Origin: Flavobacterium salmonis
Lineage (GTDB): Bacteria > Bacteroidota > Bacteroidia > Flavobacteriales > Flavobacteriaceae
Reading direction: 5' to 3'
DNA length: 64,000 nucleotides
Assembly: GCF_903819435.1 (NCBI RefSeq)
Contig: NZ_CAIJDP010000068.1
Coordinates: forward strand, 1-64,000
Below the pieces are notes generated by a model. It saw nothing but the letters and a program-made list of their open reading frames with translations. It was not told the origin of the DNA and did not search any database. Shown piece by piece: positions 1 to 64,000 of this stretch. The position numbers were made by a program, and so were the translations under genes. The stretch's first letter is position 1. Each line of letters starts with the position of its first letter.

Positions 1-723
1 AATGGCCGTAAAGATTATCTATTTGCTCTAAAGCAGGAATACCAGATGTATCAAAATCTGCAAAATCAGATCAAAGACTGCGATATAGAAATAAAAAAAA
101 TACTCCAAGACCAGATTGATAGCGACAACAATAAAAAACAACATTACACGGATCCGAAAATTCACAAAAGAGTCAATAAAAACACACCTAAAAATATTGA
201 TTTAAACCTGATGGGTTATCAATACTTCGAAGGAGTAGATTTGTTAAAAATAGAAGGATTTAGCCATCAAACCTTACTTACATTAATGAGCGAAGTAGGT
301 TTAGAAGGGATCAAAAAATTCGGCACAGCCAAACAATTTTCCAGTTGGCTCAGACTTACTCCAAACAATAAAATAAGCGGTGGAAAAGTACTCAGCAGTC
401 GCGTGCCAAAAGGGAGTAATCGCTTGAAAATAGCCTTACGAAATGCTGCCAATGCCATCGGGAATTTAAAAGAATCAACACCTCTGAGAAACTTTTTTCA
501 TCGAATTAATTTTCGAAAAGGAAGAGTGTCTGCCATAAGTGCAACAGCAAGAAAATTAGGTATAATCATTTGGAATATGATTGTCAAAAATACCTCATAC
601 TATAATCCAGAAAATTACTTATATTTAGACGAAAAAAGAAAACTAACGGTACAAAAAAGAATACAAAAACAAATGGAAAAACATCAATTCAAAGTCGATG
701 ATTTTAACTTTATAACCATTTAG
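1..723 (+). CDS. IS110-family transposase, 3' part (runs off the window start)
   Basis: The frame is open from base 1, so the ATG at 46 is internal and the true start lies outside the window. The visible 240 residues hold a charged coiled-coil-like linker followed by a Transposase_20-type C-terminal domain: a helix-hairpin-like part (EGFSHQTLLTLMSEVG), the FSSWLRLTPNN segment, and a basic tail rich in Arg and Lys. IS110 transposases pair an N-terminal DEDD RuvC-like domain, not visible here, with this C-terminal domain and act with a guiding RNA from the element's flank. No terminal inverted repeat is seen downstream, as expected for the family. It marks the left edge of an accessory patch. 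Confidence 0.85.
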   Translation, partial: NGRKDYLFALKQEYQMYQNLQNQIKDCDIEIKKILQDQIDSDNNKKQHYTDPKIHKRVNKNTPKNIDLNLMGYQYFEGVDLLKIEGFSHQTLLTLMSEVGLEGIKKFGTAKQFSSWLRLTPNNKISGGKVLSSRVPKGSNRLKIALRNAANAIGNLKESTPLRNFFHRINFRKGRVSAISATARKLGIIIWNMIVKNTSYYNPENYLYLDEKRKLTVQKRIQKQMEKHQFKVDDFNFITI

Positions 724-761
724 TTTTTAGATATCTATAAAACGTTAGTTAGAAGCATAAG

Positions 762-1310
762 ATGAAACAATACACAAACATATCCTCAGTTGACTATATA
801 AATAATTTGACATTTGACTATGTTGAGATGTATTCATTTCAGCGAGGAACGGAGTTTGAAGAAAGCAATAAGACAAGTCGACCAGAATATGAGAAGTTAA
901 AGATTAGAAAAGAAAAGCGTAACGATTTGACAATCCTCGAAAAAAAGCGATATTATGAATTGCACCAACTTTTTGGATTTACACAATATTTAATCGATGA
1001 TAAAGGACAATTTCATCCTTCTAGCACAAAGACAAACACTTTTAAAGCGACTGACCCTCAAATAAACATACTGAAAAACATCTTGCGGACTGAAATTGTA
1101 GACGTACCATCTTGGATGTGTGCCCCTATTTATCGTGATGCAATAGTTTTTTATGACAAATTGAACCGAATCATATCTACTTTAAATATCTGTTTAAGTT
1201 GTGAATATATGGAAACGAAAATGTTTTGTCACATAAATGGAGACAATAAAACTTATGACTTGCTAAGGCAATTTTTTATTGAACTGGGACACAAAATTGA
1301 AGATAGATAA
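762..1310 (+). CDS. Hypothetical protein, 182 aa
   Basis: I do not recognise this protein. It has no signal peptide or membrane segment and looks soluble. The first half is charged and rich in Glu, Lys and Arg; the second half is more hydrophobic, with a CLSC pair near residue 145 and a helical end (LLRQFFIELGHKIE). It starts 38 bp after the IS110 transposase and shares no operon logic with it. It is the first of several orphan genes between 0.7 and 2.9 kb that look like accessory cargo. Start ATG 762 was chosen because it is the first Met of the open frame. Confidence 0.6.
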   Translation: MKQYTNISSVDYINNLTFDYVEMYSFQRGTEFEESNKTSRPEYEKLKIRKEKRNDLTILEKKRYYELHQLFGFTQYLIDDKGQFHPSSTKTNTFKATDPQINILKNILRTEIVDVPSWMCAPIYRDAIVFYDKLNRIISTLNICLSCEYMETKMFCHINGDNKTYDLLRQFFIELGHKIEDR

Positions 1311-1619
1311 ATACCAGCTGGTAACAGCTACAACGGATTTGGGCAGTTGGCTTAATGGAAAAAAGGTTTTGAGAAGGGAAAAGTGAAATGGGAAACAAAC
1401 GTAATTAAGATTCTAGGAAAACCAAAAATTGGAAAACCCGAAATTAGAGCTCTTCAATACAATAATCTAACAATTACAATTTCGTACGGAAAACATGATT
1501 TTGCAGTAGTCAATATTGAAACGGGAGAAATTAAATTTCACGGAGCAGACTAATAACAACTATCGCCAGCAGCGGCAATATCTGCCAACGAAGGTGAATT
1601 CAATAACTTAATATAACAA
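1311..1619. other. Gap with fragments of accessory genes
   Basis: This 309-bp gap has no full-size gene. It contains a short open frame (1383-1553, listed separately) and two GC-richer segments, around 1315-1350 and 1551-1595, that stand out against the AT-rich surroundings and begin with TAACAGCTAC and TAACAACTAT. Such short GC-richer stretches beside orphan genes look like junctions of shuffled cassettes. Confidence 0.4.
1383..1553 (+). pseudogene. Short open frame, probable gene remnant
   Basis: A 56-codon frame opens with GTG at 1383, directly after a stop at 1353-1355 and nine further codons, and ends at a TAA at 1551. The peptide has a plausible beta-rich composition (LTITISYGKHDFAVVNIETG) rather than random AT-rich translation, so it may be the 3' end of a longer gene that lost its start. 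I do not recognise the family. Confidence 0.3.
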
Positions 1620-2342
1620 ATGATTAAATTAAAAATTATTACTCGCTCATTTATATACTTTACTTCAGTTTTGCTTTTATCAGCTTATACTGTTGGAATA
1701 ACGGATAATCAAATAATTATAAAAGAAAAAAAACAAAGCATCTCAATTGTTCCGGGAATATATGAGTTTCAGACGAGTTGGCTTCAATCAACTGCTAATT
1801 TTAAATCCGATGGAACTTTTGAAATGAGTTACACATTAAGTGACAAACACGAAACTTCTGGAACTTGGACTATTAAGAAAGACATATTGATTCTAAAAAA
1901 CGATGATAAATTCCCTGCCAATAAAAAATGGCTCATTAGGGATGAAAAACTTTATCCAATATTAAAATCATCAAAAGAATATGATATGAATTATTACTAC
2001 ATTTTACAAAAACAACCTACCGAAAAAGTAAATTATTCCTCATTGAAGAATTGTAAATTGAAATATTCTGATATTGATGATAATTCAACTTACATAATTA
2101 TTAAAGACAATATACATACTGAGTTTCCAAATGGTGGCAAAAACTATATTAAATCAAAACTGGAATGGATAAATAATTTTGAGTACAATGCAACAGTAAT
2201 CGAATTAACAGCTAGCGATTTATCTTTTAAAGTTGGTGATAAGATAAATGTGAAATTTGATAAAATTGATAATGAAACTTTTTATTACACAGCGAGTTTT
2301 GAGGGTAATATAGTAACAGGGAAATTCAAAATCATTAATTGA
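1620..2342 (+). CDS. Hypothetical exported protein with lipocalin-like pattern, 240 aa
   Basis: The N-terminus has Lys/Arg residues followed by a hydrophobic stretch (FIYFTSVLLLSAYTVGI), consistent with a signal peptide or membrane anchor. Residues about 45-90 alternate in beta-strand fashion: GIYEF, a strand ending in SDGTFEMSY, then SGTWTIKKDILILK. This is the pattern of small lipocalin-like or DUF4488-type exported proteins of Bacteroidota, but I cannot assign a named family. The second half is again beta-rich. It stands alone between two gaps, same strand as its neighbours, and is probably part of the accessory patch. Confidence 0.6.
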   Translation: MIKLKIITRSFIYFTSVLLLSAYTVGITDNQIIIKEKKQSISIVPGIYEFQTSWLQSTANFKSDGTFEMSYTLSDKHETSGTWTIKKDILILKNDDKFPANKKWLIRDEKLYPILKSSKEYDMNYYYILQKQPTEKVNYSSLKNCKLKYSDIDDNSTYIIIKDNIHTEFPNGGKNYIKSKLEWINNFEYNATVIELTASDLSFKVGDKINVKFDKIDNETFYYTASFEGNIVTGKFKIIN

Positions 2343-2344
2343 TA

Positions 2345-2391
2345 TCCTGCGTTCTCCGAAGTGTTCTCATAAAACTGCGCAAATAAATTCG
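2345..2391. repeat. Intergenic repeat, copy 1
   Basis: About 45 bp starting ATCCTGCGTTCTCCGAAG right after the stop of the exported protein. It matches a second segment at 3077-3124 at roughly three quarters of positions, sharing the CGTT-TCCGAAG-GTTCT core and a following GCG-A-TA part. Both follow orphan genes. Confidence 0.5.
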
Positions 2392-2463
2392 ATTATGGAA
2401 AACCGTAAGATATGTGATTAAAATTAGGGCTAACTTTGAACACTATTAATTTAAAACATAAAA

Positions 2464-2853
2464 ATGAAAAAGATATTTTTAATAATAATTATTGTTTTTG
2501 TTTCATGCAACAAAAAGGAATTACCTTCTAATGTCTCAATGGCGTTACATGAGTTGGATGATTTTGAAAAAATATGTAGAGATTATGACAGTTTGGTAAA
2601 TACATTAGATGAATCAAAAATCAATACTTTACCACTAGATTCTTTAGATAATATAATTGTTAGATTAAATGTTAATCGTGAGATGCTTGAAGAAAGGGAA
2701 AATAAAGTAGAAGAGTTTCTAAAATATAATCCCGAACTTTCAGATTATGATGAAATTAAGAACAGAAAAACAAATTCACTTATTGATATTAATGAAAATT
2801 ACAGTTTGATCTTAAAAAGGCATGCTGATCTAAAATATAAAAGAGACCGTTAA
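2464..2853 (+). CDS. Small lipoprotein, 129 aa
   Basis: The first 15 residues (MKKIFLIIIIVFVSC) form a short signal peptide ending in a lipobox-like FVSC, so Cys15 is the likely lipidated residue. The mature part is about 115 residues, acidic and predicted helical, with heptad-like Leu spacing (LDSLDNIIVRL, REMLEERENKVEEFL). No enzyme motif is seen and I do not recognise a named family. It would sit on the periplasmic face of a membrane. A hairpin terminator follows 30 bp downstream, so the gene is probably its own unit. Confidence 0.65.
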   Translation: MKKIFLIIIIVFVSCNKKELPSNVSMALHELDDFEKICRDYDSLVNTLDESKINTLPLDSLDNIIVRLNVNREMLEERENKVEEFLKYNPELSDYDEIKNRKTNSLIDINENYSLILKRHADLKYKRDR

Positions 2854-2883
2854 TAAATTTGTTATTCTTTTAATAATATAAAC

Positions 2884-2907
2884 CGTTCAGAGATGAGCGT
2901 TTTTTTT
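2884..2907 (+). terminator. Rho-independent terminator after the small lipoprotein gene
   Basis: A six-base-pair stem CGTTCA / TGAGCG (one G-U) with a GAGA tetraloop is followed by eight T residues. Confidence 0.6.
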
Positions 2908-3076
2908 GTGGTTTAATCCTAGCCGCAATCTTACCGTTATAAATATCATTAATGATTTTAAATGATTTGTTTTGCTACCTGTTACGCGTGACAGTTCAAA
3001 TTATTATCAAAAGTAAAACAATACGCGTGCATATTTATTTGATTATCAATATTTTTCAAGTTCAATTCATAGGGTT

Positions 3077-3124
3077 AATCCGCGTTTTCCGAAGAGTTCT
3101 TTTGAAAAGCTATGCGAGTATCTC
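3077..3124. repeat. Intergenic repeat, copy 2
   Basis: Begins ATCCGCGTTTTCCGAAG and aligns with the segment at 2345-2391, with a few small indels in the 3' half. The two copies flank the small-lipoprotein gene. Confidence 0.5.
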
Positions 3125-3161
3125 CTGACTTCGCACCCATAAAATAATGTCCCAAAACAAT

Positions 3162-3183
3162 AAAGAGACTCGAAAGTCTCTTT
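3162..3183 (-). terminator. Terminator of the XRE-type regulator gene
   Basis: A perfect 9-bp stem AAAGAGACT / AGTCTCTTT with loop CGAA, 27 bp after the regulator's stop. On the minus strand the stem is followed by TATTGTTTT, a weak U tract. Confidence 0.7.
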
Positions 3184-3209
3184 ATAAAATAATATATCTT
3201 TATAAAAAA

Positions 3210-3614
3210 TTATTTATTAATCAATTTTTCAAGCCTCACCATCATTTCATCCTTCTCTTTCAACATACGCTCGTACAATGCAATTTTTTCTTCGTGTAAT
3301 TTTAGCACTTGCTCTACAGGATTAAAAGTAGGGTTATCATTTTTTTGATATCCAATACTATTATCGCCAAAAGTATTAGAAATAACATTCACCGCCTGTT
3401 CTTCATCAAAATTCTGAAAAGCTTCAACAGGAATTTTTAATACTGTAGAGATTTGTTTCAGTAGGCTGTCTTCAATTACATCTTTCTGCTCCAGTAAAGA
3501 AATTTTCTTTTGGTTCCAGTCTTCTCCCAGATCATAAGCTAATGCTTCCTGCTTTATATTAAGCATTTCTCTGAAACGTTTTACGTTTCTTCCCTGATGT
3601 ATTTTCTGTTCCAT
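3210..3614 (-). CDS. Helix-turn-helix (XRE-family) transcriptional regulator
   Basis: From the Met at 3614 the product is 134 residues. Residues about 8-62 form an HTH_XRE domain (GRNVKRFREMLNIKQEALA, then the second helix KKISLLEQ), and the C-terminal 40 residues form a helix rich in Glu, Lys and Leu that could dimerise. The frame is open for 22 more codons upstream (to 3680), but those residues are unlike the family, whose members begin just before the HTH, so I place the start at 3614. It lies downstream of the ebo cluster on the same strand, with a 9-bp inverted repeat (3721-3766) in its upstream region that could be an autoregulatory site. No target can be read from the sequence. Confidence 0.8.
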   Translation of the reverse strand: MEQKIHQGRNVKRFREMLNIKQEALAYDLGEDWNQKKISLLEQKDVIEDSLLKQISTVLKIPVEAFQNFDEEQAVNVISNTFGDNSIGYQKNDNPTFNPVEQVLKLHEEKIALYERMLKEKDEMMVRLEKLINK

Positions 3615-3720
3615 AACGAATATCAATTTTTCTAAAAGCTCAAAGATAAAGCCATTTGAATTAAAAATCCTGAATTTCAAAGATAAAAAAATATCCCGTA
3701 AAACATCCTTTTGTCAGTTA

Positions 3721-3766
3721 TTATACCAGTTATATTTATATTTTACACCACTGTTCTCTGGTATAA
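3721..3766. promoter_or_regulatory. Inverted repeat upstream of the XRE-type regulator
   Basis: Perfect 9-bp arms TTATACCAG (3721-3729) and CTGGTATAA (3758-3766) are separated by 28 bp. The spacing is about four helical turns centre to centre, so the arms could be half sites of a looped or tetrameric regulator; a cruciform is also possible. It lies about 110-150 bp upstream of the regulator start. A weak hairpin (AAACAAT / ATTGTTT, 3788-3806) between it and eboF could end the ebo transcript. Confidence 0.4.
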
Positions 3767-3823
3767 ATTATTGAAGCGTGAGATATTAAACAATCTGAAA
3801 TTGTTTTTTTAGCCCTCCCCTGC

Positions 3824-5194
3824 TTAATTTTTAAAGATAGTGTCTAATATATATTGACATACGAAGTTGCTCTCTATTTTCCCGGAAAGATTTTTTTTAC
3901 TGATAAATACTGGTTTATCCTGCTCTTTTTCAGGAATACATCCATGGGAACCGTTAACCAATTTGGCATCAAGCGGAATCACATTCATAAGAGTGCGAAA
4001 TCCCAGTTTCTTTTTAATTAATTTTAAAATAATGCGTGGTAAAATAAATTTCTTTTTAGGATCCAAAAACAATTCTACAGGATCATAACCTGTTTTTTTA
4101 TGAATTTCTACCGTTCGGGCAAAGTCAGGTGCTTTTGCATCATCCAACCAATAATAATACGTAAACCAACTATCTTGTTCTGCCACAAGTATAAGATCGC
4201 CTGCGCGTTCGTGATTGAGGTGATACTCTGTTTTTCCTGCATCATCCAATACTTTTGCTACTCCTGATATTTTTTCCAGTAGTTTTTTGAGCTCAGGAAT
4301 ATCATTTTTATTTTTTATATATACGTGAGCTATCTGATGATCTGCCAATGCAAAAGCGCGACACTCACCAGTATCTAATAATTCTAATCCTCTTTCTTCT
4401 CTAATTTCCAGATAACCATGGACGCGTAAAAACCTATTGATATGTACTGGATTTGTCACCTTGGTAATCCCATACTCAGATAAAACAATAACTTCTACGC
4501 CATTGCCTTCAAAATATTCAATTAAATCCTTACATACCTGGTCAATGGCTTTGACTTCTGTTTCAATTTTTGATGATTCAGGCTTAAATTTTTGACAGCA
4601 ATAATCTAAATGAGGCAGATAAATTAAGGTAAGTGTGGGATTGTGCCATTCATAAACCAGTTTTGATGCTTCGGCAATCCATTCACTGGAACGGATGGTT
4701 GTTTTTGGCCCCCAAAAATCAAAGAGCGGAAATACTCCTAATTGGTCTTGTAAGCGATCCCGTAAATTGGCAGGTTTTGAATACGAATCCGGTTTTTTCT
4801 GTCCATCAGCCCAATATTGTGGACGAGGTGTTACTGTAAAATCAGCGTCTGAATACATATTGTACCACCAAAACAAATTGGCACAAGTAAAGGCCGGATC
4901 AATCTTTCTTGCTAAATCCCATATTCTTGGAGATTGTATCAGCTTGTTCGACTGTTTCCACATTTTTACTTCGGCATCAGTTCTATCGTACCATCCATTA
5001 CCAACAATTCCATGTTCTGAGGGCCATTTACCTGTTAAATAAGTAGTTTGAGCTGAACAGGTAAGGGCAGGAAGTACTGGTTCGATAATACTTAAATTCC
5101 CCTTTTTCTTTTGCCACTGATGCAAAAAAAGATCGGGATTTTGAAGTAAAGTAGTTGTAAGTCCTACTACATTAATAACGACTGTTTGTTGCAT
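3824..5194 (-). CDS. eboF: EboF: nucleotide pyrophosphatase/phosphodiesterase-fold protein
   Basis: Last gene of the ebo cluster, 456 residues, 23 bp after eboE. The fold is that of alkaline phosphatase-superfamily NPP enzymes: the nucleophile segment LPALTCSAQTTYLTGKWP places the expected catalytic Thr at residue 45, followed by HGIVGNGWYD. The usual metal ligands are changed: the first Asp is replaced in the INVVGLT strand; Asp197 is kept but the His four residues on is Gln201; the usual SDH motif reads SEY (Glu240-Tyr241); His417 is kept in NGSHG. There is no signal peptide, so it is cytosolic. Its substrate is unknown; the altered ligands may be a trait of EboF as a family rather than of this copy. 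Confidence 0.85.
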   Translation of the reverse strand: MQQTVVINVVGLTTTLLQNPDLFLHQWQKKKGNLSIIEPVLPALTCSAQTTYLTGKWPSEHGIVGNGWYDRTDAEVKMWKQSNKLIQSPRIWDLARKIDPAFTCANLFWWYNMYSDADFTVTPRPQYWADGQKKPDSYSKPANLRDRLQDQLGVFPLFDFWGPKTTIRSSEWIAEASKLVYEWHNPTLTLIYLPHLDYCCQKFKPESSKIETEVKAIDQVCKDLIEYFEGNGVEVIVLSEYGITKVTNPVHINRFLRVHGYLEIREERGLELLDTGECRAFALADHQIAHVYIKNKNDIPELKKLLEKISGVAKVLDDAGKTEYHLNHERAGDLILVAEQDSWFTYYYWLDDAKAPDFARTVEIHKKTGYDPVELFLDPKKKFILPRIILKLIKKKLGFRTLMNVIPLDAKLVNGSHGCIPEKEQDKPVFISKKNLSGKIESNFVCQYILDTIFKN

Positions 5195-5217
5195 TGTTTT
5201 GGTATTAATATCTTTTA

Positions 5218-6486
5218 TTAAAGCGCATTTACATTTATAGTTTGCTCTTTTACATTATCGGTTACCCTGTTCATGACCCATTTTAATTCTCTCTCGATAG
5301 ATTTAGCCAAATCCGTTTGTAAATGAACAGGTAATACTTGCCATGTATAGGTTTCTACTTCTAAATGTCTGGTAAATTCTTTTTTGCGCCAGCTTTGCAA
5401 AATTGTTATAATATCATTTTGGGTAGATTGTAATCGTTGGTAATCCTCAACAAATATTGGGACATGAAAATGCGTGCGAAGCTCCTTAAAGTCGGTACGT
5501 TTCATGGCTTCTATTCCATTTTTTAAGTCATTAAATTTGAGAAACTCTCCATTTATCGTCTTAATTACTGCCTGATGCAAATAGGTAGGTTCGTCAAAAG
5601 TACGCAGACATTCTTGTAGTTCATCAATTGTTACATTCGCTGAAGCTGTACATTTAAGAGCTGCACTAATCTGTAATTTTCCAATCTTTAAATCGTGTTT
5701 TTCCATCTTTTGAATTACTTCTTCACTTTCTTCAAATCCAATGGCAAAATGACAAACATCATAACAAAGCTGTATATGGTTTCGCATATATTCCTGTGCC
5801 TGCAATAAGGCACAATCAAGAGTTGAAGCTAATGATACAGCACCTTCCCTGAGTAAATAATCTTCAAAAAAAGCAATATATTCATCGCTGTTTTCAATTA
5901 TACCATCGGGCTCCGGTTCAATATCCAAATGCATCATTATACCTTTAGTCTCATAAAATTCTACTAACTGAGTAACTACTTCAACTAATTGTTTTGCAGC
6001 AACTTGTTTGGCCTTAATTAAATCAACTTCAGTAGTATGCCAATACTTATAAGAGAGTGGTGAAGTCGAAATACCTCCTTCTATACCAGATGGCAAAAGT
6101 TCAGCCAAAATAGTAAAAAGTAACTGGGTATACTGCAATCTGTCGTCGCTTGTCCAATCCGGAAAATGAACTTTGTCTTTGACTGGCTCGTTATGAAAAT
6201 TTCCATACGGAAACCCATTCATCGTAAATACGTACATTTCATTGTCTAGTAACCAATCTTTAAAAATCGAAAGATTATCATCTAGCATTAATTCGGTCGT
6301 GGCTTGGTATGAAAGACGTAAACCAATTCCAAAAGGTTTATCCGGTGATACTTCTTTCTTGAGAGGAATACAATAAGTTTCTATGCTTTTAAAAACAGCC
6401 TCCCATGACTCACCTGCGTGAATGTTGGTACAATAACTTAAATGACCACTTGGACTTATTAACATACTTCGGTATTTAATTGACAA
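5218..6486 (-). CDS. eboE: EboE: TIM-barrel metabolite traffic protein
   Basis: A 422-residue protein of the xylose isomerase-like / AP endonuclease family 2 TIM-barrel class, the fold assigned to EboE. Visible barrel strands and ligand-type residues include MMHLDIEPEPDG (His and two acidic residues near 190) and LCYDVCHFAIGFEE (Asp and His near 240), which fit a metal-binding centre. Its start overlaps the 3' end of eboD by 28 bp, which suggests translational coupling. Ebo genes are required for moving the scytonemin precursor out of the cytoplasm in Nostoc, but the reaction of EboE is not known to me. The start at 6486 keeps the conserved opening LISPSGHLSYCTN. Confidence 0.88.
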   Translation of the reverse strand: MSIKYRSMLISPSGHLSYCTNIHAGESWEAVFKSIETYCIPLKKEVSPDKPFGIGLRLSYQATTELMLDDNLSIFKDWLLDNEMYVFTMNGFPYGNFHNEPVKDKVHFPDWTSDDRLQYTQLLFTILAELLPSGIEGGISTSPLSYKYWHTTEVDLIKAKQVAAKQLVEVVTQLVEFYETKGIMMHLDIEPEPDGIIENSDEYIAFFEDYLLREGAVSLASTLDCALLQAQEYMRNHIQLCYDVCHFAIGFEESEEVIQKMEKHDLKIGKLQISAALKCTASANVTIDELQECLRTFDEPTYLHQAVIKTINGEFLKFNDLKNGIEAMKRTDFKELRTHFHVPIFVEDYQRLQSTQNDIITILQSWRKKEFTRHLEVETYTWQVLPVHLQTDLAKSIERELKWVMNRVTDNVKEQTINVNAL

Positions 6487-7631
6487 AATGAATATAGATA
6501 TCGAATAGATTCGGCAATTAATGTATTATTGAGTGAATGCACCTCTTCGCCTGTTCCAATGTCACTTAATAACATAATGGTAAGCTGACCACCAAGATGT
6601 TCTCTAAACTCATCTAATCCTTTTATAACCTCATCAAGATGAGTATCAAGAATAGGGTGAGTTATGGCAAAACCTAAGGTTAAAAAACATTTTAAGATTC
6701 GATCCAGGCTGGGTTTGTCAATTTTATGTGCTAAAAAAGAATAAGTAACATCAAGTGCTATCCCTATTGCCACAGCTTCTCCGTGTGTCATTTCATAATT
6801 AGTAAGCTGCTCCATTTTATGTGCTGCCCAATGTCCAAAATCTAAAGGACGCGAAGAACCTTTCTCAAAAGGATCTCCTTTTTTAGAAATGTGATCGGTG
6901 TGTAAAGCTGCACAACGAATTATAAGTGTTTCCATAACCGGAATATCTCTATTGTTGAGTGCTTGTGCGTTTTGTTCTATCCAGTCAAAAAAAGAGGAAT
7001 CTTTAATGAGTGCCACCTTTATGGCTTCGGATATTCCGGAACGCCAATTGCGTTCACTTAAAGTCTTCAAAAAATCAGAATCATTAAGTACTGCGTATGG
7101 TGGCGCAAATGTGCCCAGAAAGTTCTTTTTGCCAAAATAATTCATGCTGTTCTTTACCCCGACACCCGAATCATTTTGAGATAAAACTGTTGTAGGTATT
7201 CGGATCAGGCGTACACCACGATGTGCAATCGCTGCAGCATATCCCACAGCATCGAGTACTGCTCCTCCTCCTATTGCTATAAGAAAAGAATGTCTGTCTA
7301 TTTTGTTATTGTTTATTAATTGCAGTACTGCTTCTATATGATCCGGACTATTCTTAACGGCTTCACCTCCCTGAACTACAAGTATATTTGCTTCGGTAAT
7401 TTCAAATTGATAATAATTAAAATAGTTGATAACCTTTGTAATAAATTGGTTTGTACAATCGACAACCCCTTTATCAATTACAATTGTTACTTTGGGCTGT
7501 TGAAAACCCGGCTCTTTTTTGATCACATCAATAAGCGATGAATTACTGACATCAAATAAGGAACGGCTAAAAATAATGTCATAATTAAATGTGACTTGAA
7601 AATTTTGCTGAAGTATATATTGGTGTTTCAT
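6459..7631 (-). CDS. eboD: EboD: 3-dehydroquinate synthase-like sugar-phosphate cyclase
   Basis: From the Met at 7631 the protein has 390 residues. It shows the hallmarks of the dehydroquinate synthase superfamily: the NAD motif GGGAVLDAVGYAAA, the substrate segment PTTVLSQNDSGVGVK, and the metal ligands Glu (SGISEAIKVALI), His (DFGHWAAHKMEQ) and His (MTHGEAVAIG), all present. It is probably an active NAD- and metal-dependent cyclase of a phosphorylated sugar, but whether the product is dehydroquinate or a different ring cannot be read. The frame is open to 7715 inside eboC, but the extra 28 residues are unlike the family, and 7631 leaves a normal 16-bp gap to eboC. It overlaps eboE by 28 bp. 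Confidence 0.88.
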   Translation of the reverse strand: MKHQYILQQNFQVTFNYDIIFSRSLFDVSNSSLIDVIKKEPGFQQPKVTIVIDKGVVDCTNQFITKVINYFNYYQFEITEANILVVQGGEAVKNSPDHIEAVLQLINNNKIDRHSFLIAIGGGAVLDAVGYAAAIAHRGVRLIRIPTTVLSQNDSGVGVKNSMNYFGKKNFLGTFAPPYAVLNDSDFLKTLSERNWRSGISEAIKVALIKDSSFFDWIEQNAQALNNRDIPVMETLIIRCAALHTDHISKKGDPFEKGSSRPLDFGHWAAHKMEQLTNYEMTHGEAVAIGIALDVTYSFLAHKIDKPSLDRILKCFLTLGFAITHPILDTHLDEVIKGLDEFREHLGGQLTIMLLSDIGTGEEVHSLNNTLIAESIRYLYSFCQLNTEVC

Positions 7632-7647
7632 TTTTTGTAAGATATAA

Positions 7648-8544
7648 TCAAGTAACTGCAAATTTTTTGGATAACAGAATGGATAATGGCAATAAAGCCA
7701 AAACAAATAACGCATAAAACAATCCTGCTGAACCTGCTACATAACTAGCATTAAGCGGAATTAATGACAGTACTCCTGTTTTTACAGCTTTTTGTATAGT
7801 AGCCGGTTGGTTGTAAATGAAGGCTTTATATTTTGCGAAAAAATTAATTCCGTACCAAAAAAGAAGAAAGGGTAATAAAATCCAAAATCTAAACCCAAGT
7901 AAGTGTCCTACATAAACAAATAGAATTACTACAATGACATCCAGCAGTAAGGCAACAAGTATAGCTGCTTTGTTATTACCTGATGCTTCTTTTTTGGCAG
8001 TAAGTGTAATGGCTGCAATAAATAAAATAGGAATAATACCGATATACCAATAATTAAAAACGGCATCGTTACTAATACTCATTCCTAAAAGCAAATTACC
8101 TCCCCGACAAAGTCCCATATTTAATGGACCTACAATAGGATAATGTTTACTTATCTTATCATAACTAAGTGCTAAAAGGCTAATAATAAATGCTAAAATA
8201 CCACTAAAAACCGATACTATAAAAGCAAGTCCAACTCCCATTAACAACATTAGGCATCCTAGTAAAATTGCCTCATTTTTGCTAACTAAACCACGAGGAA
8301 GTATTCTTTCTGGACGGTTTATGGTGTCCGATTCCAAATCAAAAATATCATTAAATACAATCCCTCCTCCATATAAACCAATGGTAGAAAATAGCAGTAA
8401 CAGCAAATCAAGTATAAAATGACTACTGCTGGTATTAAAGACTAAAACTCCAGAAATTGCAATGCCCGCAAGAATATCAGTCATTGCTGTAATGATATTT
8501 GCGGGACGCAGTAAGGTTAGTAAATAAAAAGGCTTACCAGACAT
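7648..8544 (-). CDS. eboC: EboC: UbiA-family prenyltransferase-like membrane protein
   Basis: A 298-residue protein with about eight or nine hydrophobic segments. It keeps the first Asp-rich motif of UbiA prenyltransferases, N65-D66-x2-D69-x3-D73, and a second, reduced motif in ALSYDKISKHYP. UbiA proteins move a prenyl group from a diphosphate to an aromatic acceptor in the inner membrane, so the Ebo product or its carrier may be prenylated, or the protein may bind a lipid-linked intermediate. The start codon overlaps the eboB stop (TAATG), a sign of coupling. Start 8544 is the only Met before the LTLLRPANIITA segment. Confidence 0.88.
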   Translation of the reverse strand: MSGKPFYLLTLLRPANIITAMTDILAGIAISGVLVFNTSSSHFILDLLLLLFSTIGLYGGGIVFNDIFDLESDTINRPERILPRGLVSKNEAILLGCLMLLMGVGLAFIVSVFSGILAFIISLLALSYDKISKHYPIVGPLNMGLCRGGNLLLGMSISNDAVFNYWYIGIIPILFIAAITLTAKKEASGNNKAAILVALLLDVIVVILFVYVGHLLGFRFWILLPFLLFWYGINFFAKYKAFIYNQPATIQKAVKTGVLSLIPLNASYVAGSAGLFYALFVLALLPLSILLSKKFAVT

Positions 8545-9452
8545 TAGTTTTCTATAATAATATTAGGATACACGATTTCTTTGGCTTCTTGCCCTCTAAG
8601 AACACTACTTCCTTCAAAGAGTGAATCTTGCGTAATTACCATTTCATTTTTCCAGTCTTCTTCATTCATTTGTCCGCTTTGAGAATAGGCCGTTAAGGCA
8701 TTTTTATAACACGTTAAATGAACGTCTTCTTTGGTAATTCCTCTTTCCAGCATTAAAGCTGCTGTTTTAGGAACAGATAAAGGATCACTTACACCCCAAT
8801 CAGCAGAACTGTCTACAATAATACGCTCAGAACCATATTGTTTTACAACTTCAACCATACGTTCATTCCCCATTTTGGTATTAGGATAAATCGTAAAAGC
8901 CGCCCAGTATCCCCTATCCAGAACATGTTTGGCAGTTTCTTCATTATTGTGGTCAATAACTACCATATGAGGAGCGATTCCGTGTTCTTCTAACACATCC
9001 ATACTTCTAATGGTTCCGTTTTTTTTATCTCTGTGTGGTGTATGAACCATCACCGGTAAATTAAATTTTAGTGCCAGCTCAATTTGTAGTCTAAAATATT
9101 TATCCTCGACCGCAGTCTGATCATCATATCCAATTTCACCAATAGCCACAACTCCTTCTTTTGCAGCAAATAAAGGCAATAAGTCCATTACTTTTTCTGC
9201 CAAAGCTTCGTTGTTTGCCTCTTTTGAATTTAAACCAATCGTACAGTAATGTTTAATTCCGAATTGCGAAGCCCTAAATCTTTCCCAGCCAACCAAAGTG
9301 CTGAAATAATCTTTAAAAGAAGAAGCTTCTGTTCGGGCTTGACCTAGCCAAAAAGCCGGTTCAATAACAGCTACAATACCTGCGGCACGCATAGCCTGGT
9401 AATCATCAGTCGTTCTGGATACCATATGAATGTGTGGATCTATATAATACAT
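8544..9452 (-). CDS. eboB: EboB: TatD-like metal-dependent hydrolase
   Basis: A 302-residue amidohydrolase-superfamily TIM barrel. The metal-binding motifs are in order: HIH at residues 7-9, GEIGYDD near 105, VHTPHRD near 140, VIDHNNEET near 170, and DSSADWG near 218. TatD proteins are nucleases or hydrolases, but EboB is divergent and its substrate is unknown. It is cytosolic, with no signal peptide. It sits 3 bp from eboA and overlaps eboC by one base, so the three are translated from one message. All metal ligands needed for activity appear to be present. Confidence 0.87.
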   Translation of the reverse strand: MYYIDPHIHMVSRTTDDYQAMRAAGIVAVIEPAFWLGQARTEASSFKDYFSTLVGWERFRASQFGIKHYCTIGLNSKEANNEALAEKVMDLLPLFAAKEGVVAIGEIGYDDQTAVEDKYFRLQIELALKFNLPVMVHTPHRDKKNGTIRSMDVLEEHGIAPHMVVIDHNNEETAKHVLDRGYWAAFTIYPNTKMGNERMVEVVKQYGSERIIVDSSADWGVSDPLSVPKTAALMLERGITKEDVHLTCYKNALTAYSQSGQMNEEDWKNEMVITQDSLFEGSSVLRGQEAKEIVYPNIIIEN

Positions 9453-9455
9453 ATG

Positions 9456-10319
9456 CTAAAATTTTAAGTGTGAATAATATTGCGTCCCCATTTCGTCCCA
9501 TGTAACTAAACTGTCAGGCAGTGTCTCGTTGGGAATTTCATTCTCATTATAAAATGAGCTTTCTTTTAATGCTTTTATAGCTGCTTGTTTTGTTAGTGTA
9601 TCTCCCGTATGCATAGCATTTACTAAATCAGCTGCTATTTCCTGATTTACATAACCGGCAACTAATCTCCATATTTCGGGTGATACTAATCTGCCAGCCG
9701 ACCATCGTTCATGAATATAATCATGTATTATTAAGGCTAATTTTTCGTTTTTACGCAGATCCAGATCAATGATTTGATACAACGGACGTCCCATAAAAAG
9801 GGCTTTTAAAACCAATTGATTCCAAGCATCAACCGGCAGGTATTTTGCTGCAAAAGGATTCGCTAAAGCTATAGCATCAAACACTGCAACCATATTGGTT
9901 CTGATTCCTTCCTGAACCGTCAAAATAAAATCGGCTGCATTTTTTAAGAAAAAAAGGCTCTTATACAAACCAACCAATTCTTTTATATCTGCCATCTCTG
10001 CGAGGTTCTTTATTATTTCAACATTTTGATGCACTGGAAGCTGTGTCATTAGCAAACCACGACTAAGCTGTTGTAAATCCCAATGACTCTGTGTAAAACC
10101 GGGATATACTTCCTCTAGTATGACGGTTTCCTCTGTCGTCCATTCGGGAATTTCCAGCGAAATTTTTCTGGCAATTAAGCCAAACGTCTGAAAAAACTGT
10201 GCGTTATTTTCAAACCTGATATTGTTTTCAAACCAATCTGCTTCAGCTTTTGAAAGTCTGCGTTGAATGATGGTTTGTATGATTTCTTCTGAGCCGGTTT
10301 TTAGTGCTATTGCTGTCAT
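9456..10319 (-). CDS. eboA: EboA domain protein
   Basis: A 287-residue, largely helical, soluble protein, first gene of the ebo cluster. It has no known catalytic motif. The composition fits repeat-like helices (LILTVQEGIRTNMVAVFDAI, KALFMGRPLYQIIDLDL), and the position directly before a TatD-like, UbiA-like, cyclase, TIM-barrel and NPP-like gene set identifies it as EboA by synteny as well as by its helical pattern. Its biochemical role is unknown. It follows the VOC gene by 35 bp and is probably on the same transcript as the VioB-like genes. Confidence 0.85.
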   Translation of the reverse strand: MTAIALKTGSEEIIQTIIQRRLSKAEADWFENNIRFENNAQFFQTFGLIARKISLEIPEWTTEETVILEEVYPGFTQSHWDLQQLSRGLLMTQLPVHQNVEIIKNLAEMADIKELVGLYKSLFFLKNAADFILTVQEGIRTNMVAVFDAIALANPFAAKYLPVDAWNQLVLKALFMGRPLYQIIDLDLRKNEKLALIIHDYIHERWSAGRLVSPEIWRLVAGYVNQEIAADLVNAMHTGDTLTKQAAIKALKESSFYNENEIPNETLPDSLVTWDEMGTQYYSHLKF

Positions 10320-10354
10320 GTGGCTTTTTATTTTACAAACATTTCTCTGCCTAA

Positions 10355-10792
10355 TTACTTCAGAATATTCTCCCGTACAACGAGTGAATTATTATCCGGA
10401 TCCCTGAAAAAGAAAAAATGGTCCATATAACCTTCGTCTGAGCTATTAGTATTGATTATGACACCGTCTATTACATCAATTACAACTTCACTGGCTCTGA
10501 AATAATTAAGCGTTGCCTGAATGTCATCTACAATAAAACTGGGTACAGTTCCTGTTTCGGGCAACGGATTAAAAGGAGTCTCAATATCTTTGTACAATCC
10601 CAGCATAAAACTTTTTTCATCTTTATCCCCAAGATATAATTGTATATAAGATTCTGTCCCATAATCCCCATCAGAGTTGAGCGTATATCTGTCATCTGTT
10701 TTAAAATTGAGGATTTCCTCATAGAATTTTTTAGATTTAAGAATATCACTCACTGATAATTTTATCACTACTGCTTTTGACCTGAATTTCAT
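10355..10792 (-). CDS. VOC-superfamily (glyoxalase/bleomycin resistance-like) protein
   Basis: 145 residues with the paired beta-alpha-beta-beta-beta pattern of vicinal oxygen chelate proteins: VVIKLSVSDILKSKKFYEEI opens the first module and the second contains FIVDDIQATLNYF and ends with FFRDPDNNSLVV. Such proteins are metal-dependent lyases, isomerases or dioxygenases, or bind small molecules for self-protection. It sits between the ferritin-like/VioB gene pair and eboA on the same strand (35 bp before eboA), so it may act on, or protect from, the cluster's product. The first-module metal ligand (usually His) appears to be Lys or Val here, which leans toward binding rather than catalysis. 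Confidence 0.75.
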   Translation of the reverse strand: MKFRSKAVVIKLSVSDILKSKKFYEEILNFKTDDRYTLNSDGDYGTESYIQLYLGDKDEKSFMLGLYKDIETPFNPLPETGTVPSFIVDDIQATLNYFRASEVVIDVIDGVIINTNSSDEGYMDHFFFFRDPDNNSLVVRENILK

Positions 10793-10860
10793 AAATGGAT
10801 AAATTATTTATGGCCGGTCATTGTGTCCGGCCAAGTTATTTTAATAGTGATTTTAATTTT

Positions 10861-11919
10861 TTAAGGAGTAACCGAATGGGCTCCTACCTTTACAAATTCG
10901 TATGAAGGTCCAATGGTGTATCCTTCTACACCAGGAAATGGTGTTTCTGCCAATTTTTGACAAATCAGCCTAAGATCAAACATCACTCCGATAGTATTAT
11001 TAAGGTAACCAGGCTCTCCATTGAAGGTGCGGTGCAAACCGTATAATAAATCGCTATAGGACTGATTGAACAAATCTACTTGTCTTCTTTCCTGAGAACC
11101 TGCTGGCAGCATACTGGCTTTTGTATTAGGAAACATAGGCAGTACGTTACTTTCATCAAAAGGAATTTCCGGTCCGCTAAAAGAGTAACCGTGTGGCGCT
11201 GTTGGGTCTTTAACCAGTTCTTTGCCCACATATATTTCCTGAAATCTGTAATAATGCGCTATTTCTCCTTCTTCGTCTACCGGTGAAGTTGAAGTTCCTT
11301 CTCCCTGCTCAATAATAATATTAATAGCATTTATCGCATCTTCTTTTGTCAAGATAGGGTATAACTGGTCTGAAGGAAAAAATTCTGAGGTTACCTGTCT
11401 GGCAGGATCACCCGGCAATATCTCCGGAGCTATCTGGTCTATTTTCGCCTGCAAAGCCATATAAAATTCTCCAATTGTTTTGAATGTTGTTATTTCATTG
11501 GCTGCAAACCTCTTGTTAAGATCTAACGGCTCTTCAGGCTCTTCAATTTCCATAAAGACATTCTTCACCAAATCACGCGAAAATTTTTCGATAGGCACAA
11601 TTAAGCTTCCTCCAATACCCATTGGCAAATGTGTTGGATATTCGGGTACAAAATTCGGATTGGCAATGTCGGGTTTCCCGCCCAGTGCATTCAGTATATT
11701 TGCTGCTATACTCATGTGCAGCATTTCTTCGATTACAATAGAATGGATAATACTTCTAATAGCTGTTTCCGTATTAGGTTTAAACGAAAACAAGGCTGTT
11801 AAATACGGAGGAATAGTGGCATGTTCTAATTCTATTGCATTTTGCAATAACGGATACAACTCCTCTAAACGTTCAGCATTAACTATAGCATTTACAAATT
11901 GTGGGCTTATCTTTAGCAT
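10861..11919 (-). CDS. Ferritin-like protein similar to the C-terminal half of VioB/RebD
   Basis: 352 residues with a ferritin-like iminophenyl-pyruvate dimer synthase domain. Helix one reads AIELEHATIPPYLTALF (Glu32, His33) and helix two IVIEEMLHMSIAANILNALGG (Glu64, Glu65, His68), which align by eye with the VioB C-terminal segments DLELSVMLQYLYA and EIAHEEMIHYLVVNNLLMALG. VioB and RebD are single large heme proteins that couple two imines of an aromatic amino acid; here the domain is a separate gene placed 13 bp after a gene matching the VioB N-terminal region. I infer that the two products form one enzyme. No signal peptide. Confidence 0.8.
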   Translation of the reverse strand: MLKISPQFVNAIVNAERLEELYPLLQNAIELEHATIPPYLTALFSFKPNTETAIRSIIHSIVIEEMLHMSIAANILNALGGKPDIANPNFVPEYPTHLPMGIGGSLIVPIEKFSRDLVKNVFMEIEEPEEPLDLNKRFAANEITTFKTIGEFYMALQAKIDQIAPEILPGDPARQVTSEFFPSDQLYPILTKEDAINAINIIIEQGEGTSTSPVDEEGEIAHYYRFQEIYVGKELVKDPTAPHGYSFSGPEIPFDESNVLPMFPNTKASMLPAGSQERRQVDLFNQSYSDLLYGLHRTFNGEPGYLNNTIGVMFDLRLICQKLAETPFPGVEGYTIGPSYEFVKVGAHSVTP

Positions 11920-11932
11920 AATATTTTATGTA

Positions 11933-13885
11933 TTAAAATTCAAACAGGTTAGTAATTTCCGGCATATTGAAGTCTGCCCCATTTTTTGCTCTTACAGCAT
12001 CTCTAAGTCGCAGTTGATTATTTGTTAAAGGAACAGCCTCCGTTACTGTATCTTCCTGAATTAGATTTATTTCTCCTTTGGCTTTTTGTTGTGTTACAAC
12101 GATCGCTTCTCCTTCAATAATTGGATTTCTAAGCCATTTTAGAATGGTCAGTCTCTTCGTTTCGGATAAATCACGGGTAACCGGCATGTATATCGGATCC
12201 TTAATATCCCTGTCAAAAGCAAAAATCAGAAGTTCTTTTTTGGCGATAAGTGCATTCGGATCACTAAAATCGATAAAGAATTTACTCATAATTGGATATA
12301 GATTAGCAAACTGTACCATTGTAGGCTGAATATCAGCCCAAACTGGTGTTTCCGGAATTTCGAAATAATCTCTTAAGTGTATGGCAATAAAATTCTGCGG
12401 CATTACAGAACCAGATGCAGGATCTGTATTAACACCAGCCAAATCATAATCCAAAGTATATATCTGACCGTCGAGATACCCTCTCGGACTATCAATACTG
12501 TTTCCTGTTAATTTTAACACCCCTACACCATTTACGTCGGTAGTAATTACAGCATCGAAAGTCAAACCGTCTGCCGGATAATTATTCCCTGGCACGTCAC
12601 AAATCGGAGGTGTATTTTGGAGTTTTGGAGTCATGGGAGTAGGTGGCTCCAAAGTAATGTATATAGCATGATTTGGCAACGGCAATCCATACTGAGAAGC
12701 ATAAAAACTAATTTCATTGGTTTGATTCGTGTCTAGACGCTGTACAAATTCGTCTGCTCTCAAGACGATACCATCAACAGCTTCTCTGGCAATAACTACA
12801 AACTGATCTGCTTTTGAAGAAGCTCCAAGCAATAATAACTGGTTGTCTTTTAATGCTGAAAGAACTTCATGTGACAAATTATTAAAATCAACAATACCAC
12901 TTGTACTGTTAAGCCACCCTGTTCCGTTTTCATATTCCAGTTTTCCTATAAAGAGTACACCATCAGGAGAAACCATATAAGGTGTTGCACCGGGAGAAGG
13001 TCCTATTGCTGTTTTGCTAACAGCAAGAAATAATTCAGTATTAAGAGCAATAGTACCTATTGAATCTGATACCGGAAATGAACTTCCAAAGTCAATAGAA
13101 AGTCTTGCATTTTCTTTGTCCAATATAAAATTAGAAGCTGCAAAGAAAACATTATTGTTATTTGAAACAATCCCATACAGTCTTCTGGCCGGTGGAAAAA
13201 GTTTTGGTTCACCCGAAAACCAAGGCCCCAGACTTCCTAGTATACGTCCTAGCGAAAATCTGCCATCTGTAGCATGAGCATAATAATACCCAAAACCGTT
13301 TAAATTAATACTAAGTCTGTTTTCCTGTGTTTTACTTTTTAAGCTCATCAAAAAAAGTGATTGATATGCAAGATCTCCCCAGACAACATCTTCAAGAACT
13401 GAAGTCCAGGTGCCTCCTAAAGGCTGCCCGTTAACTCTGGCTCCTGTTTGCTGGCGCATTTGTAAATCTCTAAAACCAGTAGGTTCAATTTTACCTTCAA
13501 GCAACAATTCGTTCGTAGCCGTAAGAATTCTGAAAGTTACCCCCCAAAGCTGTGAAACCATCTGCTGCTGTGGATCTAAATCCACCATCTTTCCTGAATT
13601 TCTTCCTTCAGCACCACATACAATCTGGCCTATAATACCATCCAGTAAAGGGTCTGAACTGCTATTTCCATCTTCTCCTGTAATTTGCTGTACATGACAA
13701 TCCTGAAAACCAAAAGTAGCACCACCCTCAGGATTCCACCATCCGTTGTTTGATCCTGTACCAAATTCCTGAAATGATTTTTTAAAAGTGTTGTTGTTAT
13801 AATGTTGTGGATCATTATTTACAGTAGAAACATCTGAAATGAAATCTCCGGAAAATGTAAGACGAGGGACGTTTAAGTATGACAT
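11933..13885 (-). CDS. VioB/RebD N-terminal-domain-like protein
   Basis: 650 residues. The start MSYLNVPRLTFSGDF matches the start of VioB (a Phe/Pro-Arg-Ile-x-Phe-x-Gly pattern), and the region near residue 570, YMPVTRDLSETKRLTILKWL, matches the VioB segment YMPSTRELSAPKARLFLKYL that precedes its ferritin-like domain. The protein stops shortly after this, and the ferritin-like part follows as the next gene, so the pair looks like a two-subunit version of VioB. The middle is beta-rich. It has no signal peptide. A 605-bp gap upstream suggests that it opens its own transcription unit, the one leading into the ebo genes. Confidence 0.78.
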   Translation of the reverse strand: MSYLNVPRLTFSGDFISDVSTVNNDPQHYNNNTFKKSFQEFGTGSNNGWWNPEGGATFGFQDCHVQQITGEDGNSSSDPLLDGIIGQIVCGAEGRNSGKMVDLDPQQQMVSQLWGVTFRILTATNELLLEGKIEPTGFRDLQMRQQTGARVNGQPLGGTWTSVLEDVVWGDLAYQSLFLMSLKSKTQENRLSINLNGFGYYYAHATDGRFSLGRILGSLGPWFSGEPKLFPPARRLYGIVSNNNNVFFAASNFILDKENARLSIDFGSSFPVSDSIGTIALNTELFLAVSKTAIGPSPGATPYMVSPDGVLFIGKLEYENGTGWLNSTSGIVDFNNLSHEVLSALKDNQLLLLGASSKADQFVVIAREAVDGIVLRADEFVQRLDTNQTNEISFYASQYGLPLPNHAIYITLEPPTPMTPKLQNTPPICDVPGNNYPADGLTFDAVITTDVNGVGVLKLTGNSIDSPRGYLDGQIYTLDYDLAGVNTDPASGSVMPQNFIAIHLRDYFEIPETPVWADIQPTMVQFANLYPIMSKFFIDFSDPNALIAKKELLIFAFDRDIKDPIYMPVTRDLSETKRLTILKWLRNPIIEGEAIVVTQQKAKGEINLIQEDTVTEAVPLTNNQLRLRDAVRAKNGADFNMPEITNLFEF

Positions 13886-14256
13886 ATGTTTTATGTTTTG
13901 ATTAAATAAGTTTTATATTTTAACTATTAATGAGAAATAAATCTGCTGAATACCCTTCTCTGGTAAATTTATTTTATCATAACCCTTTTTTACGATTAAA
14001 TGTCATGAGGAAGCTTTTTTTATACACAGAACGGATAAAATAGTCTATAAGTTTTTGGATAAAGAAGTATAAAATATCGATACTTAAAATTAGGTATCTA
14101 TACATTTTGATATGCCATATTTCTGACACATTACCTGCGAAAAAGAAGTATTTATTATAAAAAGGAAGACGAACAAAAAAAGTAGTTTTGCTTTCATAAG
14201 CTGTTACGACGTTTAGTTATATCAAGTAAAAATATATACTTTTCTTACAAAAAAAA

Positions 14257-14279
14257 CAAGTATTTCTACCTGTTTTTTT
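14257..14279 (-). promoter_or_regulatory. Cluster motif, weak copy
   Basis: Shares the ACCTGTTTT core and the CAA-GTAT left flank with the motif at 14311-14334 but differs in the three bases between them. It lies about 370 bp upstream of the VioB-like gene and 32 bp from the stronger copy, about three helical turns. Confidence 0.35.
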
Positions 14280-14310
14280 ATAACTTCTAATTTTTTAATT
14301 AACACATAAG

Positions 14311-14334
14311 CAAAGTATAAAAACCTGTTTTATA
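14311..14334 (-). promoter_or_regulatory. Cluster motif, strong palindromic copy
   Basis: The plus strand reads CAAAGTATAAAA, then ACCTG, then TTTTATA. GTATAAAA and TTTTATAC are perfect 8-bp arms around ACCTG (14315-14335). It matches 21 of 24 bases of the site at 22186-22209. On the transcribed strand it ends in TATACTTTG, close to the TAnnTTTG box but one base longer, so it could be an operator, an activator site or an unusual promoter. Confidence 0.5.
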
Positions 14335-14364
14335 CATTTGAGATCATGCCAGGACGCTAATTAT

Positions 14365-14394
14365 AAAGCCCAATTTTTAAAGGAATTGGGCTTT
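14365..14394 (-). terminator. Hairpin after the heme-binding protein gene
   Basis: Perfect 11-bp stem AAAGCCCAATT / AATTGGGCTTT with an eight-base loop, 97 bp after the gene's stop. The U tract on the minus strand is poor, so termination is likely but not certain. Confidence 0.5.
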
Positions 14395-14490
14395 ATTAAG
14401 CATACATCTGTTTAAATACCCTTTTCTGTCATTTTTTAGATATGAATATTTTCGTTTTTTACTTTACGCTCCTTAGGTATTTCATTTTTT

Positions 14491-16038
14491 TCACTCTTTA
14501 TGATAAGGGCATCCTGAAGCAGATGCATTTTTTTTATCACTAAAAAACTGCTCTTCGATTAAGCGTCTCTGATCATCAGAAACATCTTCAATTTTTCGAA
14601 GTGTATTTACCTGAATATGAGGCCAGCTAGTAGTACCTCCGTCATCTCCAAAATCAAATTCGAAGAATATAATTTGTTCGTATTGCAGCTGAAGGATTTC
14701 TTTTCCGTCTTCAACAACAGTTTCAATCCACATGTTCGTATTCATTTCGACTGTAGGAACAAAACGATTTACAAACGGAATATTTAATATTCCTCCTTGC
14801 GCTCCGGTTTTATTTTTGGATGACATTTGGATAAAAACATAATTGATGATGTTACTGTCTTTATTAGAATCACGAAGACGTAAATCCGGCCTTACGGAAT
14901 AAGGATATAAAGGATCTGCAAGTATGCGCTGTGTGTAGATTTTATTTTCTCCGGGATCATTAACATCATTAAGTTTTTCAAATACCCAGGCAGGTGGTGG
15001 TGCGTCAAGATTAATAGGATTACTTTCGCTTGCTCCGGCTCCTCCCATGGTTCTTGAAATTGAAAGATGATCGTATCTCCAGGCAGCATCACCCTCCGGA
15101 AATGGTGGCGGACCTATGAATAAGAATTTTTTGTCATCTTCAATTCCAGCCGCATTATTTCGAACCAAATCTCCTAATAAAGTTATAGTGCTTCCGTGCG
15201 GAATTACGCCACTTCTGGAAATAGAGTAATCCGGTATAAAATATTGCCCCGTTTGACCAGCTCCAACTTTAAGCTCTTTGGCTGCGATAATTTCATAATA
15301 TTTTCGGCCATTTAAATTTTCCTGCGTTACATATTCTTTTTGACCCAAATCATTTACAATCAAAAATAGCGTTTCGTCCTGATAGCCGCTTTTATATAAA
15401 TCTTTGTTGGGATTAAGCGGTGATACCGGGTGTATACCGCGATCTTCACTAATCGTTTTTTCAGTCGCCGCATAATTAAATACATCGCTCAACCATAAAT
15501 ACATACCGGTTTCTTCGTGAATTGGGGTATATTGCAAAGCATCCTGACCTTCAACAGTAGTTACGCTTTTAATGCTTTGGTCATATTTTACAGCTCCGCA
15601 AAATTGTTCGTTTGCCCCACCTCGATTACGAACTCCTCCAGGAACCAGATCAAATGTTAGTTTTTCTATATACTCCTGACAGTCAAAACTATATTTTCCC
15701 GGAATTGTTCCTGCATTTGTGCCAGGCGAAGGCATGATGGTAGTATGTATACCGCTCCCAATCATTTTTCTATCCTTGTCACTATTGTAGCTAACCCAAG
15801 TACCCTGTAATGCTTCTAAAACGCCATAATCTACATTGTTTACTATGTTTTGCAAATCATTTTCATGAAAAGGTCTAATGGGATCTTCAATTTGAAGTTT
15901 TGTATATCCTTTCATCAAAGAAGCTAATACACCTTCGTTAGCTTCCTGAACAGCTCCCAGGAAGACTTTATTTTTGTTTTCATCTGAATTGACCTGAGAT
16001 AAATTTATCTCATTTTCAGCGTTTTTACGTTTTAACAT
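14491..16038 (-). CDS. Nitrobindin-like predicted heme-binding protein, 515 aa
   Basis: Residues about 75-310 show the pattern of large heme-binding lipocalin/nitrobindin-like proteins: LEALQGTWVSYN, then a strand pair ending in VPGGVRNRGG, the segment QYTPIHEETGMYLWL with a conserved His-Glu and Gly, and later VIPHGSTITLLGDL. The C-terminal third is unlike nitrobindin, and the protein ends in SGCPYHKE, a Cys/His tail that could bind metal or heme. There is no signal peptide. It is followed upstream by the amino-acid oxidase gene (74 bp) and precedes the VioB-like pair, itself a heme-protein family, so a role in heme or peroxide handling during the oxidative coupling is plausible. Function is inferred only. 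Confidence 0.6.
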   Translation of the reverse strand: MLKRKNAENEINLSQVNSDENKNKVFLGAVQEANEGVLASLMKGYTKLQIEDPIRPFHENDLQNIVNNVDYGVLEALQGTWVSYNSDKDRKMIGSGIHTTIMPSPGTNAGTIPGKYSFDCQEYIEKLTFDLVPGGVRNRGGANEQFCGAVKYDQSIKSVTTVEGQDALQYTPIHEETGMYLWLSDVFNYAATEKTISEDRGIHPVSPLNPNKDLYKSGYQDETLFLIVNDLGQKEYVTQENLNGRKYYEIIAAKELKVGAGQTGQYFIPDYSISRSGVIPHGSTITLLGDLVRNNAAGIEDDKKFLFIGPPPFPEGDAAWRYDHLSISRTMGGAGASESNPINLDAPPPAWVFEKLNDVNDPGENKIYTQRILADPLYPYSVRPDLRLRDSNKDSNIINYVFIQMSSKNKTGAQGGILNIPFVNRFVPTVEMNTNMWIETVVEDGKEILQLQYEQIIFFEFDFGDDGGTTSWPHIQVNTLRKIEDVSDDQRRLIEEQFFSDKKNASASGCPYHKE

Positions 16039-16112
16039 GATATCGTTTTTAAAATTAATAATTTGTGCATAACAGGGTTGGCAGCCTCTCTTTTTTAAGA
16101 AGTAACTTCATT

Positions 16113-17873
16113 TTACCATCCCAAATAATAATCTTTAGACAACCAGAACGGACGATCGAGACCAAAATACTCCTGCAGCATTTTTTCTGCTTCACAGAAA
16201 GCTCCTTCAACCCAGCCTTGCTGATCAGAATAGGCTTCTCCACAAATATGGATTTGCTCGTCAGCTACCGGTTTTCTCATGTACGGCATTACATTTTCAA
16301 CAGAAAATCCGGCTTTCCATGCATGATATCCTGCGCCAAAAGGTTCGTCTGTCCAGTCTTTAAAATAAGTTACATAAGGTTCCGGTATCGTTACATCTGG
16401 ACCGTGCAGTTCGCGAAGCTGGTTCATTAACTCGCCCACCATCATTTTAGTCGCCTGAACATCATTTAGTTGATGAAGTTCTTTTAATGATGCTGATTTG
16501 GCCGCTTTTACTTCAAAAAGTACTTTATCATCAGAAAGTGCTTTCCAAAAGGTTTCTGTTTCCATGTCTCCATAACTTCCCAGCAACATCGAATTATCAT
16601 TTTCGGCATCTGTACCAAAATAATAACACTGTCTCATTGGTAAATCGGTGATAGAATGCCCTGAATCAATTCCTAATTCTTTCCACCAGGGATGCGGAAA
16701 GCCCATTAATATCTTAAAAGCCGGTTCCATAATTACGGATCGGATATTGGTATTTAAAACCGAATTTTCGTTAATGTTGAAAAAGAAATTATTCTGATCT
16801 AAAAGTTCCAGAGATTTTCTCGGCATGGCAAGAACTAAAGTATTGGCATACACTTTCCATTCGGTATTGGTTTTCAGATTTAGAAAAGTCAGTTCGTATT
16901 TATGTGTATCTTTTGAAGGATGCTCTTTTGTGAAAGTAAGCAGTTTGTTTTCAGACCAAATGCAGGCACCTTCATGATCCATATATGAATTGGCTATTGC
17001 ATAAGCGATACTGTCATAACCCTCTTCAATGGTTTTATAAATTGTTCCTGCTGAGAAATCTCCAACCATATAAGGAAAAGCCTCTGCGGAGTTCCAATTA
17101 ATGGTATTCGAATAATATCCTCCGGCATTGGCTAAAAATTCATATCCTTCCTGTGAAACCTGATCTTTGATTAAATTCCAGAATCCTAAATCGTTTACTT
17201 TACGCTTGTTGTAAGGAGAATTGGGGAAATTATATACCAGTTTAGGTTTTATATCATCCCAATCTCTACTGGTTAATTCAAATGCATAATCATAGATTGA
17301 AGGACCTTGTTTAATTTTTTTTCCATAAGTCGCAGCAACCCAAGAATCTGCCATTAAAACATCATAAATGATTTTATTGAACAATTGATCTGAACTGAAA
17401 CCAAAATCATTATTATTCAGGTAATATCGGGTTGGTAATTTCTGATTTTGTCCCTGAGCAACCGTCCAGGCATCTTGTTTAAAACGCTCTTTTCTAAGAT
17501 ACATTAATAGTTTTGAAGATTCACCCATAGGAAACGGAACAGGCGTCATTTTGTCTTTCAAAACAGGAATACGTATGTTCGGATTTTCCGGAGGTATATA
17601 GCCTTCAATTAATGTTGTTACGATTTCCTGAGAAGTCAGGTAACGCATTCCTCCAAGTTCTCCCCAGAAATTCATTCCCGGCATAATAACAGATTCGAGT
17701 CTTCCGCCGAGTTTACTGTTCATATCAAAAATTTGCACTTCGCCAGCTGTAAACTTTTTATCTGTTACCAGACGATATGCAGTGTACAACCCTGAAGTTC
17801 CGGCACCAATAATAGCTACTTCTGTTTTTAAACCAGGATGCAGTCCTGTGTTTAGATCAGTATTTTTATTCAT
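16113..17873 (-). CDS. Flavin-dependent amine/L-amino-acid oxidase
   Basis: 586 residues with the FAD dinucleotide motif VAIIGAGTSGLYTAYRL (residues about 19-35), the GG-motif region LGGRLESV and a C-terminal FAD clasp ICGEAYSDQQGWVEGAF. It belongs to the flavin monoamine oxidase family, which includes L-amino-acid oxidases and the tryptophan oxidases VioA and RebO; at 586 residues it is longer than those two. By context it should make the imino acid used by the VioB-like pair, releasing H2O2. The substrate (Trp, Tyr, Phe or another) cannot be read. It lies 12 bp after the second FAD oxidase gene, so the two are co-transcribed. No signal peptide. Confidence 0.8.
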   Translation of the reverse strand: MNKNTDLNTGLHPGLKTEVAIIGAGTSGLYTAYRLVTDKKFTAGEVQIFDMNSKLGGRLESVIMPGMNFWGELGGMRYLTSQEIVTTLIEGYIPPENPNIRIPVLKDKMTPVPFPMGESSKLLMYLRKERFKQDAWTVAQGQNQKLPTRYYLNNNDFGFSSDQLFNKIIYDVLMADSWVAATYGKKIKQGPSIYDYAFELTSRDWDDIKPKLVYNFPNSPYNKRKVNDLGFWNLIKDQVSQEGYEFLANAGGYYSNTINWNSAEAFPYMVGDFSAGTIYKTIEEGYDSIAYAIANSYMDHEGACIWSENKLLTFTKEHPSKDTHKYELTFLNLKTNTEWKVYANTLVLAMPRKSLELLDQNNFFFNINENSVLNTNIRSVIMEPAFKILMGFPHPWWKELGIDSGHSITDLPMRQCYYFGTDAENDNSMLLGSYGDMETETFWKALSDDKVLFEVKAAKSASLKELHQLNDVQATKMMVGELMNQLRELHGPDVTIPEPYVTYFKDWTDEPFGAGYHAWKAGFSVENVMPYMRKPVADEQIHICGEAYSDQQGWVEGAFCEAEKMLQEYFGLDRPFWLSKDYYLGW

Positions 17874-17885
17874 AATAATACATAT

Positions 17886-19073
17886 TTAAAATGCTTTAAA
17901 GAATTTGTGCCCTAATTGAAATGGCGTAATATCAAAATCTGTATGTCCGTCTAATACAAGGTCAGACATGATTTTTCCTAAAAAAGGAGTGAATTTTGCT
18001 GCCCATCCTGTGGCGTATAGCACAATATTTTCATGATTGGGTACATAACTTGGTGCAAAATCAATCAGTAATTCTTTATTAGGTATTGTGCTCAGGGCGA
18101 TAAGACATGTGGAAGTATATTCAGGCTCTGCGCTTAATCCTGTCATATGTTCTTTTACCCAATCAGAAGTGTAGCCCAGTTCTTGTCGGTTAGGAATTAA
18201 TGTTCTGTCGCTGGGTTCTTCTAAAGGTTCTATTACAAAATCAGGCGCTACACGAATGTATTCCGGATGATCCCAATCGACTTCAGGAAAACCATAAAAC
18301 TGATTGCCGTTTTCACCTATTGGATTTTGAAATACAAACCAGGTTGGATATTGTATAGCCGGATCGGTCTTTTTAAAATAAGCCGAAGACATATTCCAAT
18401 AAACAGCATCAATTTTAAAATCTAGTAAGTTGATTACGCTATTAATGTACGGACCAGGGACGATAGCTAGTTTTTTAGTAATATAAGATCCGTTTGGCGT
18501 AATAATTTCAAAGAGTTTACCAACATGATTGATTTTAAGCACTGGTGAATTTTCTTCTAAATGAACCGTTTCTTCTTTTTTACACAAGTCTAGAAGCGCT
18601 TCATTTGTTGCCTTAAAATTAATGCTGGCACCATCGGCCTGAAACAATCCGGTATAGGTTTCAGGCAGATTTTTAAAATGGTATTTTGCTTCAATTTCTT
18701 TCGCTGTTAAAGTGGTATACGGAACGTTTAATGCTTTTAGCGCTTCTTCGGCCTCTGCTATATTTCCTTCTGTAGAATGTACTTCGGGGTCTCCAAACCA
18801 AAGTGTACCTACTTTATCCAATAATTTTGTATCGGTTTCTTTTTCCAGTTCATCCCAGTAAGGCTGTGCGTCTAAAGCCATTTGCACCATATATTCATCC
18901 GGATATGGAATTCTAAACTGGCGAGAAACTCCGGCAGAACTGCCTAATTGGTTTACAAACGTAAATTGTTCCAACACCAATGTTTTTGCTTTTCGTTTAC
19001 CAAGATGGTATGCCGTAGCCAGACCTATTGGCCCTCCACCAATAACAATTACATCGTAGTTTTCTGTGTTCAT
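17886..19073 (-). CDS. FAD-dependent oxidase, sarcosine/N-methyltryptophan oxidase type
   Basis: From the Met at 19073 the protein has 395 residues. It opens with the dinucleotide-binding motif VIVIGGGPIGLATAYHLGKR, and the segment STCLIALSTIPNKELLID aligns with the covalent-flavin region of monomeric sarcosine oxidase, with Cys323 at the attachment position. The typical SRQFRIPYPDEYMVQMA segment follows the first motif. It should oxidise a secondary or primary amine to an imine. The frame is open to 19124, but the extra 17 residues are not family-like. It starts the unit that also carries the amino-acid oxidase and the heme-binding protein. The substrate may be a cluster intermediate. Confidence 0.82.
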   Translation of the reverse strand: MNTENYDVIVIGGGPIGLATAYHLGKRKAKTLVLEQFTFVNQLGSSAGVSRQFRIPYPDEYMVQMALDAQPYWDELEKETDTKLLDKVGTLWFGDPEVHSTEGNIAEAEEALKALNVPYTTLTAKEIEAKYHFKNLPETYTGLFQADGASINFKATNEALLDLCKKEETVHLEENSPVLKINHVGKLFEIITPNGSYITKKLAIVPGPYINSVINLLDFKIDAVYWNMSSAYFKKTDPAIQYPTWFVFQNPIGENGNQFYGFPEVDWDHPEYIRVAPDFVIEPLEEPSDRTLIPNRQELGYTSDWVKEHMTGLSAEPEYTSTCLIALSTIPNKELLIDFAPSYVPNHENIVLYATGWAAKFTPFLGKIMSDLVLDGHTDFDITPFQLGHKFFKAF

Positions 19074-19240
19074 AGTTTTTTTCTTTATAGTAGATTTTGG
19101 ACATGCATTTAGAACAATACACAAGCATTGTCATAGGTCTAAATTACTGGAGATACAAAATCAATTATAAAAAAATGACACAAAGCAGAGATTATAGGTC
19201 ACAAGACAAACTATATACTGAATGAGAGATATAAAAGCAT

Positions 19241-19279
19241 AAAAAATGCGCAAAATCCGTAGACATTTGCACATTTTTT
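19241..19279 (-). terminator. Terminator after the 341-aa protein gene
   Basis: 14-bp arms AAAAAATGCGCAAA / TTTGCACATTTTTT with one mismatch and a loop of about 11 bases, 33 bp after the stop and followed by U-rich sequence. It separates the sulfatase unit from the oxidase unit. Confidence 0.65.
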
Positions 19280-19311
19280 ATATAATACTTCAAATTACAT
19301 TACTACTTTTT

Positions 19312-20337
19312 TCAACTTACTTTTGCTACAAAAGAAGATACTGTTTTGGTATCAGCACTATTTTCGACTACATAAATACCTAATATGTTATTTCTATATA
19401 CAGTATTAGCACTTGTTACACTGGAATCCGGAAAATCAATATCAATCCAATTTGCTTCTCCAAATGATCCGTCAGAATTTCTGTTTACAGAAACAAAAGA
19501 TGCTCCGTTTTTTTCTCCATTTACAGTAATCCAATCCGATGGCATATTATAACCATTATCTTTAGCAACTGTAATACCTTCAAAATGAGTAATTATGGAT
19601 AAAGCTGTTTCGTTCTTGTAACTAAACGATTTTAAATTACTGGTTTCTTTGGTTTTAGAATTGTAATCTACCAGAAAGGCCTGACTTATTTTTCCTAGTT
19701 TGAGACTAGTGTATCCTCCGGCCATTGTATAACTGTCTCCACCATTATGCCAAATACCATATAAAGTGGTGGTTAATGAATCCGGCACTTTAAACCCGGT
19801 ACATTCTTTACTGGATGTATTGTATAAAAATGCATATCCGTTCTTATCATTTTCAACATCATAATTTCCAACAGCTATACCACCCATTACACTGTGAACA
19901 AATACATTATTGGTATTTCCTCCATTAGGTGATACCTGAACCCATGTTCCGGAACCATCAATAGCACCTTCGTAATAAAATCCTAGATTTCCACTTGGAG
20001 CTTTACCGGTAGAAGCGGCTATTTTATAAGATCCAACAATTTGTATTGTGCCATGAGGTCCGTTATTAGGTCCGTAACAAGAGGTGTTAATAACCGCTGC
20101 TGTTGGTGTACTCGGAAAATTAACAACATACCACTTCCCTTCATTCCCATTTGCTTTAAGTGTTCCTTCGTAAATTAATCCCTGAACAAGATTGTTCTCA
20201 CTTAATAAACTGCCTGCAATATATACATTTTCAGACTCTGAAACCCCTCTTATTCCCTGTATGGTGGTTTGTCCGGCAGGATTATTAAAATCTGTATAAC
20301 TTACTGTATTCACTTCTGAATTTATATTTTGTGACAT
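19312..20337 (-). CDS. Hypothetical protein of the biosynthetic cluster, 341 aa
   Basis: I do not recognise this protein. It has no signal peptide. Composition is rich in Gly, Ser, Thr and Asn with many short beta-strand-like segments separated by turns, and internally similar pieces recur (QGLIYEGTLKANGNEGKWYVV, split here for length: GLIYEGTLKANGNEGKW and GFYYEGAIDGSGTWVQV; also GSYK, GNYD, GGYT strands). This periodicity of about 55-60 residues fits a beta-propeller. It lies 55 bp after the sulfatase gene and is followed by a terminator, so the two form one unit. A binding or scaffolding role is possible. Confidence 0.6.
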   Translation of the reverse strand: MSQNINSEVNTVSYTDFNNPAGQTTIQGIRGVSESENVYIAGSLLSENNLVQGLIYEGTLKANGNEGKWYVVNFPSTPTAAVINTSCYGPNNGPHGTIQIVGSYKIAASTGKAPSGNLGFYYEGAIDGSGTWVQVSPNGGNTNNVFVHSVMGGIAVGNYDVENDKNGYAFLYNTSSKECTGFKVPDSLTTTLYGIWHNGGDSYTMAGGYTSLKLGKISQAFLVDYNSKTKETSNLKSFSYKNETALSIITHFEGITVAKDNGYNMPSDWITVNGEKNGASFVSVNRNSDGSFGEANWIDIDFPDSSVTSANTVYRNNILGIYVVENSADTKTVSSFVAKVS

Positions 20338-20392
20338 GATGTGTGTGTTTTTATTATTAATTGATATTTTTTAGATTTTTAAAGATGCTTTT

Positions 20393-21925
20393 TTAGTTGA
20401 ATATTGTAGTACTATAAACATCTTTTGGCATATTAACCCAGAGTTTTTCTATCTCAAGCTGATGCAATTGCTCTTCTAAATCTCTTCTAATTTCACTGTA
20501 TTCAGGATCGTAAGCAAGATTTGTAATCTCTAATGGATCATTAATTAAATCATACAGTTCATATTGCTTGAAATAAGCTGTTGATGCATCAAAATAATAA
20601 TCAAATTTCCATTTTTCTGTTCTTATACAACGAATACGATTAGCCGCTTTTACAATTGTCCAGTTACTATTAGAACCAGCCTTAATATCGTCATAAGTAA
20701 ATAAGATACTATGCTGGACAGGAGTATTATTCTCCATTATTGGAAGTAAACTTGTACCTGCAAGTCCTGTAGGTGGATTTGATACATTTGCTATGTCGAT
20801 AAAAGTGGGCATAATATCTGCCAATGTGGCTAATGCCATTGATTGCTTTATACTGTGATCTTTGAATAGTATTGGATTTGAAATTACAAGTGGCACTCTT
20901 AACGCTTCTTCATAGGCTACAAAAGTTTTCTGACGCAAACCACCGTGAGCCAACCCCATTTCTCCATGATCTGAGGTTAAAGTAACAATTGCAGAATCTG
21001 CCAATTTATTTCCATTCTCATCTTCTTTATATAGTTCCTTAATTAAGTAACCAATTTCCTTGTCAACATGACTTAATAAATAACCATAAAAATTAATATA
21101 GTTCAGTTTATCCTCCGGAGTAGCTATTTCACCCAGACTTAATGCCATATTGAGTAAAATTTGTTCCTGAGCCATAGGCTTTTTATTTTCAAGCAAATTT
21201 TCATTGACAGTCGCCGGAAGTCCAATTTCCCTGCCCGACCAGGTTTCTGTATGATATCCCGACGTTCCGGCCGTTTTTGGATACGCTAAAACATCATGCG
21301 GATTAACCAGTGAAAGAATAAGACAGTAAGGTTTATGAATTCCTGCGGCTCTTTGAGCTTTTACACTCTTTAAATATTCTATGGCTTGAGCTGTATATTT
21401 TGCATCATGATTTGCATATCCACCACCAAAATTAAGCGGATTAACATCTTCACCTGCATCTGGTGCAACCCAGCCCATTGCCCCATATAACGAAATATCT
21501 GCAGCGGTTAAATCTTCGTAATTTGTTTTAGTGCCATTAGGAGCAACTCCTTTACTCATATGCCATTTACCTCTGTATTGCACATCATAGCCATCTGCCC
21601 AAAGTACATTCATGATATTAGGCAGCGCATTACTGAGTGTTGGTTCTTGTGGAGATAAAAGACCTCCTTCGGTTAAAGTTTGGCTCACTCCATGTTTAGC
21701 AGGATAGGTTCCTGTAAATAACGTTGCACGACTAGGAGAACACATACAGGTGTTACAAAAAGCTCTGTCAAAACTAAATCCATTCTGTTTTAGAAATGTA
21801 AGAGTTGGAAGGTTTTTCTCCTCCCATCCCGGAGGAAAATGTTGTGTTGCACGTTGCTCATCGGTAATAATAAGAATCATGTCCGGTTTTTGTCCAATTT
21901 GATTAAATTTTTCTTTTAAGTCCAT
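20393..21925 (-). CDS. Sulfatase, cytosolic, formylglycine type
   Basis: 510 residues of the alkaline-phosphatase-superfamily sulfatases. The sulfatase signature is CSPSRATLFTG, with Cys62 as the residue that is oxidised to formylglycine. Other metal and substrate parts are LIITDEQR near residue 20 and SDHGEMGLAHGG near 330. There is no signal peptide or lipobox, unlike most Bacteroidota sulfatases, which work on polysaccharides outside the cytoplasm; this fits a small-molecule sulfate ester as substrate and would need a cytosolic maturase. It is the first gene of the cluster in transcription order. A 970-bp gap lies upstream. Confidence 0.85.
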   Translation of the reverse strand: MDLKEKFNQIGQKPDMILIITDEQRATQHFPPGWEEKNLPTLTFLKQNGFSFDRAFCNTCMCSPSRATLFTGTYPAKHGVSQTLTEGGLLSPQEPTLSNALPNIMNVLWADGYDVQYRGKWHMSKGVAPNGTKTNYEDLTAADISLYGAMGWVAPDAGEDVNPLNFGGGYANHDAKYTAQAIEYLKSVKAQRAAGIHKPYCLILSLVNPHDVLAYPKTAGTSGYHTETWSGREIGLPATVNENLLENKKPMAQEQILLNMALSLGEIATPEDKLNYINFYGYLLSHVDKEIGYLIKELYKEDENGNKLADSAIVTLTSDHGEMGLAHGGLRQKTFVAYEEALRVPLVISNPILFKDHSIKQSMALATLADIMPTFIDIANVSNPPTGLAGTSLLPIMENNTPVQHSILFTYDDIKAGSNSNWTIVKAANRIRCIRTEKWKFDYYFDASTAYFKQYELYDLINDPLEITNLAYDPEYSEIRRDLEEQLHQLEIEKLWVNMPKDVYSTTIFN

Positions 21926-22185
21926 TACGTATTGATTAAATTATTAAATAAAAATATAATTCATAGATGTATCAATATTTTGTCATAACATTAATTTTAG
22001 ATAACCTGAAAATGTTTTCTTTAAAATTAAAACAATGAAAATGAAATAATTAAAAAGATATTCAATACAGTTAAACAGATCTAAAACTTAGTAAATATGA
22101 TAACGCTTTATACACATTACAATAATTGTAAAATCCAGCAATTAAATTAACAAGAATAAAATTATATTAATAAAACCGCCTCACA

Positions 22186-22209
22186 CAACGTATAAATACC
22201 TGTTTTAGA
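22186..22209 (-). promoter_or_regulatory. Cluster motif upstream of the sulfatase
   Basis: The plus strand contains GTATAAATACCTGTTTTA preceded by CAAC. It matches 21 of 24 bases of the site at 14311-14334 and keeps the ACCTG centre. It lies about 265 bp upstream of the sulfatase start, the first gene of the cluster. Confidence 0.5.
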
Positions 22210-22258
22210 AAAAAATCGAAATGAATTAAAAAACAATTCAGAAATTACTATAATCAAC

Positions 22259-22461
22259 CCGTTGGGTGAAATTGATTAAAAAAACTGATTTGATTATAAA
22301 AAGTATAAAATCGGGAGTAAAACATCATTTATGACTTAAGGAATTGATGTCATCCTGAGCGGAGTCGAAGGCTTTTGAACACGAAAGGACTTCGACTAAG
22401 TTTATCCTGAGCGAAGACGAATGGACTCAGCCTGACACTTATTTTTAATTTCACCCAACGG
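22259..22461. repeat. MITE-like element with 15-bp terminal inverted repeats
   Basis: Perfect arms CCGTTGGGTGAAATT (22259-22273) and AATTTCACCCAACGG (22447-22461) bound about 200 bp that encode nothing. Inside is the REP-like palindrome listed separately. The layout, short with perfect ends and no gene, fits a non-autonomous mobile or extragenic repeat. Confidence 0.5.
22348..22437. repeat. REP-like palindromic repeat
   Basis: Contains TCATCCTGAGCGGAGTCGAA and, in inverted orientation, ACTTCGACTAAG with a second TCCTGAGCGAAG, and is bounded by TGTCA and TGACA. The word CTTCGACTCCGCTCAGGATGA is familiar to me as a recurrent intergenic repeat of Bacteroidota genomes. Confidence 0.6.
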
Positions 22462-22568
22462 TTTTTTTATTATAAAACTAAGGATGTAAGCTTCAAGACA
22501 ATAAAATATTACTTTAAACTTAAATCCTTTTTAATAAACATTTCAAAAACAAAATCAGATTAGAAAAA

Positions 22569-22762
22569 CTACTCCATTGAAATAATTACAAACTCACTTC
22601 TTCTATTTAATTGGTGCTCTTTCTCTGTACAATCTATATCATCTAAGCATTTATTAATCAATTTGCTTCACCATATCCTTTACCAGTTAATCTGTTTACT
22701 GCAACTCCTCTTTTTACAAACCATTCAATAGTTGCTTTGGCTCTTCTGTTGGATAACAGCAT
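22569..22762 (-). pseudogene. OmpA-family C-terminal fragment, frameshifted
   Basis: Minus-strand reading gives LLSNRRAKATIEWFVKRG and LTGKGYGEA in one frame, then after a one-base shift LINKCLDDIDCTEKEHQLNR and RSEFVIISM before a stop. These are the closing motifs of OmpA peptidoglycan-binding domains (LSxRRA, GxGE, HQxNRRxEF). The sequence upstream does not continue the domain, so this is a decayed 3' end of a lost gene. Confidence 0.7.
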
Positions 22763-22895
22763 ATTGTTTTTTTATCAAAACCATATTCCGTTATAACGAT
22801 AGCTTCACATGCCAAGTCTAATATAACGTTGACAGTCACCTTTATTTCTAAAGGCGAAAACTCGAAGAAATCGCTAAAAATCAATAAAACAAAAA

Positions 22896-23624
22896 CTATT
22901 CTTTGGGATTCATCTGATTGAAAATACCTTCCAATGTTTCCTTTCCTGCATTACTCATTGCTATACTAAAACCATGCGATACACTTTTTTTACCTTCTTT
23001 TAACTGCCTAAAAATAGAATCAATAAAAGTATCTACCGAATCCCACATATCATGTATTCCTTTACCTCCAAGATCAGTATTCAATGCCGGAGGAATAACC
23101 TCAATTACCTCTATCGCACGATCTTCAAGCAGGCGACCAAGAGAAAGAGTAAAGGAGTGAAAAAAGGCTTTTGTAGCACAGTAAACAGGAGCTTTGATAA
23201 GAGGCACAAAAGCAAGTCCTGAAGTTACATTTATTATTGTTTTTAATGGCTTAAGCTCTTTGAACAAAACAGTTAGATGCAATGGGGCTTCAACATTAAT
23301 GGTAATCTCTCTTTTGACTTTGTTAAAAAACTCAGGATCCTCAAGTGACATCCAGTTTTGTATACCCGCATTGTTTACCAAAACACTTAAATCGCTATGC
23401 TCTTTCTCAATCCAATGATAGAGTGCCTCACGTTCGCTTTCCAATTCAAGATCACATTGTTTTATTATAAGTGAAGGAAGTTTAAAAACTGCTTCTTCAA
23501 GCGCATCCAGTCGTCTTCCACAAATGATCACAGTATTTCCTTCTTTAATAAAACGCTCTGCCATTCCAAATCCTATACCGGTAGCACCGCCGGTAATTAA
23601 AATTTTATTGTTACTAAGTTCCAT
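22896..23624 (-). CDS. Short-chain dehydrogenase (DltE-like)
   Basis: 242 residues with the NAD(P) motif TGGATGIGFG near residue 11, NNAG (VLVNNAGIQNW) near 88 and the catalytic YCATK near 148, so a classical SDR that should be an active NAD(P)-dependent oxidoreductase. The GRRLDAL part and the ending resemble the DltE/YdfG branch. Substrate unknown. It follows the truncated AraC gene (98 bp) on the same strand, which may once have regulated it. Confidence 0.85.
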   Translation of the reverse strand: MELSNNKILITGGATGIGFGMAERFIKEGNTVIICGRRLDALEEAVFKLPSLIIKQCDLELESEREALYHWIEKEHSDLSVLVNNAGIQNWMSLEDPEFFNKVKREITINVEAPLHLTVLFKELKPLKTIINVTSGLAFVPLIKAPVYCATKAFFHSFTLSLGRLLEDRAIEVIEVIPPALNTDLGGKGIHDMWDSVDTFIDSIFRQLKEGKKSVSHGFSIAMSNAGKETLEGIFNQMNPKE

Positions 23625-23721
23625 ATAATTTTATTTAATTTAATAGTAGTCAAAGGTCGAGATCATATAACCGTTACGGATATACAATACAAACAGACTT
23701 TTAGACAAATCAAACTATTTT

Positions 23722-24228
23722 TTATATCTGACGGAAAGAAAGCGGTGTCAAGCCACTGTGTTTTTTGAAGAATTTAGAAAAATGAGAGACCTCATCAAAG
23801 CCAAGGGAAAATGCGATTTGAGCAATACTCCAGTCACTGTGCTTTAAAAGAATTTTGCCTTCGCGAACGGTTCTTCCTCCTAATAATTCACTGGTAGATT
23901 TTCCAGTAATTTCTTTTAGGTTTTTGTTGAGATAATTAACATGTACACAAAGTTTTTCAGCATATTCTTTTGGTGTGCGCACTTGTACCCTATCGGCAGG
24001 AGAGTTGATAGAAAACTGCTGTTCCAAAAGATCAAAAAACTTTTCAGCAATTCTCTGGGGAGCGTTACGCAATTCATTCCTGCTTACATTAGGTATTAAT
24101 TTCTGTCCATAATGAATAAGTTCTGCAACATAAGCTCTTATAAGATCATATCTATAAGCATAATCACTATTAATTTCACTACATATCTTTTCAAAAATAA
24201 TACTCAAGTCATTAAAATTAGTAGACAT
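23722..24228 (-). CDS. AraC-family regulator, N-terminally truncated
   Basis: 168 residues. The C-terminal half is a complete AraC double helix-turn-helix (YAEKLCVHVNYLNKNLKEIT, then WSIAQIAFSLGFDEVSHF and FFKKHSGLTPLSFR). Full-length relatives, including the neighbour at 24289, have about 110 more residues at the N-terminus forming a cupin-like sensor. Here the frame is closed by a stop 20 codons upstream of the first Met, with no other start between. The gene therefore seems to have lost its sensor domain, perhaps when the divergent gene came to lie next to it. It may be inactive or a ligand-independent binder. Confidence 0.7.
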   Translation of the reverse strand: MSTNFNDLSIIFEKICSEINSDYAYRYDLIRAYVAELIHYGQKLIPNVSRNELRNAPQRIAEKFFDLLEQQFSINSPADRVQVRTPKEYAEKLCVHVNYLNKNLKEITGKSTSELLGGRTVREGKILLKHSDWSIAQIAFSLGFDEVSHFSKFFKKHSGLTPLSFRQI

Positions 24229-24288
24229 GACAGCCTTAGATTCTGAAATGATGCAGCTTATTTTTGAAAAAATTGGAAAGTAATTCTA

Positions 24289-25143
24289 ATGCAAAACAAG
24301 TCAATGGATGCGAATGATTTTAAAGCATTTAAAATTGAAAATCTGGATACTTATACGCCCTCTTTTGGCAGAAAAGATCTTTATCGAATATGTTTGGTAG
24401 ACGGAAAAAGTACGGTACATTTTAGAGATAAAAGTATTACCATAAATGGGATGTATCTTTTTTTTGGCAATATAAATACACCCTATTCATGGGAAACAGA
24501 ATCCGAACAAATTGGCTACAGCTGTCTTTTTACTGAAAATTTCCTGAAGGTCGCCGGATATTTAGATAACACGGAATTGATTTCTATTTTCAACATAGAA
24601 AAAGTTCCTGTATATGAAGTTATTGAAGATAAGGAAAAAGCTAATATTCAGTTTATTTTCGAAAGAATTCTGGAAGAAAGCAAAGGTCAGTATCTAAAAA
24701 GAAAAGACATGGTTCGAAATTTCATCAGTATATTGATTCATGAAGCATTAAAACTGAATAGTAACGGAGATAATCCTGCTGCCTTCATTAGTAAAAAAGC
24801 CTCCGAAAGAATCTCTTCCAAATTCTTAAATCTGCTTAATGAACAATTTCCCATAGAGGATAAAAATCGTATTCTTCCTTTTAAAACAGCTGCTGAATTT
24901 GCGCGCCAGTTGAATGTTCATCCCAATTACCTAAATCGTCTGGTAAAAAGGGAAACCGGAAAAACAATTTTAAAAATCATCAATGAAAGAATTGTAACCG
25001 AAGCCAAAATTTTACTGCTGCATACCGATTGGACCATTACAGAAATAGCCTGTACCCTCGGGTTTGAATATACCTCTTATTTTGATAATGTTTTTAAAAA
25101 GACAACGGGTTTGAATCCAAAATTATTTCGGAAAACAAACTAA
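24289..25143 (+). CDS. AraC-family transcriptional regulator
   Basis: 284 residues: an N-terminal cupin-like sensor (about 20-110, with the strand pattern ITINGMYLFFGNINTPYSW), a helical linker, and a C-terminal AraC domain (AAEFARQLNVHPNYLNRLVK, then WTITEIACTLGFEYTSYFDN and FKKTTGLNPKLFR). The DNA-binding half resembles that of its divergent, truncated neighbour. It lies just upstream, on the same strand, of a four-gene set starting at 25273 (YCII-like, DJ-1-like, SDR, reductase) and is the likely activator of that set, as is common for such small stress operons. Confidence 0.88.
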   Translation: MQNKSMDANDFKAFKIENLDTYTPSFGRKDLYRICLVDGKSTVHFRDKSITINGMYLFFGNINTPYSWETESEQIGYSCLFTENFLKVAGYLDNTELISIFNIEKVPVYEVIEDKEKANIQFIFERILEESKGQYLKRKDMVRNFISILIHEALKLNSNGDNPAAFISKKASERISSKFLNLLNEQFPIEDKNRILPFKTAAEFARQLNVHPNYLNRLVKRETGKTILKIINERIVTEAKILLLHTDWTITEIACTLGFEYTSYFDNVFKKTTGLNPKLFRKTN

Positions 25144-25272
25144 AATTTCCTCAGTAATAAAAACTCTATTTTTAAATGAAATGGTTTGAAATTCATAAAT
25201 ACCGGTATAAATATTCTTAACAAATTACTTCTGACGCACTATAATTTTGCTGCATAAATAAATAAGAAAAAT

Positions 25273-25530
25273 ATGAATACAATATTAGTAAACACTGTTT
25301 TAGGTAAAGTCGAAAACATTGATGAGATTTTACCTCATGAATTTGCTGTTGTGGCAGCCTTGAAGGAAGAAGGTGTTTTAGCTCATCTTTTTATTAAAGA
25401 AGCTATGGGTGGTGCTGTTCTTGTTTTTAATGAGACAGATCAGGATAAAGTTCAGAAACTGCTTGCCCGACTGCCACTTTATAAATATTTCGAAAAAATA
25501 GAGTACACACTATTAAACCAACAATTTTAA
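25273..25530 (+). CDS. Small YCII/muconolactone isomerase-like protein
   Basis: 85 residues with the beta-alpha-beta layout of dimeric alpha-beta barrel proteins: MNTILVNTVLG, a helix LPHEFAVVAALKEEGV, a strand HLFIKEAMGGAVLVFNETD and a second helix DQDKVQKLLARLPL. No signal peptide. The role is unknown; such proteins often occur with oxidoreductases of unknown substrate. Its stop overlaps the next start (TAATG), so it is coupled to the DJ-1/PfpI gene. Confidence 0.65.
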   Translation: MNTILVNTVLGKVENIDEILPHEFAVVAALKEEGVLAHLFIKEAMGGAVLVFNETDQDKVQKLLARLPLYKYFEKIEYTLLNQQF

Positions 25531-26210
25531 TGATGAAAAAAGTATTATTTGTAGTTACAAGTTGTAATGAAAAAGGTGAAACAAAGCTTCCAACCGGATT
25601 TAATTTAGCCGAAGTTACTCATCCGTTAGAAGTTTTGGAAAATGACGGAATTCATGTAGATATCGCTTCTATAAAAGGAGGACCCGCTCCGCTTGACGGA
25701 TTAGAAGATTTTAACGATCCTGTTATTGCCAAATATTGGGAAGATATGAATTTTAGAAACAAAATTGATAACACCCTGAAACTGGAAGATGTAAATGTAA
25801 AACAATACGACGCGATATTTTTTGCAGGCGGGCATGGAACGATGTGGGATTTTCCAGACACACCAGCTGTTATAAATGCGATTCGCAAAATTTATGAAGA
25901 TGGCAAGATAGTATCAGCCGTATGTCATGGGCCGGCAGCACTTGTAAATGCTACATTAACCGATGGTTCGCACTTAATTAGCGGAAAAAAAGTAGCCGCG
26001 TTTACAAACGACGAAGAGGAAGAGGTACAGTCTACTCATGTAGTTCCTTTTTTATTAGCCGATGCCTTAAAAATTAATGGAGCGTTTCATCAGCCTGCAC
26101 CAAACTGGAGTGATAACACCATTGTTGATGGTCGTTTAATTACAGGTCAAAATCCGCAGTCTGCTGCCAGCGTTGGTAAAGCATTGTCTAAATTATTATT
26201 AAACAAATAA
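25530..26210 (+). CDS. DJ-1/PfpI-family protein (Hsp31-like)
   Basis: 226 residues. The nucleophile elbow is [12 protein letters not shown] with Cys132, preceded by [14 protein letters not shown] and a Glu in the EVTHPLEVL segment near residue 34, the usual acid that tunes the cysteine. This matches class-I glutamine amidotransferase-like proteins of the Hsp31/YajL type, which act as glyoxalases, deglycases or chaperones under carbonyl stress. It is co-directional and coupled to the small gene before it, and 10 bp before an SDR gene, consistent with an aldehyde or carbonyl stress operon under the AraC regulator. Confidence 0.88.
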
Positions 26211-26220
26211 ACGGTTTACA

Positions 26221-26958
26221 ATGAATAATATCGAAAATAAAGTAATCGTAATTACAGGTGCAAGCAGCGGATTAGGCGAAGCTTCTGCAAAAGCATTATC
26301 TGCAAAAGGGGCAATTATTGTCTTAGCAGCAAGACGTTTAGAGCGTATTGATGCACTTGTCGAAGAGTTTTCTAAAAACGGAAAAAAAGCTCTTGCGGTA
26401 CAAACCGATGTGACCAATTTTACACAGATGCAAGCTTTGATGGAAGCGTTGATACATAAATTCGGAAAAATAGATGTGCTGCTTAACAATGCCGGAATTA
26501 TGCCTTCTACTCCACTAATACATTGTGATGTAGCAACATGGAATCAGGTTATTAACGTAAACATGAACGGAGTTTTAAATGGTATTGCAGCGGTACTACC
26601 TTATTTTAAAGAGCAAAAATCCGGGCATATTATTAATGTATCTTCGGTTGCAGCACATAAAATAGGCAAAGGTTCAGGAATTTATTCTGCCACTAAAACC
26701 GCTGTAAGAGCAATCTCAGAAGGTTTAAGAATGGAAGCCAAAGATTACAACATTAGAACTACTATTATTTCTCCGGGAGTTATAGATACTGAACTGCCGA
26801 ACGTAAATGGTGTTCCTGATCAATTAACCCAACAATTCTATCAGGCTGTGGCTATTCCGGCAGATTCTTTTGCACGCGTTGTAGAATTTGCGATCAGTCA
26901 GCCTGAAGAAGCTGATATTAATGAAATTCTGTTTCGACCTACACGTCAGGAATATTAA
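26221..26958 (+). CDS. Short-chain dehydrogenase/reductase
   Basis: 245 residues with [10 protein letters not shown] at about 13-22, the NNAG motif ([11 protein letters not shown]) and the catalytic Ser and YSATK ([20 protein letters not shown]). The form, including [12 protein letters not shown], is typical of classical SDRs acting on carbonyls with NADP. Substrate unknown. It lies in the middle of the set following the AraC regulator, 10 bp after the DJ-1-like gene and 10 bp before the broken reductase. Confidence 0.9.
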
Positions 26959-26968
26959 ACCGTAAAAA

Positions 26969-27504
26969 ATGAAAAAAATAACCATTATATATTTTTCAGG
27001 TTCGGGCAGTACAGCAAAGTTTGCTGAATCGATTGGCAAGGGAGTTTCGTCTCTTGAAGGCGCAACTTTGAATATTATTTCAATAGATGAAAATGATATC
27101 ATAAGGGGAGGCTATAAAAATGACCTTGTCATAAACCAATTAGAAACAAGTGATGCCATTATATTTGGAACGCCAATTATATGGCGGGATGCGCCGCACA
27201 GTTTAAAGCCTTTGCCGATGCAACAATTGGAAGCTGGTCACAGCAAAAATGGAAAAATAAGATCGCCGCAGGATTTACAATATCAGGAACACCAAGCGGA
27301 GACAAAATAATCACTTTACAGTATTTACAAGCCATTGCAATGCAGCATGGAATGATCTGGCTGGGCACAGGCGAAATGCCTTCACAGTCAAATGGTGTAA
27401 ATCGTCTGGGAACATGGATAGGTGCCATGGCTTTTGCAGAACAAAATCAAACAATATCAAGATCCAATTATCATAAGATCCAAATTAAAAACTCGCACTA
27501 TTGA
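26969..27504 (+). pseudogene. Flavodoxin-fold NAD(P)H reductase, broken by a frameshift
   Basis: The first frame (26969-27180) encodes a flavodoxin-like start: ITIIYFSGSGSTAKFAESI, then SDAIIFGTPI. At about 27176-27180 the frame shifts, and the continuation MAGCAAQFKAFADATIGSW, IAAGFTISGTPSGDK and GVNRLGTWIGAMA is found in a second frame down to 27504. Adding one T restores GTPIYM-A-GC-AAQ, the motif of WrbA/FMN-dependent reductases. The junction is either a real one-base deletion or a sequencing error. Both halves look otherwise intact, so the loss would be recent. It would be the last gene of the AraC-linked set. Confidence 0.8.
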
Positions 27505-27515
27505 TGCGAGTTTTT
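27487..27515 (+). terminator. Terminator of the AraC-linked operon
   Basis: Perfect 11-bp stem AAAAACTCGCA / TGCGAGTTTTT with a seven-base loop, overlapping the stop of the reductase, with the T tract inside the right arm. Confidence 0.8.
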
Positions 27516-27607
27516 AATCATTATTTGATATAATTTTGCCAGATATGAAACTTAAAAAAAATATTCTAATATTTAGAATTTACAGTAAGGTTCTTTTATA
27601 TAATCAT

Positions 27608-29023
27608 TTAAAACTTATTTTCAACTTCTGCGGCTTTCAGCATCAAATAATGCAAATCAGTATTTTTTACAAAAGGTTTTAAAAGTTCGCTTCCCGGACC
27701 AAACATTGCCAGTTCAACATAATCGGCAGAGTGATCCATGCTAATCCAGCCTACCGAATTTATTTTTCCCTGCATTTCTGCAAAAGCTTTATAAGGCAGT
27801 TTTTTGTAATTATACAAACCATCTTCTTTATGCAATCCATCATAATATCCTAAGACTGTTTTTGCTTCTTCATCAGAAACCGAATGGCCATTTGCTTTTT
27901 CAATAATTTCTTTTACTTGCGAAACAGAAGATTCTGGTTTTATCTGATTCAGAATCCATTCGTTCGTCTGAGTATATTTTTGGATACTGTCAAAATTATC
28001 GTTGGCATCTTTACCGTAAATAATTCCAGGATTTGCATTTCCGTGATCTGTGGTTATAACAACCAAAGTTTCTTTGTCTTTCTCAGCAAAATCTATTGCA
28101 GCTTTTACAGCTTCATCAAATTCAATCTGATCCTGTATCAAACCTGCAATATCATTGCCATGTGCTGCCCAATCCACTTTTCCGCTTTCAATCTGCAAAA
28201 CAAACCCCTCCTTATGATTTTTCATTCTGTCAATTGCCTTTTGGGCCATTTCAGCAAGACCTGGAATTGTCTTTTTTAAATTTTCATCACTATTTCTATC
28301 CACATAATACGGAAGCCCGTCATCTGCAAATACGCCCAAAATTGGCTGCGTACTTAAAGCTGAATTCATTTCAGATCGCGTTTTTACAACCTGATATCCC
28401 TTTGATTTAAAAGCAGAGAACATGTCTTTTTTATCTTTCCTTAATGCCGGGCTAAAATAGTTTGCACCACCTCCCATCATAACATCAAAACCAAGTTCTA
28501 AATACTGTTCGGCAATATCCTCCTGTGCATTCCTGCTTTTACTGCTTACGCAAAAGCCCGCTGGAGTAGCGTGCGTTATAGGAACGGTGGTCACACAGCC
28601 TGCCATTTTTCCTGCCTTTTTAAATTTTTGCCAAATGGGTAAATGAGGTTCTCCATTCGGACTTATATTCAGTACACCATTATTGACTCTAAAACCACCT
28701 CCCCACGAAGAGCTTGCTGCAGATGAATCTGTTACTATAGAACTCGCAGAGGCTGTATCCATTAAAGCCCTTGAAACCCTGTTATCTTTGTATAACTGAA
28801 TCCAGTTTGAGCCTTTGCCCGTTTTTCTGTTTAGAAATAAATCGGTCATGTTTAATGTTCCCGTGCTCATCCCGTCACTAACCAATAAAATAATATTTTT
28901 TGCTTTCTTATTTTTATTAGTAGTTTCTAAATCTAAAATATTGGCCGAACCCTGTAAAGGATTTATCATTACTGCCCCGATTGTAAATAAAGAGCCATTT
29001 TTAAAGAACTTTCTTCTGTTCAT
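27608..29023 (-). CDS. Alkaline phosphatase, Tat-type signal
   Basis: From the Met at 29023 the protein has 471 residues. It starts MNRRKFFKNGSLFTIGAVMI, a twin-arginine signal, so it is folded before export. The active-site Ser lies in VTDSSAASSSWGGG, with metal-binding motifs LLVSDGMS near the start, GSKVDWAAHGND-like QIESGKVDWAAHGN and VVITTDHGNANPG. This is the PhoA family, releasing phosphate from esters outside the cytoplasm with zinc and magnesium. The frame extends to 29047, but eight extra residues would spoil the Tat signal. Downstream neighbour in transcription order is a convergent terminator; upstream is the COG0523 GTPase. Confidence 0.9.
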   Translation of the reverse strand: MNRRKFFKNGSLFTIGAVMINPLQGSANILDLETTNKNKKAKNIILLVSDGMSTGTLNMTDLFLNRKTGKGSNWIQLYKDNRVSRALMDTASASSIVTDSSAASSSWGGGFRVNNGVLNISPNGEPHLPIWQKFKKAGKMAGCVTTVPITHATPAGFCVSSKSRNAQEDIAEQYLELGFDVMMGGGANYFSPALRKDKKDMFSAFKSKGYQVVKTRSEMNSALSTQPILGVFADDGLPYYVDRNSDENLKKTIPGLAEMAQKAIDRMKNHKEGFVLQIESGKVDWAAHGNDIAGLIQDQIEFDEAVKAAIDFAEKDKETLVVITTDHGNANPGIIYGKDANDNFDSIQKYTQTNEWILNQIKPESSVSQVKEIIEKANGHSVSDEEAKTVLGYYDGLHKEDGLYNYKKLPYKAFAEMQGKINSVGWISMDHSADYVELAMFGPGSELLKPFVKNTDLHYLMLKAAEVENKF

Positions 29024-29110
29024 TATTATTTTATTTAAGTATTTCAAAGATAATTAATAACCCGTAAATCAAAAGCACTATAAGGATAGTACGGTAAACA
29101 TAACTTTTTT

Positions 29111-30331
29111 TTAATCTACAAGGTTACCTGCAGTTCTGGGAATTGGAAAAGGATCATTCTCAGAGAAAAAACCATCCTGCAGGTCCATAATTTCGTCAGC
29201 CGTGCAAAGACTGTTTTCTAATTGTTTTCGCATTTCTTTTTCATTGATAGAAAATCCAATAAATACTAATTCGTTAAGTCTGTCACCAAAATCAAGTGTC
29301 CAGCGTTCTTCTATAATATCCTGGTTTTCGGCAAAGCTTTGATAATTCATTCGCTCTGCCAATGGCATACTTGCCCACCAAACACCTGCGCTTTCCGCTT
29401 TTATAGAACCTCCAGCCTGACTCCAGTTTATGGCTTGTTCGGGACGGGATGCCATCCAGAACAAACCTTTACTCCGAATAACAGAGGATGGAAAATCCTT
29501 CGAAATAAAATCCCAAAATCGATACGGATGAAAAGGTTTTTCGTTTCTAAAAACAAACGAACTAATGCCATATTCTTCGGTTTCAGGTGTATGGATACCT
29601 TCCAGTTCGCGTATCCATCCTGCTGAATTCTCAGCCTCTTCGTAATTAAATAATTCTGTATTGATAATTTCGTTTGGATTGACTTTCCCTAATTCAGAAG
29701 AAATAATTCTGGCTACAGGATTCAGTTTTTTAATAGACGCTTTTAGGGCTTTCAATTGGCTTGGGGTAACAAGATCGGTTTTATTGAGGATAATTACATT
29801 GGCAAATTCTACCTGATCCATCAAAAGATTTACAATCGTTCGATTATCATTTTCGATGTTGGTTGCCTGAATATCTTCCAACGTTTGGGCAGAACCAAAA
29901 TCTTTAAAAAAATTCAGGGAATCTACCACCGTTACCATAGTGTCTATGTAGCTAAAACGGGATAAATCAATATTCTCATCCTCGTTTACAAAAGTAAAAG
30001 TCTGGGCTACAGGAATAGGTTCGCTGATGCCGGTACTTTCGATTAGCAGATAATCAAATCGGTTTTCTTTGGCCAGTTTCTCTACCTCAACCATCAAATC
30101 TTCCCGAAGCGTGCAGCAGATACAGCCGTTGCTCATTTCTACCAGTTTTTCTTCGGTGCGGGAAAGTGTATTTTCTGCTTTTACCAAATTCGCATCAATA
30201 TTTACTTCGCTCATATCGTTTACGATTACAGCAACTTTCAATCCTTCTTTGTTATGCAGAATATGGTTTAGCAGGGTCGTTTTTCCGGCTCCCAGGAATC
30301 CTGATAATACAGTTACAGGTAATTTTTTCAT
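29111..30331 (-). CDS. COG0523 (CobW/ZigA-type) GTP-binding metallochaperone
   Basis: 406 residues: P-loop [13 protein letters not shown] near residue 12, the metal motif [11 protein letters not shown] (CxCC) near 70, and the guanine motif LNKTDLV near 180, followed by a CobW C-terminal domain ([16 protein letters not shown] region). COG0523 GTPases deliver zinc or other metals under scarcity. It lies 63 bp before the alkaline phosphatase, a zinc enzyme, and downstream of a small His-rich protein with Zur-type operators, so a zinc role fits. No clear promoter box was found in its own upstream region. Confidence 0.9.
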
Positions 30332-30684
30332 GTATTTTGGTATTAATTTGATGTAGATTTTAGCGTGTGTGTTTTTAGATTTGGCAGCACTTTAAAATAA
30401 ATCGTTTTGGAATCTATTTTGAAACTATCATAAAAAAACTAATAGAGATTCTGGCTTCACTTCTCAAACCGCCACTAGATCTCGCTATGATATTATTTTA
30501 AAGTTGTTACCTTCCTTATCAGGCAATGCTTTTTCATTCTTAACATAACATTATAGCTTGACAGTACTGCTACTGCAATTGTATAAAGAATCGCTGCTGT
30601 TAATTTTTGACCGAAAAGCTAATGAATGAAAGGCGTACTATTTGCCAAACAGGATGAGCCAGAAAAAAAGATTTTTTTTCCAGA
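30332..30684. other. Gap between the GTPase and the His-rich protein
   Basis: 353 bp with no intact gene. An 18-bp perfect palindrome (CCAGATTATATAATCTGG, 30680-30697) sits at the 3' end of the His-rich gene. Minus-strand translation shows short, stop-interrupted pieces such as FFWLILFGK, which could be remnants of an exported protein, but the evidence is too thin for a call. Confidence 0.4.
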
Positions 30685-31035
30685 TTATATAATCTGGAAT
30701 ATTGGCGGACCCCGAAGAGAGAAAAGGCTTCCTTTAAAAAAAGAGGAATGTTGGTAAAAGAAAAATGAAGTTAAAGTGTTTACTGCACTATTTTTATGAA
30801 AGTGTAAAACATAAAAATTAGTAATTGTAAACAAAATGAAGTTAAAATCACAAGTAAAACATTTTTCAGAAATACTATGACTATGGGTTACTTCTGCTTT
30901 ACTTTTAGAATAATGACAATGTTTCTCTGCCAGTTGTTCAGTATGATGTTCATAAGAATGTATGGACTGAAACAGTATTGAAAACAATACTGCCATAGAC
31001 AGAAACACATTGATTATGATAAATTTCTTTTTCAT
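30685..31035 (-). CDS. Small His/Cys-rich membrane protein, predicted zinc-regulated
   Basis: From the Met at 31035 the protein has 116 residues: an N-terminal membrane helix or signal (FIIINVFLSMAVLFSILFQS), then HSYEHHTEQLAEKHCHYSKS and THSHSISEKCFTCDF, with seven His and a CxxC pair, then a second hydrophobic segment and a basic end (LRGPPIFQII). The His/Cys cluster would face the periplasm and could bind zinc or copper. Its promoter carries two Zur-like palindromes. I know similar small proteins in Bacteroidota ahead of metal-linked TonB receptors, but have no characterised homologue. The frame extends to 31056, but 31035 fits the signal. Confidence 0.7.
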   Translation of the reverse strand: MKKKFIIINVFLSMAVLFSILFQSIHSYEHHTEQLAEKHCHYSKSKAEVTHSHSISEKCFTCDFNFILFTITNFYVLHFHKNSAVNTLTSFFFYQHSSFFKGSLFSLRGPPIFQII

Positions 31036-31112
31036 TACTGAAAATTGAACCACCAATTAATAGCATTATAAGACAATTTCTTTATTTGTCTTTTGTAGTA
31101 CCTTTAATTTAA

Positions 31113-31170
31113 TGCAATAGTGTTGCAAATATAGAGATCTTATTTTTAAATGCAATAAAGTTGCATTTAA
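31113..31170 (-). promoter_or_regulatory. Promoter with two Zur-like operators
   Basis: On the minus strand a TTG (-33, at 31153-31155) is followed after 19 bp by TATATTTG (-7, at 31126-31133), the consensus Bacteroidota promoter. Two palindromes lie over these boxes: TGCAATAAAGTTGCA (31151-31165, extended to perfect 10-bp arms over 31146-31170) and TGCAATAGTGTTGCA (31113-31127), identical at 13 of 15 bases. A bound repressor would cover both boxes. This is the layout of Zur or another Fur-family control. Confidence 0.75.
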
Positions 31171-31211
31171 TTTTACAAACTATTTCTCCGTAATTTTTAT
31201 AAATCCTTAAT

Positions 31212-31463
31212 TTGATGAAACTAAAATTGAGCAATATTTCACAGCTTTATAAACTTTTTAAGGAAGTGAATCATATGTCAAATGCAAAAACTAATATCCA
31301 AATTTTCGACCGCTTCGGAAAATTATTAAAACAAATCAGTCCTCTTGATATTGGATGGGATGGTACCTATAATAACACGAAAATGCCTGCTACTGATTAC
31401 TGGTATGTTATTAAGTTAGAAGACAATCGCATTTTTAAAGGCCATTTTACTTTAAAACGATAG
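31212..31463 (+). pseudogene. T9SS type B sorting-domain remnant
   Basis: The 83-codon frame encodes the second half of a gliding-motility-type C-terminal domain: NIQIFDRFGKLLKQISP, GWDGTYNNTKMPATDYW and the closing FKGHFTLKR. Complete domains begin about 30 residues earlier with an FTPN-type segment and sit at the end of large secreted proteins. Here the preceding sequence is replaced by unrelated residues and no exported protein precedes it. It is therefore a leftover 3' end. Confidence 0.75.
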
Positions 31464-31505
31464 AACAATCTCAAAAAATGAAGTGGGTAAAGACACTATT
31501 AAATA

Positions 31506-31538
31506 AAATAACGCCATTGTCTTCCAATGGCGTTATTT
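31506..31538 (-). terminator. Terminator of ssrA
   Basis: Perfect 14-bp stem AAATAACGCCATTG / CAATGGCGTTATTT with a five-base loop, eight bases after the tmRNA 3' end and followed on the minus strand by TTATTT. Confidence 0.85.
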
Positions 31539-31546
31539 GTCTTTCG

Positions 31547-31940
31547 TGGAGTCGCCGGGAATCGAACCCGGGTCCAAACAAGCAACTAAAGAGCTTTCTA
31601 CACGTTTATTTCCTGATTAGATTTTCGATGTTAAGCAAGGCCAGAAACAGCCACTCAACACTTATCTTCTTAATTTTCAAAATCCACCCGAAGCTCATGG
31701 AAATCTAGGTTTATTTTTACGGTTCCCCTAAACAGAACGCCACAAACCAAGGCTTTCAAGGAGAATCCAGCTTCCCTACCTTGTAGGGACGTGGCTAATC
31801 TTACTATAATTCGGATTATGCAGCTAAAGCGTAGTTATTTTCGCCGTGTAAAAGTGTAAGATCTTATATTTACGAGCAAGGTCTCAATGCTCGACGTGCT
31901 TACTTTTCAATTCGACTTGCTGTCAAAACCAGTCGACCCC
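31547..31940 (-). ncRNA. ssrA: tmRNA (ssrA)
   Basis: The RNA starts GGGGTCGACTGGTTTTGACAG and ends with the tRNA-like part CCCGGGTTCGATTCCCGGCG followed by ACTCCA. The acceptor arm pairs GGGGTCG with CGACTCC, the discriminator is A, and CCA is not encoded. The tag frame GGC GAA AAT AAC TAC GCT TTA GCT GCA TAA (31816-31845) gives GENNYALAA. tmRNA with SmpB rescues stalled ribosomes and marks the unfinished protein for proteolysis. The length, 394 nt, is normal for the phylum. Confidence 0.96.
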
Positions 31941-31953
31941 AAAAATGAGTTTG

Positions 31954-31961
31954 CAAATTTA
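31954..31961 (-). promoter_or_regulatory. -7 box of ssrA
   Basis: TAAATTTG on the minus strand, a match to TAnnTTTG, 13 bp before the mature tmRNA 5' end. Confidence 0.6.
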
Positions 31962-32143
31962 TACTATTTGCAGTTACTTTCTATTAAAATTTTCAGAAAA
32001 ATTAGAAAGCCAAAAGTCGAAAGTTGTAAAGTTTTTAAAGTCACACGGTTGCTTCTTTTTGTTTTCCGCAATTGGTATATTTAAAAGGAACAAAGTCAAT
32101 ATTTACAATTTCTTTATGACTTTCGACTTTGTGACTTATTATA

Positions 32144-33349
32144 TTACTCTTCTTCTTTAAACTGAAAAGGATAATCTCCAAAAATTGGAGCCAGTTTACG
32201 AACTGCATACGTATTTCTTGTCATTTTATTAGATAATGCTATAATGGTTATATGCTCTTTTTGAAGCGTAATATAAGAAGATGTGTTTCCGTGCCACCAG
32301 CCATTGTGAAAATAAAAATTCTGACCTGTTTCCCAATTGATCATTCTGATTCCTAATCCATAATTTTTGGCACCTTTACGTTCATTGCTCTGACCAGTGT
32401 AAACCTCTTTTAATAAAGCCGGTTTTAAAAAATCGGGAGCATATCTGGCTCTGTCAAATTTTAAAAGATCACGAACTGTCGAAAAGATATTTTTATCACC
32501 ATAAACGTTATCCAAATAGTCAAAACCAATTTCGACCCCATTCCCTTTATAAGAAGGAACAATGTTTTTTCTGTCTTTATCATCATCAAAAACATAAGTA
32601 TGCGTCATTCCAAGAGGTTTGAAAATCATTTGCGACATTGCTTCTTTGTAGGTCAGTCCCGTTATTTTTTCGATTATGAGTGCCAGCATGGCGTAATTGG
32701 TATTACAATAGGCAAAACGGGTACCTACCCTTGACTCCAGACCTACATCTTTAGTCGCCAGAATGTCTAAAATATCTTTATTGGTAAGCTGGTTGTGCCT
32801 GTCCCAAACCGATTTGTCATGATCTGTAAAATAAGCATAATTTCGCATTCCGCTTCGATGGCACAATAACATTCGAACCGTACATTCTTCGTATGGAAAA
32901 GTTTTTAAAATAGTATTTACTTTTTGATCCAGGCCAATTTTGCCTAAATTGATTAATTTTAAAACAGCAGTTGCAGTCAGTACTTTGCTTACAGACGCAA
33001 TTTGTACAGGGGTATCAGCAGTAATTTTAGTGTCTTCATTTTTATTGGCAAAACCATTATATCTTTCAAAAATAATCTGACCGTTTTTTGCTACCAGAAA
33101 ACTTCCATTCATGCAGTTGTTTGGCCAGTTTTTATTGTAAAAATAATTTATTCTCCCTTTTACAGAATTAATATAGGCCGCACTTATTTTTTTTTCAGCC
33201 CCCATCGGAACCATTTTTCCCAATGTATCTTTTTCTTTTACAGCTCCATCCTGACTGTTGTTTTTATCTTTTCCACATGAACTTAAAACTAAAACTGAGA
33301 AAAGTATTTGTGGTATATTTGTCTTTTTAAGGAAACTCATTTTCATCAT
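32144..33349 (-). CDS. Serine hydrolase lipoprotein (class C beta-lactamase-like)
   Basis: 401 residues. The N-terminus is a lipoprotein signal (ILFSVLVLSSC, Cys25). The beta-lactamase-related motifs are present: SVSK (Ser119 nucleophile, Lys122), the Tyr motif in FAYCNTNYAML, and HNGWWHGNTS as the third box. Such proteins are penicillin-binding-like peptidases or esterases rather than true beta-lactamases in most cases. It would sit in the periplasm attached to a membrane. It lies on the strand opposite to the enzyme gene at 33585, with which it shares a 235-bp intergenic region. Confidence 0.88.
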   Translation of the reverse strand: MMKMSFLKKTNIPQILFSVLVLSSCGKDKNNSQDGAVKEKDTLGKMVPMGAEKKISAAYINSVKGRINYFYNKNWPNNCMNGSFLVAKNGQIIFERYNGFANKNEDTKITADTPVQIASVSKVLTATAVLKLINLGKIGLDQKVNTILKTFPYEECTVRMLLCHRSGMRNYAYFTDHDKSVWDRHNQLTNKDILDILATKDVGLESRVGTRFAYCNTNYAMLALIIEKITGLTYKEAMSQMIFKPLGMTHTYVFDDDKDRKNIVPSYKGNGVEIGFDYLDNVYGDKNIFSTVRDLLKFDRARYAPDFLKPALLKEVYTGQSNERKGAKNYGLGIRMINWETGQNFYFHNGWWHGNTSSYITLQKEHITIIALSNKMTRNTYAVRKLAPIFGDYPFQFKEEE

Positions 33350-33517
33350 TCTTTAAAAACAAATATATAGAATTCAATATTTATGTTTGGTAATTTTGAG
33401 AGCTAAAAACGGATACCCTTAAAAGACAATTAACACGTTTTTTTGTTAGCCATTTGAAAATCAGATCATAGTGATTCAAAATCATTAAAAATAAGAAAAC
33501 AGCAACAAAAAATTAAC

Positions 33518-33549
33518 TATATTTGTTATATTTAAAACAAAATAACAAA
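33518..33549 (+). promoter_or_regulatory. Promoter box within an inverted repeat
   Basis: TATATTTG (33518-33525) is a -7 box about 60 bp before the next gene. It overlaps the left arm of a perfect 8-bp inverted repeat, TTTGTTAT (33522-33529) and ATAACAAA (33542-33549), that could be a repressor site. Confidence 0.45.
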
Positions 33550-33584
33550 TAAAAGTTATATTATTAAATTTTAAATCCTAATAA

Positions 33585-34787
33585 ATGAAATTCGGAATTA
33601 TCAAAGAAAGAAAAAATCCACCTGACAGACGTGTTGTCTTTGCCCCTGATGCATTAGCAAAACTAAAACAACTCCACCCTGAAGCCTATATAAGTGTTGA
33701 AAGTTCAGATATTAGAATTTTTTCAGATCTTCAATATAAAAGTATGGGAATTAATGTTGCTGATGACGTTTCAGATTGTGATATTTTATTTGGCGTAAAA
33801 GAAGTTCCTGTAGCTAATTTAATTTCGAATAAGTCTTATTTCTTTTTTTCGCATACCATAAAAAAACAGCCTCACAACAAAAAACTTTTACAGGCCATAT
33901 TAGAAAAAAATATCACTTTATACGATCATGAAACGATTGTTGATGAACATAACCGCAGGTTAATCGGGTTTGGGAAATATGCCGGAATGGTTGGGGTTTA
34001 TAACGGAATTCGTGCGTTCGGAATAAAATTTGAATTATTTAAACTTCCAAAAGCAGAAACTCTATCAGGAAAAGATGCCCTGATCATGCATTTGAAAAGA
34101 ATAACACTGCCTCCTTTAAAATTTGTAATCACAGGAACAGGAAAGGTTGGTAGCGGCGCGCAGGAAATTTTGAAAGCAATCAAAGTAAAGGAAATTACTG
34201 TAGAAAATTATCTAACCAAAAACTACACGCAGTCAGTTTATGTACAGCTTGATGCTTTAGAATACAATAAAAGAACTGACGGTAAGATTCTTGACTTTGT
34301 AGATTTCACCCAACATCCTGAAGATTATACGTCTGATTTCGAAAAATTCACCAAAGTCAGTGACATTTATATAGCCGGGCATTTTTACGGAAATAATGCA
34401 CCAATGATCCTGACTCAGGAAATGCTGAATGCTAAAGATTGTAAAATAAGAGTTGTCGCTGACGTTTCATGTGATATAAATGGCCCAATTGCAAGTACAC
34501 TCCGTTCTTCTACAATTGCTGAACCTTTGTACGGATATCTGCCATCAGAAAATAAAGAAGTTGATATTTTTCATCCGGCTGCAATTGTAGTAATGGCAGT
34601 TGATAATTTGCCTTGTGAAATCCCAAAAGATGCCAGTGAAGGTTTTGGAGAACAGTTTATGGAACATGTTATTCCGGCTTTTTTTAACGGAGATAAAGAT
34701 GGAATTCTGGAACGAGCCAAAATTACCGAGAATGGTAAACTTACAGAGCGATTTAGTTATTTACAAGACTATGTTGATGGGAATTAA
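33585..34787 (+). CDS. Saccharopine/alanine dehydrogenase-like NAD(P) enzyme
   Basis: 400 residues with the AlaDH/PNT-like N-terminal domain (KERKNPPDRRVVFAPDAL, with Arg and Lys at substrate-binding positions) and a Rossmann motif FVITGTGKVGSGAQEIL near residue 185. The C-terminal part (EPLYGYLPSENKEVDIFHP) matches the lysine-forming saccharopine dehydrogenase branch. It should be an NAD(P)-dependent amino-acid dehydrogenase, cytosolic; whether the substrate is saccharopine or a different amino acid cannot be read. It is monocistronic, with a probable repressor site in its promoter. Confidence 0.82.
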   Translation: MKFGIIKERKNPPDRRVVFAPDALAKLKQLHPEAYISVESSDIRIFSDLQYKSMGINVADDVSDCDILFGVKEVPVANLISNKSYFFFSHTIKKQPHNKKLLQAILEKNITLYDHETIVDEHNRRLIGFGKYAGMVGVYNGIRAFGIKFELFKLPKAETLSGKDALIMHLKRITLPPLKFVITGTGKVGSGAQEILKAIKVKEITVENYLTKNYTQSVYVQLDALEYNKRTDGKILDFVDFTQHPEDYTSDFEKFTKVSDIYIAGHFYGNNAPMILTQEMLNAKDCKIRVVADVSCDINGPIASTLRSSTIAEPLYGYLPSENKEVDIFHPAAIVVMAVDNLPCEIPKDASEGFGEQFMEHVIPAFFNGDKDGILERAKITENGKLTERFSYLQDYVDGN

Positions 34788-34868
34788 TTAATTTAATTTG
34801 TGTTGCTTATTAATTTGTAACTATTTTTTAACACACTTAAAATAACATATTTACTATCAACAGCCAAC

Positions 34869-35759
34869 ATGAAAAAACTCATAATTACATTTTCGATTTC
34901 ATTATTATTAAACTGTGCTCATTTACTCGCCCAAACCAATCCGGAAACTCTTTTGTTTCCTAACGGAATTGAAAAAAATACGGTAACGCATCCTAATCCT
35001 GAAAAGGTAGTTGACTCTGTTCTTAATCCGTTGTCATTATCCCATAAAAACAGGGTAATCAGTAATATTTCGGTTCCAACCTATCAATTATTTCCGGCTT
35101 CTGAATCGAACAACAAACATATTGGAGTCGTTATATTTCCGGGTGGAGGTTTAACTACGAACTGGGTCGATAAAGAAGGAACTGATCTTGCGATGTGGCT
35201 TTCCGGACAGGGGATCAATTGTATAGTGGTAAAATACAGAACTAACAGAAAAGATGAAAAGAGAGAAATGATTATTCCGATGGATGATTATAAAAGAGCC
35301 GTTTATCAGGATGCCAGAACAGGTATTTTAAAAATGAAAGAACTGGCGGAAGGCTTAAAAATTGACAAGGACAAAATTGGAATTTTGGGCTTTTCGGCCG
35401 GTGGCTGGCTAAGCGAACGCATTGTAATCAAATCTACCGAAACAAAAGAAGCCGTAGACTGGAAACCCGCTTTTGCTGCTTTAATTTACCACGGCAATAC
35501 GTTAAGCAATTTTAAAAAAATTGACAACGTTCAGGCCTTACCTCCTATTTTTATGGCGATTGCCCGTGACGACAAAAAAATGCCTGTAAAAGAAATTATT
35601 CCGGGGCTGGCTGCCATTGCTGCCGAAGTAAAAAATTCGGAATTACATATTTATTCAAAAGGTGATCACGGTTTTGGACTGGCTTATGATAAAGGGCATT
35701 CGGTTTCAAAATGGAAAGACAGTTTCTATGACTGGTTATTAGACATTTACAATAAGTAA
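34869..35759 (+). CDS. Exported alpha/beta hydrolase (esterase-like)
   Basis: 296 residues with a signal peptide (LIITFSISLLLNCAHLLAQ) that also has a Cys which could be a lipobox variant. The hydrolase motifs are an oxyanion-hole segment VIFPGGGLTTNW, the nucleophile elbow ILGFSAGGWLS, an Asp in IARDDKKMP and a His in GDHGFGLAYD. It belongs to the BD-FAE/acetylxylan-esterase-like group and probably removes acetyl or feruloyl groups from carbohydrate outside the cytoplasm. It ends at a bidirectional terminator shared with fumC. Confidence 0.85.
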   Translation: MKKLIITFSISLLLNCAHLLAQTNPETLLFPNGIEKNTVTHPNPEKVVDSVLNPLSLSHKNRVISNISVPTYQLFPASESNNKHIGVVIFPGGGLTTNWVDKEGTDLAMWLSGQGINCIVVKYRTNRKDEKREMIIPMDDYKRAVYQDARTGILKMKELAEGLKIDKDKIGILGFSAGGWLSERIVIKSTETKEAVDWKPAFAALIYHGNTLSNFKKIDNVQALPPIFMAIARDDKKMPVKEIIPGLAAIAAEVKNSELHIYSKGDHGFGLAYDKGHSVSKWKDSFYDWLLDIYNK

Positions 35760-35795
35760 AATATCAAGTCTTTTAAAAATAGTTTAAACATATAA

Positions 35796-35829
35796 AAAAG
35801 GGAGGGAATTTTAAAATTTCCTCCCTTTT
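35796..35829 (+). terminator. Bidirectional terminator, esterase gene and fumC
   Basis: 15-bp arms AAAAGGGAGGGAATT / AATTTCCTCCCTTTT with one wobble pair. A-rich on one side and T-rich on the other, between two converging genes. Confidence 0.8.
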
Positions 35830-35873
35830 AAGATTGATATATCTCGATCGAAGCCGAACTGATTGCAGTAAAA

Positions 35874-37259
35874 CTAAACCATTTCCTCAGGTTTGACCCA
35901 TGCATCAAAATCGTCAGGAGTAACGTATCCTAAACGAACGGCCTCCTCTTTAAGCGTAGTTCCGTTTTTGTGAGCGGTTTGAGCAATTTCGGCTGCTTTA
36001 TAATAACCGATTTTTGTATTTAAAGCTGTTACTAACATCAATGAATTATCTACTAATTCTTTGATACGTTTGTAATTAGGTTCAATTCCCTGAGCACAAT
36101 GTTCGTCAAATGAAACACACGCATCGCCTAACAGTCTTGCTGACTGTAAAAAGTTTGCTGCCATAACAGGCTTGAAAACATTCAATTCATAATGTCCCTG
36201 CATTCCTCCTACTGCAATTGCTACATCATTTCCGATTACCTGAGCACAAACCATTGTTAAGGCTTCGCACTGCGTTGGGTTTACTTTTCCGGGCATTATT
36301 GAAGAACCCGGTTCATTTTCAGGAATATGAATTTCGCCAATTCCGGAACGAGGCCCTGAAGCCAGCATTCTGACATCATTAGCTATTTTATTTAAAGAAA
36401 CAGCCAACTGTTTTAAGGCTCCATGAGTTTCTACAATGGCATCGTGTGCGGCCAAAGCTTCAAATTTGTTTTCAGCCGTAACAAATGGATGACCGGTAAA
36501 TTGGGCAATATATTCGGCTACTTTGACATCATAGCCTTTTGGAGTATTTAGTCCTGTTCCTACTGCCGTTCCGCCTAAAGCGATTTCAGATAAATGTGCT
36601 AATGTATTTCTAAGTGCTTTTAAACCGTATGCCAATTGAGCTGCATAGCCTGAAATTTCCTGTCCAAGTGTCAATGGCGTTGCGTCCATAAGGTGTGTAC
36701 GTCCGATTTTTACAACGTCTTTAAACTCGGTTGCTTTTTTGACTAATGTTGCATGCAGTTTTTCGACTCCCGGAATGGTGGTTTCCAAAACCATTTTGTA
36801 AGCTGCAATATGCATTCCGGTTGGAAAGGTATCGTTTGACGATTGTGATTTATTGACATCATCATTGGCTTTTATGAATTGTTCGCCTTCGCCAATTTCA
36901 AATCCTTTAAGCACCTGAGCACGATTTGCTATTACTTCATTGACATTCATATTACTTTGCGTTCCTGAACCGGTTTGCCAGATCACAAGCGGAAATTCAT
37001 CTTTTAATTGTCCGGCAAGTATCTCATCACAAACTGCAGCAATAGCGTCACGTTTTTCGATTGGCAAAACACCTAAATCATAGTTGGCATAAGCAGCTGC
37101 TTTTTTAAGATAAGCGAAACCTTCTATAATTTCTTTTGGCATTGATCCTGAATCTCCAATTTTAAAATTATTTCTGGAACGCTCTGTTTGTGCACCCCAA
37201 TATTTATTAGCCGGAACCTGCACTTCGCCCATAGTGTCTTTTTCTATTCTGTATTTCAT
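35874..37259 (-). CDS. fumC: Fumarate hydratase, class II
   Basis: 461 residues, the normal length of class II fumarases. Visible motifs are [38 protein letters not shown] and the catalytic signature [16 protein letters not shown]. The enzyme is the iron-independent, oxygen-stable type that interconverts fumarate and malate in the citric acid cycle. It is monocistronic. The start [16 protein letters not shown] is the family's usual start. Confidence 0.97.
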
Positions 37260-37342
37260 TTTGTTGTTTGTAAAATATTGTTTGTAAAATGTGAAATGTT
37301 ATTTGTGAGATTTAGAAACTGACGTTTCTTTTGAAAACGAAT

Positions 37343-37422
37343 GCTTTAGCCCTGATGGAAACGGCATCCTTTTATGGGGTGTTCCCCATAAAAGATATAG
37401 TGGACAGCAGGAAACAGCTCCT
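37343..37422 (+). ncRNA. Structured intergenic element, resembles the Flavo-1 RNA class
   Basis: The segment runs from GCTTTAGCCCTGATGG to GGAAACAGCTCCT and holds a perfect 11-bp hairpin CTTTTATGGGG / CCCCATAAAAG with loop TGTT, flanked by GGCATC and GATATAGTGG. I recall very similar intergenic sequences recurring in Flavobacteriaceae, some of which are a known structured RNA class (Flavo-1), but cannot confirm identity here. The strand is a guess because the element is largely self-complementary. Confidence 0.45.
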
Positions 37423-37529
37423 GAAAACACTCATGTTATTTTATTTTAGCTACTTAAAAAAAATCCTTATTTAAAATGAGTATAAATATAGCAATAATTG
37501 CCCTTTTAGAAAAATTGATTTGGTTTTTA

Positions 37530-37560
37530 TTGGCAAGGAAAAATATAAAACCTACATTTG
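37530..37560 (+). promoter_or_regulatory. Promoter of the small membrane protein
   Basis: TTG (37530-37532), a 20-bp spacer and TACATTTG (37553-37560) form a canonical promoter. The transcript should begin near 37567, which excludes an earlier start codon at 37558 for the gene. Confidence 0.65.
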
Positions 37561-37587
37561 TGCTTACATTCAAAAATTCCGGAAAAC

Positions 37588-37767
37588 ATGTTTGAATTTT
37601 CACAGTACTTAGGCTTTTTGCTTTTCTTAACCATACTAACTATAGGGTTTTGGTTAATGTTTTTCTTGGTTGGTTTCGTATCTTATTGGGTTACGGGAGC
37701 TAGCTGGGAAATGTTCAAAGAAAAAAGAGCTAAAAAAAGACAAGAAGAACAATCAGTTAAACTTTAA
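37588..37767 (+). CDS. Small membrane protein, 59 aa
   Basis: The Met at 37588 gives a 59-residue protein with one or two membrane segments (LGFLLFLTILTIGFWLMFFLVGFVSYWV) and a basic cytosolic end KEKRAKKRQEEQ. The family is not known to me by name; similar short proteins are conserved in flavobacteria. The promoter 28 bp upstream supports this start. Monocistronic, with a terminator 10 bp after. Confidence 0.65.
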   Translation: MFEFSQYLGFLLFLTILTIGFWLMFFLVGFVSYWVTGASWEMFKEKRAKKRQEEQSVKL

Positions 37768-37777
37768 TTGATTTCAT

Positions 37778-37809
37778 AAAAAAGGACCCGTGAAAACGAG
37801 TCCTTTTTT
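37778..37809 (+). terminator. Terminator of the small membrane protein gene
   Basis: Arms AAAAAAGGACCCG / CGAGTCCTTTTTT with one mismatch and loop TGAAAA, ending in a T tract. Confidence 0.8.
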
Positions 37810-37890
37810 TATGCTAAAAAATGAAAAAAAATCCAAACTCCAACTTTTACATTGGAATTTGAATTTTTACGTTTTGGGATTTAACCTATT

Positions 37891-40410
37891 TTATCCAGGA
37901 AACTCTCCTCCATCTCCTCCACCATCATTTCTCGGTGCTCCATTCTTCTCTCTGTCATTTTTAGACTTGTTGAAACGATAAGTAAACGATAAATTGAACT
38001 GACGTTTACGGAACTGAAATTCACTGTATGATGTCTGAGTCATTACTCTTGAGTCATTGTAAAAATTCGTGTATGACATCATTTTTCTTGAATTGAAAAT
38101 ATCACTGATATTGAATGCAATTGTAGCTTTGTCTTTTAAAACGTCTTTACTGAAAGCTGTATTTAAACCAAACTGTCCCAGATTTTTACCTTGTGCTGTT
38201 TTTTGTTCGCCATTATAATTACCGCTTAATTGCCAGTCTATTTTGTATGGCAGGGTAACTTTTGAACTAATTCTGGCAAACCATGTAGTAGCCTGGTTGT
38301 CTAAATTTTGTACAATCACACTACCGTTATTATCTTCATAAGTGTTTTCTCCGGTTGTTTTTACATTATAAAAATTGAAATTACTGTTTAATTTCCACCA
38401 TTTGAATGGAGTGTAATTAAATGTAAATTCGAAACCAAATTTTTGTTCTTTTCCTAAGTTAATTGGTGAGCTTTTAATAACCGGAATACCTTCAACTGTT
38501 TCGCCCGGTGCAGGAGTTACAACATCACCATCAGGAGTTACAACCTCACCTGTAGGAAACCTCACAAAACTAAAAACGTCTTTGGTATCTTCAAAATAAG
38601 CAGAAGTACTAAAAGTTACTTTATCCCAACGCTTAAGATATCCAATATCATATTTATCAGTCAATGAAGGATTTAAATCAGGATTCCCCTGAAAGATATT
38701 GATATTACTGGCATAGTTTACCGCTGGGTTCATAAAACGCCCTCTCGGTCTGGTTAAACGCTTGCTGTAACTTGCAGTAAAATTGCTTTGGTCTGAAATT
38801 TCATAACTTATAAAAGCACTTGGAAATAAATTATTGTAATTCTTAGTATTAAATTTATTTGTATCTAAAAGATTGACTTCAATATTGGTGTCTTCCCAAC
38901 GCAATCCAAATAAATAAGAAAATTTATTTACTTTAAAACCGTATGAAGTATACAATGCATTTATATTTTCTTTGTACTCTAAAGTATTGGATAAATTTTC
39001 ATCTTTTTCATACACCCCATTGACAAGATTGGCAACATAGTATACATTATTTAAATCGCCAAAACTTCCTTTGTATCCTGCTTCAAACTGACTTCCTTTT
39101 CCTAATGGCAAAACATAGTCTGCCTGCAGCTGAATTTGTTTCTGAACCTGATTATTTAACGTTCTATTGAAAGTAGGCTCAGCTGTAATGACGCTTTTAC
39201 TGTCGTCTGTGTTTCGTGAAATCGATAAATCGGCTGTAAGTTTATGTCCTTTATCGTTGAAATTTTTGATTAAATTGGATGTATATTCTACATTTTCACC
39301 TCCGGTGTCTCCATTATTTAATCTGAATGAATTTCCTGTAGCAACACGATTAGCATCATAATTATAATAATTGATCAGATCTCTGTCTTCTCCTGTATTT
39401 TTTTGATAATTGATCGCATTTGTCCAGAAAGTCGTTGGCGTAATTGACCATTCTATTCCGGCCCTTCCATTGAATCCGTCTCTGGTTCTTTTAGTGTCAC
39501 GGGTTTCATCTAAGTATGATTTAGGAGAACCATCCTCATTAAAGTATTCTGTATTGGTTAAGCCTTCTCCTTCATTTGTTCTGTAATTATATCCGGCTGT
39601 AGTAAAATAATTTAATTTTTCCGTTTTATAATTCAGATTGGCACTGAGTCCATACGTTTCAGGAAGTCCCGTTGAAGCAATAAAAGTTCCGTTGAAACCT
39701 TGATTTTTTCCTTTTTTAAGAATAATATTAATCAAACCAGAACCACCTTCTGCATCGTAACGCGCTGATGGATTGGTAATCACTTCAACTTTATCAATTG
39801 CATCTGCCGGAAGCTGACGTAAAGCTTCGGCAACATTAATTGCGTTTGATGGTCTTCCGTCTATTAAAATTCGGATATTATCACTTCCTCTTAAGCTTAC
39901 ATTTCCTTCTGTATCCACAGAAACTGAAGGAACATTATCCAGAACATCACTAACTGTTCCTCCTTTTACCATCATATCCTGCCCAACATTGTATACTTTT
40001 TTGTCCAGCTTTATTTCAACAGATGATTTTTCGGCACGCACTACAACCTCATTCAATTGCGCAGCGTCTTCAGACAAGCTTACAACTCCTAAATTAGTAT
40101 CTTCTGAAATATTTTTTCCTTTGATTTCAGTAGCTTTAAACGAAATAAACTCAACTTTGATATCATAAATTCCAGACGGAACTGCTAAATCAAATTCACC
40201 TTTTGGATTTGTAATTCCGCCGGCAATCACTTTAGTTTCATTCGGTAGAGTAATTGAAATTGTAGCATACTCCAGTGGTTGTTTTGAAACTTTTTCTAAA
40301 ACTTTTCCGGTAACCTTTACTTTCGCTTGACCCGAAGGTGGTTGTTGTGCATAATTACATAATCCTGAAAGCATAATTAGGATCAATATCGCAAATTTGA
40401 TTTTTTTCAT
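37891..40410 (-). CDS. Outer-membrane beta-barrel (TonB-receptor-like) protein
   Basis: 839 residues. A signal peptide (KFAILILIMLSGLCNYAQ) is followed by a carboxypeptidase-regulatory-like domain (about 30-115), a plug-like domain with VRAEKSSVEIKLDKKVYNV and RGSDNIRILIDGRPSN, and a long outer-membrane beta barrel of the OMP_b-brl_3 type. The end is Gly/Asp-rich (NDGGGDGGEFPG). It lies in the outer membrane. The ligand cannot be read, and there is no SusD-like gene beside it, so a peptide or metal ligand is as likely as a glycan. A -7 box TATATTTG lies at 40445-40452. The ArsC-family gene precedes it on the same strand, 90 bp away. Confidence 0.88.
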   Translation of the reverse strand: MKKIKFAILILIMLSGLCNYAQQPPSGQAKVKVTGKVLEKVSKQPLEYATISITLPNETKVIAGGITNPKGEFDLAVPSGIYDIKVEFISFKATEIKGKNISEDTNLGVVSLSEDAAQLNEVVVRAEKSSVEIKLDKKVYNVGQDMMVKGGTVSDVLDNVPSVSVDTEGNVSLRGSDNIRILIDGRPSNAINVAEALRQLPADAIDKVEVITNPSARYDAEGGSGLINIILKKGKNQGFNGTFIASTGLPETYGLSANLNYKTEKLNYFTTAGYNYRTNEGEGLTNTEYFNEDGSPKSYLDETRDTKRTRDGFNGRAGIEWSITPTTFWTNAINYQKNTGEDRDLINYYNYDANRVATGNSFRLNNGDTGGENVEYTSNLIKNFNDKGHKLTADLSISRNTDDSKSVITAEPTFNRTLNNQVQKQIQLQADYVLPLGKGSQFEAGYKGSFGDLNNVYYVANLVNGVYEKDENLSNTLEYKENINALYTSYGFKVNKFSYLFGLRWEDTNIEVNLLDTNKFNTKNYNNLFPSAFISYEISDQSNFTASYSKRLTRPRGRFMNPAVNYASNINIFQGNPDLNPSLTDKYDIGYLKRWDKVTFSTSAYFEDTKDVFSFVRFPTGEVVTPDGDVVTPAPGETVEGIPVIKSSPINLGKEQKFGFEFTFNYTPFKWWKLNSNFNFYNVKTTGENTYEDNNGSVIVQNLDNQATTWFARISSKVTLPYKIDWQLSGNYNGEQKTAQGKNLGQFGLNTAFSKDVLKDKATIAFNISDIFNSRKMMSYTNFYNDSRVMTQTSYSEFQFRKRQFNLSFTYRFNKSKNDREKNGAPRNDGGGDGGEFPG

Positions 40411-40500
40411 TATTTTTTTTGGTATTTCTTTTCCTTTTAGACCGCAAATATAGCTTTTGGTTTAAAAGAGTAAATCACAAAAAAATGTTAATCAAATATT

Positions 40501-40851
40501 TTATATTCCATCTAAAAAAGAAGCTACTTTGTCCAAATCACGTCCAATTATAGCTTTTCCATCTTTTATAACAATCGGCCTCTCTATCAAAATCGGATTA
40601 TCAACCATAGCCTGAATAACTTGCAAATCTGTCAAGGTTTTTCCTTTGTACTCTTCAATCCATACTTTTTCTTTAACTCTAACTAGTTCAATTGGTTTCA
40701 TGTCTAATTTTTCTATTAATCTTTTCAGTCCTTCAAAAGTTGGTGTCTCAATAAGATATGGAATAATTTCATAGTCCTGATTCGCATTATCCAGAAAAGC
40801 CAGACAACTTCTTGATTTTCCACATCGTGGATTATGGTAAACTTGTATCAT
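40501..40851 (-). CDS. ArsC/Spx-family thioredoxin-fold protein
   Basis: 116 residues: VYHNPRCGKSRSCLAFL with Cys near residue 9, then a thioredoxin-like fold and the cis-Pro region ILIERPIVI. This is the glutaredoxin-coupled arsenate reductase family, but only the first Cys is in the usual position and no other ars genes are near, so it may act on another substrate or be a redox regulator. It is on the same strand as the outer-membrane protein gene but probably not co-transcribed. Confidence 0.85.
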   Translation of the reverse strand: MIQVYHNPRCGKSRSCLAFLDNANQDYEIIPYLIETPTFEGLKRLIEKLDMKPIELVRVKEKVWIEEYKGKTLTDLQVIQAMVDNPILIERPIVIKDGKAIIGRDLDKVASFLDGI

Positions 40852-40961
40852 GTTATTTTTTTAAGTTGTTGTAAAATAATTGGGCTAAAAAAGGGTATTT
40901 TAGCAATCCCCAAAAATAAGATTTACTTATTAATTAGAACTCCATTTTAATTTTAAATAAT

Positions 40962-41915
40962 ATGTTTTTAGAACAAGGAATTAAACCAGAAAATAAATTT
41001 TGGAAATATCTTTTAGGCTCTGTAGTCATAATTTCAGCATCTGTTTTTGGTCAGTTTCCTTTATGGCTGGCGGTAAAATATGAAACTCTAATCAACAAAA
41101 AACCGTATCCAGAGAACGATAAAATGCTGATGAAAATGTTTGATTCAAACCTGACTTTATTTTTAGTTATGGTTTCGTTCGCTTTTGCCTTAGCAGGGGT
41201 TTATTATGTTGTCAAATACATGCATCATCAAAGTATCTTATCCGTTACAACTTCGCGAAAAAAAGCAGATACAAAACGTATTTTGTTTTCCTTTTTTATA
41301 TGGGCGGGTTTTTCAGTATTGAGTTTTGTGTTTATTTATTTACAATCACCTGAAAACTTTATTTTTAATTTCAAACCAATTCCTTTTTTAATATTAGTAG
41401 TTATCGGTACCCTGATGATCCCGATACAAACCAGTAGTGAAGAATATGTTTTTAGGGGCTATCTGATGCAGGGTTTTGCCAGCTTAGCCAAAAACAGATG
41501 GTTTCCGTTATTAATGACTTCATTTATATTTGGTTCTATGCACTGGTTTAACCCGGAAGTAACTAAAATGGGCAATATTATCATGATTTATTACATAGGT
41601 ACCGGATTCTTTTTAGGAATTATTACTTTAATGGATGAAGGCATGGAACTGGCACTTGGTTTCCATGCTGCCAACAACCTGATAGGCGCTTTGCTGGTAA
41701 CCTCAGACTGGACCGTTTTTCAGACCTATTCCCTTTTTATTGATAAATCTGAACCTTCTGCCAGCTTTGATGTTATATTGCCTGTGGTTGTAATCTACCC
41801 CATTTTGCTTTTTATTTTCAGCAAAAAATACAACTGGACAAACTGGAAAGAAAAATTAACCGGAAACATCAAAGAAACAAACGATGAAGTGACCGAATTT
41901 TTAAATTTAAATTAA
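40962..41915 (+). CDS. CPBP-family intramembrane glutamic endopeptidase
   Basis: 317 residues with about eight hydrophobic segments. The catalytic pattern is present: SSEEYVFRGYLMQGF (Glu-Glu and Arg), FGSMHWFN (His) and GFHAANNLIG (His and Asn). The family comprises Rce1-like proteases and membrane proteins acting in bacteriocin immunity or protein processing. It lies 6 bp before menE on the same strand, so the two are co-transcribed, a linkage without an obvious functional reason. Confidence 0.88.
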   Translation: MFLEQGIKPENKFWKYLLGSVVIISASVFGQFPLWLAVKYETLINKKPYPENDKMLMKMFDSNLTLFLVMVSFAFALAGVYYVVKYMHHQSILSVTTSRKKADTKRILFSFFIWAGFSVLSFVFIYLQSPENFIFNFKPIPFLILVVIGTLMIPIQTSSEEYVFRGYLMQGFASLAKNRWFPLLMTSFIFGSMHWFNPEVTKMGNIIMIYYIGTGFFLGIITLMDEGMELALGFHAANNLIGALLVTSDWTVFQTYSLFIDKSEPSASFDVILPVVVIYPILLFIFSKKYNWTNWKEKLTGNIKETNDEVTEFLNLN

Positions 41916-41921
41916 TACACC

Positions 41922-42962
41922 ATGCTAAACCTTACTCATAAAAACGTTCACAATTATTTTAAAATAGATGGTTATCATTTAAATGGAGACGATTTGCGTT
42001 CTGTTGCTTATAGCTACATTAAGGAAGGTGATACTAATCAACAGGCAATTGGAGAATTTTTATTAGACTGGTTCGACGATAAAGAATATATCGAAATGAG
42101 AACATCAGGGACTACAGGTCTGCCTAAATTAGTCCGATTACAAAAACAAGCGATGATACAATCGGCATTGGCAACAGGAGATTTTTTTAATTTAAAACCT
42201 GGAAACAAGGCTCTGCTTTGCCTGCCGGTGAAATTTATTGCAGGAAAAATGATGCTCGTACGAAGCTTTATTCTGGGTTTAGAGTTGGACGTTACAGAAC
42301 CCAGCACAACACCATTATCCCTAAATGATAAATTATATAATTTTGTCGCGATGGTACCTTTGCAGGTTCAAAATTCGATTGAAGGATTAAAAAATGTCAA
42401 AAAATTAATAGTGGGCGGAGCAAAAATGGATACTGCTCTCGAAGAAAAAGTTTTGCCTTTGAAAACTGAAATTTACGAAACTTACGGAATGACCGAAACT
42501 ATTACTCATATTGCAGCTAAAAAAGTGGGAGAAAAAGCATTTACTATTCTGCCTAATATAAAGATTTCCAAGGACAGCAGAGGGTGCTTAGCAATTACAG
42601 TTCCTGCTATTTCCAACGAAACTATCATTACCAATGACCTGATTGAGTTTGTAAAAGAAAATCAGTTTATATTTTTAGGAAGAATTGATAATGTAATTAA
42701 TAGCGGTGGCGTAAAATTAATTCCTGAACAAATTGAAACAAAACTCATTAAAAAAATTAATTCAAGATTTTTCGTTACCGGAATTCCGGATTCAATTTTG
42801 GGAGAAAAACTAATTTTGGTTATTGAAGGAGAAAAACAAGATTTTCCAACTGGCTTTTTTGATGTTTTGGATAAATATGAAAAACCAAAAGAAATAGTTT
42901 TTGTCCCTAAATTTAAGGAAAATGAAAATGGAAAACTATTACGCAAACCAAGCTTACTTTGA
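41922..42962 (+). CDS. menE: o-Succinylbenzoate-CoA ligase
   Basis: 346 residues of the AMP-forming adenylate-ligase family. The P-loop is MRTSGTTGLPKLV near residue 60, followed by YETYGMTETITHIA near 185 and a C-terminal flap GRIDNVINSGGVKLIPEQ with the conserved Lys in NENGKLLRKP. The short length (most acyl-CoA ligases are over 450 residues) is normal for the compact MenE of Bacteroidota. It activates 2-succinylbenzoate with CoA in menaquinone biosynthesis. Another menaquinone gene (menF-like) lies at 57 kb but is not linked. Ends at a strong bidirectional terminator. Confidence 0.85.
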   Translation: MLNLTHKNVHNYFKIDGYHLNGDDLRSVAYSYIKEGDTNQQAIGEFLLDWFDDKEYIEMRTSGTTGLPKLVRLQKQAMIQSALATGDFFNLKPGNKALLCLPVKFIAGKMMLVRSFILGLELDVTEPSTTPLSLNDKLYNFVAMVPLQVQNSIEGLKNVKKLIVGGAKMDTALEEKVLPLKTEIYETYGMTETITHIAAKKVGEKAFTILPNIKISKDSRGCLAITVPAISNETIITNDLIEFVKENQFIFLGRIDNVINSGGVKLIPEQIETKLIKKINSRFFVTGIPDSILGEKLILVIEGEKQDFPTGFFDVLDKYEKPKEIVFVPKFKENENGKLLRKPSLL

Positions 42963-42978
42963 TAAAATCACAATAAAT

Positions 42979-43018
42979 AAATCCCAAATTCCAAAATATG
43001 AATTGGAATTTGGGATTT
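42979..43018 (+). terminator. Bidirectional terminator between menE and the RNA methyltransferase
   Basis: Perfect 15-bp stem AAATCCCAAATTCCA / TGGAATTTGGGATTT with a ten-base loop, T-rich on both outer sides. Confidence 0.85.
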
Positions 43019-43045
43019 TAAATTTTAGTATCTATTTGACTAAAT

Positions 43046-44260
43046 TTACTCTTTACGCTCTAATAATGCCATATAAAATCCATCGAAACCAGATTCTGAA
43101 GCCAGAATTTTACGGTCTTTTATAAATGTAAATTGTTTTCCGATTTCTGTTTTCAGGAACTTCTCAACTTGTTCCTGATTTTCTGATGGTAAGACCGAAC
43201 ATGTAGCATATACTAATTTTCCACCTGGCTTTACAATTTTAGAATAACTTTCTAAAACCTCAGACTGTACTTTACGAATATTATCAATAAATTCAGGTTG
43301 TAATTTCCATTTGGCGTCAGGATTTCTTTTTAAAACTCCTAAACCGCTACATGGCGCATCAATTAACACTCGATCTGCTTTTTCATGGAGTTTTTTAATC
43401 ACCTTTGTAGTGTCAATAATACGATATTCGATATTAAAAGCACCATTTCGTTTAGCTCTTAATTTTAATTGCTTCAGTTTACTTTCGTATAAATCCATTG
43501 CAATTAATTGTCCTTTATTTTCCATTAAAGAAGCAATGTGCAATGTTTTCCCACCCGCTCCGGCACAAGTATCAACAACACGCATACCTGGTTTTACATC
43601 AAGAAAACCTGCAACCAATTGTGAGTTTGCATCCTGAACTTCAAAAAGTCCCTGTTTAAAAGCATCTGTCAAAAATACATTTGCTCTTTCTTTTAAAACT
43701 AAAGCTTCAGGCTGATCTTTTAAATATTCTGTTTCGATATTTAAATCCATCAATGTGTTTCTTAAGTTTTCCTTAGTTCCTTTAAGTGTGTTGGTTCTTA
43801 AGATAACTTTTGCAGGCTGGTTTTGGGCTGCAATTTCTTTTGCCCAAACTTTTTCACCTAGTTCTTTAGCTCCCAATTCATCCATCCAGTCCGGGATAGA
43901 TTCTTTTAAAGCCCTAACTTTTGAAAGCTCGTCAAAACGACCTTTTATTTTTCTTTCAGGTGTTCCTTCCAACTGTCTCCAGTCCGGAATTGGATAACCT
44001 CTTAAAACTGCCCAAACAGCAAACATTCTCCATAAATTATCTCTGTCAAAGGGTTCTTTAACTTCGGCAATTTCAGCATATAATCTTTTCCAACGAACTA
44101 TTTCGTATATCGTTTCAGCAACAAACTTCCTATCAGAACTTCCCCAACGTTTGTCTTTTTTTAAGGCTCTTGCTACCACTTTATCCGCGTATTCTCCTTC
44201 ATTAAAAATAGCATTTAAAGAATCGATGGTAGTATAAACTAAATTTCTGTGTAATCTCAT
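43046..44260 (-). CDS. RsmB/NOP-family RNA (cytosine-5) methyltransferase
   Basis: 404 residues. SAM-binding motif VDTCAGAGGKTLHIASLM near residue 220, motif IV DAPCSGLGVLKRNPDAKW and motif VI VYATCSVLPSENQEQV hold the two cysteines of the m5C mechanism. An N-terminal RNA-binding helical domain (about 1-80) fits RsmB, which methylates 16S rRNA, but the exact target cannot be fixed. A TACCTTTG -7 box lies at 44278-44285, close to the start. Monocistronic. Confidence 0.9.
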   Translation of the reverse strand: MRLHRNLVYTTIDSLNAIFNEGEYADKVVARALKKDKRWGSSDRKFVAETIYEIVRWKRLYAEIAEVKEPFDRDNLWRMFAVWAVLRGYPIPDWRQLEGTPERKIKGRFDELSKVRALKESIPDWMDELGAKELGEKVWAKEIAAQNQPAKVILRTNTLKGTKENLRNTLMDLNIETEYLKDQPEALVLKERANVFLTDAFKQGLFEVQDANSQLVAGFLDVKPGMRVVDTCAGAGGKTLHIASLMENKGQLIAMDLYESKLKQLKLRAKRNGAFNIEYRIIDTTKVIKKLHEKADRVLIDAPCSGLGVLKRNPDAKWKLQPEFIDNIRKVQSEVLESYSKIVKPGGKLVYATCSVLPSENQEQVEKFLKTEIGKQFTFIKDRKILASESGFDGFYMALLERKE

Positions 44261-44347
44261 TTTAATTGTTTGAGTTGCAAAGGTACTATTAATTGATTGA
44301 AAGTTAAATTTTTTAATTTGATTGTTATTTTAACTTCCGGTAAAAAG

Positions 44348-44372
44348 AAAAACACTCTAAAAGAGTGTTTTT
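44348..44372 (-). terminator. Terminator of kup
   Basis: Perfect 11-bp stem AAAAACACTCT / AGAGTGTTTTT with loop AAA, and a T tract following on the minus strand, 22 bp after the stop. Confidence 0.8.
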
Positions 44373-44393
44373 GAATGTATTTTGAAAAATGAT

Positions 44394-46358
44394 TTATTTT
44401 ATAATCCTTGTCAAACCAATATTCTCCGGAGCATGAAGCACCATTGGAAATTTTTCTATTTTTACAGAACTGCTGTCTAAACCAAAAGCACTTTCTTCAG
44501 ATAAACTCAATTTCTTAATTAAAAAATAAGAATTCATGATTATTTTTTCGTGCCATAATAAATCAGAGTCATTAGACAAGAATTTTTCAGACAATACAAA
44601 TTTGAAATCTCCAACAATATTATTTTTGTTCAATGATTCGTAACGGCTGGTAATATCAACTTCTCCATTTTTTACCATATCACGAATAACTTCCCTAAAC
44701 ATTAAATTAATTTTGGTTGGTTCTCTGAAGCCTAAATTGAAATCAATTCTGTAAATATCATCTTTGGCAATTTCGGTTACTTTATACTGAGTTTTATAAG
44801 GCTCAGTTAAAATATTCACATGGACAAACCAATAAATATCAGCTCTTTTTGGACGCTTTTGAAGAATAGAATACATCACTTTTTGCTCTAATTCATCAAC
44901 ACGATTAGCATTTGTCATGTAAACCAAATGGGTAGCATATTTTGGAATGGATAAATCTTCGCTCAATTCCATTAAGACTTTCTTGTAATCATCAATTTTG
45001 ACAATTTTAGTATAGCTTTTATTAATTTTTTTAGCCATATACCATACTGTCATTACCGAAATCAATAAAATTGCAATAATCAACGTTACATAACCGCCTT
45101 CGGCAAATTTGGTAATATTAGCCAGTAAAAAACATCCTTCAATTATTAGGTAAATTGTGATTAGAGGAACCATAAAATATAGTTTTACTCTTTTCATAAT
45201 CAAATAATAGTTCAGTAAAATTGTAGTCATAATCATGCAGAGTACAATTGCCAAACCATAAGCATGCTCCATATTACTGGATTTTTCGAAGTGCAAAACG
45301 ATTCCCACACACCCAAAAAACAACAGCCAGTTAATTGACGGAATATACAATTGCCCTTTTACTTCGGTAGGATATTTGATTCGTACTTTTGGCCAGAAAT
45401 TCAATCTCATGGCTTCATTTATCAAAGTAAATGAACCACTGATAAGTGCCTGAGATGCAATAACCGCAGCCAAAGTTGCTATTACGATACCGACAGGCTG
45501 AAACCAATCCGGCATGATTAAGTAAAACGGATTACCGTTTTCACCTCCTAATACCTGCAATGTTTGTCCCTCATGATGAATTAAATAAGCAGCCTGACCA
45601 AAATAGTTTAATACTAAAGTTAGTTTTACAAAAACCCAGCTAATTCTAATATTTTTTCTTCCGCAATGCCCCATGTCAGAATACAATGCTTCTGCTCCTG
45701 TGGTACATAAAAATACAAACCCCAATACAAAAAAACCATCGGGATGTATAGATAATAAATGGTAAGCATAATAAGGATTAATAGCTTTGATGACCTCCGG
45801 ATGATCCAAAATCTGAATTACTCCTAAAGTCCCCAACATAGCAAACCAAATTAACATCATTGGCGCAAAAAATTTACCAACCAGTTTAGTACCAAACTGT
45901 TGAATGGTGAACAAAACAAAAAGAATTCCAATAACAATCGGAATCGTATTTATTTCAGGATAGTAAGTTTTTATTCCTTCTACTGCTGAGGAAACCGAAA
46001 TAGGTGGTGTTATAATACCATCGGCAAGCAAGGCGCTACCTCCAATAATTGCAGGCACTATAAGCCATTGAATTTTTGTTTTCTTGACCAGGGCATACAA
46101 AGCAAAAATCCCTCCTTCACCATGATTGTCTGCACTTAAGGTTATAAGGACATACTTAATTGTAGTTTGGAGAGTTAATGTCCAGAAAACACAGGAAATA
46201 CCTCCTAAAACAATATCAGCATCGATTGTATGTTCACCAAGTATGGCTTTCATTACATATAACGGAGAAGTACCAATATCTCCATAAATAATTCCTAATG
46301 TGATCAATAAACCCCCAATAGACAACTTACTGTGTAAGTTTTTATGCGATGCGCTCAT
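44394..46358 (-). CDS. kup: KUP-family potassium transporter
   Basis: 654 residues. The first transmembrane segments carry the family signature GIIYGDIGTSPLYVMKAIL and GGIFALYALVKK. About twelve hydrophobic segments run to residue 430, followed by a cytosolic C-terminal domain. Family members import K+ with protons. Length and start (LSIGGLLITLGII) are normal. A TAAATTTG -7 box lies at 46382-46389. Monocistronic. Confidence 0.95.
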   Translation of the reverse strand: MSASHKNLHSKLSIGGLLITLGIIYGDIGTSPLYVMKAILGEHTIDADIVLGGISCVFWTLTLQTTIKYVLITLSADNHGEGGIFALYALVKKTKIQWLIVPAIIGGSALLADGIITPPISVSSAVEGIKTYYPEINTIPIVIGILFVLFTIQQFGTKLVGKFFAPMMLIWFAMLGTLGVIQILDHPEVIKAINPYYAYHLLSIHPDGFFVLGFVFLCTTGAEALYSDMGHCGRKNIRISWVFVKLTLVLNYFGQAAYLIHHEGQTLQVLGGENGNPFYLIMPDWFQPVGIVIATLAAVIASQALISGSFTLINEAMRLNFWPKVRIKYPTEVKGQLYIPSINWLLFFGCVGIVLHFEKSSNMEHAYGLAIVLCMIMTTILLNYYLIMKRVKLYFMVPLITIYLIIEGCFLLANITKFAEGGYVTLIIAILLISVMTVWYMAKKINKSYTKIVKIDDYKKVLMELSEDLSIPKYATHLVYMTNANRVDELEQKVMYSILQKRPKRADIYWFVHVNILTEPYKTQYKVTEIAKDDIYRIDFNLGFREPTKINLMFREVIRDMVKNGEVDITSRYESLNKNNIVGDFKFVLSEKFLSNDSDLLWHEKIIMNSYFLIKKLSLSEESAFGLDSSSVKIEKFPMVLHAPENIGLTRIIK

Positions 46359-46440
46359 GTATGTTTTATAAAAGACGGTTGCAAATTTACTGTTTTAAAA
46401 CAAACTAACGCTATTTATAAGAAAAAAGAACAAAAAAAAA

Positions 46441-46460
46441 ACACAATCTAACGATTGTGT
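46441..46460 (-). terminator. Terminator of the Arg/Ser-rich protein gene
   Basis: 8-bp stem ACACAATC / GATTGTGT with loop TAAC, followed on the minus strand by a long T tract. Confidence 0.75.
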
Positions 46461-46489
46461 CTTTTTTTGTTCAAAACCTTCTTTTGAGA

Positions 46490-47770
46490 TTAACTTCTTC
46501 TTCCTCCCCCTCTTGATTCTGAATTATTCTGTCTTTGTGACTGCCCCCCTCCTCTAGCTTCCTGATTTCCTCGTGAAGCCTCTGAACGTTGTGATGCTTG
46601 CGGTCTTGCAGATCTGTTATCAGAAGCTGTCCTTTGAGATTCAGCTCTTGGAGACGACGAAGCGGTTCTGTTAGTATTCATTCTGTTCTCATAATTCCCT
46701 CTTGAAGATTCTGTTCTTGGAGCTGAAACTGATCTGTTTTCACTCATCCTGTTCTCAGAATTCCCTCTGGAAGTGTTGGTTCTGTTTTCATTAGAATACC
46801 CTCTTGATTCTGTTCTGGAATTATCTTCAACCCTAACAGGACTATTTCCTCTAGATGTATTATTCCTGTCTGAACTACCTCGGTTTGAATTATAACTTCT
46901 ATCAGATGATCCATTTCTATTTTCAGCATAGTTTCTGTTTGGAGTTCTATATTCCGCATTAGAAACTCTAGCTGAGTTTGATCTGTTGTTACTGTAAACA
47001 CTTTGATTTCTGTTTACTTCTCTGCTTGCAACACGTCTACGATCCAACTCATATCTGTTACCCACATTTGCATGTCTTTGCGAAAAACTATAATTAGGAT
47101 GGCGTCTTTCGTAACCATAACAACGTCTGGTTTCATATATTACAGGAGCTCTGTAACTTCTTCTGTGATTCACATAATTATAACGATTATTCACATTGAT
47201 ACAAATATTGATATTGTTTCTATATCTGTAAATTGGGTAAGGTCTCCATGCCACATAATATGTTGGGAAAAAATTCCAGGTCCACGTAGAGCAATAAGGT
47301 CTGTAGTTCGTAACCCAGAATGATGAATATATAACCGGAGCTACATTATAAACAGGCTCATAAATATAGTTGTCTCCATATAAATAATTATTCCCTACAA
47401 TCTGAATACTTATTTTATTATAGTTATCCCTCTCAACATCTATTGTTGCAATATCCTGATAAACATCACGATCAAGAACAGCCTGAATGATAACAACGTG
47501 AGTTCTGTCTTCAACAGATTCAATAACACGTAAATAATCAACCTCATCATCATTATTCAAGTCAAGATTTGAAATTTGGTATTTTGGATCATTTAATCTT
47601 CTTTCGAAATCCTGAAGATTATCCGAGTCTCCAAAAATAGAAGCAACAGCTCTTAAATCTAAATTATCACTGATATCTGAGTTTTTTGCATAAACATTTG
47701 TTTGGCTTTGTACAGCAGAAGAACTTAAACCTATAGTTACTAACGCTAAAAAAAGTAGTTTCGCTTTCAT
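46490..47770 (-). CDS. Exported protein with Arg/Ser/Asn-rich low-complexity tail
   Basis: 426 residues. A signal peptide (LLFLALVTIGLSSSAVQSQ) precedes a folded domain (about 25-140) with strands such as YLRVIESVEDRTHVVIIQAVL, then a Tyr/Arg-rich stretch with RPYPIYRYRNNI, then from about residue 215 a low-complexity tail of Ser, Arg, Asn and Glu with imperfect repeats (SRGNSENRM, SRGNYENRM). The tail is very basic and probably disordered. The folded part resembles DUF3300-like or other Bacteroidota exported proteins, but no function is known to me. It could bind nucleic acid or acidic polysaccharide. It is monocistronic. Confidence 0.7.
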   Translation of the reverse strand: MKAKLLFLALVTIGLSSSAVQSQTNVYAKNSDISDNLDLRAVASIFGDSDNLQDFERRLNDPKYQISNLDLNNDDEVDYLRVIESVEDRTHVVIIQAVLDRDVYQDIATIDVERDNYNKISIQIVGNNYLYGDNYIYEPVYNVAPVIYSSFWVTNYRPYCSTWTWNFFPTYYVAWRPYPIYRYRNNINICINVNNRYNYVNHRRSYRAPVIYETRRCYGYERRHPNYSFSQRHANVGNRYELDRRRVASREVNRNQSVYSNNRSNSARVSNAEYRTPNRNYAENRNGSSDRSYNSNRGSSDRNNTSRGNSPVRVEDNSRTESRGYSNENRTNTSRGNSENRMSENRSVSAPRTESSRGNYENRMNTNRTASSSPRAESQRTASDNRSARPQASQRSEASRGNQEARGGGQSQRQNNSESRGGGRRS

Positions 47771-47889
47771 GGCAAATCATATTAAGATTAATATTCTGGA
47801 GTATCCAATTACTGTGCCACAAAAAAAACAAAATATATTTCACATGTTATAAATAATTGTATTTTAGCAATAACTAAATCTTAACCTAT

Positions 47890-48951
47890 ATGAAAAAAGT
47901 AATATTATTTTGCGGTGTTTTTATTTTATTCATATCTTTTAAAACATTGAATAATAGCAACAAAACAACTATGTATAGCGGTTTTACTTCTATGCAAACA
48001 GATACTTTATTTGAAGATAAAATTAGTATTAGGGCCATTTTAATTGATAAAAATAAAGTTTGGTATGGCGCTGATAATTCCCGTTTTGGATACTACGATT
48101 TAGATAAAAAAGAAAAATTTGAAGAGCATATTTACCGGGACACTTTAAAATTAGAATTCAGAAGTATAGCTCAAACTTCAAAAGATATTTTTTTATTAAG
48201 TGTTGGAAATCCAGCATTACTTTATTCAGTTTCAAAAAAGACACAAAAAACAAAATTAGTTTACAAAGAAATCAATGAAAGAGTTTTTTATGATTGTATG
48301 CAATTTTGGAACGATAAGGAAGGAATTGCAATTGGAGATCCTACAGAAGATACTTTTTCTATCATAATAACCCGTGATGGAGGAGAGACATGGACAAAAT
48401 TATTATCAGATAAATTACCTACAAATGCCAAAGGCGAATCTGCCTTTGCGGCCAGCAATTCAAACATTGTTATAAAAGGAGATGATACCTGGCTGGTTTC
48501 GGGAGGAAAAAAATCCCGGGTTTTTTATTCTCCCGATAAAGGCAAAACCTGGAAAGTTATTGAAACTCCTATTATTCAGGGGAAAACAATGACAGGTATT
48601 TTTACAGCAGATTTTTACGATTCTAAACATGGATTTATTGCCGGAGGTGATTACGAACTTCCAAACCAAAAAACTAATAATAAAGCTTTTACAACAGATG
48701 GTGGAAAAACCTGGGAACTAATAGGTCAGGGTATGGGTTTTGGATACGCATCATGTGTGCAGTATGTTCCTGGAGGTAACGGCAAAGAAATTATCTGTGT
48801 TGGCTCTGAGGGGATTCAATATTCTCAAAATGGCGGTGAAAACTGGACGCAATTATCTACTGATTCAAAGCTTTTTACAATTCGTTTTATCAATAGAAAT
48901 ACAGCAATTGCAGCTGGACATAATAAAGTCATTAGACTTCGCTTTAAATAA
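47890..48951 (+). CDS. Exported BNR/YCF48-like beta-propeller protein
   Basis: 353 residues with a signal peptide (VILFCGVFILFISFK). Four Asp-box motifs of the SxDxGxTW type are visible: TRDGGETWTKL, SPDKGKTWKVI, TTDGGKTWELI and SQNGGENWTQL, spaced about 50 residues apart, as in BNR/YCF48-like propellers. It lacks sialidase catalytic residues in the form I can recognise. Such proteins are often annotated as oxidoreductase without proof. It would be in the periplasm or outside. Monocistronic, ending at a hairpin terminator. Confidence 0.78.
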   Translation: MKKVILFCGVFILFISFKTLNNSNKTTMYSGFTSMQTDTLFEDKISIRAILIDKNKVWYGADNSRFGYYDLDKKEKFEEHIYRDTLKLEFRSIAQTSKDIFLLSVGNPALLYSVSKKTQKTKLVYKEINERVFYDCMQFWNDKEGIAIGDPTEDTFSIIITRDGGETWTKLLSDKLPTNAKGESAFAASNSNIVIKGDDTWLVSGGKKSRVFYSPDKGKTWKVIETPIIQGKTMTGIFTADFYDSKHGFIAGGDYELPNQKTNNKAFTTDGGKTWELIGQGMGFGYASCVQYVPGGNGKEIICVGSEGIQYSQNGGENWTQLSTDSKLFTIRFINRNTAIAAGHNKVIRLRFK

Positions 48952-48963
48952 ATAACATAATAA

Positions 48964-49003
48964 AACCCCTAAATAATAAAGTAAGTATTATTATATAGGG
49001 GTC
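48964..49003 (+). terminator. Terminator of the propeller gene
   Basis: Hairpin with ACCCCT / AGGGGT ends and inner AATAATA / TATTATT pairing, followed by TCTT. Confidence 0.6.
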
Positions 49004-49077
49004 TTATCGCTGTTGTTCCTGTGATATTTGTCGCCTTTGTGGCATTTGTGACGGCAGTCGGTTTTACTTTTTAAACA

Positions 49078-49536
49078 TTAGTTCTTACCTGCTTTTTCTT
49101 TATATTGCTTTAATAATTTTCGATTAAAGTCATCTTCTGATTTTTTTAATTTCAATATTTTTTTAGCCGAAAGCACTTTGCGAAGGTTGCTCATATATTT
49201 TTCTCTTAAAAAATATAATTCTTTATCTGTACTTTCTATTTGAGACAACAATGAAGCAGCTTCTTTTTCTGAAAGTGAATTAACTGTATCATCATTCAGC
49301 TTTCTCAAATAGGTTTTCATTTTTTCATGACGCAATTCATATTGTTTATCATCAAAATCGTTATAAATTGGCCAGAATTTTTCAGCTTCATTAGAGGTCA
49401 GTTCTAACTCTGTAGTCAAAAAGGACACCTTAAAAGCTTTAATTTTTTCACGCTTTTCATCTATTTTATCACTTTGCGCATAAAATGAAAAACTAACTAA
49501 AAATAGCAATATGGGAAGTATATTTTTGATTGTCAT
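49078..49536 (-). CDS. Periplasmic Spy/CpxP-like protein linked to an ECF sigma factor
   Basis: 152 residues with a signal peptide (NILPILLFLVSFSFYAQ) and a long charged helical part (ELTSNEAEKFWPIYNDFDDK, then KMKTYLRKLNDD, DKELYFLREKYMSNLRKVL), the layout of LTxxQ-type Spy/CpxP proteins annotated as sensors of ECF-type sigma factors in flavobacteria. It is the last gene of a three-gene set with a sigma factor and a membrane protein, separated by 20 and 33 bp. It probably senses envelope conditions. Confidence 0.75.
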   Translation of the reverse strand: MTIKNILPILLFLVSFSFYAQSDKIDEKREKIKAFKVSFLTTELELTSNEAEKFWPIYNDFDDKQYELRHEKMKTYLRKLNDDTVNSLSEKEAASLLSQIESTDKELYFLREKYMSNLRKVLSAKKILKLKKSEDDFNRKLLKQYKEKAGKN

Positions 49537-49556
49537 CTTTATTGTTTTTTTTATTT

Positions 49557-49967
49557 TTATTCTGAAATTAAATTCTCAATATTTGGATTTGAAGACAAAA
49601 CATCTTCAAGAGTTTCCTGCTCGAGGACAATATTTTTATTTATAGCTTCAATATCTTTTGTGTCCAGTTCCCGAATCAAATCATATTGATTCAAATTGGA
49701 CTGATAAGACAAATATGTTTCTAAAGTAGCTTCATCAAGTTCTTTAGATGATTTATAATTATTTACTATCGGAATCATCAATGCAATAAATACTACTGCA
49801 GCAGCAGCCATTGTAACAACCTTTTTACGTTTGTAAATTGGTATTACCTTTACTTCTGTTTCACTAATTTGCTGTAAAACTTTTGCCGAAAGATCATCAA
49901 AATAATGATCCGGAGTTTTAAATCCAGTTTTAATCTTCGGTTCGTTTTCTAATTTAAATACTTTCAT
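49557..49967 (-). CDS. Single-span membrane protein, possible anti-sigma factor
   Basis: 136 residues with one membrane segment (VVTMAAAAVVFIALMIPIV) near residue 50. The cytosolic part contains KTPDHYFDDLSAKVLQQI, a pattern common in proteins next to flavobacterial sigma factors. There is no zinc-binding HxxxCxxC motif, so it is not a ZAS-type anti-sigma factor, but the location between the sigma factor and the Spy-like gene fits an inhibitor or linker. The periplasmic end is acidic and helical. Function inferred from position. Confidence 0.65.
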   Translation of the reverse strand: MKVFKLENEPKIKTGFKTPDHYFDDLSAKVLQQISETEVKVIPIYKRKKVVTMAAAAVVFIALMIPIVNNYKSSKELDEATLETYLSYQSNLNQYDLIRELDTKDIEAINKNIVLEQETLEDVLSSNPNIENLISE

Positions 49968-50000
49968 AATACTTATAAGACAAGTTTTATAACAAAAGGT

Positions 50001-50543
50001 TTAATTTGATGTAACATATAACTCAATTTTTTTTACCGCATGATGATATGAGGCTTTCAATGCTCCTACTGAAGTGCCCAGGATTTCGGAGATTTCTTCA
50101 TATTTCAATTCTTCGAAATACTTCATTTTAAAAACCAATTGTTGTTTTTCAGGTAATGTAACAATGGCTTTTTGAAGTTTTATCTGAATGTCATCCCCAT
50201 CAAAATAACTATCGGCCTTTAAATTATCTATGGTTTTATTCTGTAAAGCTTCGGATGTTAAACCATTCAATTTTGCTTTCTGACTCAAAAAAGTCAAGGC
50301 TTCATTGGTTGCTATTCGATACATCCAGGAAAAAAGTTTGCTTTCGCCCTTAAAATTTTTCAGATACTGAAATACTTTTACAAAGGTATTCTGCAAAACA
50401 TCATCGGCATCATCATGATTCAAAACAATATTCCGAATATGAGAATACAACGGTTTTTGATATTCTGACAAGAGTTTCTGAAACGCAACATTCTGCGTTT
50501 TAGGATTTAATAATTGTGCTATAAATTCCTTCTCTTCTGTCAA
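50001..50543 (-). CDS. ECF-type RNA polymerase sigma factor
   Basis: 180 residues with sigma region 2 (LYSHIRNIVLNHDDADDVLQ, NTFVKVFQYLKNFKG and FSWMYRIATNEALTFL) and region 4 (LPEKQQLVFKMKYFEELKYE, EISEILGTSVGALKASYHHA). It lacks region 1.1 and region 3, as expected for the ECF group. It directs a small regulon that probably includes its own operon. First of three genes with the anti-sigma candidate (33 bp) and the Spy-like protein. No promoter was found that would give its own recognition site. Confidence 0.92.
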   Translation of the reverse strand: MTEEKEFIAQLLNPKTQNVAFQKLLSEYQKPLYSHIRNIVLNHDDADDVLQNTFVKVFQYLKNFKGESKLFSWMYRIATNEALTFLSQKAKLNGLTSEALQNKTIDNLKADSYFDGDDIQIKLQKAIVTLPEKQQLVFKMKYFEELKYEEISEILGTSVGALKASYHHAVKKIELYVTSN

Positions 50544-50611
50544 GTTTTTTTTTATTTATCTTGTTTGAATGAATTTATCACAAAAGGTTTAATCTCTCCT
50601 TTTATTTTTTT

Positions 50612-51748
50612 TTAAAATTCAGATTCTTCTTCCGGAGTTGTTTTAGCAGGAGGCGTTTCGGCAGGTTTTTTAGCAACCGGTTCAGACGCAGCAGGTTTGT
50701 ATACCGGAGTTACAGCAGCCGGAATGACCTTAGGAATAACTGGGTAGTAAATTTCTGTTACTAATCTTGATGAACTTTTAACATCCAATTTCCCTGCTGT
50801 TAAGATTTCAAGATGTGACCAGCTTAAATCAGGAGTTATTTTTTCCTTATTAATAAAAGCTGTTGTTTTGGCAATAGCTTCATTTGCATGAGAGTAATCT
50901 CCTTTTAAAGTAGTTTTCACAGCCACAAAACTGTTCAATTTACCAGATAAGATATCACTTCCTGCACTTGTGAAAATTTCTTTGTTTATTGGCAAACAAA
51001 TCGAAATTTTTGCCAAATTGGTATTTGTATCATAAGTATGATAAATAATAAAAGGCTTTCCGTTTGTATATAAATTATTAGTTTTACTAAACTCTATCAG
51101 TTTCGGGATAACAATTCTGGCATTTTTATTTACTTTTTGAATCTCACTTGTAAAAGTCTGCTTAATATAAAAACTCTCTGTTTTTTTAACAACCCCATTT
51201 ACTTTTATAGCATACGTTTTAGTTTCGTAATCCAGATTCTTATCAATATTGACAAGGGTTTTTTCATACATTGTCCCTATTACTTTATCAGAACCACCAT
51301 TCAAAACAGTATAAATTTTAAAAAGAAAGCTCATTTCTCCTTTAGCTTTCCAGGTAACTTTTGTTTTTCCGTTAAGAGTGTCTTTAAAAATCCAATAAAC
51401 ATCAGCATCTGTCCCGTCAAAATTCATTTTTTGATGAATACTTTCCCCGTCTTTAGCCTGTAGTGTTATACCGCTCCCTTGTGCTTCACTGCCTTCCCAT
51501 GAAAATAAAGCTCCATTTCCTGTTGTCTTTCCCGGAAAAGACATTTTTATTGTTGGATCTTCAATTGCCCAAGATTCAAAATCTTCAAAATTTCTAAAAT
51601 CATTTACATAATTATATACAGTTGCTCTTGGCGAATTAATAACTTTGCTTCGCTCAACACTAAAAATGCCTTTTTGAGTAGCCACAAAAACACTTAAAGC
51701 AACAAAACTTAATAACAGTAAAAGAAACAGATATTTTAGGATTTTCAT
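50612..51748 (-). CDS. Membrane-anchored SRPBCC-fold protein
   Basis: 378 residues. A membrane helix at the N-terminus (YLFLLLLLSFVALSVFVA) is followed by an SRPBCC/polyketide-cyclase-like domain (about 28-165: INSPRATVYNYVNDFRNFED, MSFPGKTTGNGALFSWEG), then a second domain of about 150 residues with GyrI-like traits and a Pro/Ala-rich tail (AVTPVYKPAASEPVAKKPAE). The pairing of an SRPBCC domain with a GyrI-like part suggests small hydrophobic ligand binding. It lies 68 bp upstream of the sigma factor on the same strand, so it may be transcribed with that operon. Confidence 0.72.
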   Translation of the reverse strand: MKILKYLFLLLLLSFVALSVFVATQKGIFSVERSKVINSPRATVYNYVNDFRNFEDFESWAIEDPTIKMSFPGKTTGNGALFSWEGSEAQGSGITLQAKDGESIHQKMNFDGTDADVYWIFKDTLNGKTKVTWKAKGEMSFLFKIYTVLNGGSDKVIGTMYEKTLVNIDKNLDYETKTYAIKVNGVVKKTESFYIKQTFTSEIQKVNKNARIVIPKLIEFSKTNNLYTNGKPFIIYHTYDTNTNLAKISICLPINKEIFTSAGSDILSGKLNSFVAVKTTLKGDYSHANEAIAKTTAFINKEKITPDLSWSHLEILTAGKLDVKSSSRLVTEIYYPVIPKVIPAAVTPVYKPAASEPVAKKPAETPPAKTTPEEESEF

Positions 51749-51919
51749 GTGTAGGTTGTTTGGTGTCGTAAAGTTATAAATTTATTAATAGTGTTACGAA
51801 TTACAAAAAATAAAAACAGTTTTCTTAATTATATTTTCTTCAAAAACACATATAACAAAACTATTTTAAAATATTTAAAGTATACTTCAGGTTTTTAAAT
51901 ATAGAAATAGTTTTCAAAT

Positions 51920-52108
51920 TTATCTCTTAAAAAAGAATTTGATTAAAAACAGAATCAGAATAAAAAGCAGAAAACCAATTAATACTTTATAATTTCCCTT
52001 ATAAAATATCTTGTGTAAAGCAAGATCTTTTCGGTAAGCGAAAATCATTACGATAACAAATGTGATAAAAAAACAGACTGCGAATATTAATTGTCCCTGA
52101 CTAAACAT
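51920..52108 (-). CDS. Small two-span membrane protein, 62 aa
   Basis: From the Met at 52108 the protein has 62 residues with two membrane segments (LIFAVCFFITFVIVMIFAY and VLIGFLLFILILFLIKFFF) and a short basic loop (RKDLALHKIFYKGNYK). The frame can begin at 52129, but seven extra residues overlap the divergent gene's upstream region. Function unknown; conserved short flavobacterial proteins of this layout exist. Its own unit. Confidence 0.6.
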   Translation of the reverse strand: MFSQGQLIFAVCFFITFVIVMIFAYRKDLALHKIFYKGNYKVLIGFLLFILILFLIKFFFKR

Positions 52109-52188
52109 AATTGAAATTATTTTTGACAAATTTAGAGAATTGTATACGAATAGTTGCTAATTTGGCAGTCCATTTAATCAATAAAAAA

Positions 52189-52569
52189 ATGAAGAAACAA
52201 ATAGATGCTGTAAAAGAATTCCACACTGCTTTTAAAATAGGTCATAGTGAAACTCCCATTGCAGATTTAGGCGAAACAAAAAAACACCTTCGCTATAATT
52301 TAATGAAAGAAGAAAATGAAGAATATCTTGAGGCGGTACAAAATAACGATTTAATTGAAATCGCTGACGCCCTTGGAGATATGATGTATATATTATGCGG
52401 AACAATTATCGAACATGGCTTACATGACAAAATTGAAGCCGTTTTTGATGAAATTCAGCGTAGCAATATGAGTAAATTAGGCCAGGACGGAAAACCTATT
52501 TATCGCGAAGACGGAAAAGTTATGAAAGGTCCCAATTATTTTAAACCGGACTTTTCAAAATTACTTTAA
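52189..52569 (+). CDS. MazG-like nucleoside triphosphate pyrophosphohydrolase
   Basis: From the Met at 52189 the protein has 126 residues. It holds the MazG/HisE-type metal-binding pattern: NLMKEENEEYLEAV (E-E-x2-E) and IADALGDMMYILCG (D-x2-x-D type), with FDEIQRSNMSKLG later. It should hydrolyse (deoxy)nucleoside triphosphates to monophosphates, perhaps sanitising the pool. Starts at 52111 or before would overlap the divergent gene. Monocistronic. Confidence 0.85.
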   Translation: MKKQIDAVKEFHTAFKIGHSETPIADLGETKKHLRYNLMKEENEEYLEAVQNNDLIEIADALGDMMYILCGTIIEHGLHDKIEAVFDEIQRSNMSKLGQDGKPIYREDGKVMKGPNYFKPDFSKLL

Positions 52570-52575
52570 AATATT

Positions 52576-52613
52576 AATCCCTAATACGTTTTTAAAACTT
52601 ACTAGGGATTTTC
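52576..52613 (+). terminator. Terminator of the MazG-like gene
   Basis: 8-bp arms AATCCCTA / TAGGGATT with a long loop, followed by TTTCTAATTTT; also usable by the convergent gene. Confidence 0.55.
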
Positions 52614-52632
52614 TAATTTTAAAATCTAATTA

Positions 52633-52986
52633 TTATACTTCAGGAACATCCTCCAGACGATAATAAATCTTCAATTCTTTTTCTTTAGCAATTTTTACAT
52701 CGTTATCTGCCCCTTTTGATTCTCCTTCAAGACGAAGAACAGCGTCGCATTTTTCAAGAAGCCGATGTGCAACAGGATATTGGATTTCGTCCCAGACGCT
52801 GTCACCAATTGCTTTAGATCCGGCTAAATGAAGTAGCGGCAAAGCTAACCATTCGCCAATTACAGGCAAATGCCCCATTCTGAATAACGGAAGGGCTACA
52901 GCTTCTAATTTTTCTAAATTTTGTTGAATCAATTTGGGATCGTCATTTGTCCCGCCACGATAAGGGCCAGCGATAAGTATTAACAT
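52633..52986 (-). CDS. DUF4406/nucleoside deoxyribosyltransferase-like protein
   Basis: From the Met at 52986 the protein has 117 residues. It opens with LILIAGPYRGGTNDDPKLI, the nucleotide-binding pattern of nucleoside 2-deoxyribosyltransferase-like proteins, has a helical centre and ends with DVKIAKEKELKIYYRLEDV. The start at 53022 adds 12 residues that are not family-like. Activity is unproven. It converges with the MazG-like gene, another nucleotide-metabolism candidate. Confidence 0.75.
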   Translation of the reverse strand: MLILIAGPYRGGTNDDPKLIQQNLEKLEAVALPLFRMGHLPVIGEWLALPLLHLAGSKAIGDSVWDEIQYPVAHRLLEKCDAVLRLEGESKGADNDVKIAKEKELKIYYRLEDVPEV

Positions 52987-53057
52987 ATTTTCTATATTTT
53001 TTTTCACAAAGCACGTGAACATATTACAGCAAAAAAATAATGTAGTTTAAGAAAACC

Positions 53058-53633
53058 CTATTTCTTTTTATTTGCTTTAATCATACTTAAAAACTCAGGC
53101 GTAATTCCCAAGTATGATGCTATTTGTTTTTGTGTAACTTGTTTTACCACTTGCGGATATTTTTCTAAAAAAATATAATACAGTTGTTCTGCCGTGAGAG
53201 AAAGATTTTGAATAACCCTTAACTGTTCTCTTATGTAAGCATTTTGCATAATAATCCTGAAAAACCGCTCAAATTTTGGAATTTTAAGATACAAGTCATC
53301 TAAATCATCTTTTTGCAAATGTAACATATAGCTCTCTTCAATTGTTTCAATATTCAATATTGCAGGTTGTTGGTTTATGAAACAAGCCATGTCTGTAATC
53401 CACCAGCCAGAAACAGCAAACATGATAGTTGATTCTTTTCCTTGCTGATCTCTGTAAAATGCTCTTAAAGTTCCTGATTGTACAAAATTTATTGTTTTAC
53501 AAATATCTCCTTCTTTTAAAATAATAGTTTTTTTTGGATACTTCATTTCTTTTAAAATCGAAAGAAAATAAGCTGTTTCATTTTCGTCAAGCGAAATGTG
53601 TTTGGCTATATTTTTTAAAACCAGATCCTCCAT
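53058..53633 (-). CDS. Crp/Fnr-family transcriptional regulator
   Basis: 191 residues. An N-terminal cNMP-binding-like beta roll (IILKEGDICKTINFVQSGTL, RAFYRDQQGKESTIMFA) lacks the Arg that fixes cAMP, and the C-terminal helix-turn-helix reads VTQKQIASYLGITPEFLSMI. No FNR cysteines are present, so it senses neither iron-sulfur state nor, probably, cAMP. Such flavobacterial regulators control nearby enzymes in many cases, but its neighbours give no clue. Confidence 0.88.
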   Translation of the reverse strand: MEDLVLKNIAKHISLDENETAYFLSILKEMKYPKKTIILKEGDICKTINFVQSGTLRAFYRDQQGKESTIMFAVSGWWITDMACFINQQPAILNIETIEESYMLHLQKDDLDDLYLKIPKFERFFRIIMQNAYIREQLRVIQNLSLTAEQLYYIFLEKYPQVVKQVTQKQIASYLGITPEFLSMIKANKKK

Positions 53634-53668
53634 AATCTAAATATTGTTAAAAAAAAATATAAAATAGA

Positions 53669-53698
53669 AAACCCGACAACTGTTAAGTCATCGGGTTT
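53669..53698 (-). terminator. Terminator of ilvE
   Basis: 8-bp stem AAACCCGA / TCGGGTTT with a 14-base loop that pairs partly, 22 bp after the ilvE stop, with U-rich sequence following on the minus strand. Confidence 0.7.
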
Positions 53699-53719
53699 GT
53701 TTTTATATAAATCTTTTGA

Positions 53720-54790
53720 TTATTGAACTTTTACAGTCCATCCAAAAGTATCCTCAGCAAGTTTGTTTTGAAGATTTGTTAGTTTTTCTTTTAGCAGAGA
53801 AGCATATGAATTCTCAATTGGAGCCATTTCATAATAAACATCCTGATAAGAAAATCCTTTGATAACACTTACAACGGCTGCTGTTCCTGCTCCAAAAATT
53901 TCTTTTAAAGATCCGTTTTTAGCAGCTTCTACCAATTCTGAAACAATAACAGGACGAACTTCTACATTCAGACCTTCTTTTTCAGCAATGGCAATTAAAC
54001 TTTTTCTGGTGATACCATCTAAAATTCTTTCACTAGTTGGAGCTGTCAATAAAGTATCATTGATTCTAAAGAAAACGTTCATTGTTCCGGCTTCTTCGAG
54101 TTTAGTATGCGTTGCATCATCAGTCCAGATTACCTGCTGGAAACCTTCTTTATTAGCCAGGTTTGTTGGGTAAAACTGTGCAGCATAATTTCCTGCCGCT
54201 TTTGCAGCTCCAATTCCACCATTAGCAGCTCTACTGTAATGCTCGGCAATAATAACTTTTACTTCACCAGCATAATACGATTGTGCAGGAGAAAGTAAAA
54301 TCATGAATTTATATTCATCTGAAGGATTTGCAACAACTCCGGGACCTGTAGCAATCATAAACGGACGAATATACATACTGCTTCCGTTTCCTCTTTGAAT
54401 CCAGTCTTTATCAATTTTTAATAATTCATTCAAACCATCCATAAAAACTGATTCAGGAACTTCCGGCATTGCCATACGAACTGCAGAGTTATTAAAACGC
54501 TTGTAGTTTTCATCCGGTCTGAACAACCAAACATCATTATTATCATCCTTGTAAGCTTTCATTCCTTCAAAAATTGCCTGACCATAATGAAAGACTTTAG
54601 AAGACGGATCCATTAAAATTGGAGCATAAGGCTTAATGACCGGTGTTTGCCACTCTCCATTTTTAAAATCACATTCGAATAAATGGTCTGTAAATACAGC
54701 ACCAAAGCTTAAGTTTTCAAAGTCTACACTGCTAATTTTAGAAGAAGTGGCTTTTCTGATTTCAATTTTGCTTGTTTGAGATGTACTCAT
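53720..54790 (-). CDS. ilvE: Branched-chain amino-acid aminotransferase
   Basis: 356 residues of the class IV PLP fold. FHYGQAIFEGMKAYKDDNND and YIRPFMIATGPGVVANPSDE are the substrate-binding parts; the PLP Lys lies in GAAKAAGNYAAQFYPTN, and EEAGTMNVFFRI and TAPTSERILDGITRKSL are typical of the eukaryotic-like BCAT branch used by Bacteroidota. It moves amino groups between 2-oxoglutarate and Leu, Ile or Val. No N-terminal leader. A TAATTTTG -7 box lies at 54874-54881. Monocistronic. Confidence 0.95.
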   Translation of the reverse strand: MSTSQTSKIEIRKATSSKISSVDFENLSFGAVFTDHLFECDFKNGEWQTPVIKPYAPILMDPSSKVFHYGQAIFEGMKAYKDDNNDVWLFRPDENYKRFNNSAVRMAMPEVPESVFMDGLNELLKIDKDWIQRGNGSSMYIRPFMIATGPGVVANPSDEYKFMILLSPAQSYYAGEVKVIIAEHYSRAANGGIGAAKAAGNYAAQFYPTNLANKEGFQQVIWTDDATHTKLEEAGTMNVFFRINDTLLTAPTSERILDGITRKSLIAIAEKEGLNVEVRPVIVSELVEAAKNGSLKEIFGAGTAAVVSVIKGFSYQDVYYEMAPIENSYASLLKEKLTNLQNKLAEDTFGWTVKVQ

Positions 54791-55097
54791 AATAATGTAA
54801 GTTTTACGTAATTTTCATCACAAAAGAAGAATCTTAAAGTGATAATTTGATATAAAATAGAATTTATTGAATGCAAAATTAAGTAAAAATATATAAATTA
54901 CTTGCCAAAAAACCATTAATTACCTCATTTAACTGCGATTTATTTATCTTACAATAAACTTAAAATTTTAACTGTTTTTTATATGGATTTTATGAAAAAA
55001 CCTTGATTTTTTAAGGCTTTACGCATTTGTTTTGATTAAATTTGACTTATTCTAAATATTAGAAAGTATCTAAATCGCATTGTAAAGTTCAAAATTA
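54791..55097. other. Divergent promoter region, ilvE and mnmD
   Basis: 307 bp, very AT-rich. It holds a minus-strand -7 box TAATTTTG (54874-54881) for ilvE and a plus-strand box TAAATTTG (55037-55044) for mnmD. No open frame and no hairpin of note is seen between them. Confidence 0.5.
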
Positions 55098-55757
55098 ATG
55101 GAAAGAGAAATTATAAAAACGCTAGATGGCTCAACTACAATTCATTTAAAAGAATGGGATGAATGTTATCATTCAAAACACGGCGCAATTCAGGAAGCAA
55201 AACATGTATTCATAAAAAATGGGCTTTCACTTTTTGAAGATAAACCCGTGAATATTCTCGAAATTGGTTTTGGAACTGGACTAAATGCTTTTATAACTTT
55301 TTTGGAAGCAAATCAAAAAAATCAAATCATTGATTATACAGGTGTAGAAGCTTATCCTGTCAATGCCGACGAAGTTTTATCTATGAATTATGTATCTGAG
55401 CTTGAAGCGAATCAATTTGAAGAAATTTTCAAGAAAATGCACGAATGCGATTGGAATCAAAAAAATGAAATTAGTCCTAATTATTCATTAACCAAAAGAA
55501 AACAATTTTTTGATGAAATAGATGATTTTGAAATTTTTGATTTGATTTACTTTGATGCCTTTGGATACAGAGTACAACCTGAGCTTTGGAGTACCGAAAT
55601 TTTTCAGAAAATGTACAATAGCTTAAAAACAAATGGTGTTTTAGTAACTTATGCCGCCAGAGGAGTCGTTAAAAGGAGTATGATTGAAGTTGGATTTACC
55701 GTTGAAAAATTAGCTGGCCCACCTGGAAAAAGAGAAATGTTCAGAGCTGTAAAATAA
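55098..55757 (+). CDS. mnmD: tRNA 5-methylaminomethyl-2-thiouridine methyltransferase, MnmD type
   Basis: 219 residues. The domain is the DUF752/MnmC-N methyltransferase: NILEIGFGTGLNAFITFLEA (SAM motif), the SWAMP-like VEAYPVNADEVLSM, DLIYFDAFGYRVQPELWS and the ending VEKLAGPPGKREMFRA. It lacks the FAD-dependent oxidase domain of MnmC, so it is the stand-alone version that methylates the wobble uridine side chain nm5s2U. Start chosen at the Met before REIIKTLDGS. Monocistronic. Confidence 0.9.
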   Translation: MEREIIKTLDGSTTIHLKEWDECYHSKHGAIQEAKHVFIKNGLSLFEDKPVNILEIGFGTGLNAFITFLEANQKNQIIDYTGVEAYPVNADEVLSMNYVSELEANQFEEIFKKMHECDWNQKNEISPNYSLTKRKQFFDEIDDFEIFDLIYFDAFGYRVQPELWSTEIFQKMYNSLKTNGVLVTYAARGVVKRSMIEVGFTVEKLAGPPGKREMFRAVK

Positions 55758-55929
55758 TTCACACAACATTATTTAGAATAAATCTATATTGATTTATATA
55801 TATTAAGAAAACGTATTCGTTACCAATATTTTAAAAAAAATAAGTTAAAAAGCTATTTTATATGCGATATTTGATTAAATTTGGTTCGAGTTCAAAAATA
55901 GAGATAACCCCCCAAAATCTTATTTTATT

Positions 55930-56127
55930 ATGTCAAAAATGATGTTTGATTACACGAAATCTATACTCGAGAGAGTAAGTTTCGACCCGGTACTTTTTTG
56001 TAAAGAATTAGAAAAAGCTATCAAAACACTGTTACCTTACGAAATGGAACAATTGCAAGAATGGTTATTAAACTTCATCGTCGAAAAACCAGAATTAAAA
56101 GAATGTTTACTATTAGTTAAAGTATAA
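55930..56127 (+). CDS. Small conserved flavobacterial protein, 65 aa
   Basis: 65 residues, no signal or membrane segment, predicted helical (PVLFCKELEKAIKTLLPYEM, EQLQEWLLNFIVEKPELKE). No family name known to me. A TAAATTTG box at 55876-55883 gives a short leader, and a strong terminator follows directly, so it is an independent small gene, possibly highly expressed. It could be a structural or regulatory protein. Confidence 0.65.
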   Translation: MSKMMFDYTKSILERVSFDPVLFCKELEKAIKTLLPYEMEQLQEWLLNFIVEKPELKECLLLVKV

Positions 56128-56135
56128 AAAATGAG

Positions 56136-56158
56136 AGACTGTCTAAAAATGACAGTCT
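56136..56158 (+). terminator. Terminator of the 65-aa protein gene
   Basis: Perfect 8-bp stem AGACTGTC / GACAGTCT with a seven-base loop and ten T residues after. Confidence 0.9.
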
Positions 56159-56276
56159 TTTTTTTTTGCAGTACTGTTTTGGCTTCATCTTTAAACTAAT
56201 CTCAATATATTTTGAGAGAGGAGTTGTTTTCTTAAAAATAAAAATCAGCAACTATCTGTAAATTTAAGTTCACAAA

Positions 56277-56304
56277 AAAAGCCTTGAATTACTTCAAGGC
56301 TTTT
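56277..56304 (-). terminator. Terminator of tRNA-His
   Basis: Perfect 12-bp stem AAAAGCCTTGAA / TTCAAGGCTTTT with loop TTAC, ten bases after the tRNA 3' end on the minus strand, with a T tract in the arm. Confidence 0.85.
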
Positions 56305-56313
56305 AAATTTCTG

Positions 56314-56388
56314 GGTGGCTGACCGGGTTCGAACCGGCGACCCGCGGCACCACAAACCGCTACTCTAACCAACTGAGCTACAACCACC
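56314..56388 (-). tRNA. tRNA-His (anticodon GTG)
   Basis: The cloverleaf reads GTGGTTG with CAGCCAC as acceptor arm, TAGCTCAGTTGGTTAGAGTA as D arm, CGGTTTGTGGTGCCG with GTG in the loop, and CGGTTCGAACCCG as T arm. A G at position -1 faces discriminator C, the identity pair of histidine tRNAs. CCA is not encoded. It stands alone between the 65-aa protein gene and bshB1. Confidence 0.97.
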
Positions 56389-56474
56389 ATTTACTTAAGC
56401 TTTCGCTTAGCGGTTGCAAATATATGACAAAGGTTTACTTCTACAAAGAAAAAATTAAAAAAAATCTATCTTTT

Positions 56475-57191
56475 TTATATCAAATCTCCTAAGCTATTGA
56501 CAGCCAAACACCTTTCTACAGTAAAACCTTCTGCAAAATCTTTACCAACCAGCCTTCCCAGGTCCTGTGCTCTGTAATTTAGGCTTTCCAGAAAATTTTT
56601 GCTTGTGATTGGCGTAGCAGGTTCTTTAGAATCTGGATCATAAAATTGCGTTTTGTAAGCCAGAATTGCCTCTATTTTCTTTTCTTCAAAACCAGTAATA
56701 TCTACAACAAAATCAGGTACCAGATTTTTCCATTGTATATAATGATACACTACTTTAGGTCTCCAGGCTTCCTGTTTTTCTCCATCCATTAAAGTTTCAA
56801 TTTTTACCAGGCCCGATAAAAAACAAGCGTCTGACACCAATTTACTTCCTTTTCCGTGATCAATGTGGCGATCATCAATAGCATTACACAAAACGATTTC
56901 AGGCTTATATTTCCGAATCATTTTTATGACCTCTAATTGATGTTTTTCATCATTAGCAAAAAAAGCATCACGCATAGCTAAGTTTTCACGTACAACCACT
57001 CCTAAAATTTTTGCAGCATCTTTTGCTTCCTGATCTCTTGTTTCTGCTGTTCCACGCGTTCCTAATTCTCCACGTGTCAAATCAACAATACCTACTTTTT
57101 TACCAAGCGATACTTCTTTTAAGATTGTTCCGGCACAACCCAATTCTACATCATCCGGATGCGCACCAAAGGCTAATATATCTAATTTCAT
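56475..57191 (-). CDS. bshB1: Bacillithiol biosynthesis deacetylase
   Basis: 238 residues of the PIG-L/LmbE deacetylase fold. ILAFGAHPDDVELGCAGTIL gives the zinc motif AHPDD, RDQEAKDAAKILGV and DRHIDHGKGSKLVSDA give the other ligands. Length and the ending (AEGFTVERCLAVNSLGDL) match BshB1, which removes the acetyl group from GlcNAc-malate to make the thiol cofactor bacillithiol. No other bsh gene is in the window. Followed by the MenF-like gene 140 bp upstream on the same strand. Confidence 0.92.
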   Translation of the reverse strand: MKLDILAFGAHPDDVELGCAGTILKEVSLGKKVGIVDLTRGELGTRGTAETRDQEAKDAAKILGVVVRENLAMRDAFFANDEKHQLEVIKMIRKYKPEIVLCNAIDDRHIDHGKGSKLVSDACFLSGLVKIETLMDGEKQEAWRPKVVYHYIQWKNLVPDFVVDITGFEEKKIEAILAYKTQFYDPDSKEPATPITSKNFLESLNYRAQDLGRLVGKDFAEGFTVERCLAVNSLGDLI

Positions 57192-57292
57192 AATTTATCA
57201 AATTCAATGGCAAAAATCAATGACAATGGCAATGAGAATTTCAAAAATCAATTCAATCTCAATTTTGAAAACCACAATTGATTTTAACAACA

Positions 57293-57348
57293 TTCTTAAT
57301 TCTTAATTCTTAATTCTTAATTCTTAATTCTTAATTCTTAATTCTTAA
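57293..57348. repeat. Tandem repeat, eight copies of TTCTTAA
   Basis: Eight perfect copies of a seven-base unit, 56 bp, overlapping the last codons and stop of the chorismate-binding enzyme gene. Perfect copies suggest recent slippage, and copy number may differ between strains. Confidence 0.9.
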
Positions 57349-58407
57349 AACCCTTTTCATTGTCATCGATTTGTTGACACTTTCCTCCCACTCCTTTTCT
57401 GGAATACTTTCTTTTGTAATTCCACAGCCCATGTACAAAACGGCTTTGTTTTTCTGTATTTGCATGCTTCGTAAATTTACAAATAAATCAGAACTTATAT
57501 CATTTCCTGCAAAACTGCTATTTAATTCTCCTAGAAAGCCTGTATAAAAAGTTCTGTCATAATTTTCATTTTCCAAAATAAATACTTTGGCTTTTTTCTT
57601 TGGCAAACCACAAACTGCCGGAGTTGGATGAAGTGTATCGATTACTTCTTCTAAAGTTGATTTTTTATTTAAAACTCCGGAAATATCCGTTTTAATATGC
57701 CAGATTGATCCCGCTTTAATACTATAAGGTTCTGTAACCATCACTGAATTTGCAACTTCCCTCAATCGCTTTATAATAAAATCAGTTACATATTGTTGTT
57801 CCTCTTTTTCTTTTTGCTCCCAACGAATTTCAGTTTCAGAATTTGCTTTTTGAGTCCCGGCCAAAGCTGTTGTTTCAAAAATATTTCCGTTCGCTTTTAG
57901 CAATTGTTCGGGCGTTGCTCCCATCCAGAATCCAATTTTCGGATGAAAAAAACAATAGCAAAAAGTAGTCGGGTATAACTGAACCAAATGCTGGAACGTT
58001 GCTACAAAATCAAATTCAATTACCTCTACAGTTTCACTTCTGGATAAAACTACTTTTTTAAATTCATCATTTTTAATGGCTTCAATTCCTTTTGAAACTA
58101 AATCCTGATATAGTTTTTTCGCTTCATGATTCAAATTCAGATCATCAGCTTCAATCGATTCAAATGCTGTTATTTCTTTATCAATACTAATAATTTCCGA
58201 TTCATTTTCCGGAATTAAAATCAGTTGTTTTTCATCAAAAGAAACAAAAACAAATCCTTTCTCACTATAATCTGAAACTTTATACAAAATATCATTTTGC
58301 TGTAAAATCCCAATAAGAGTTGAGCTATTTGGTTTTGAATAAAGTACAAAAGGTAAATTTTGATTGTGATGATGTTTTATTTTGGAAAAAAAAATATTCG
58401 TATTCAT
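57331..58407 (-). CDS. menF: Chorismate-binding enzyme, isochorismate synthase-like
   Basis: 358 residues of the chorismate-utilising family. The C-terminal catalytic part shows KVVLSRSETVEV, MGATPEQLLKANGN, FETTALAGTQ, HPTPAVCGLPKKKA and YTGFLGELNSSF, all normal. The short N-terminal part and the location beside a hotdog thioesterase fit a MenF-type isochorismate synthase opening menaquinone biosynthesis rather than a siderophore enzyme, but entC cannot be excluded. The 3' end is unusual: the last codons LRIKN and stop come from the tandem heptamer repeat. It starts 2 bp after the hotdog gene, so the two are coupled. Confidence 0.82.
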   Translation of the reverse strand: MNTNIFFSKIKHHHNQNLPFVLYSKPNSSTLIGILQQNDILYKVSDYSEKGFVFVSFDEKQLILIPENESEIISIDKEITAFESIEADDLNLNHEAKKLYQDLVSKGIEAIKNDEFKKVVLSRSETVEVIEFDFVATFQHLVQLYPTTFCYCFFHPKIGFWMGATPEQLLKANGNIFETTALAGTQKANSETEIRWEQKEKEEQQYVTDFIIKRLREVANSVMVTEPYSIKAGSIWHIKTDISGVLNKKSTLEEVIDTLHPTPAVCGLPKKKAKVFILENENYDRTFYTGFLGELNSSFAGNDISSDLFVNLRSMQIQKNKAVLYMGCGITKESIPEKEWEESVNKSMTMKRVLRIKN

Positions 58408-58409
58408 TA

Positions 58410-58841
58410 CTATTCTGCTTTCTTTTTATCCAAAACCATATTCGTCAGTTTGCAAAGCGAAATCAGGTTTCCGGCTTCATCGGTAATTTTAATTTCCCAA
58501 AGATGAAGACTTCTTCCTTTATGAATAATGCGGGCTGTACCAAAAACAACTCCCTCACGGATACTTTTTAAGTGATTTGCCGAAATTTCTATTCCACGTA
58601 CTTCCTGTTCTTTTGCGTTGATAAAAAAATGTGATGCTGCACTGCCTACACTTTCTGCCAGAGCTACCGAAGCACCTCCATGCAAAAGCCCCATTGGCTG
58701 ATGAACTGAAGGATTTACGGGCATTTTGGCAACTAAAAAATCTTCTCCGGCATCTATATATTCTATTTTTAGCGTTTCCATTAATGTGTTTTTCGAAAAC
58801 TCATTGCAATACGCTATAATTTGTTCTTTTGTATAATTCAT
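58410..58841 (-). CDS. Hotdog-fold thioesterase (PaaI/MenI-like)
   Basis: 143 residues of the PaaI/YbgC hotdog fold. The active-site part is HQPMGLLHGGASVALAESVG with the catalytic Glu in LAESVG, and the ending FGTARIIHKGRSLHLWEI is normal. It should hydrolyse an acyl-CoA. Because it is coupled to the MenF-like gene (2-bp gap), the likely substrate is 1,4-dihydroxy-2-naphthoyl-CoA in menaquinone biosynthesis. First gene of this short operon. Confidence 0.88.
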   Translation of the reverse strand: MNYTKEQIIAYCNEFSKNTLMETLKIEYIDAGEDFLVAKMPVNPSVHQPMGLLHGGASVALAESVGSAASHFFINAKEQEVRGIEISANHLKSIREGVVFGTARIIHKGRSLHLWEIKITDEAGNLISLCKLTNMVLDKKKAE

Positions 58842-58967
58842 TAAAATCAGCTTTAAAATCGTAAAATTAAAGAAAAGAAAAGATACAAATCAGAAAAAGC
58901 AATTCTAAAATTTAAAATCCGCTTTCAACCTATAAGATTTTTGTTATTTTTACAAAAAACAATTCAA

Positions 58968-60479
58968 ATGCGTCATTATTTTGTTCTCTTCATTTTCGGA
59001 ATACTTTTAGCTGCCAGTTCATGCCGAACTGATTTTGATACCGTTGCCAGTACCGGAGATTTAAAATTTTCAAAAGACACCGTTTATTTAGATACTGTTT
59101 TTAAAAATATTGGTTCCAGCACCTACAACCTAAAAGTATATAACCGAAGTAAAGAAGACATTAATATCCCAACCATTCAACTCAAAAACGGATTAAACTC
59201 AAAATACAGAATGACTGTTGACGGGATGAACGGAAATAATGGTAAAATATTCAACAACATCACCCTATTGGCAAAAGACAGCTTATATATTTTTGTTGAA
59301 ACTACTGCAGACATTACCGATACTAATCCAACTGACTTTTTATATACCGATGAAATCCAGTTTGACAGTGGCTCAAATCTTCAAAAAGTAGCTTTGGTAA
59401 CTCTGATTCAGGATGCCGTATTTTTATATCCAAAACAAAATCCTGACGGAAGCAAAGAAAAAATTCAAATTGAAGGTAAAGATGTTGATGGATTTTTTCT
59501 TGACGAAAATGATGAAACAAACGGAAACGAATTACTTTTTACCAAACAAAAACCTTACGTGATTTACGGATATGCAGGAGTTCCAGAAAACAAAACGGTA
59601 ACTTTTGAAGCTGGGGCAAGAATTCATTTTCATGCCAATTCAGGTCTTTTTGTTGACAAAAATGCTTCCCTGCAAATCAACGGAAACATTTCATCAACCT
59701 CTAAACTGGAAAATGAAGTGATTTTTGAAGGAGATCGGTTAGAGCCTGAATTCTCTGACATTCCCGGGCAATGGAATTCGATTATTTTCGCTAATGAAAG
59801 TACAAATCATGTTATCAATCATCTCACTTTAAAGAATGCCAAAATTGGTCTGGATATAAGAAATCAGGATCCTACCGCTTTTCAAATTACGAACACACAA
59901 ATTTACAATTGTTCCAATTATGGAATTCTGGCCCAAAATGCTAAAATTAACGGAGAAAATATCGTTATCAATTATGCCGGTTTAGCAGCTTTATCATGCG
60001 TTTACGGAGGTGATTATAAATTTACGCATTGTACATTTAACAACACTTGGTCGGGCGGACAACAATTTGCAGTTAATTTGAGCAACAAACTGGCGGGAGC
60101 AACACCCGAAACAAATCCGCTAACTCAGGCTACTTTTAATAATTGCATCATTTATGGTTCGAATAACAACGAATTCAATTTAGACAAAAATAGTAATAGT
60201 GCTTTTGTTTACCAGTTAAATAATTGTTTACTGAAATTCGGCAGCACATCAAATCCCGACTATCAATTCGGCACAGATACAGCACATTATAACGCCATTA
60301 TTTTAAACGAAAACCCGAAGTTTTTTAATGTCAACCTGAATAAACTTAACATTGACAAAACTTCTGCTGCTTTCGCGAAAGGGAATCAGGCATATAGCAT
60401 TCCGTTGGATATTATTGGAAACACAAGAACTTCACCGCCGGATTTAGGTGCTTATCAAAATAAAGATTTTCCGAAGTAG
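58968..60479 (+). CDS. Lipoprotein with right-handed beta-helix
   Basis: From the Met at 58968 the protein has 503 residues. Signal LFIFGILLAASSC with lipidated Cys, then a domain with a Bacteroidota-typical strand pattern (SSTYNLKVYNRSKEDINIPT), and from about residue 210 a beta helix with repeated N-rich turns (LTLKNAKIGLDIRNQD, TNTQIYNCSNYGILAQNA, FNNCIIYGSNNNEF). Such helices bind or cut polysaccharides, or serve as scaffolds; no catalytic set is visible. The frame also opens at TTG 58941. It overlaps no gene; the next small gene begins 11 bp after. Confidence 0.75.
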   Translation: MRHYFVLFIFGILLAASSCRTDFDTVASTGDLKFSKDTVYLDTVFKNIGSSTYNLKVYNRSKEDINIPTIQLKNGLNSKYRMTVDGMNGNNGKIFNNITLLAKDSLYIFVETTADITDTNPTDFLYTDEIQFDSGSNLQKVALVTLIQDAVFLYPKQNPDGSKEKIQIEGKDVDGFFLDENDETNGNELLFTKQKPYVIYGYAGVPENKTVTFEAGARIHFHANSGLFVDKNASLQINGNISSTSKLENEVIFEGDRLEPEFSDIPGQWNSIIFANESTNHVINHLTLKNAKIGLDIRNQDPTAFQITNTQIYNCSNYGILAQNAKINGENIVINYAGLAALSCVYGGDYKFTHCTFNNTWSGGQQFAVNLSNKLAGATPETNPLTQATFNNCIIYGSNNNEFNLDKNSNSAFVYQLNNCLLKFGSTSNPDYQFGTDTAHYNAIILNENPKFFNVNLNKLNIDKTSAAFAKGNQAYSIPLDIIGNTRTSPPDLGAYQNKDFPK

Positions 60480-60489
60480 TTTGAGATTT

Positions 60490-61074
60490 ATGAAATTAAC
60501 TTTTGCACTAATCATTTTCAATGTATTTTTTATTAATGCATTTGCTCAGAATACAAAAACAATTAAATGTGATTCTATTTATAAAAACAAAGGAATTACA
60601 ATAAAACTAAAGAATTTTGACACCGAAACAGATGGCTACAACGATGAAAAAAACTCAATTTTAATTATCAGCCAAAAGATAAATAATAAATCTTCTGTTT
60701 TAGTAAAAGATTCGATTTTTAGCAGTGCTCAAAAAATCGAATTCCAAGATTTCAATTATGACGGAATAAAAGATATTTTGATTCAGAATATTTCTGATGT
60801 AAGAAGCAATTGGACCTATAATTTGTATCTCTACAATTCTAAAACAAGCGATTTTATAAAAATCATTGGTTTTGAAGAAATCAAAAACCCGACATACAAT
60901 GTAAAATATAATATTGTAGAAAGTTATGCTACATCGGGTCAAGATTGGGTTTCCTTTTACAAAATAAAAAAGAACCGCATTTACGATTATGGCATCACAA
61001 TAGTTGATGATCACGGAAAGAATTTTGAAAAAGAATACCAGAAAGCCATAAAAAAGATTTCAGCAAAAAAGTAA
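60490..61074 (+). CDS. Exported protein of unknown function, 194 aa
   Basis: From the Met at 60490 the protein has 194 residues with a signal peptide (LTFALIIFNVFFINAFAQ). The mature part contains EIQ-type strands (KIEFQDFNYDGIKDILIQNI) with an FG-GAP-like NYDGIKD pattern, as in XAC2610-like and VCBS-type periplasmic proteins. It lies 11 bp downstream of the beta-helix lipoprotein and probably belongs to the same transcript. Function unknown. Confidence 0.65.
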   Translation: MKLTFALIIFNVFFINAFAQNTKTIKCDSIYKNKGITIKLKNFDTETDGYNDEKNSILIISQKINNKSSVLVKDSIFSSAQKIEFQDFNYDGIKDILIQNISDVRSNWTYNLYLYNSKTSDFIKIIGFEEIKNPTYNVKYNIVESYATSGQDWVSFYKIKKNRIYDYGITIVDDHGKNFEKEYQKAIKKISAKK

Positions 61075-61255
61075 ACCTCACACCTTCATTTTTTACAGCT
61101 AAAAAAATGATCGTAAGAAAATATACCCAAAATTAAACATCGCTTAACACTGTGTATTCATAAAAATAGTAAATTTGGCAAATTAAAACTTTAACAACCA
61201 ATATATTAAAGAATTAATTTTAATCATTACCCAAATTAACCTTAAACTTTTTTTT

Positions 61256-63115
61256 ATGAAAAAACTCTACTCAGTTTCATTATTACTATGCGTTACATTC
61301 GGTTTTGCTCAAATCCCTTCAGGTTATTACAACACTGCAACGGGAACCGGATATACTTTGAAAACACAATTGTACAACATTATTAAAGGTCATACCAACA
61401 ATGGTTATGCTGGACTTTATACGACTTATTTAACTTCTGACGTCGATAATTTTTACGAAAACGACGGAACAATTTTAGATATGTATTCTGAAAATCCATC
61501 AGGCACAGATCCTTACAATTACACTAACGGAACAACACAACGATGTGGCAGTTATTCTGTTGAAGGTGATTGTTACAACAGAGAGCATATTATTCCGCAA
61601 TCGGTTTTTAATGAAGCATCACCAATGGTTGCCGATGCGCATTTTATTACACCAACTGACGGAAAAGTAAACGGGATTCGTTCTAATTATCCACACGGAA
61701 CTGTAAATTCAGCTACTTATACCTCTCAAAACGGAAGCAAATTAGGATCAAGTTCTGTATCCGGTTATTCAGGAACTGTTTTTGAACCCGTAAACACTTT
61801 TAAAGGCGATATTGCCAGAATGTATTTTTATTTTGCGACACGATATGAAAACACAGTCACAGGTTATTCCTTTCCAATGTTTGACGGTTCAAGCAATAAA
61901 GTATTTACAACTGCTTTTTTAAATGTTCTTTTAGCCTGGCACACGCAGGATCCTGTGAGCGCAAGAGAAATTGCCAGAAACAATGCTATTTATGCACGTC
62001 AGAACAACAGAAACCCATTTATCGACCATCCGGAATATGTAAACCAAATTTGGGGAGGAACTGCTCCTTCCGGAGACACTCAGGCACCAACTGCCCCGGC
62101 GAGTTTGGCTTCGACTTCAAAAACTTCGACTACTATTTCACTTTCGTGGAATGCCTCTACAGATAATGTTGCCGTTACAGGTTATGATGTTTATGCAAAC
62201 AGCATTTTAAAAACCACGGTTTCTGGAACAACAGCTACAATTACTGGTTTAACAGCTTCTACAAGTTATTCTATTTATATAAAAGCAAAAGATTCTGCAG
62301 GAAATGCTTCTGCATCAAGTAGTACGATTGCCGTTACAACAAACAGCAGCGACACTGGCGGAACAGCAACAGATTTGCTTTTCTCTGAATACATTGAAGG
62401 TTCCGGAAATAACAAAGCTTTAGAAATTGCCAACAATACAGGAAGTTCCGTAAGCTTATCTGCTTATACTATCAAAAAACAAACGAATGGTGCAGGTTCC
62501 TGGAGTACTGGCTTAGCTTTAAGCGGAACTTTAGCAACCGGAAGCAAATTTGTAATTGTAAACAGTTCTATTTCTTCAAGTTGTTTTTCTGTCAGCTCGG
62601 CTAATATTTCAACAACAGCTACTGAATTGACTTTTAATGGAAATGATGCTGTTGGTTTATTCAAAAATGGTACTTTAATTGACATCATCGGAACTTTTAG
62701 CGGAGGAACAGCCAATTTTGCTATAGATGTAACTTTGAGAAGAAAATCGACTGTTACTTCACCAAGCACTACTTTTAATTTGAGTTCACAATGGGATTCG
62801 TATACAACAGATACCTGTAATAACTTAACCAGTAAAAAAGTATTAATTGCTGAAAATGAAGACGAGGAAATTGTTTCAGATTCAGATAACATTATAATTT
62901 ACCCAAACCCTTCTAACGGAAATTTCAACATTGTTTTAGATAATTCTGCTGCTACCTATTCAGTAGAGATTCTTTCTATCACTGGTTTAAAAGTATTTGA
63001 AAAATCCGACTTAACAGATGCTGTAATTTCAATAGATCATCTTTCGAAAGGGACTTATATTATAAAAATTACAAAAGACTCAAAAACAATTAATAAAAAG
63101 ATCATAATCAAATAA
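61256..63115 (+). CDS. Secreted endonuclease I with fn3, lamin-tail and T9SS sorting domain
   Basis: 619 residues: signal peptide (1-18), endonuclease I domain (about 20-265, with GDCYNREHIIPQS and DAHFITPTDGKVNGIRSNYP as the metal and His catalytic parts), a fibronectin type III domain (about 280-360, TISLSWNASTDNVAVTGYDV), a lamin-tail domain (about 375-480, LFSEYIEGSGNNKALEIANN) and a type A T9SS sorting domain (about 545-619, IYPNPSNGNFNIVLDN and GTYIIKI). It should be exported across both membranes and degrade extracellular DNA. A second gene of the same kind follows in tandem. A TAAATTTG box lies at 61170-61177. Confidence 0.92.
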   Translation: MKKLYSVSLLLCVTFGFAQIPSGYYNTATGTGYTLKTQLYNIIKGHTNNGYAGLYTTYLTSDVDNFYENDGTILDMYSENPSGTDPYNYTNGTTQRCGSYSVEGDCYNREHIIPQSVFNEASPMVADAHFITPTDGKVNGIRSNYPHGTVNSATYTSQNGSKLGSSSVSGYSGTVFEPVNTFKGDIARMYFYFATRYENTVTGYSFPMFDGSSNKVFTTAFLNVLLAWHTQDPVSAREIARNNAIYARQNNRNPFIDHPEYVNQIWGGTAPSGDTQAPTAPASLASTSKTSTTISLSWNASTDNVAVTGYDVYANSILKTTVSGTTATITGLTASTSYSIYIKAKDSAGNASASSSTIAVTTNSSDTGGTATDLLFSEYIEGSGNNKALEIANNTGSSVSLSAYTIKKQTNGAGSWSTGLALSGTLATGSKFVIVNSSISSSCFSVSSANISTTATELTFNGNDAVGLFKNGTLIDIIGTFSGGTANFAIDVTLRRKSTVTSPSTTFNLSSQWDSYTTDTCNNLTSKKVLIAENEDEEIVSDSDNIIIYPNPSNGNFNIVLDNSAATYSVEILSITGLKVFEKSDLTDAVISIDHLSKGTYIIKITKDSKTINKKIIIK

Positions 63116-63246
63116 TTAGATCTTAATTTCAAAAAAAATATAACAAAAAATATTTTTATTAAAGTTTTCATAACTTATATGTAGATTTGGTAGACTAATT
63201 TTGAATCCTAGTATACATTTTATTACAGTAAACAAACCAATATTTT

Positions 63247-64000
63247 ATGAGGAAATTTTACATTCTGTTCTTTACGCTTTATGCTGTTTTTTGTTCAGCC
63301 CAGGCACCAGCCAATTATTATTCTACAGCTACAGGAACAGGTTACACCCTAAAAACCCAATTGTACAATATCATTAAAGACCACACAGATAACGGTTATT
63401 CAGGCTTATATGTTACTTATCAGACATCTGATATTGATAATTTTTATGAAAATGACGGATCAATACTAGATATGTATTCTGAAAATCCTAACGGAAATGA
63501 TCCTTATATTTACAGTGCAGGTGCCACACAAAGATGCGGATCAGCCGGATATTCAAATGAAGGAGACTGCTACAACAGAGAACACATTATTCCACAATCT
63601 GTATTTGATGAAAAAGCACCGATGGTTTCTGATGCTCATTTTATAACTCCAACTGACGGAAAAGTAAACGGAGTCCGCTCTAATTATCCACATTCGGTTG
63701 TAGGAACACCAACTGAGACAAGTTTAAACGGAAGCAAATTAGGAGCAAGTACAACTGCAGGTTATTCGGGACTCGTTTTTGAACCAATAGATGAATTTAA
63801 AGGTGACATTGCCAGAATGTATTTTTATTTTGCAACACGTTACGAGAATACTGTTGCAGGTTATTCATATCCAATGTTTAATGGTAGTTCGAACAAAGTT
63901 TTTACTCCTGCATTTTTAAGTCAGCTTCTTGCCTGGCACAATCAGGATCCTGTAAGCGCACGTGAAATAGCACGTAATAATGCTATTTATGCAAGACAAA
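63247..64000 (+). CDS. Second secreted endonuclease I, cut by the window end
   Basis: The ATG at 63247 opens a frame that runs to the last base. The visible 251 residues are a signal peptide (FYILFFTLYAVFCSAQ) and the endonuclease I domain (GDCYNREHIIPQSVFDEKAP, DAHFITPTDGKVNGVRSNYP), closely similar to the gene just upstream, so a tandem duplicate. Differences are spread through the domain, so the copies are not recent identical repeats. A TAGATTTG -7 box lies at 63182-63189. The 3' part, including any sorting domain, is outside the window. Confidence 0.9.
   Translation, partial: MRKFYILFFTLYAVFCSAQAPANYYSTATGTGYTLKTQLYNIIKDHTDNGYSGLYVTYQTSDIDNFYENDGSILDMYSENPNGNDPYIYSAGATQRCGSAGYSNEGDCYNREHIIPQSVFDEKAPMVSDAHFITPTDGKVNGVRSNYPHSVVGTPTETSLNGSKLGASTTAGYSGLVFEPIDEFKGDIARMYFYFATRYENTVAGYSYPMFNGSSNKVFTPAFLSQLLAWHNQDPVSAREIARNNAIYARQ

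Follow-up and report, generated by a model that had tools for sequence, protein, structure and literature searches.

The window (the whole stretch analysed here, 64,000 nucleotides from the start of Flavobacterium salmonis contig NZ_CAIJDP010000068.1) carried on its minus strand, in the direction of reading, the gene of a 115-aa His/Cys-rich protein with an N-terminal hydrophobic stretch (30685..31032, ATG at 31032), the gene of a COG0523 GTPase resembling the zinc metallochaperone ZigA (29111..30331; NF038288, 559.5 bits), and an alkaline phosphatase gene recognised from sequence (27608..29047), which was possibly co-transcribed behind the ZigA-like gene. The GTPase fell under the ZigA cut-off (600 bits) despite a full-length match (positions 1 to 390 of 390, E 3.5e-168), and hence it was designated ZigA-like only. 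The gap between the His-rich and ZigA-like genes measured 353 bp, and no TAnnTTTG box was found in it before the ZigA-like gene. On the other side of the promoter, an 83-aa ORF on the plus strand (31212–31463) scored 34.3 bits against the CHU_C domain, a type IX secretion signal, and a tmRNA gene (31546–31940, minus strand; tag peptide GENNYALAA) was located just past the promoter.

The His/Cys-rich gene had been placed downstream of the promoter by the original prediction, which was drawn from the letters of this stretch, and it was recovered there. Its product matched no Pfam family above cut-off; it belonged to an unnamed family of 113- to 117-aa proteins that displayed a conserved H/C motif (CxxC in 31/31 rows of the alignment) and a conserved C-terminal end. 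Relatives were present in 142/150 genus genomes, and family members preceded TonB receptor genes at most loci seen.

The promoter of the His-rich gene was composed of a minus-strand -33 element TTG (31153..31155), a 19-bp spacer, and a -7 element TATATTTG (31126..31133), as had been read originally. Two predicted operators, both exact sequence matches, were overlaid on these elements: (i) the upstream operator TGCAATAAAGTTGCA (31151..31165, given on the plus strand) covered the -33 box, and the TTG made up letters 11–13 of this operator, within its inner arm, and (ii) the downstream operator TGCAATAGTGTTGCA (31113..31127, given on the plus strand) was fused to the -7 box, with the last two bases of TATATTTG being the first two of the operator and TTTG running into the site. 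The order along the minus strand was upstream operator (31165–31151), 23 bp, downstream operator (31127–31113), and His-rich gene (ATG at 31032). The two palindromes were identical at 13/15 bases with centres 38 bp apart, in agreement with the original prediction; of the arms proposed there, five bases each stood up (TGCAA-N5-TTGCA), while the sixth pair, T/G, was not palindromic. The sigma-A -7 box TAnnTTTG of F. psychrophilum spans -12 to -5 in the available text of PMC9723704, and from this placement of the -7 box the transcription start was predicted at about 31121 (minus strand), within the downstream operator and near its centre.

The promoter-fused motif and five predicted promoters

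When two mismatches were allowed, the window contained 10 palindrome matches versus 9.08 expected; degenerate look-alikes thus carried no weight and were rejected as a signal. The exact form TGCAA-N5-TTGCA was found twice versus 0.24 expected per 64 kb, and a close exact pair arose in 0/300 simulated windows (first-order Markov). The bare exact palindrome was not enriched across the 5.86-Mb genome (15 sites versus about 22 expected from the window Markov rate scaled up; the reversed control gave 2 sites but differed in composition). Five of these 15 sites were located at predicted-regulon promoters and 10 elsewhere (8 of the 10 inside ORFs of >200 aa), and with these counts the bare palindrome was rejected as a genome-wide marker. 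The signal consisted of the promoter-fused motif TANNTTTGCAAYNNNRTTGC, pairing, and conservation, not of the palindrome alone. The fused motif had five exact matches in the genome and none in the reversed control; allowing one mismatch added five places, no more than in the reversed control (5), and these were left out of the site count. Summed among the matches listed, it had 85 matches versus 8 controls in 121 genus genomes and 43 matches versus 5 controls in 199 family genomes, and exact copies were present in only 44/121 and 33/199 genomes, respectively.

The five exact matches in this genome marked five promoters: (i) on contig C45, a zur-like gene facing MerC–FAD oxidoreductase–TonB receptor–thioredoxin-like (the latter two genes named by eye); (ii) on contig C49, another zur-like gene facing MerC–COG0523 GTPase–MoaB–ThrRS–DCD–HisI–FolE, the same operon continuing with Fur-like–LCIB-type carbonic anhydrase–unknown–QueD; (iii) the TonB receptor gene next in the C49 run; (iv) on contig C60, His-rich paralogue–ABC ATPase–TonB receptor–DUF3526 permease; and (v) the His-rich/ZigA-like/phosphatase unit of the window. 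Operator pairs were found at four of these five TANNTTTGCAAYNNNRTTGC promoters (spacing 37, 37, 37, and 38 bp), the upstream operator of the C49 zur pair having two end mismatches, and the C60 promoter had a single operator. The latter was linked to zinc by the His-rich paralogue and the TonB receptor only and was the weakest of the five. The ThrRS gene of the C49 operon had a second genomic copy (60% identity), and its FolE gene had two further genomic copies (58% and 60% identity). The Fur-like gene inside this operon was the third Fur-family gene observed (L020:7114–7539, 41.4 bits), and it was followed by that of the LCIB-type carbonic anhydrase (L020:7536–8291; PF18599, 179.4 bits).

Judged by gene content, the arrangement matched that of a Zur system, with predicted operators both at zinc-starvation genes and at the system's own zur-like gene. 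The genome scan that the original prediction had proposed spoke in its favour, the fused motif marking both zur-like loci and the C49 operon.

The 30 best His-rich loci fell into three groups: two operators in the three closest (the window included), one operator at the -7 position (≤1 mismatch) in 15 loci before an ABC ATPase gene, and no operator in the other 12, before another TonB receptor type. The closest relatives of the window protein, in G349 (65% identity) and G303 (62% identity), had the double-operator promoter flanked by the His-rich gene and, in the opposite direction, by a zur-like gene, with a full consensus match in the downstream operator and one mismatch in the upstream operator; the proteins encoded by these zur-like genes shared 83% and 79% identity with the C49 protein and 60% and 65% with the C45 protein, respectively. 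The stretch between the operators was also conserved in the closest orthologous promoters, and in G303 the operator spacing (40 bp) and the promoter spacer (21 bp) were lengthened together. Unlike G349 and G303, the window had no zur gene on the side opposite the His-rich gene; the CHU_C ORF, located on the side where the relatives carry zur, was probably a remnant of a larger gene. The window promoter would descend from, or share ancestry with, the zur/His-rich divergent promoter of these relatives. A ZigA relative was found inside the MerC operon in 11/80 named Flavobacterium loci, and a relative of the window alkaline phosphatase (58% identity) was found behind MerC in one zur locus (L237); the window unit was tied to the regulon by these occurrences at zur loci.

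Paired operators beside zur-like genes in relatives

An exact operator pair was found in 9/299 family genomes, with no reversed-control pair. Seven of the nine pairs were spaced 36–39 bp, and six of these seven were located at a zur-like gene or a MerC–FolE operon, the seventh being that of the window. The other two were set aside: the pair of L038 (G174) lay in a repeat-like stretch and was probably due to chance, and that of L033 (G019), spaced 54 bp, was excluded from the 36–40 bp class.

Zur-like loci were also collected by protein search. The named Flavobacterium loci had a pair in 80/80 cases (36 bp in 61 and 37 bp in 19), and the -7 box was perfect in 79 and matched at 5/6 positions in one; these loci were the best 80 of 428 relatives, closely related and with 76 distinct upstream stretches, and so they did not amount to 80 independent cases. 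The family loci at ≥135 bits (all listed at this score except the C49 gene of the present genome, G000, itself paired) had a pair in 36/45 (Markov control 16/9000), spaced 38 bp in 21, 39 bp in 9, 37 bp in 4, 36 bp in 1, and 50 bp in 1 (L100, probably a wrong pairing); the remaining loci had a single site (≤2 mismatches; 8/45) or none (1/45). Below 135 bits, 25 of the listed matches were covered. Outside the family, a pair was found in 2/4 loci at ≥135 bits at the order level (40 bp apart) and in one locus at the class level (37 bp apart), and a single site was found at all five high-scoring loci of a more distant family (f23). Once near-copies were removed, both sets together with the phylum loci gave pairs in 121/137, spaced 36–40 bp except for the one at 50 bp.

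Reading away from zur, TA..TTTG was matched at 5 or 6 of 6 positions and in a fixed register in 36/36 family pairs, and reading towards zur, the same register gave no perfect box and a 5/6 match in one; the informative letters in these counts were TA and TT, the TG of TTTG and the TTG being operator letters by definition. The spacing varied by 4 bp, i.e., more than a third of a helical turn, while the register was constant, which argues that the spacing would be set by the 17- to 21-bp promoter spacer and not by dimers in rigid contact. As neighbours, a MerC-like gene was present in 20 and FolE in 13 of the 30 best family loci, along with ZIP, ZigA-like, MoaB, DCD, and carbonic-anhydrase relatives at single loci each. 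An NRAMP transporter gene and a DtxR-type regulator gene were observed directly behind zur at L019:5368–7984.

The role of the upstream palindrome could be read in another way: the repressor would bind, but only the downstream palindrome would matter, and the upstream one would mimic an operator system since TTG serves both as the -33 box and as one half of an operator arm. The single -7 operator of the C60 His-rich promoter, the single operator at the 15 His-rich promoters (of 30 compared) that precede an ABC ATPase gene, and the occurrence of one site only at 8/45 zur loci would suit this reading, which was nevertheless considered unlikely: the upstream operator was present in 80/80 named loci, and its 15-bp palindrome was retained far outside the TTG. 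Its positions 2–6 and 10–14 were conserved at ≥91% in the 121 pairs, a figure that arose partly by construction because the pairs were picked with ≤2 mismatches per site.

Candidate regulators and the metal sensed

Two zur-like Fur-family genes were found in the genome, on C45 and C49, and the regulator, a small and divergent member of the Fur family, contained two CxxC pairs and a stretch rich in His. The C45 protein scored 30.4 bits against Pfam FUR (PF01475), above the cut-off of 23.1, and the C49 protein, 67% identical to it, scored 20.3 bits (E 0.00063), below that cut-off. The two CxxC pairs (C87, C90, C122, and C125) were invariant in 7/7 aligned regulators, five of which had been located through the paired DNA pattern and hence were not independent, and the others through protein searches; these four cysteines are presumably the structural zinc site of the family. 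Both proteins scored far below the cut-off of the NCBIfam Zur equivalog NF008646 (28.9 and 31.6 versus 167 bits), and the regulator was therefore named Zur-like only. Sequence-profile matches in PDB were led by Fur 9ire (46.2 bits), followed by E. coli Zur 4mtd (40.5 bits) and 3mwm (39.5 bits). A fold search on the predicted structure put 3mwm, 7vo0, and 2o03 on top, all titled zinc regulators; the structure model was weak (mean pLDDT 61.6, poor second half), and the search with it backed a Fur-type fold only.

A sister Fur-family subfamily (about 111–126 bits; L117–L135) mostly had TGCGA-type sites (TGCRA-N5-TYGCA), and its sequences point to a likely shift in operator specificity. There were 18 GA-labelled loci in all, 16 of them within one clade of 18, and L121, L131, L132, and L133 of this subfamily had two sites 52–54 bp apart. 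The regulator tree required 12 operator-label changes versus a shuffled mean of 28.0 (0/200 shuffles as low), and with few columns and long branches it said only that operator types cluster.

The Zur-regulated genes reported by Haas et al. 2009 (PMC2770081) include those of COG0523, HisI, ThrRS, QueD, FolE2, and gamma-class carbonic anhydrase. COG0523 genes, HisI/ThrRS/QueD paralogues, and folate-synthesis and carbonic-anhydrase genes likewise stood behind the sites found here. The present system differed from those regulons, as far as the available text of that paper describes them, in three respects: (i) its folate and anhydrase genes encoded FolE (type I) and an LCIB-type enzyme in place of FolE2 and the gamma-class enzyme; (ii) its host was Flavobacterium, whereas that text concerns beta- and gamma-proteobacteria and is without Bacteroid or Flavobacteri; and (iii) its operator, TGCAA-N5-TTGCA, occurred in pairs and was joined to promoter elements of the Bacteroidota kind. 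The first difference slightly lowered the weight of the zinc reading and raised that of another metal.

The same operators and the same Fur-family regulator could serve in sensing manganese or nickel (Mur- or Nur-like). For manganese, an NRAMP–DtxR pair, typical of this metal, followed zur in 80/80 named Flavobacterium loci; for nickel, the operator had the same half-site and the same five-base gap as the Nur box tTGCaa-N5-ttGCAA of Streptomyces coelicolor (PMC3919588, available text), a regulator that senses nickel. This explanation was nonetheless judged quite improbable. The C49 operon carried ThrRS, HisI, FolE, QueD, carbonic anhydrase, and COG0523 genes; in both G213 and L086 the MerC–FolE operon had a ZIP-family gene next to it; the search of about 1.5 kb at the 29 other-genus loci of L070–L099 gave no NRAMP relative; and zinc regulators topped the fold search. 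The scan at the five promoters, which covered part of the genes of the five units, recognised no gene for nickel transport or an Ni-enzyme, nor any other nickel gene. The neighbour genes other than NRAMP–DtxR, as annotated from their sequences, speak for zinc. Confinement of the motif to iron or manganese genes would have told against the original prediction; it was not seen, since the motif fronted the COG0523/ThrRS/HisI/FolE/QueD operon, the NRAMP–DtxR genes beside zur notwithstanding.

Proposed mechanism and its place among known systems

Autoregulatory Zur-type operators, at which each dimer would cover one of the core promoter elements, were considered a highly probable explanation of these findings. 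When zinc is sufficient, one dimer of a Zur-type repressor, encoded by one or the other of the two zur-like genes, would sit on each palindrome; the -7 box together with the start point would be covered by the downstream dimer and the -33 TTG by the upstream dimer, and this coverage would keep RNA polymerase off. Upon zinc starvation, release of both operators would allow production of the His-rich protein and the ZigA-like GTPase, and perhaps also of the alkaline phosphatase. The core promoter elements would thus be built into the operator half-sites themselves. Zur-type repression as put forward originally was supported, although the evidence then offered for it (the palindrome, the promoter overlap, and the His/Cys-rich protein) was thinner than the conclusion. 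An origin of the palindromes by chance or as a structural feature (hairpin or terminator), which would fit the expected frequency of degenerate versions and a genome with no enrichment of bare exact sites, was regarded as negligible, because the pair appeared in 0/300 simulations and was conserved at a fixed promoter register across genera, the conserved register with the -7 box ruling out a hairpin or terminator role.

The autoregulatory Zur-type arrangement resembled that of E. coli Zur (PDB 4mtd; PMC6103462) in the placement of two repressor dimers, here predicted, on one promoter region. In the available text of PMC6103462, one or two E. coli Zur dimers occupy a single box, cooperatively at znuABC; unlike this, two separate palindromes 36–40 bp apart and with variable spacing were found here. 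A wider generalisation appeared plausible on balance: in Flavobacteriaceae, and in three or more genomes from other families of the order and class, the operator would be merged with the core promoter, two separate dimer clamps would be used, the spacing (36–40 bp) would track the promoter spacer (17–21 bp) instead of protein contact, and the sister regulator would have shifted from TGCAA to TGCGA.

Among the papers listed in the literature searches (with subscription papers mostly outside their scope), none was seen to report a Zur operator in Flavobacterium. The available texts of a Riemerella ZntR paper (PMC11960050) and of an F. johnsoniae study of ribosomes (PMC9976891) refer to Zur in general terms only, and that of a Porphyromonas Fur paper (PMC6613475) concerns a different subfamily. 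The present analysis supplies a concrete candidate Zur-type operator, together with five promoters predicted to form its regulon in a Flavobacterium genome. It illustrates how the unusual promoter of Bacteroidota can accommodate a repressor site within its own letters, and it connects, as a prediction, a widespread unnamed His/Cys-rich protein to zinc scavenging.
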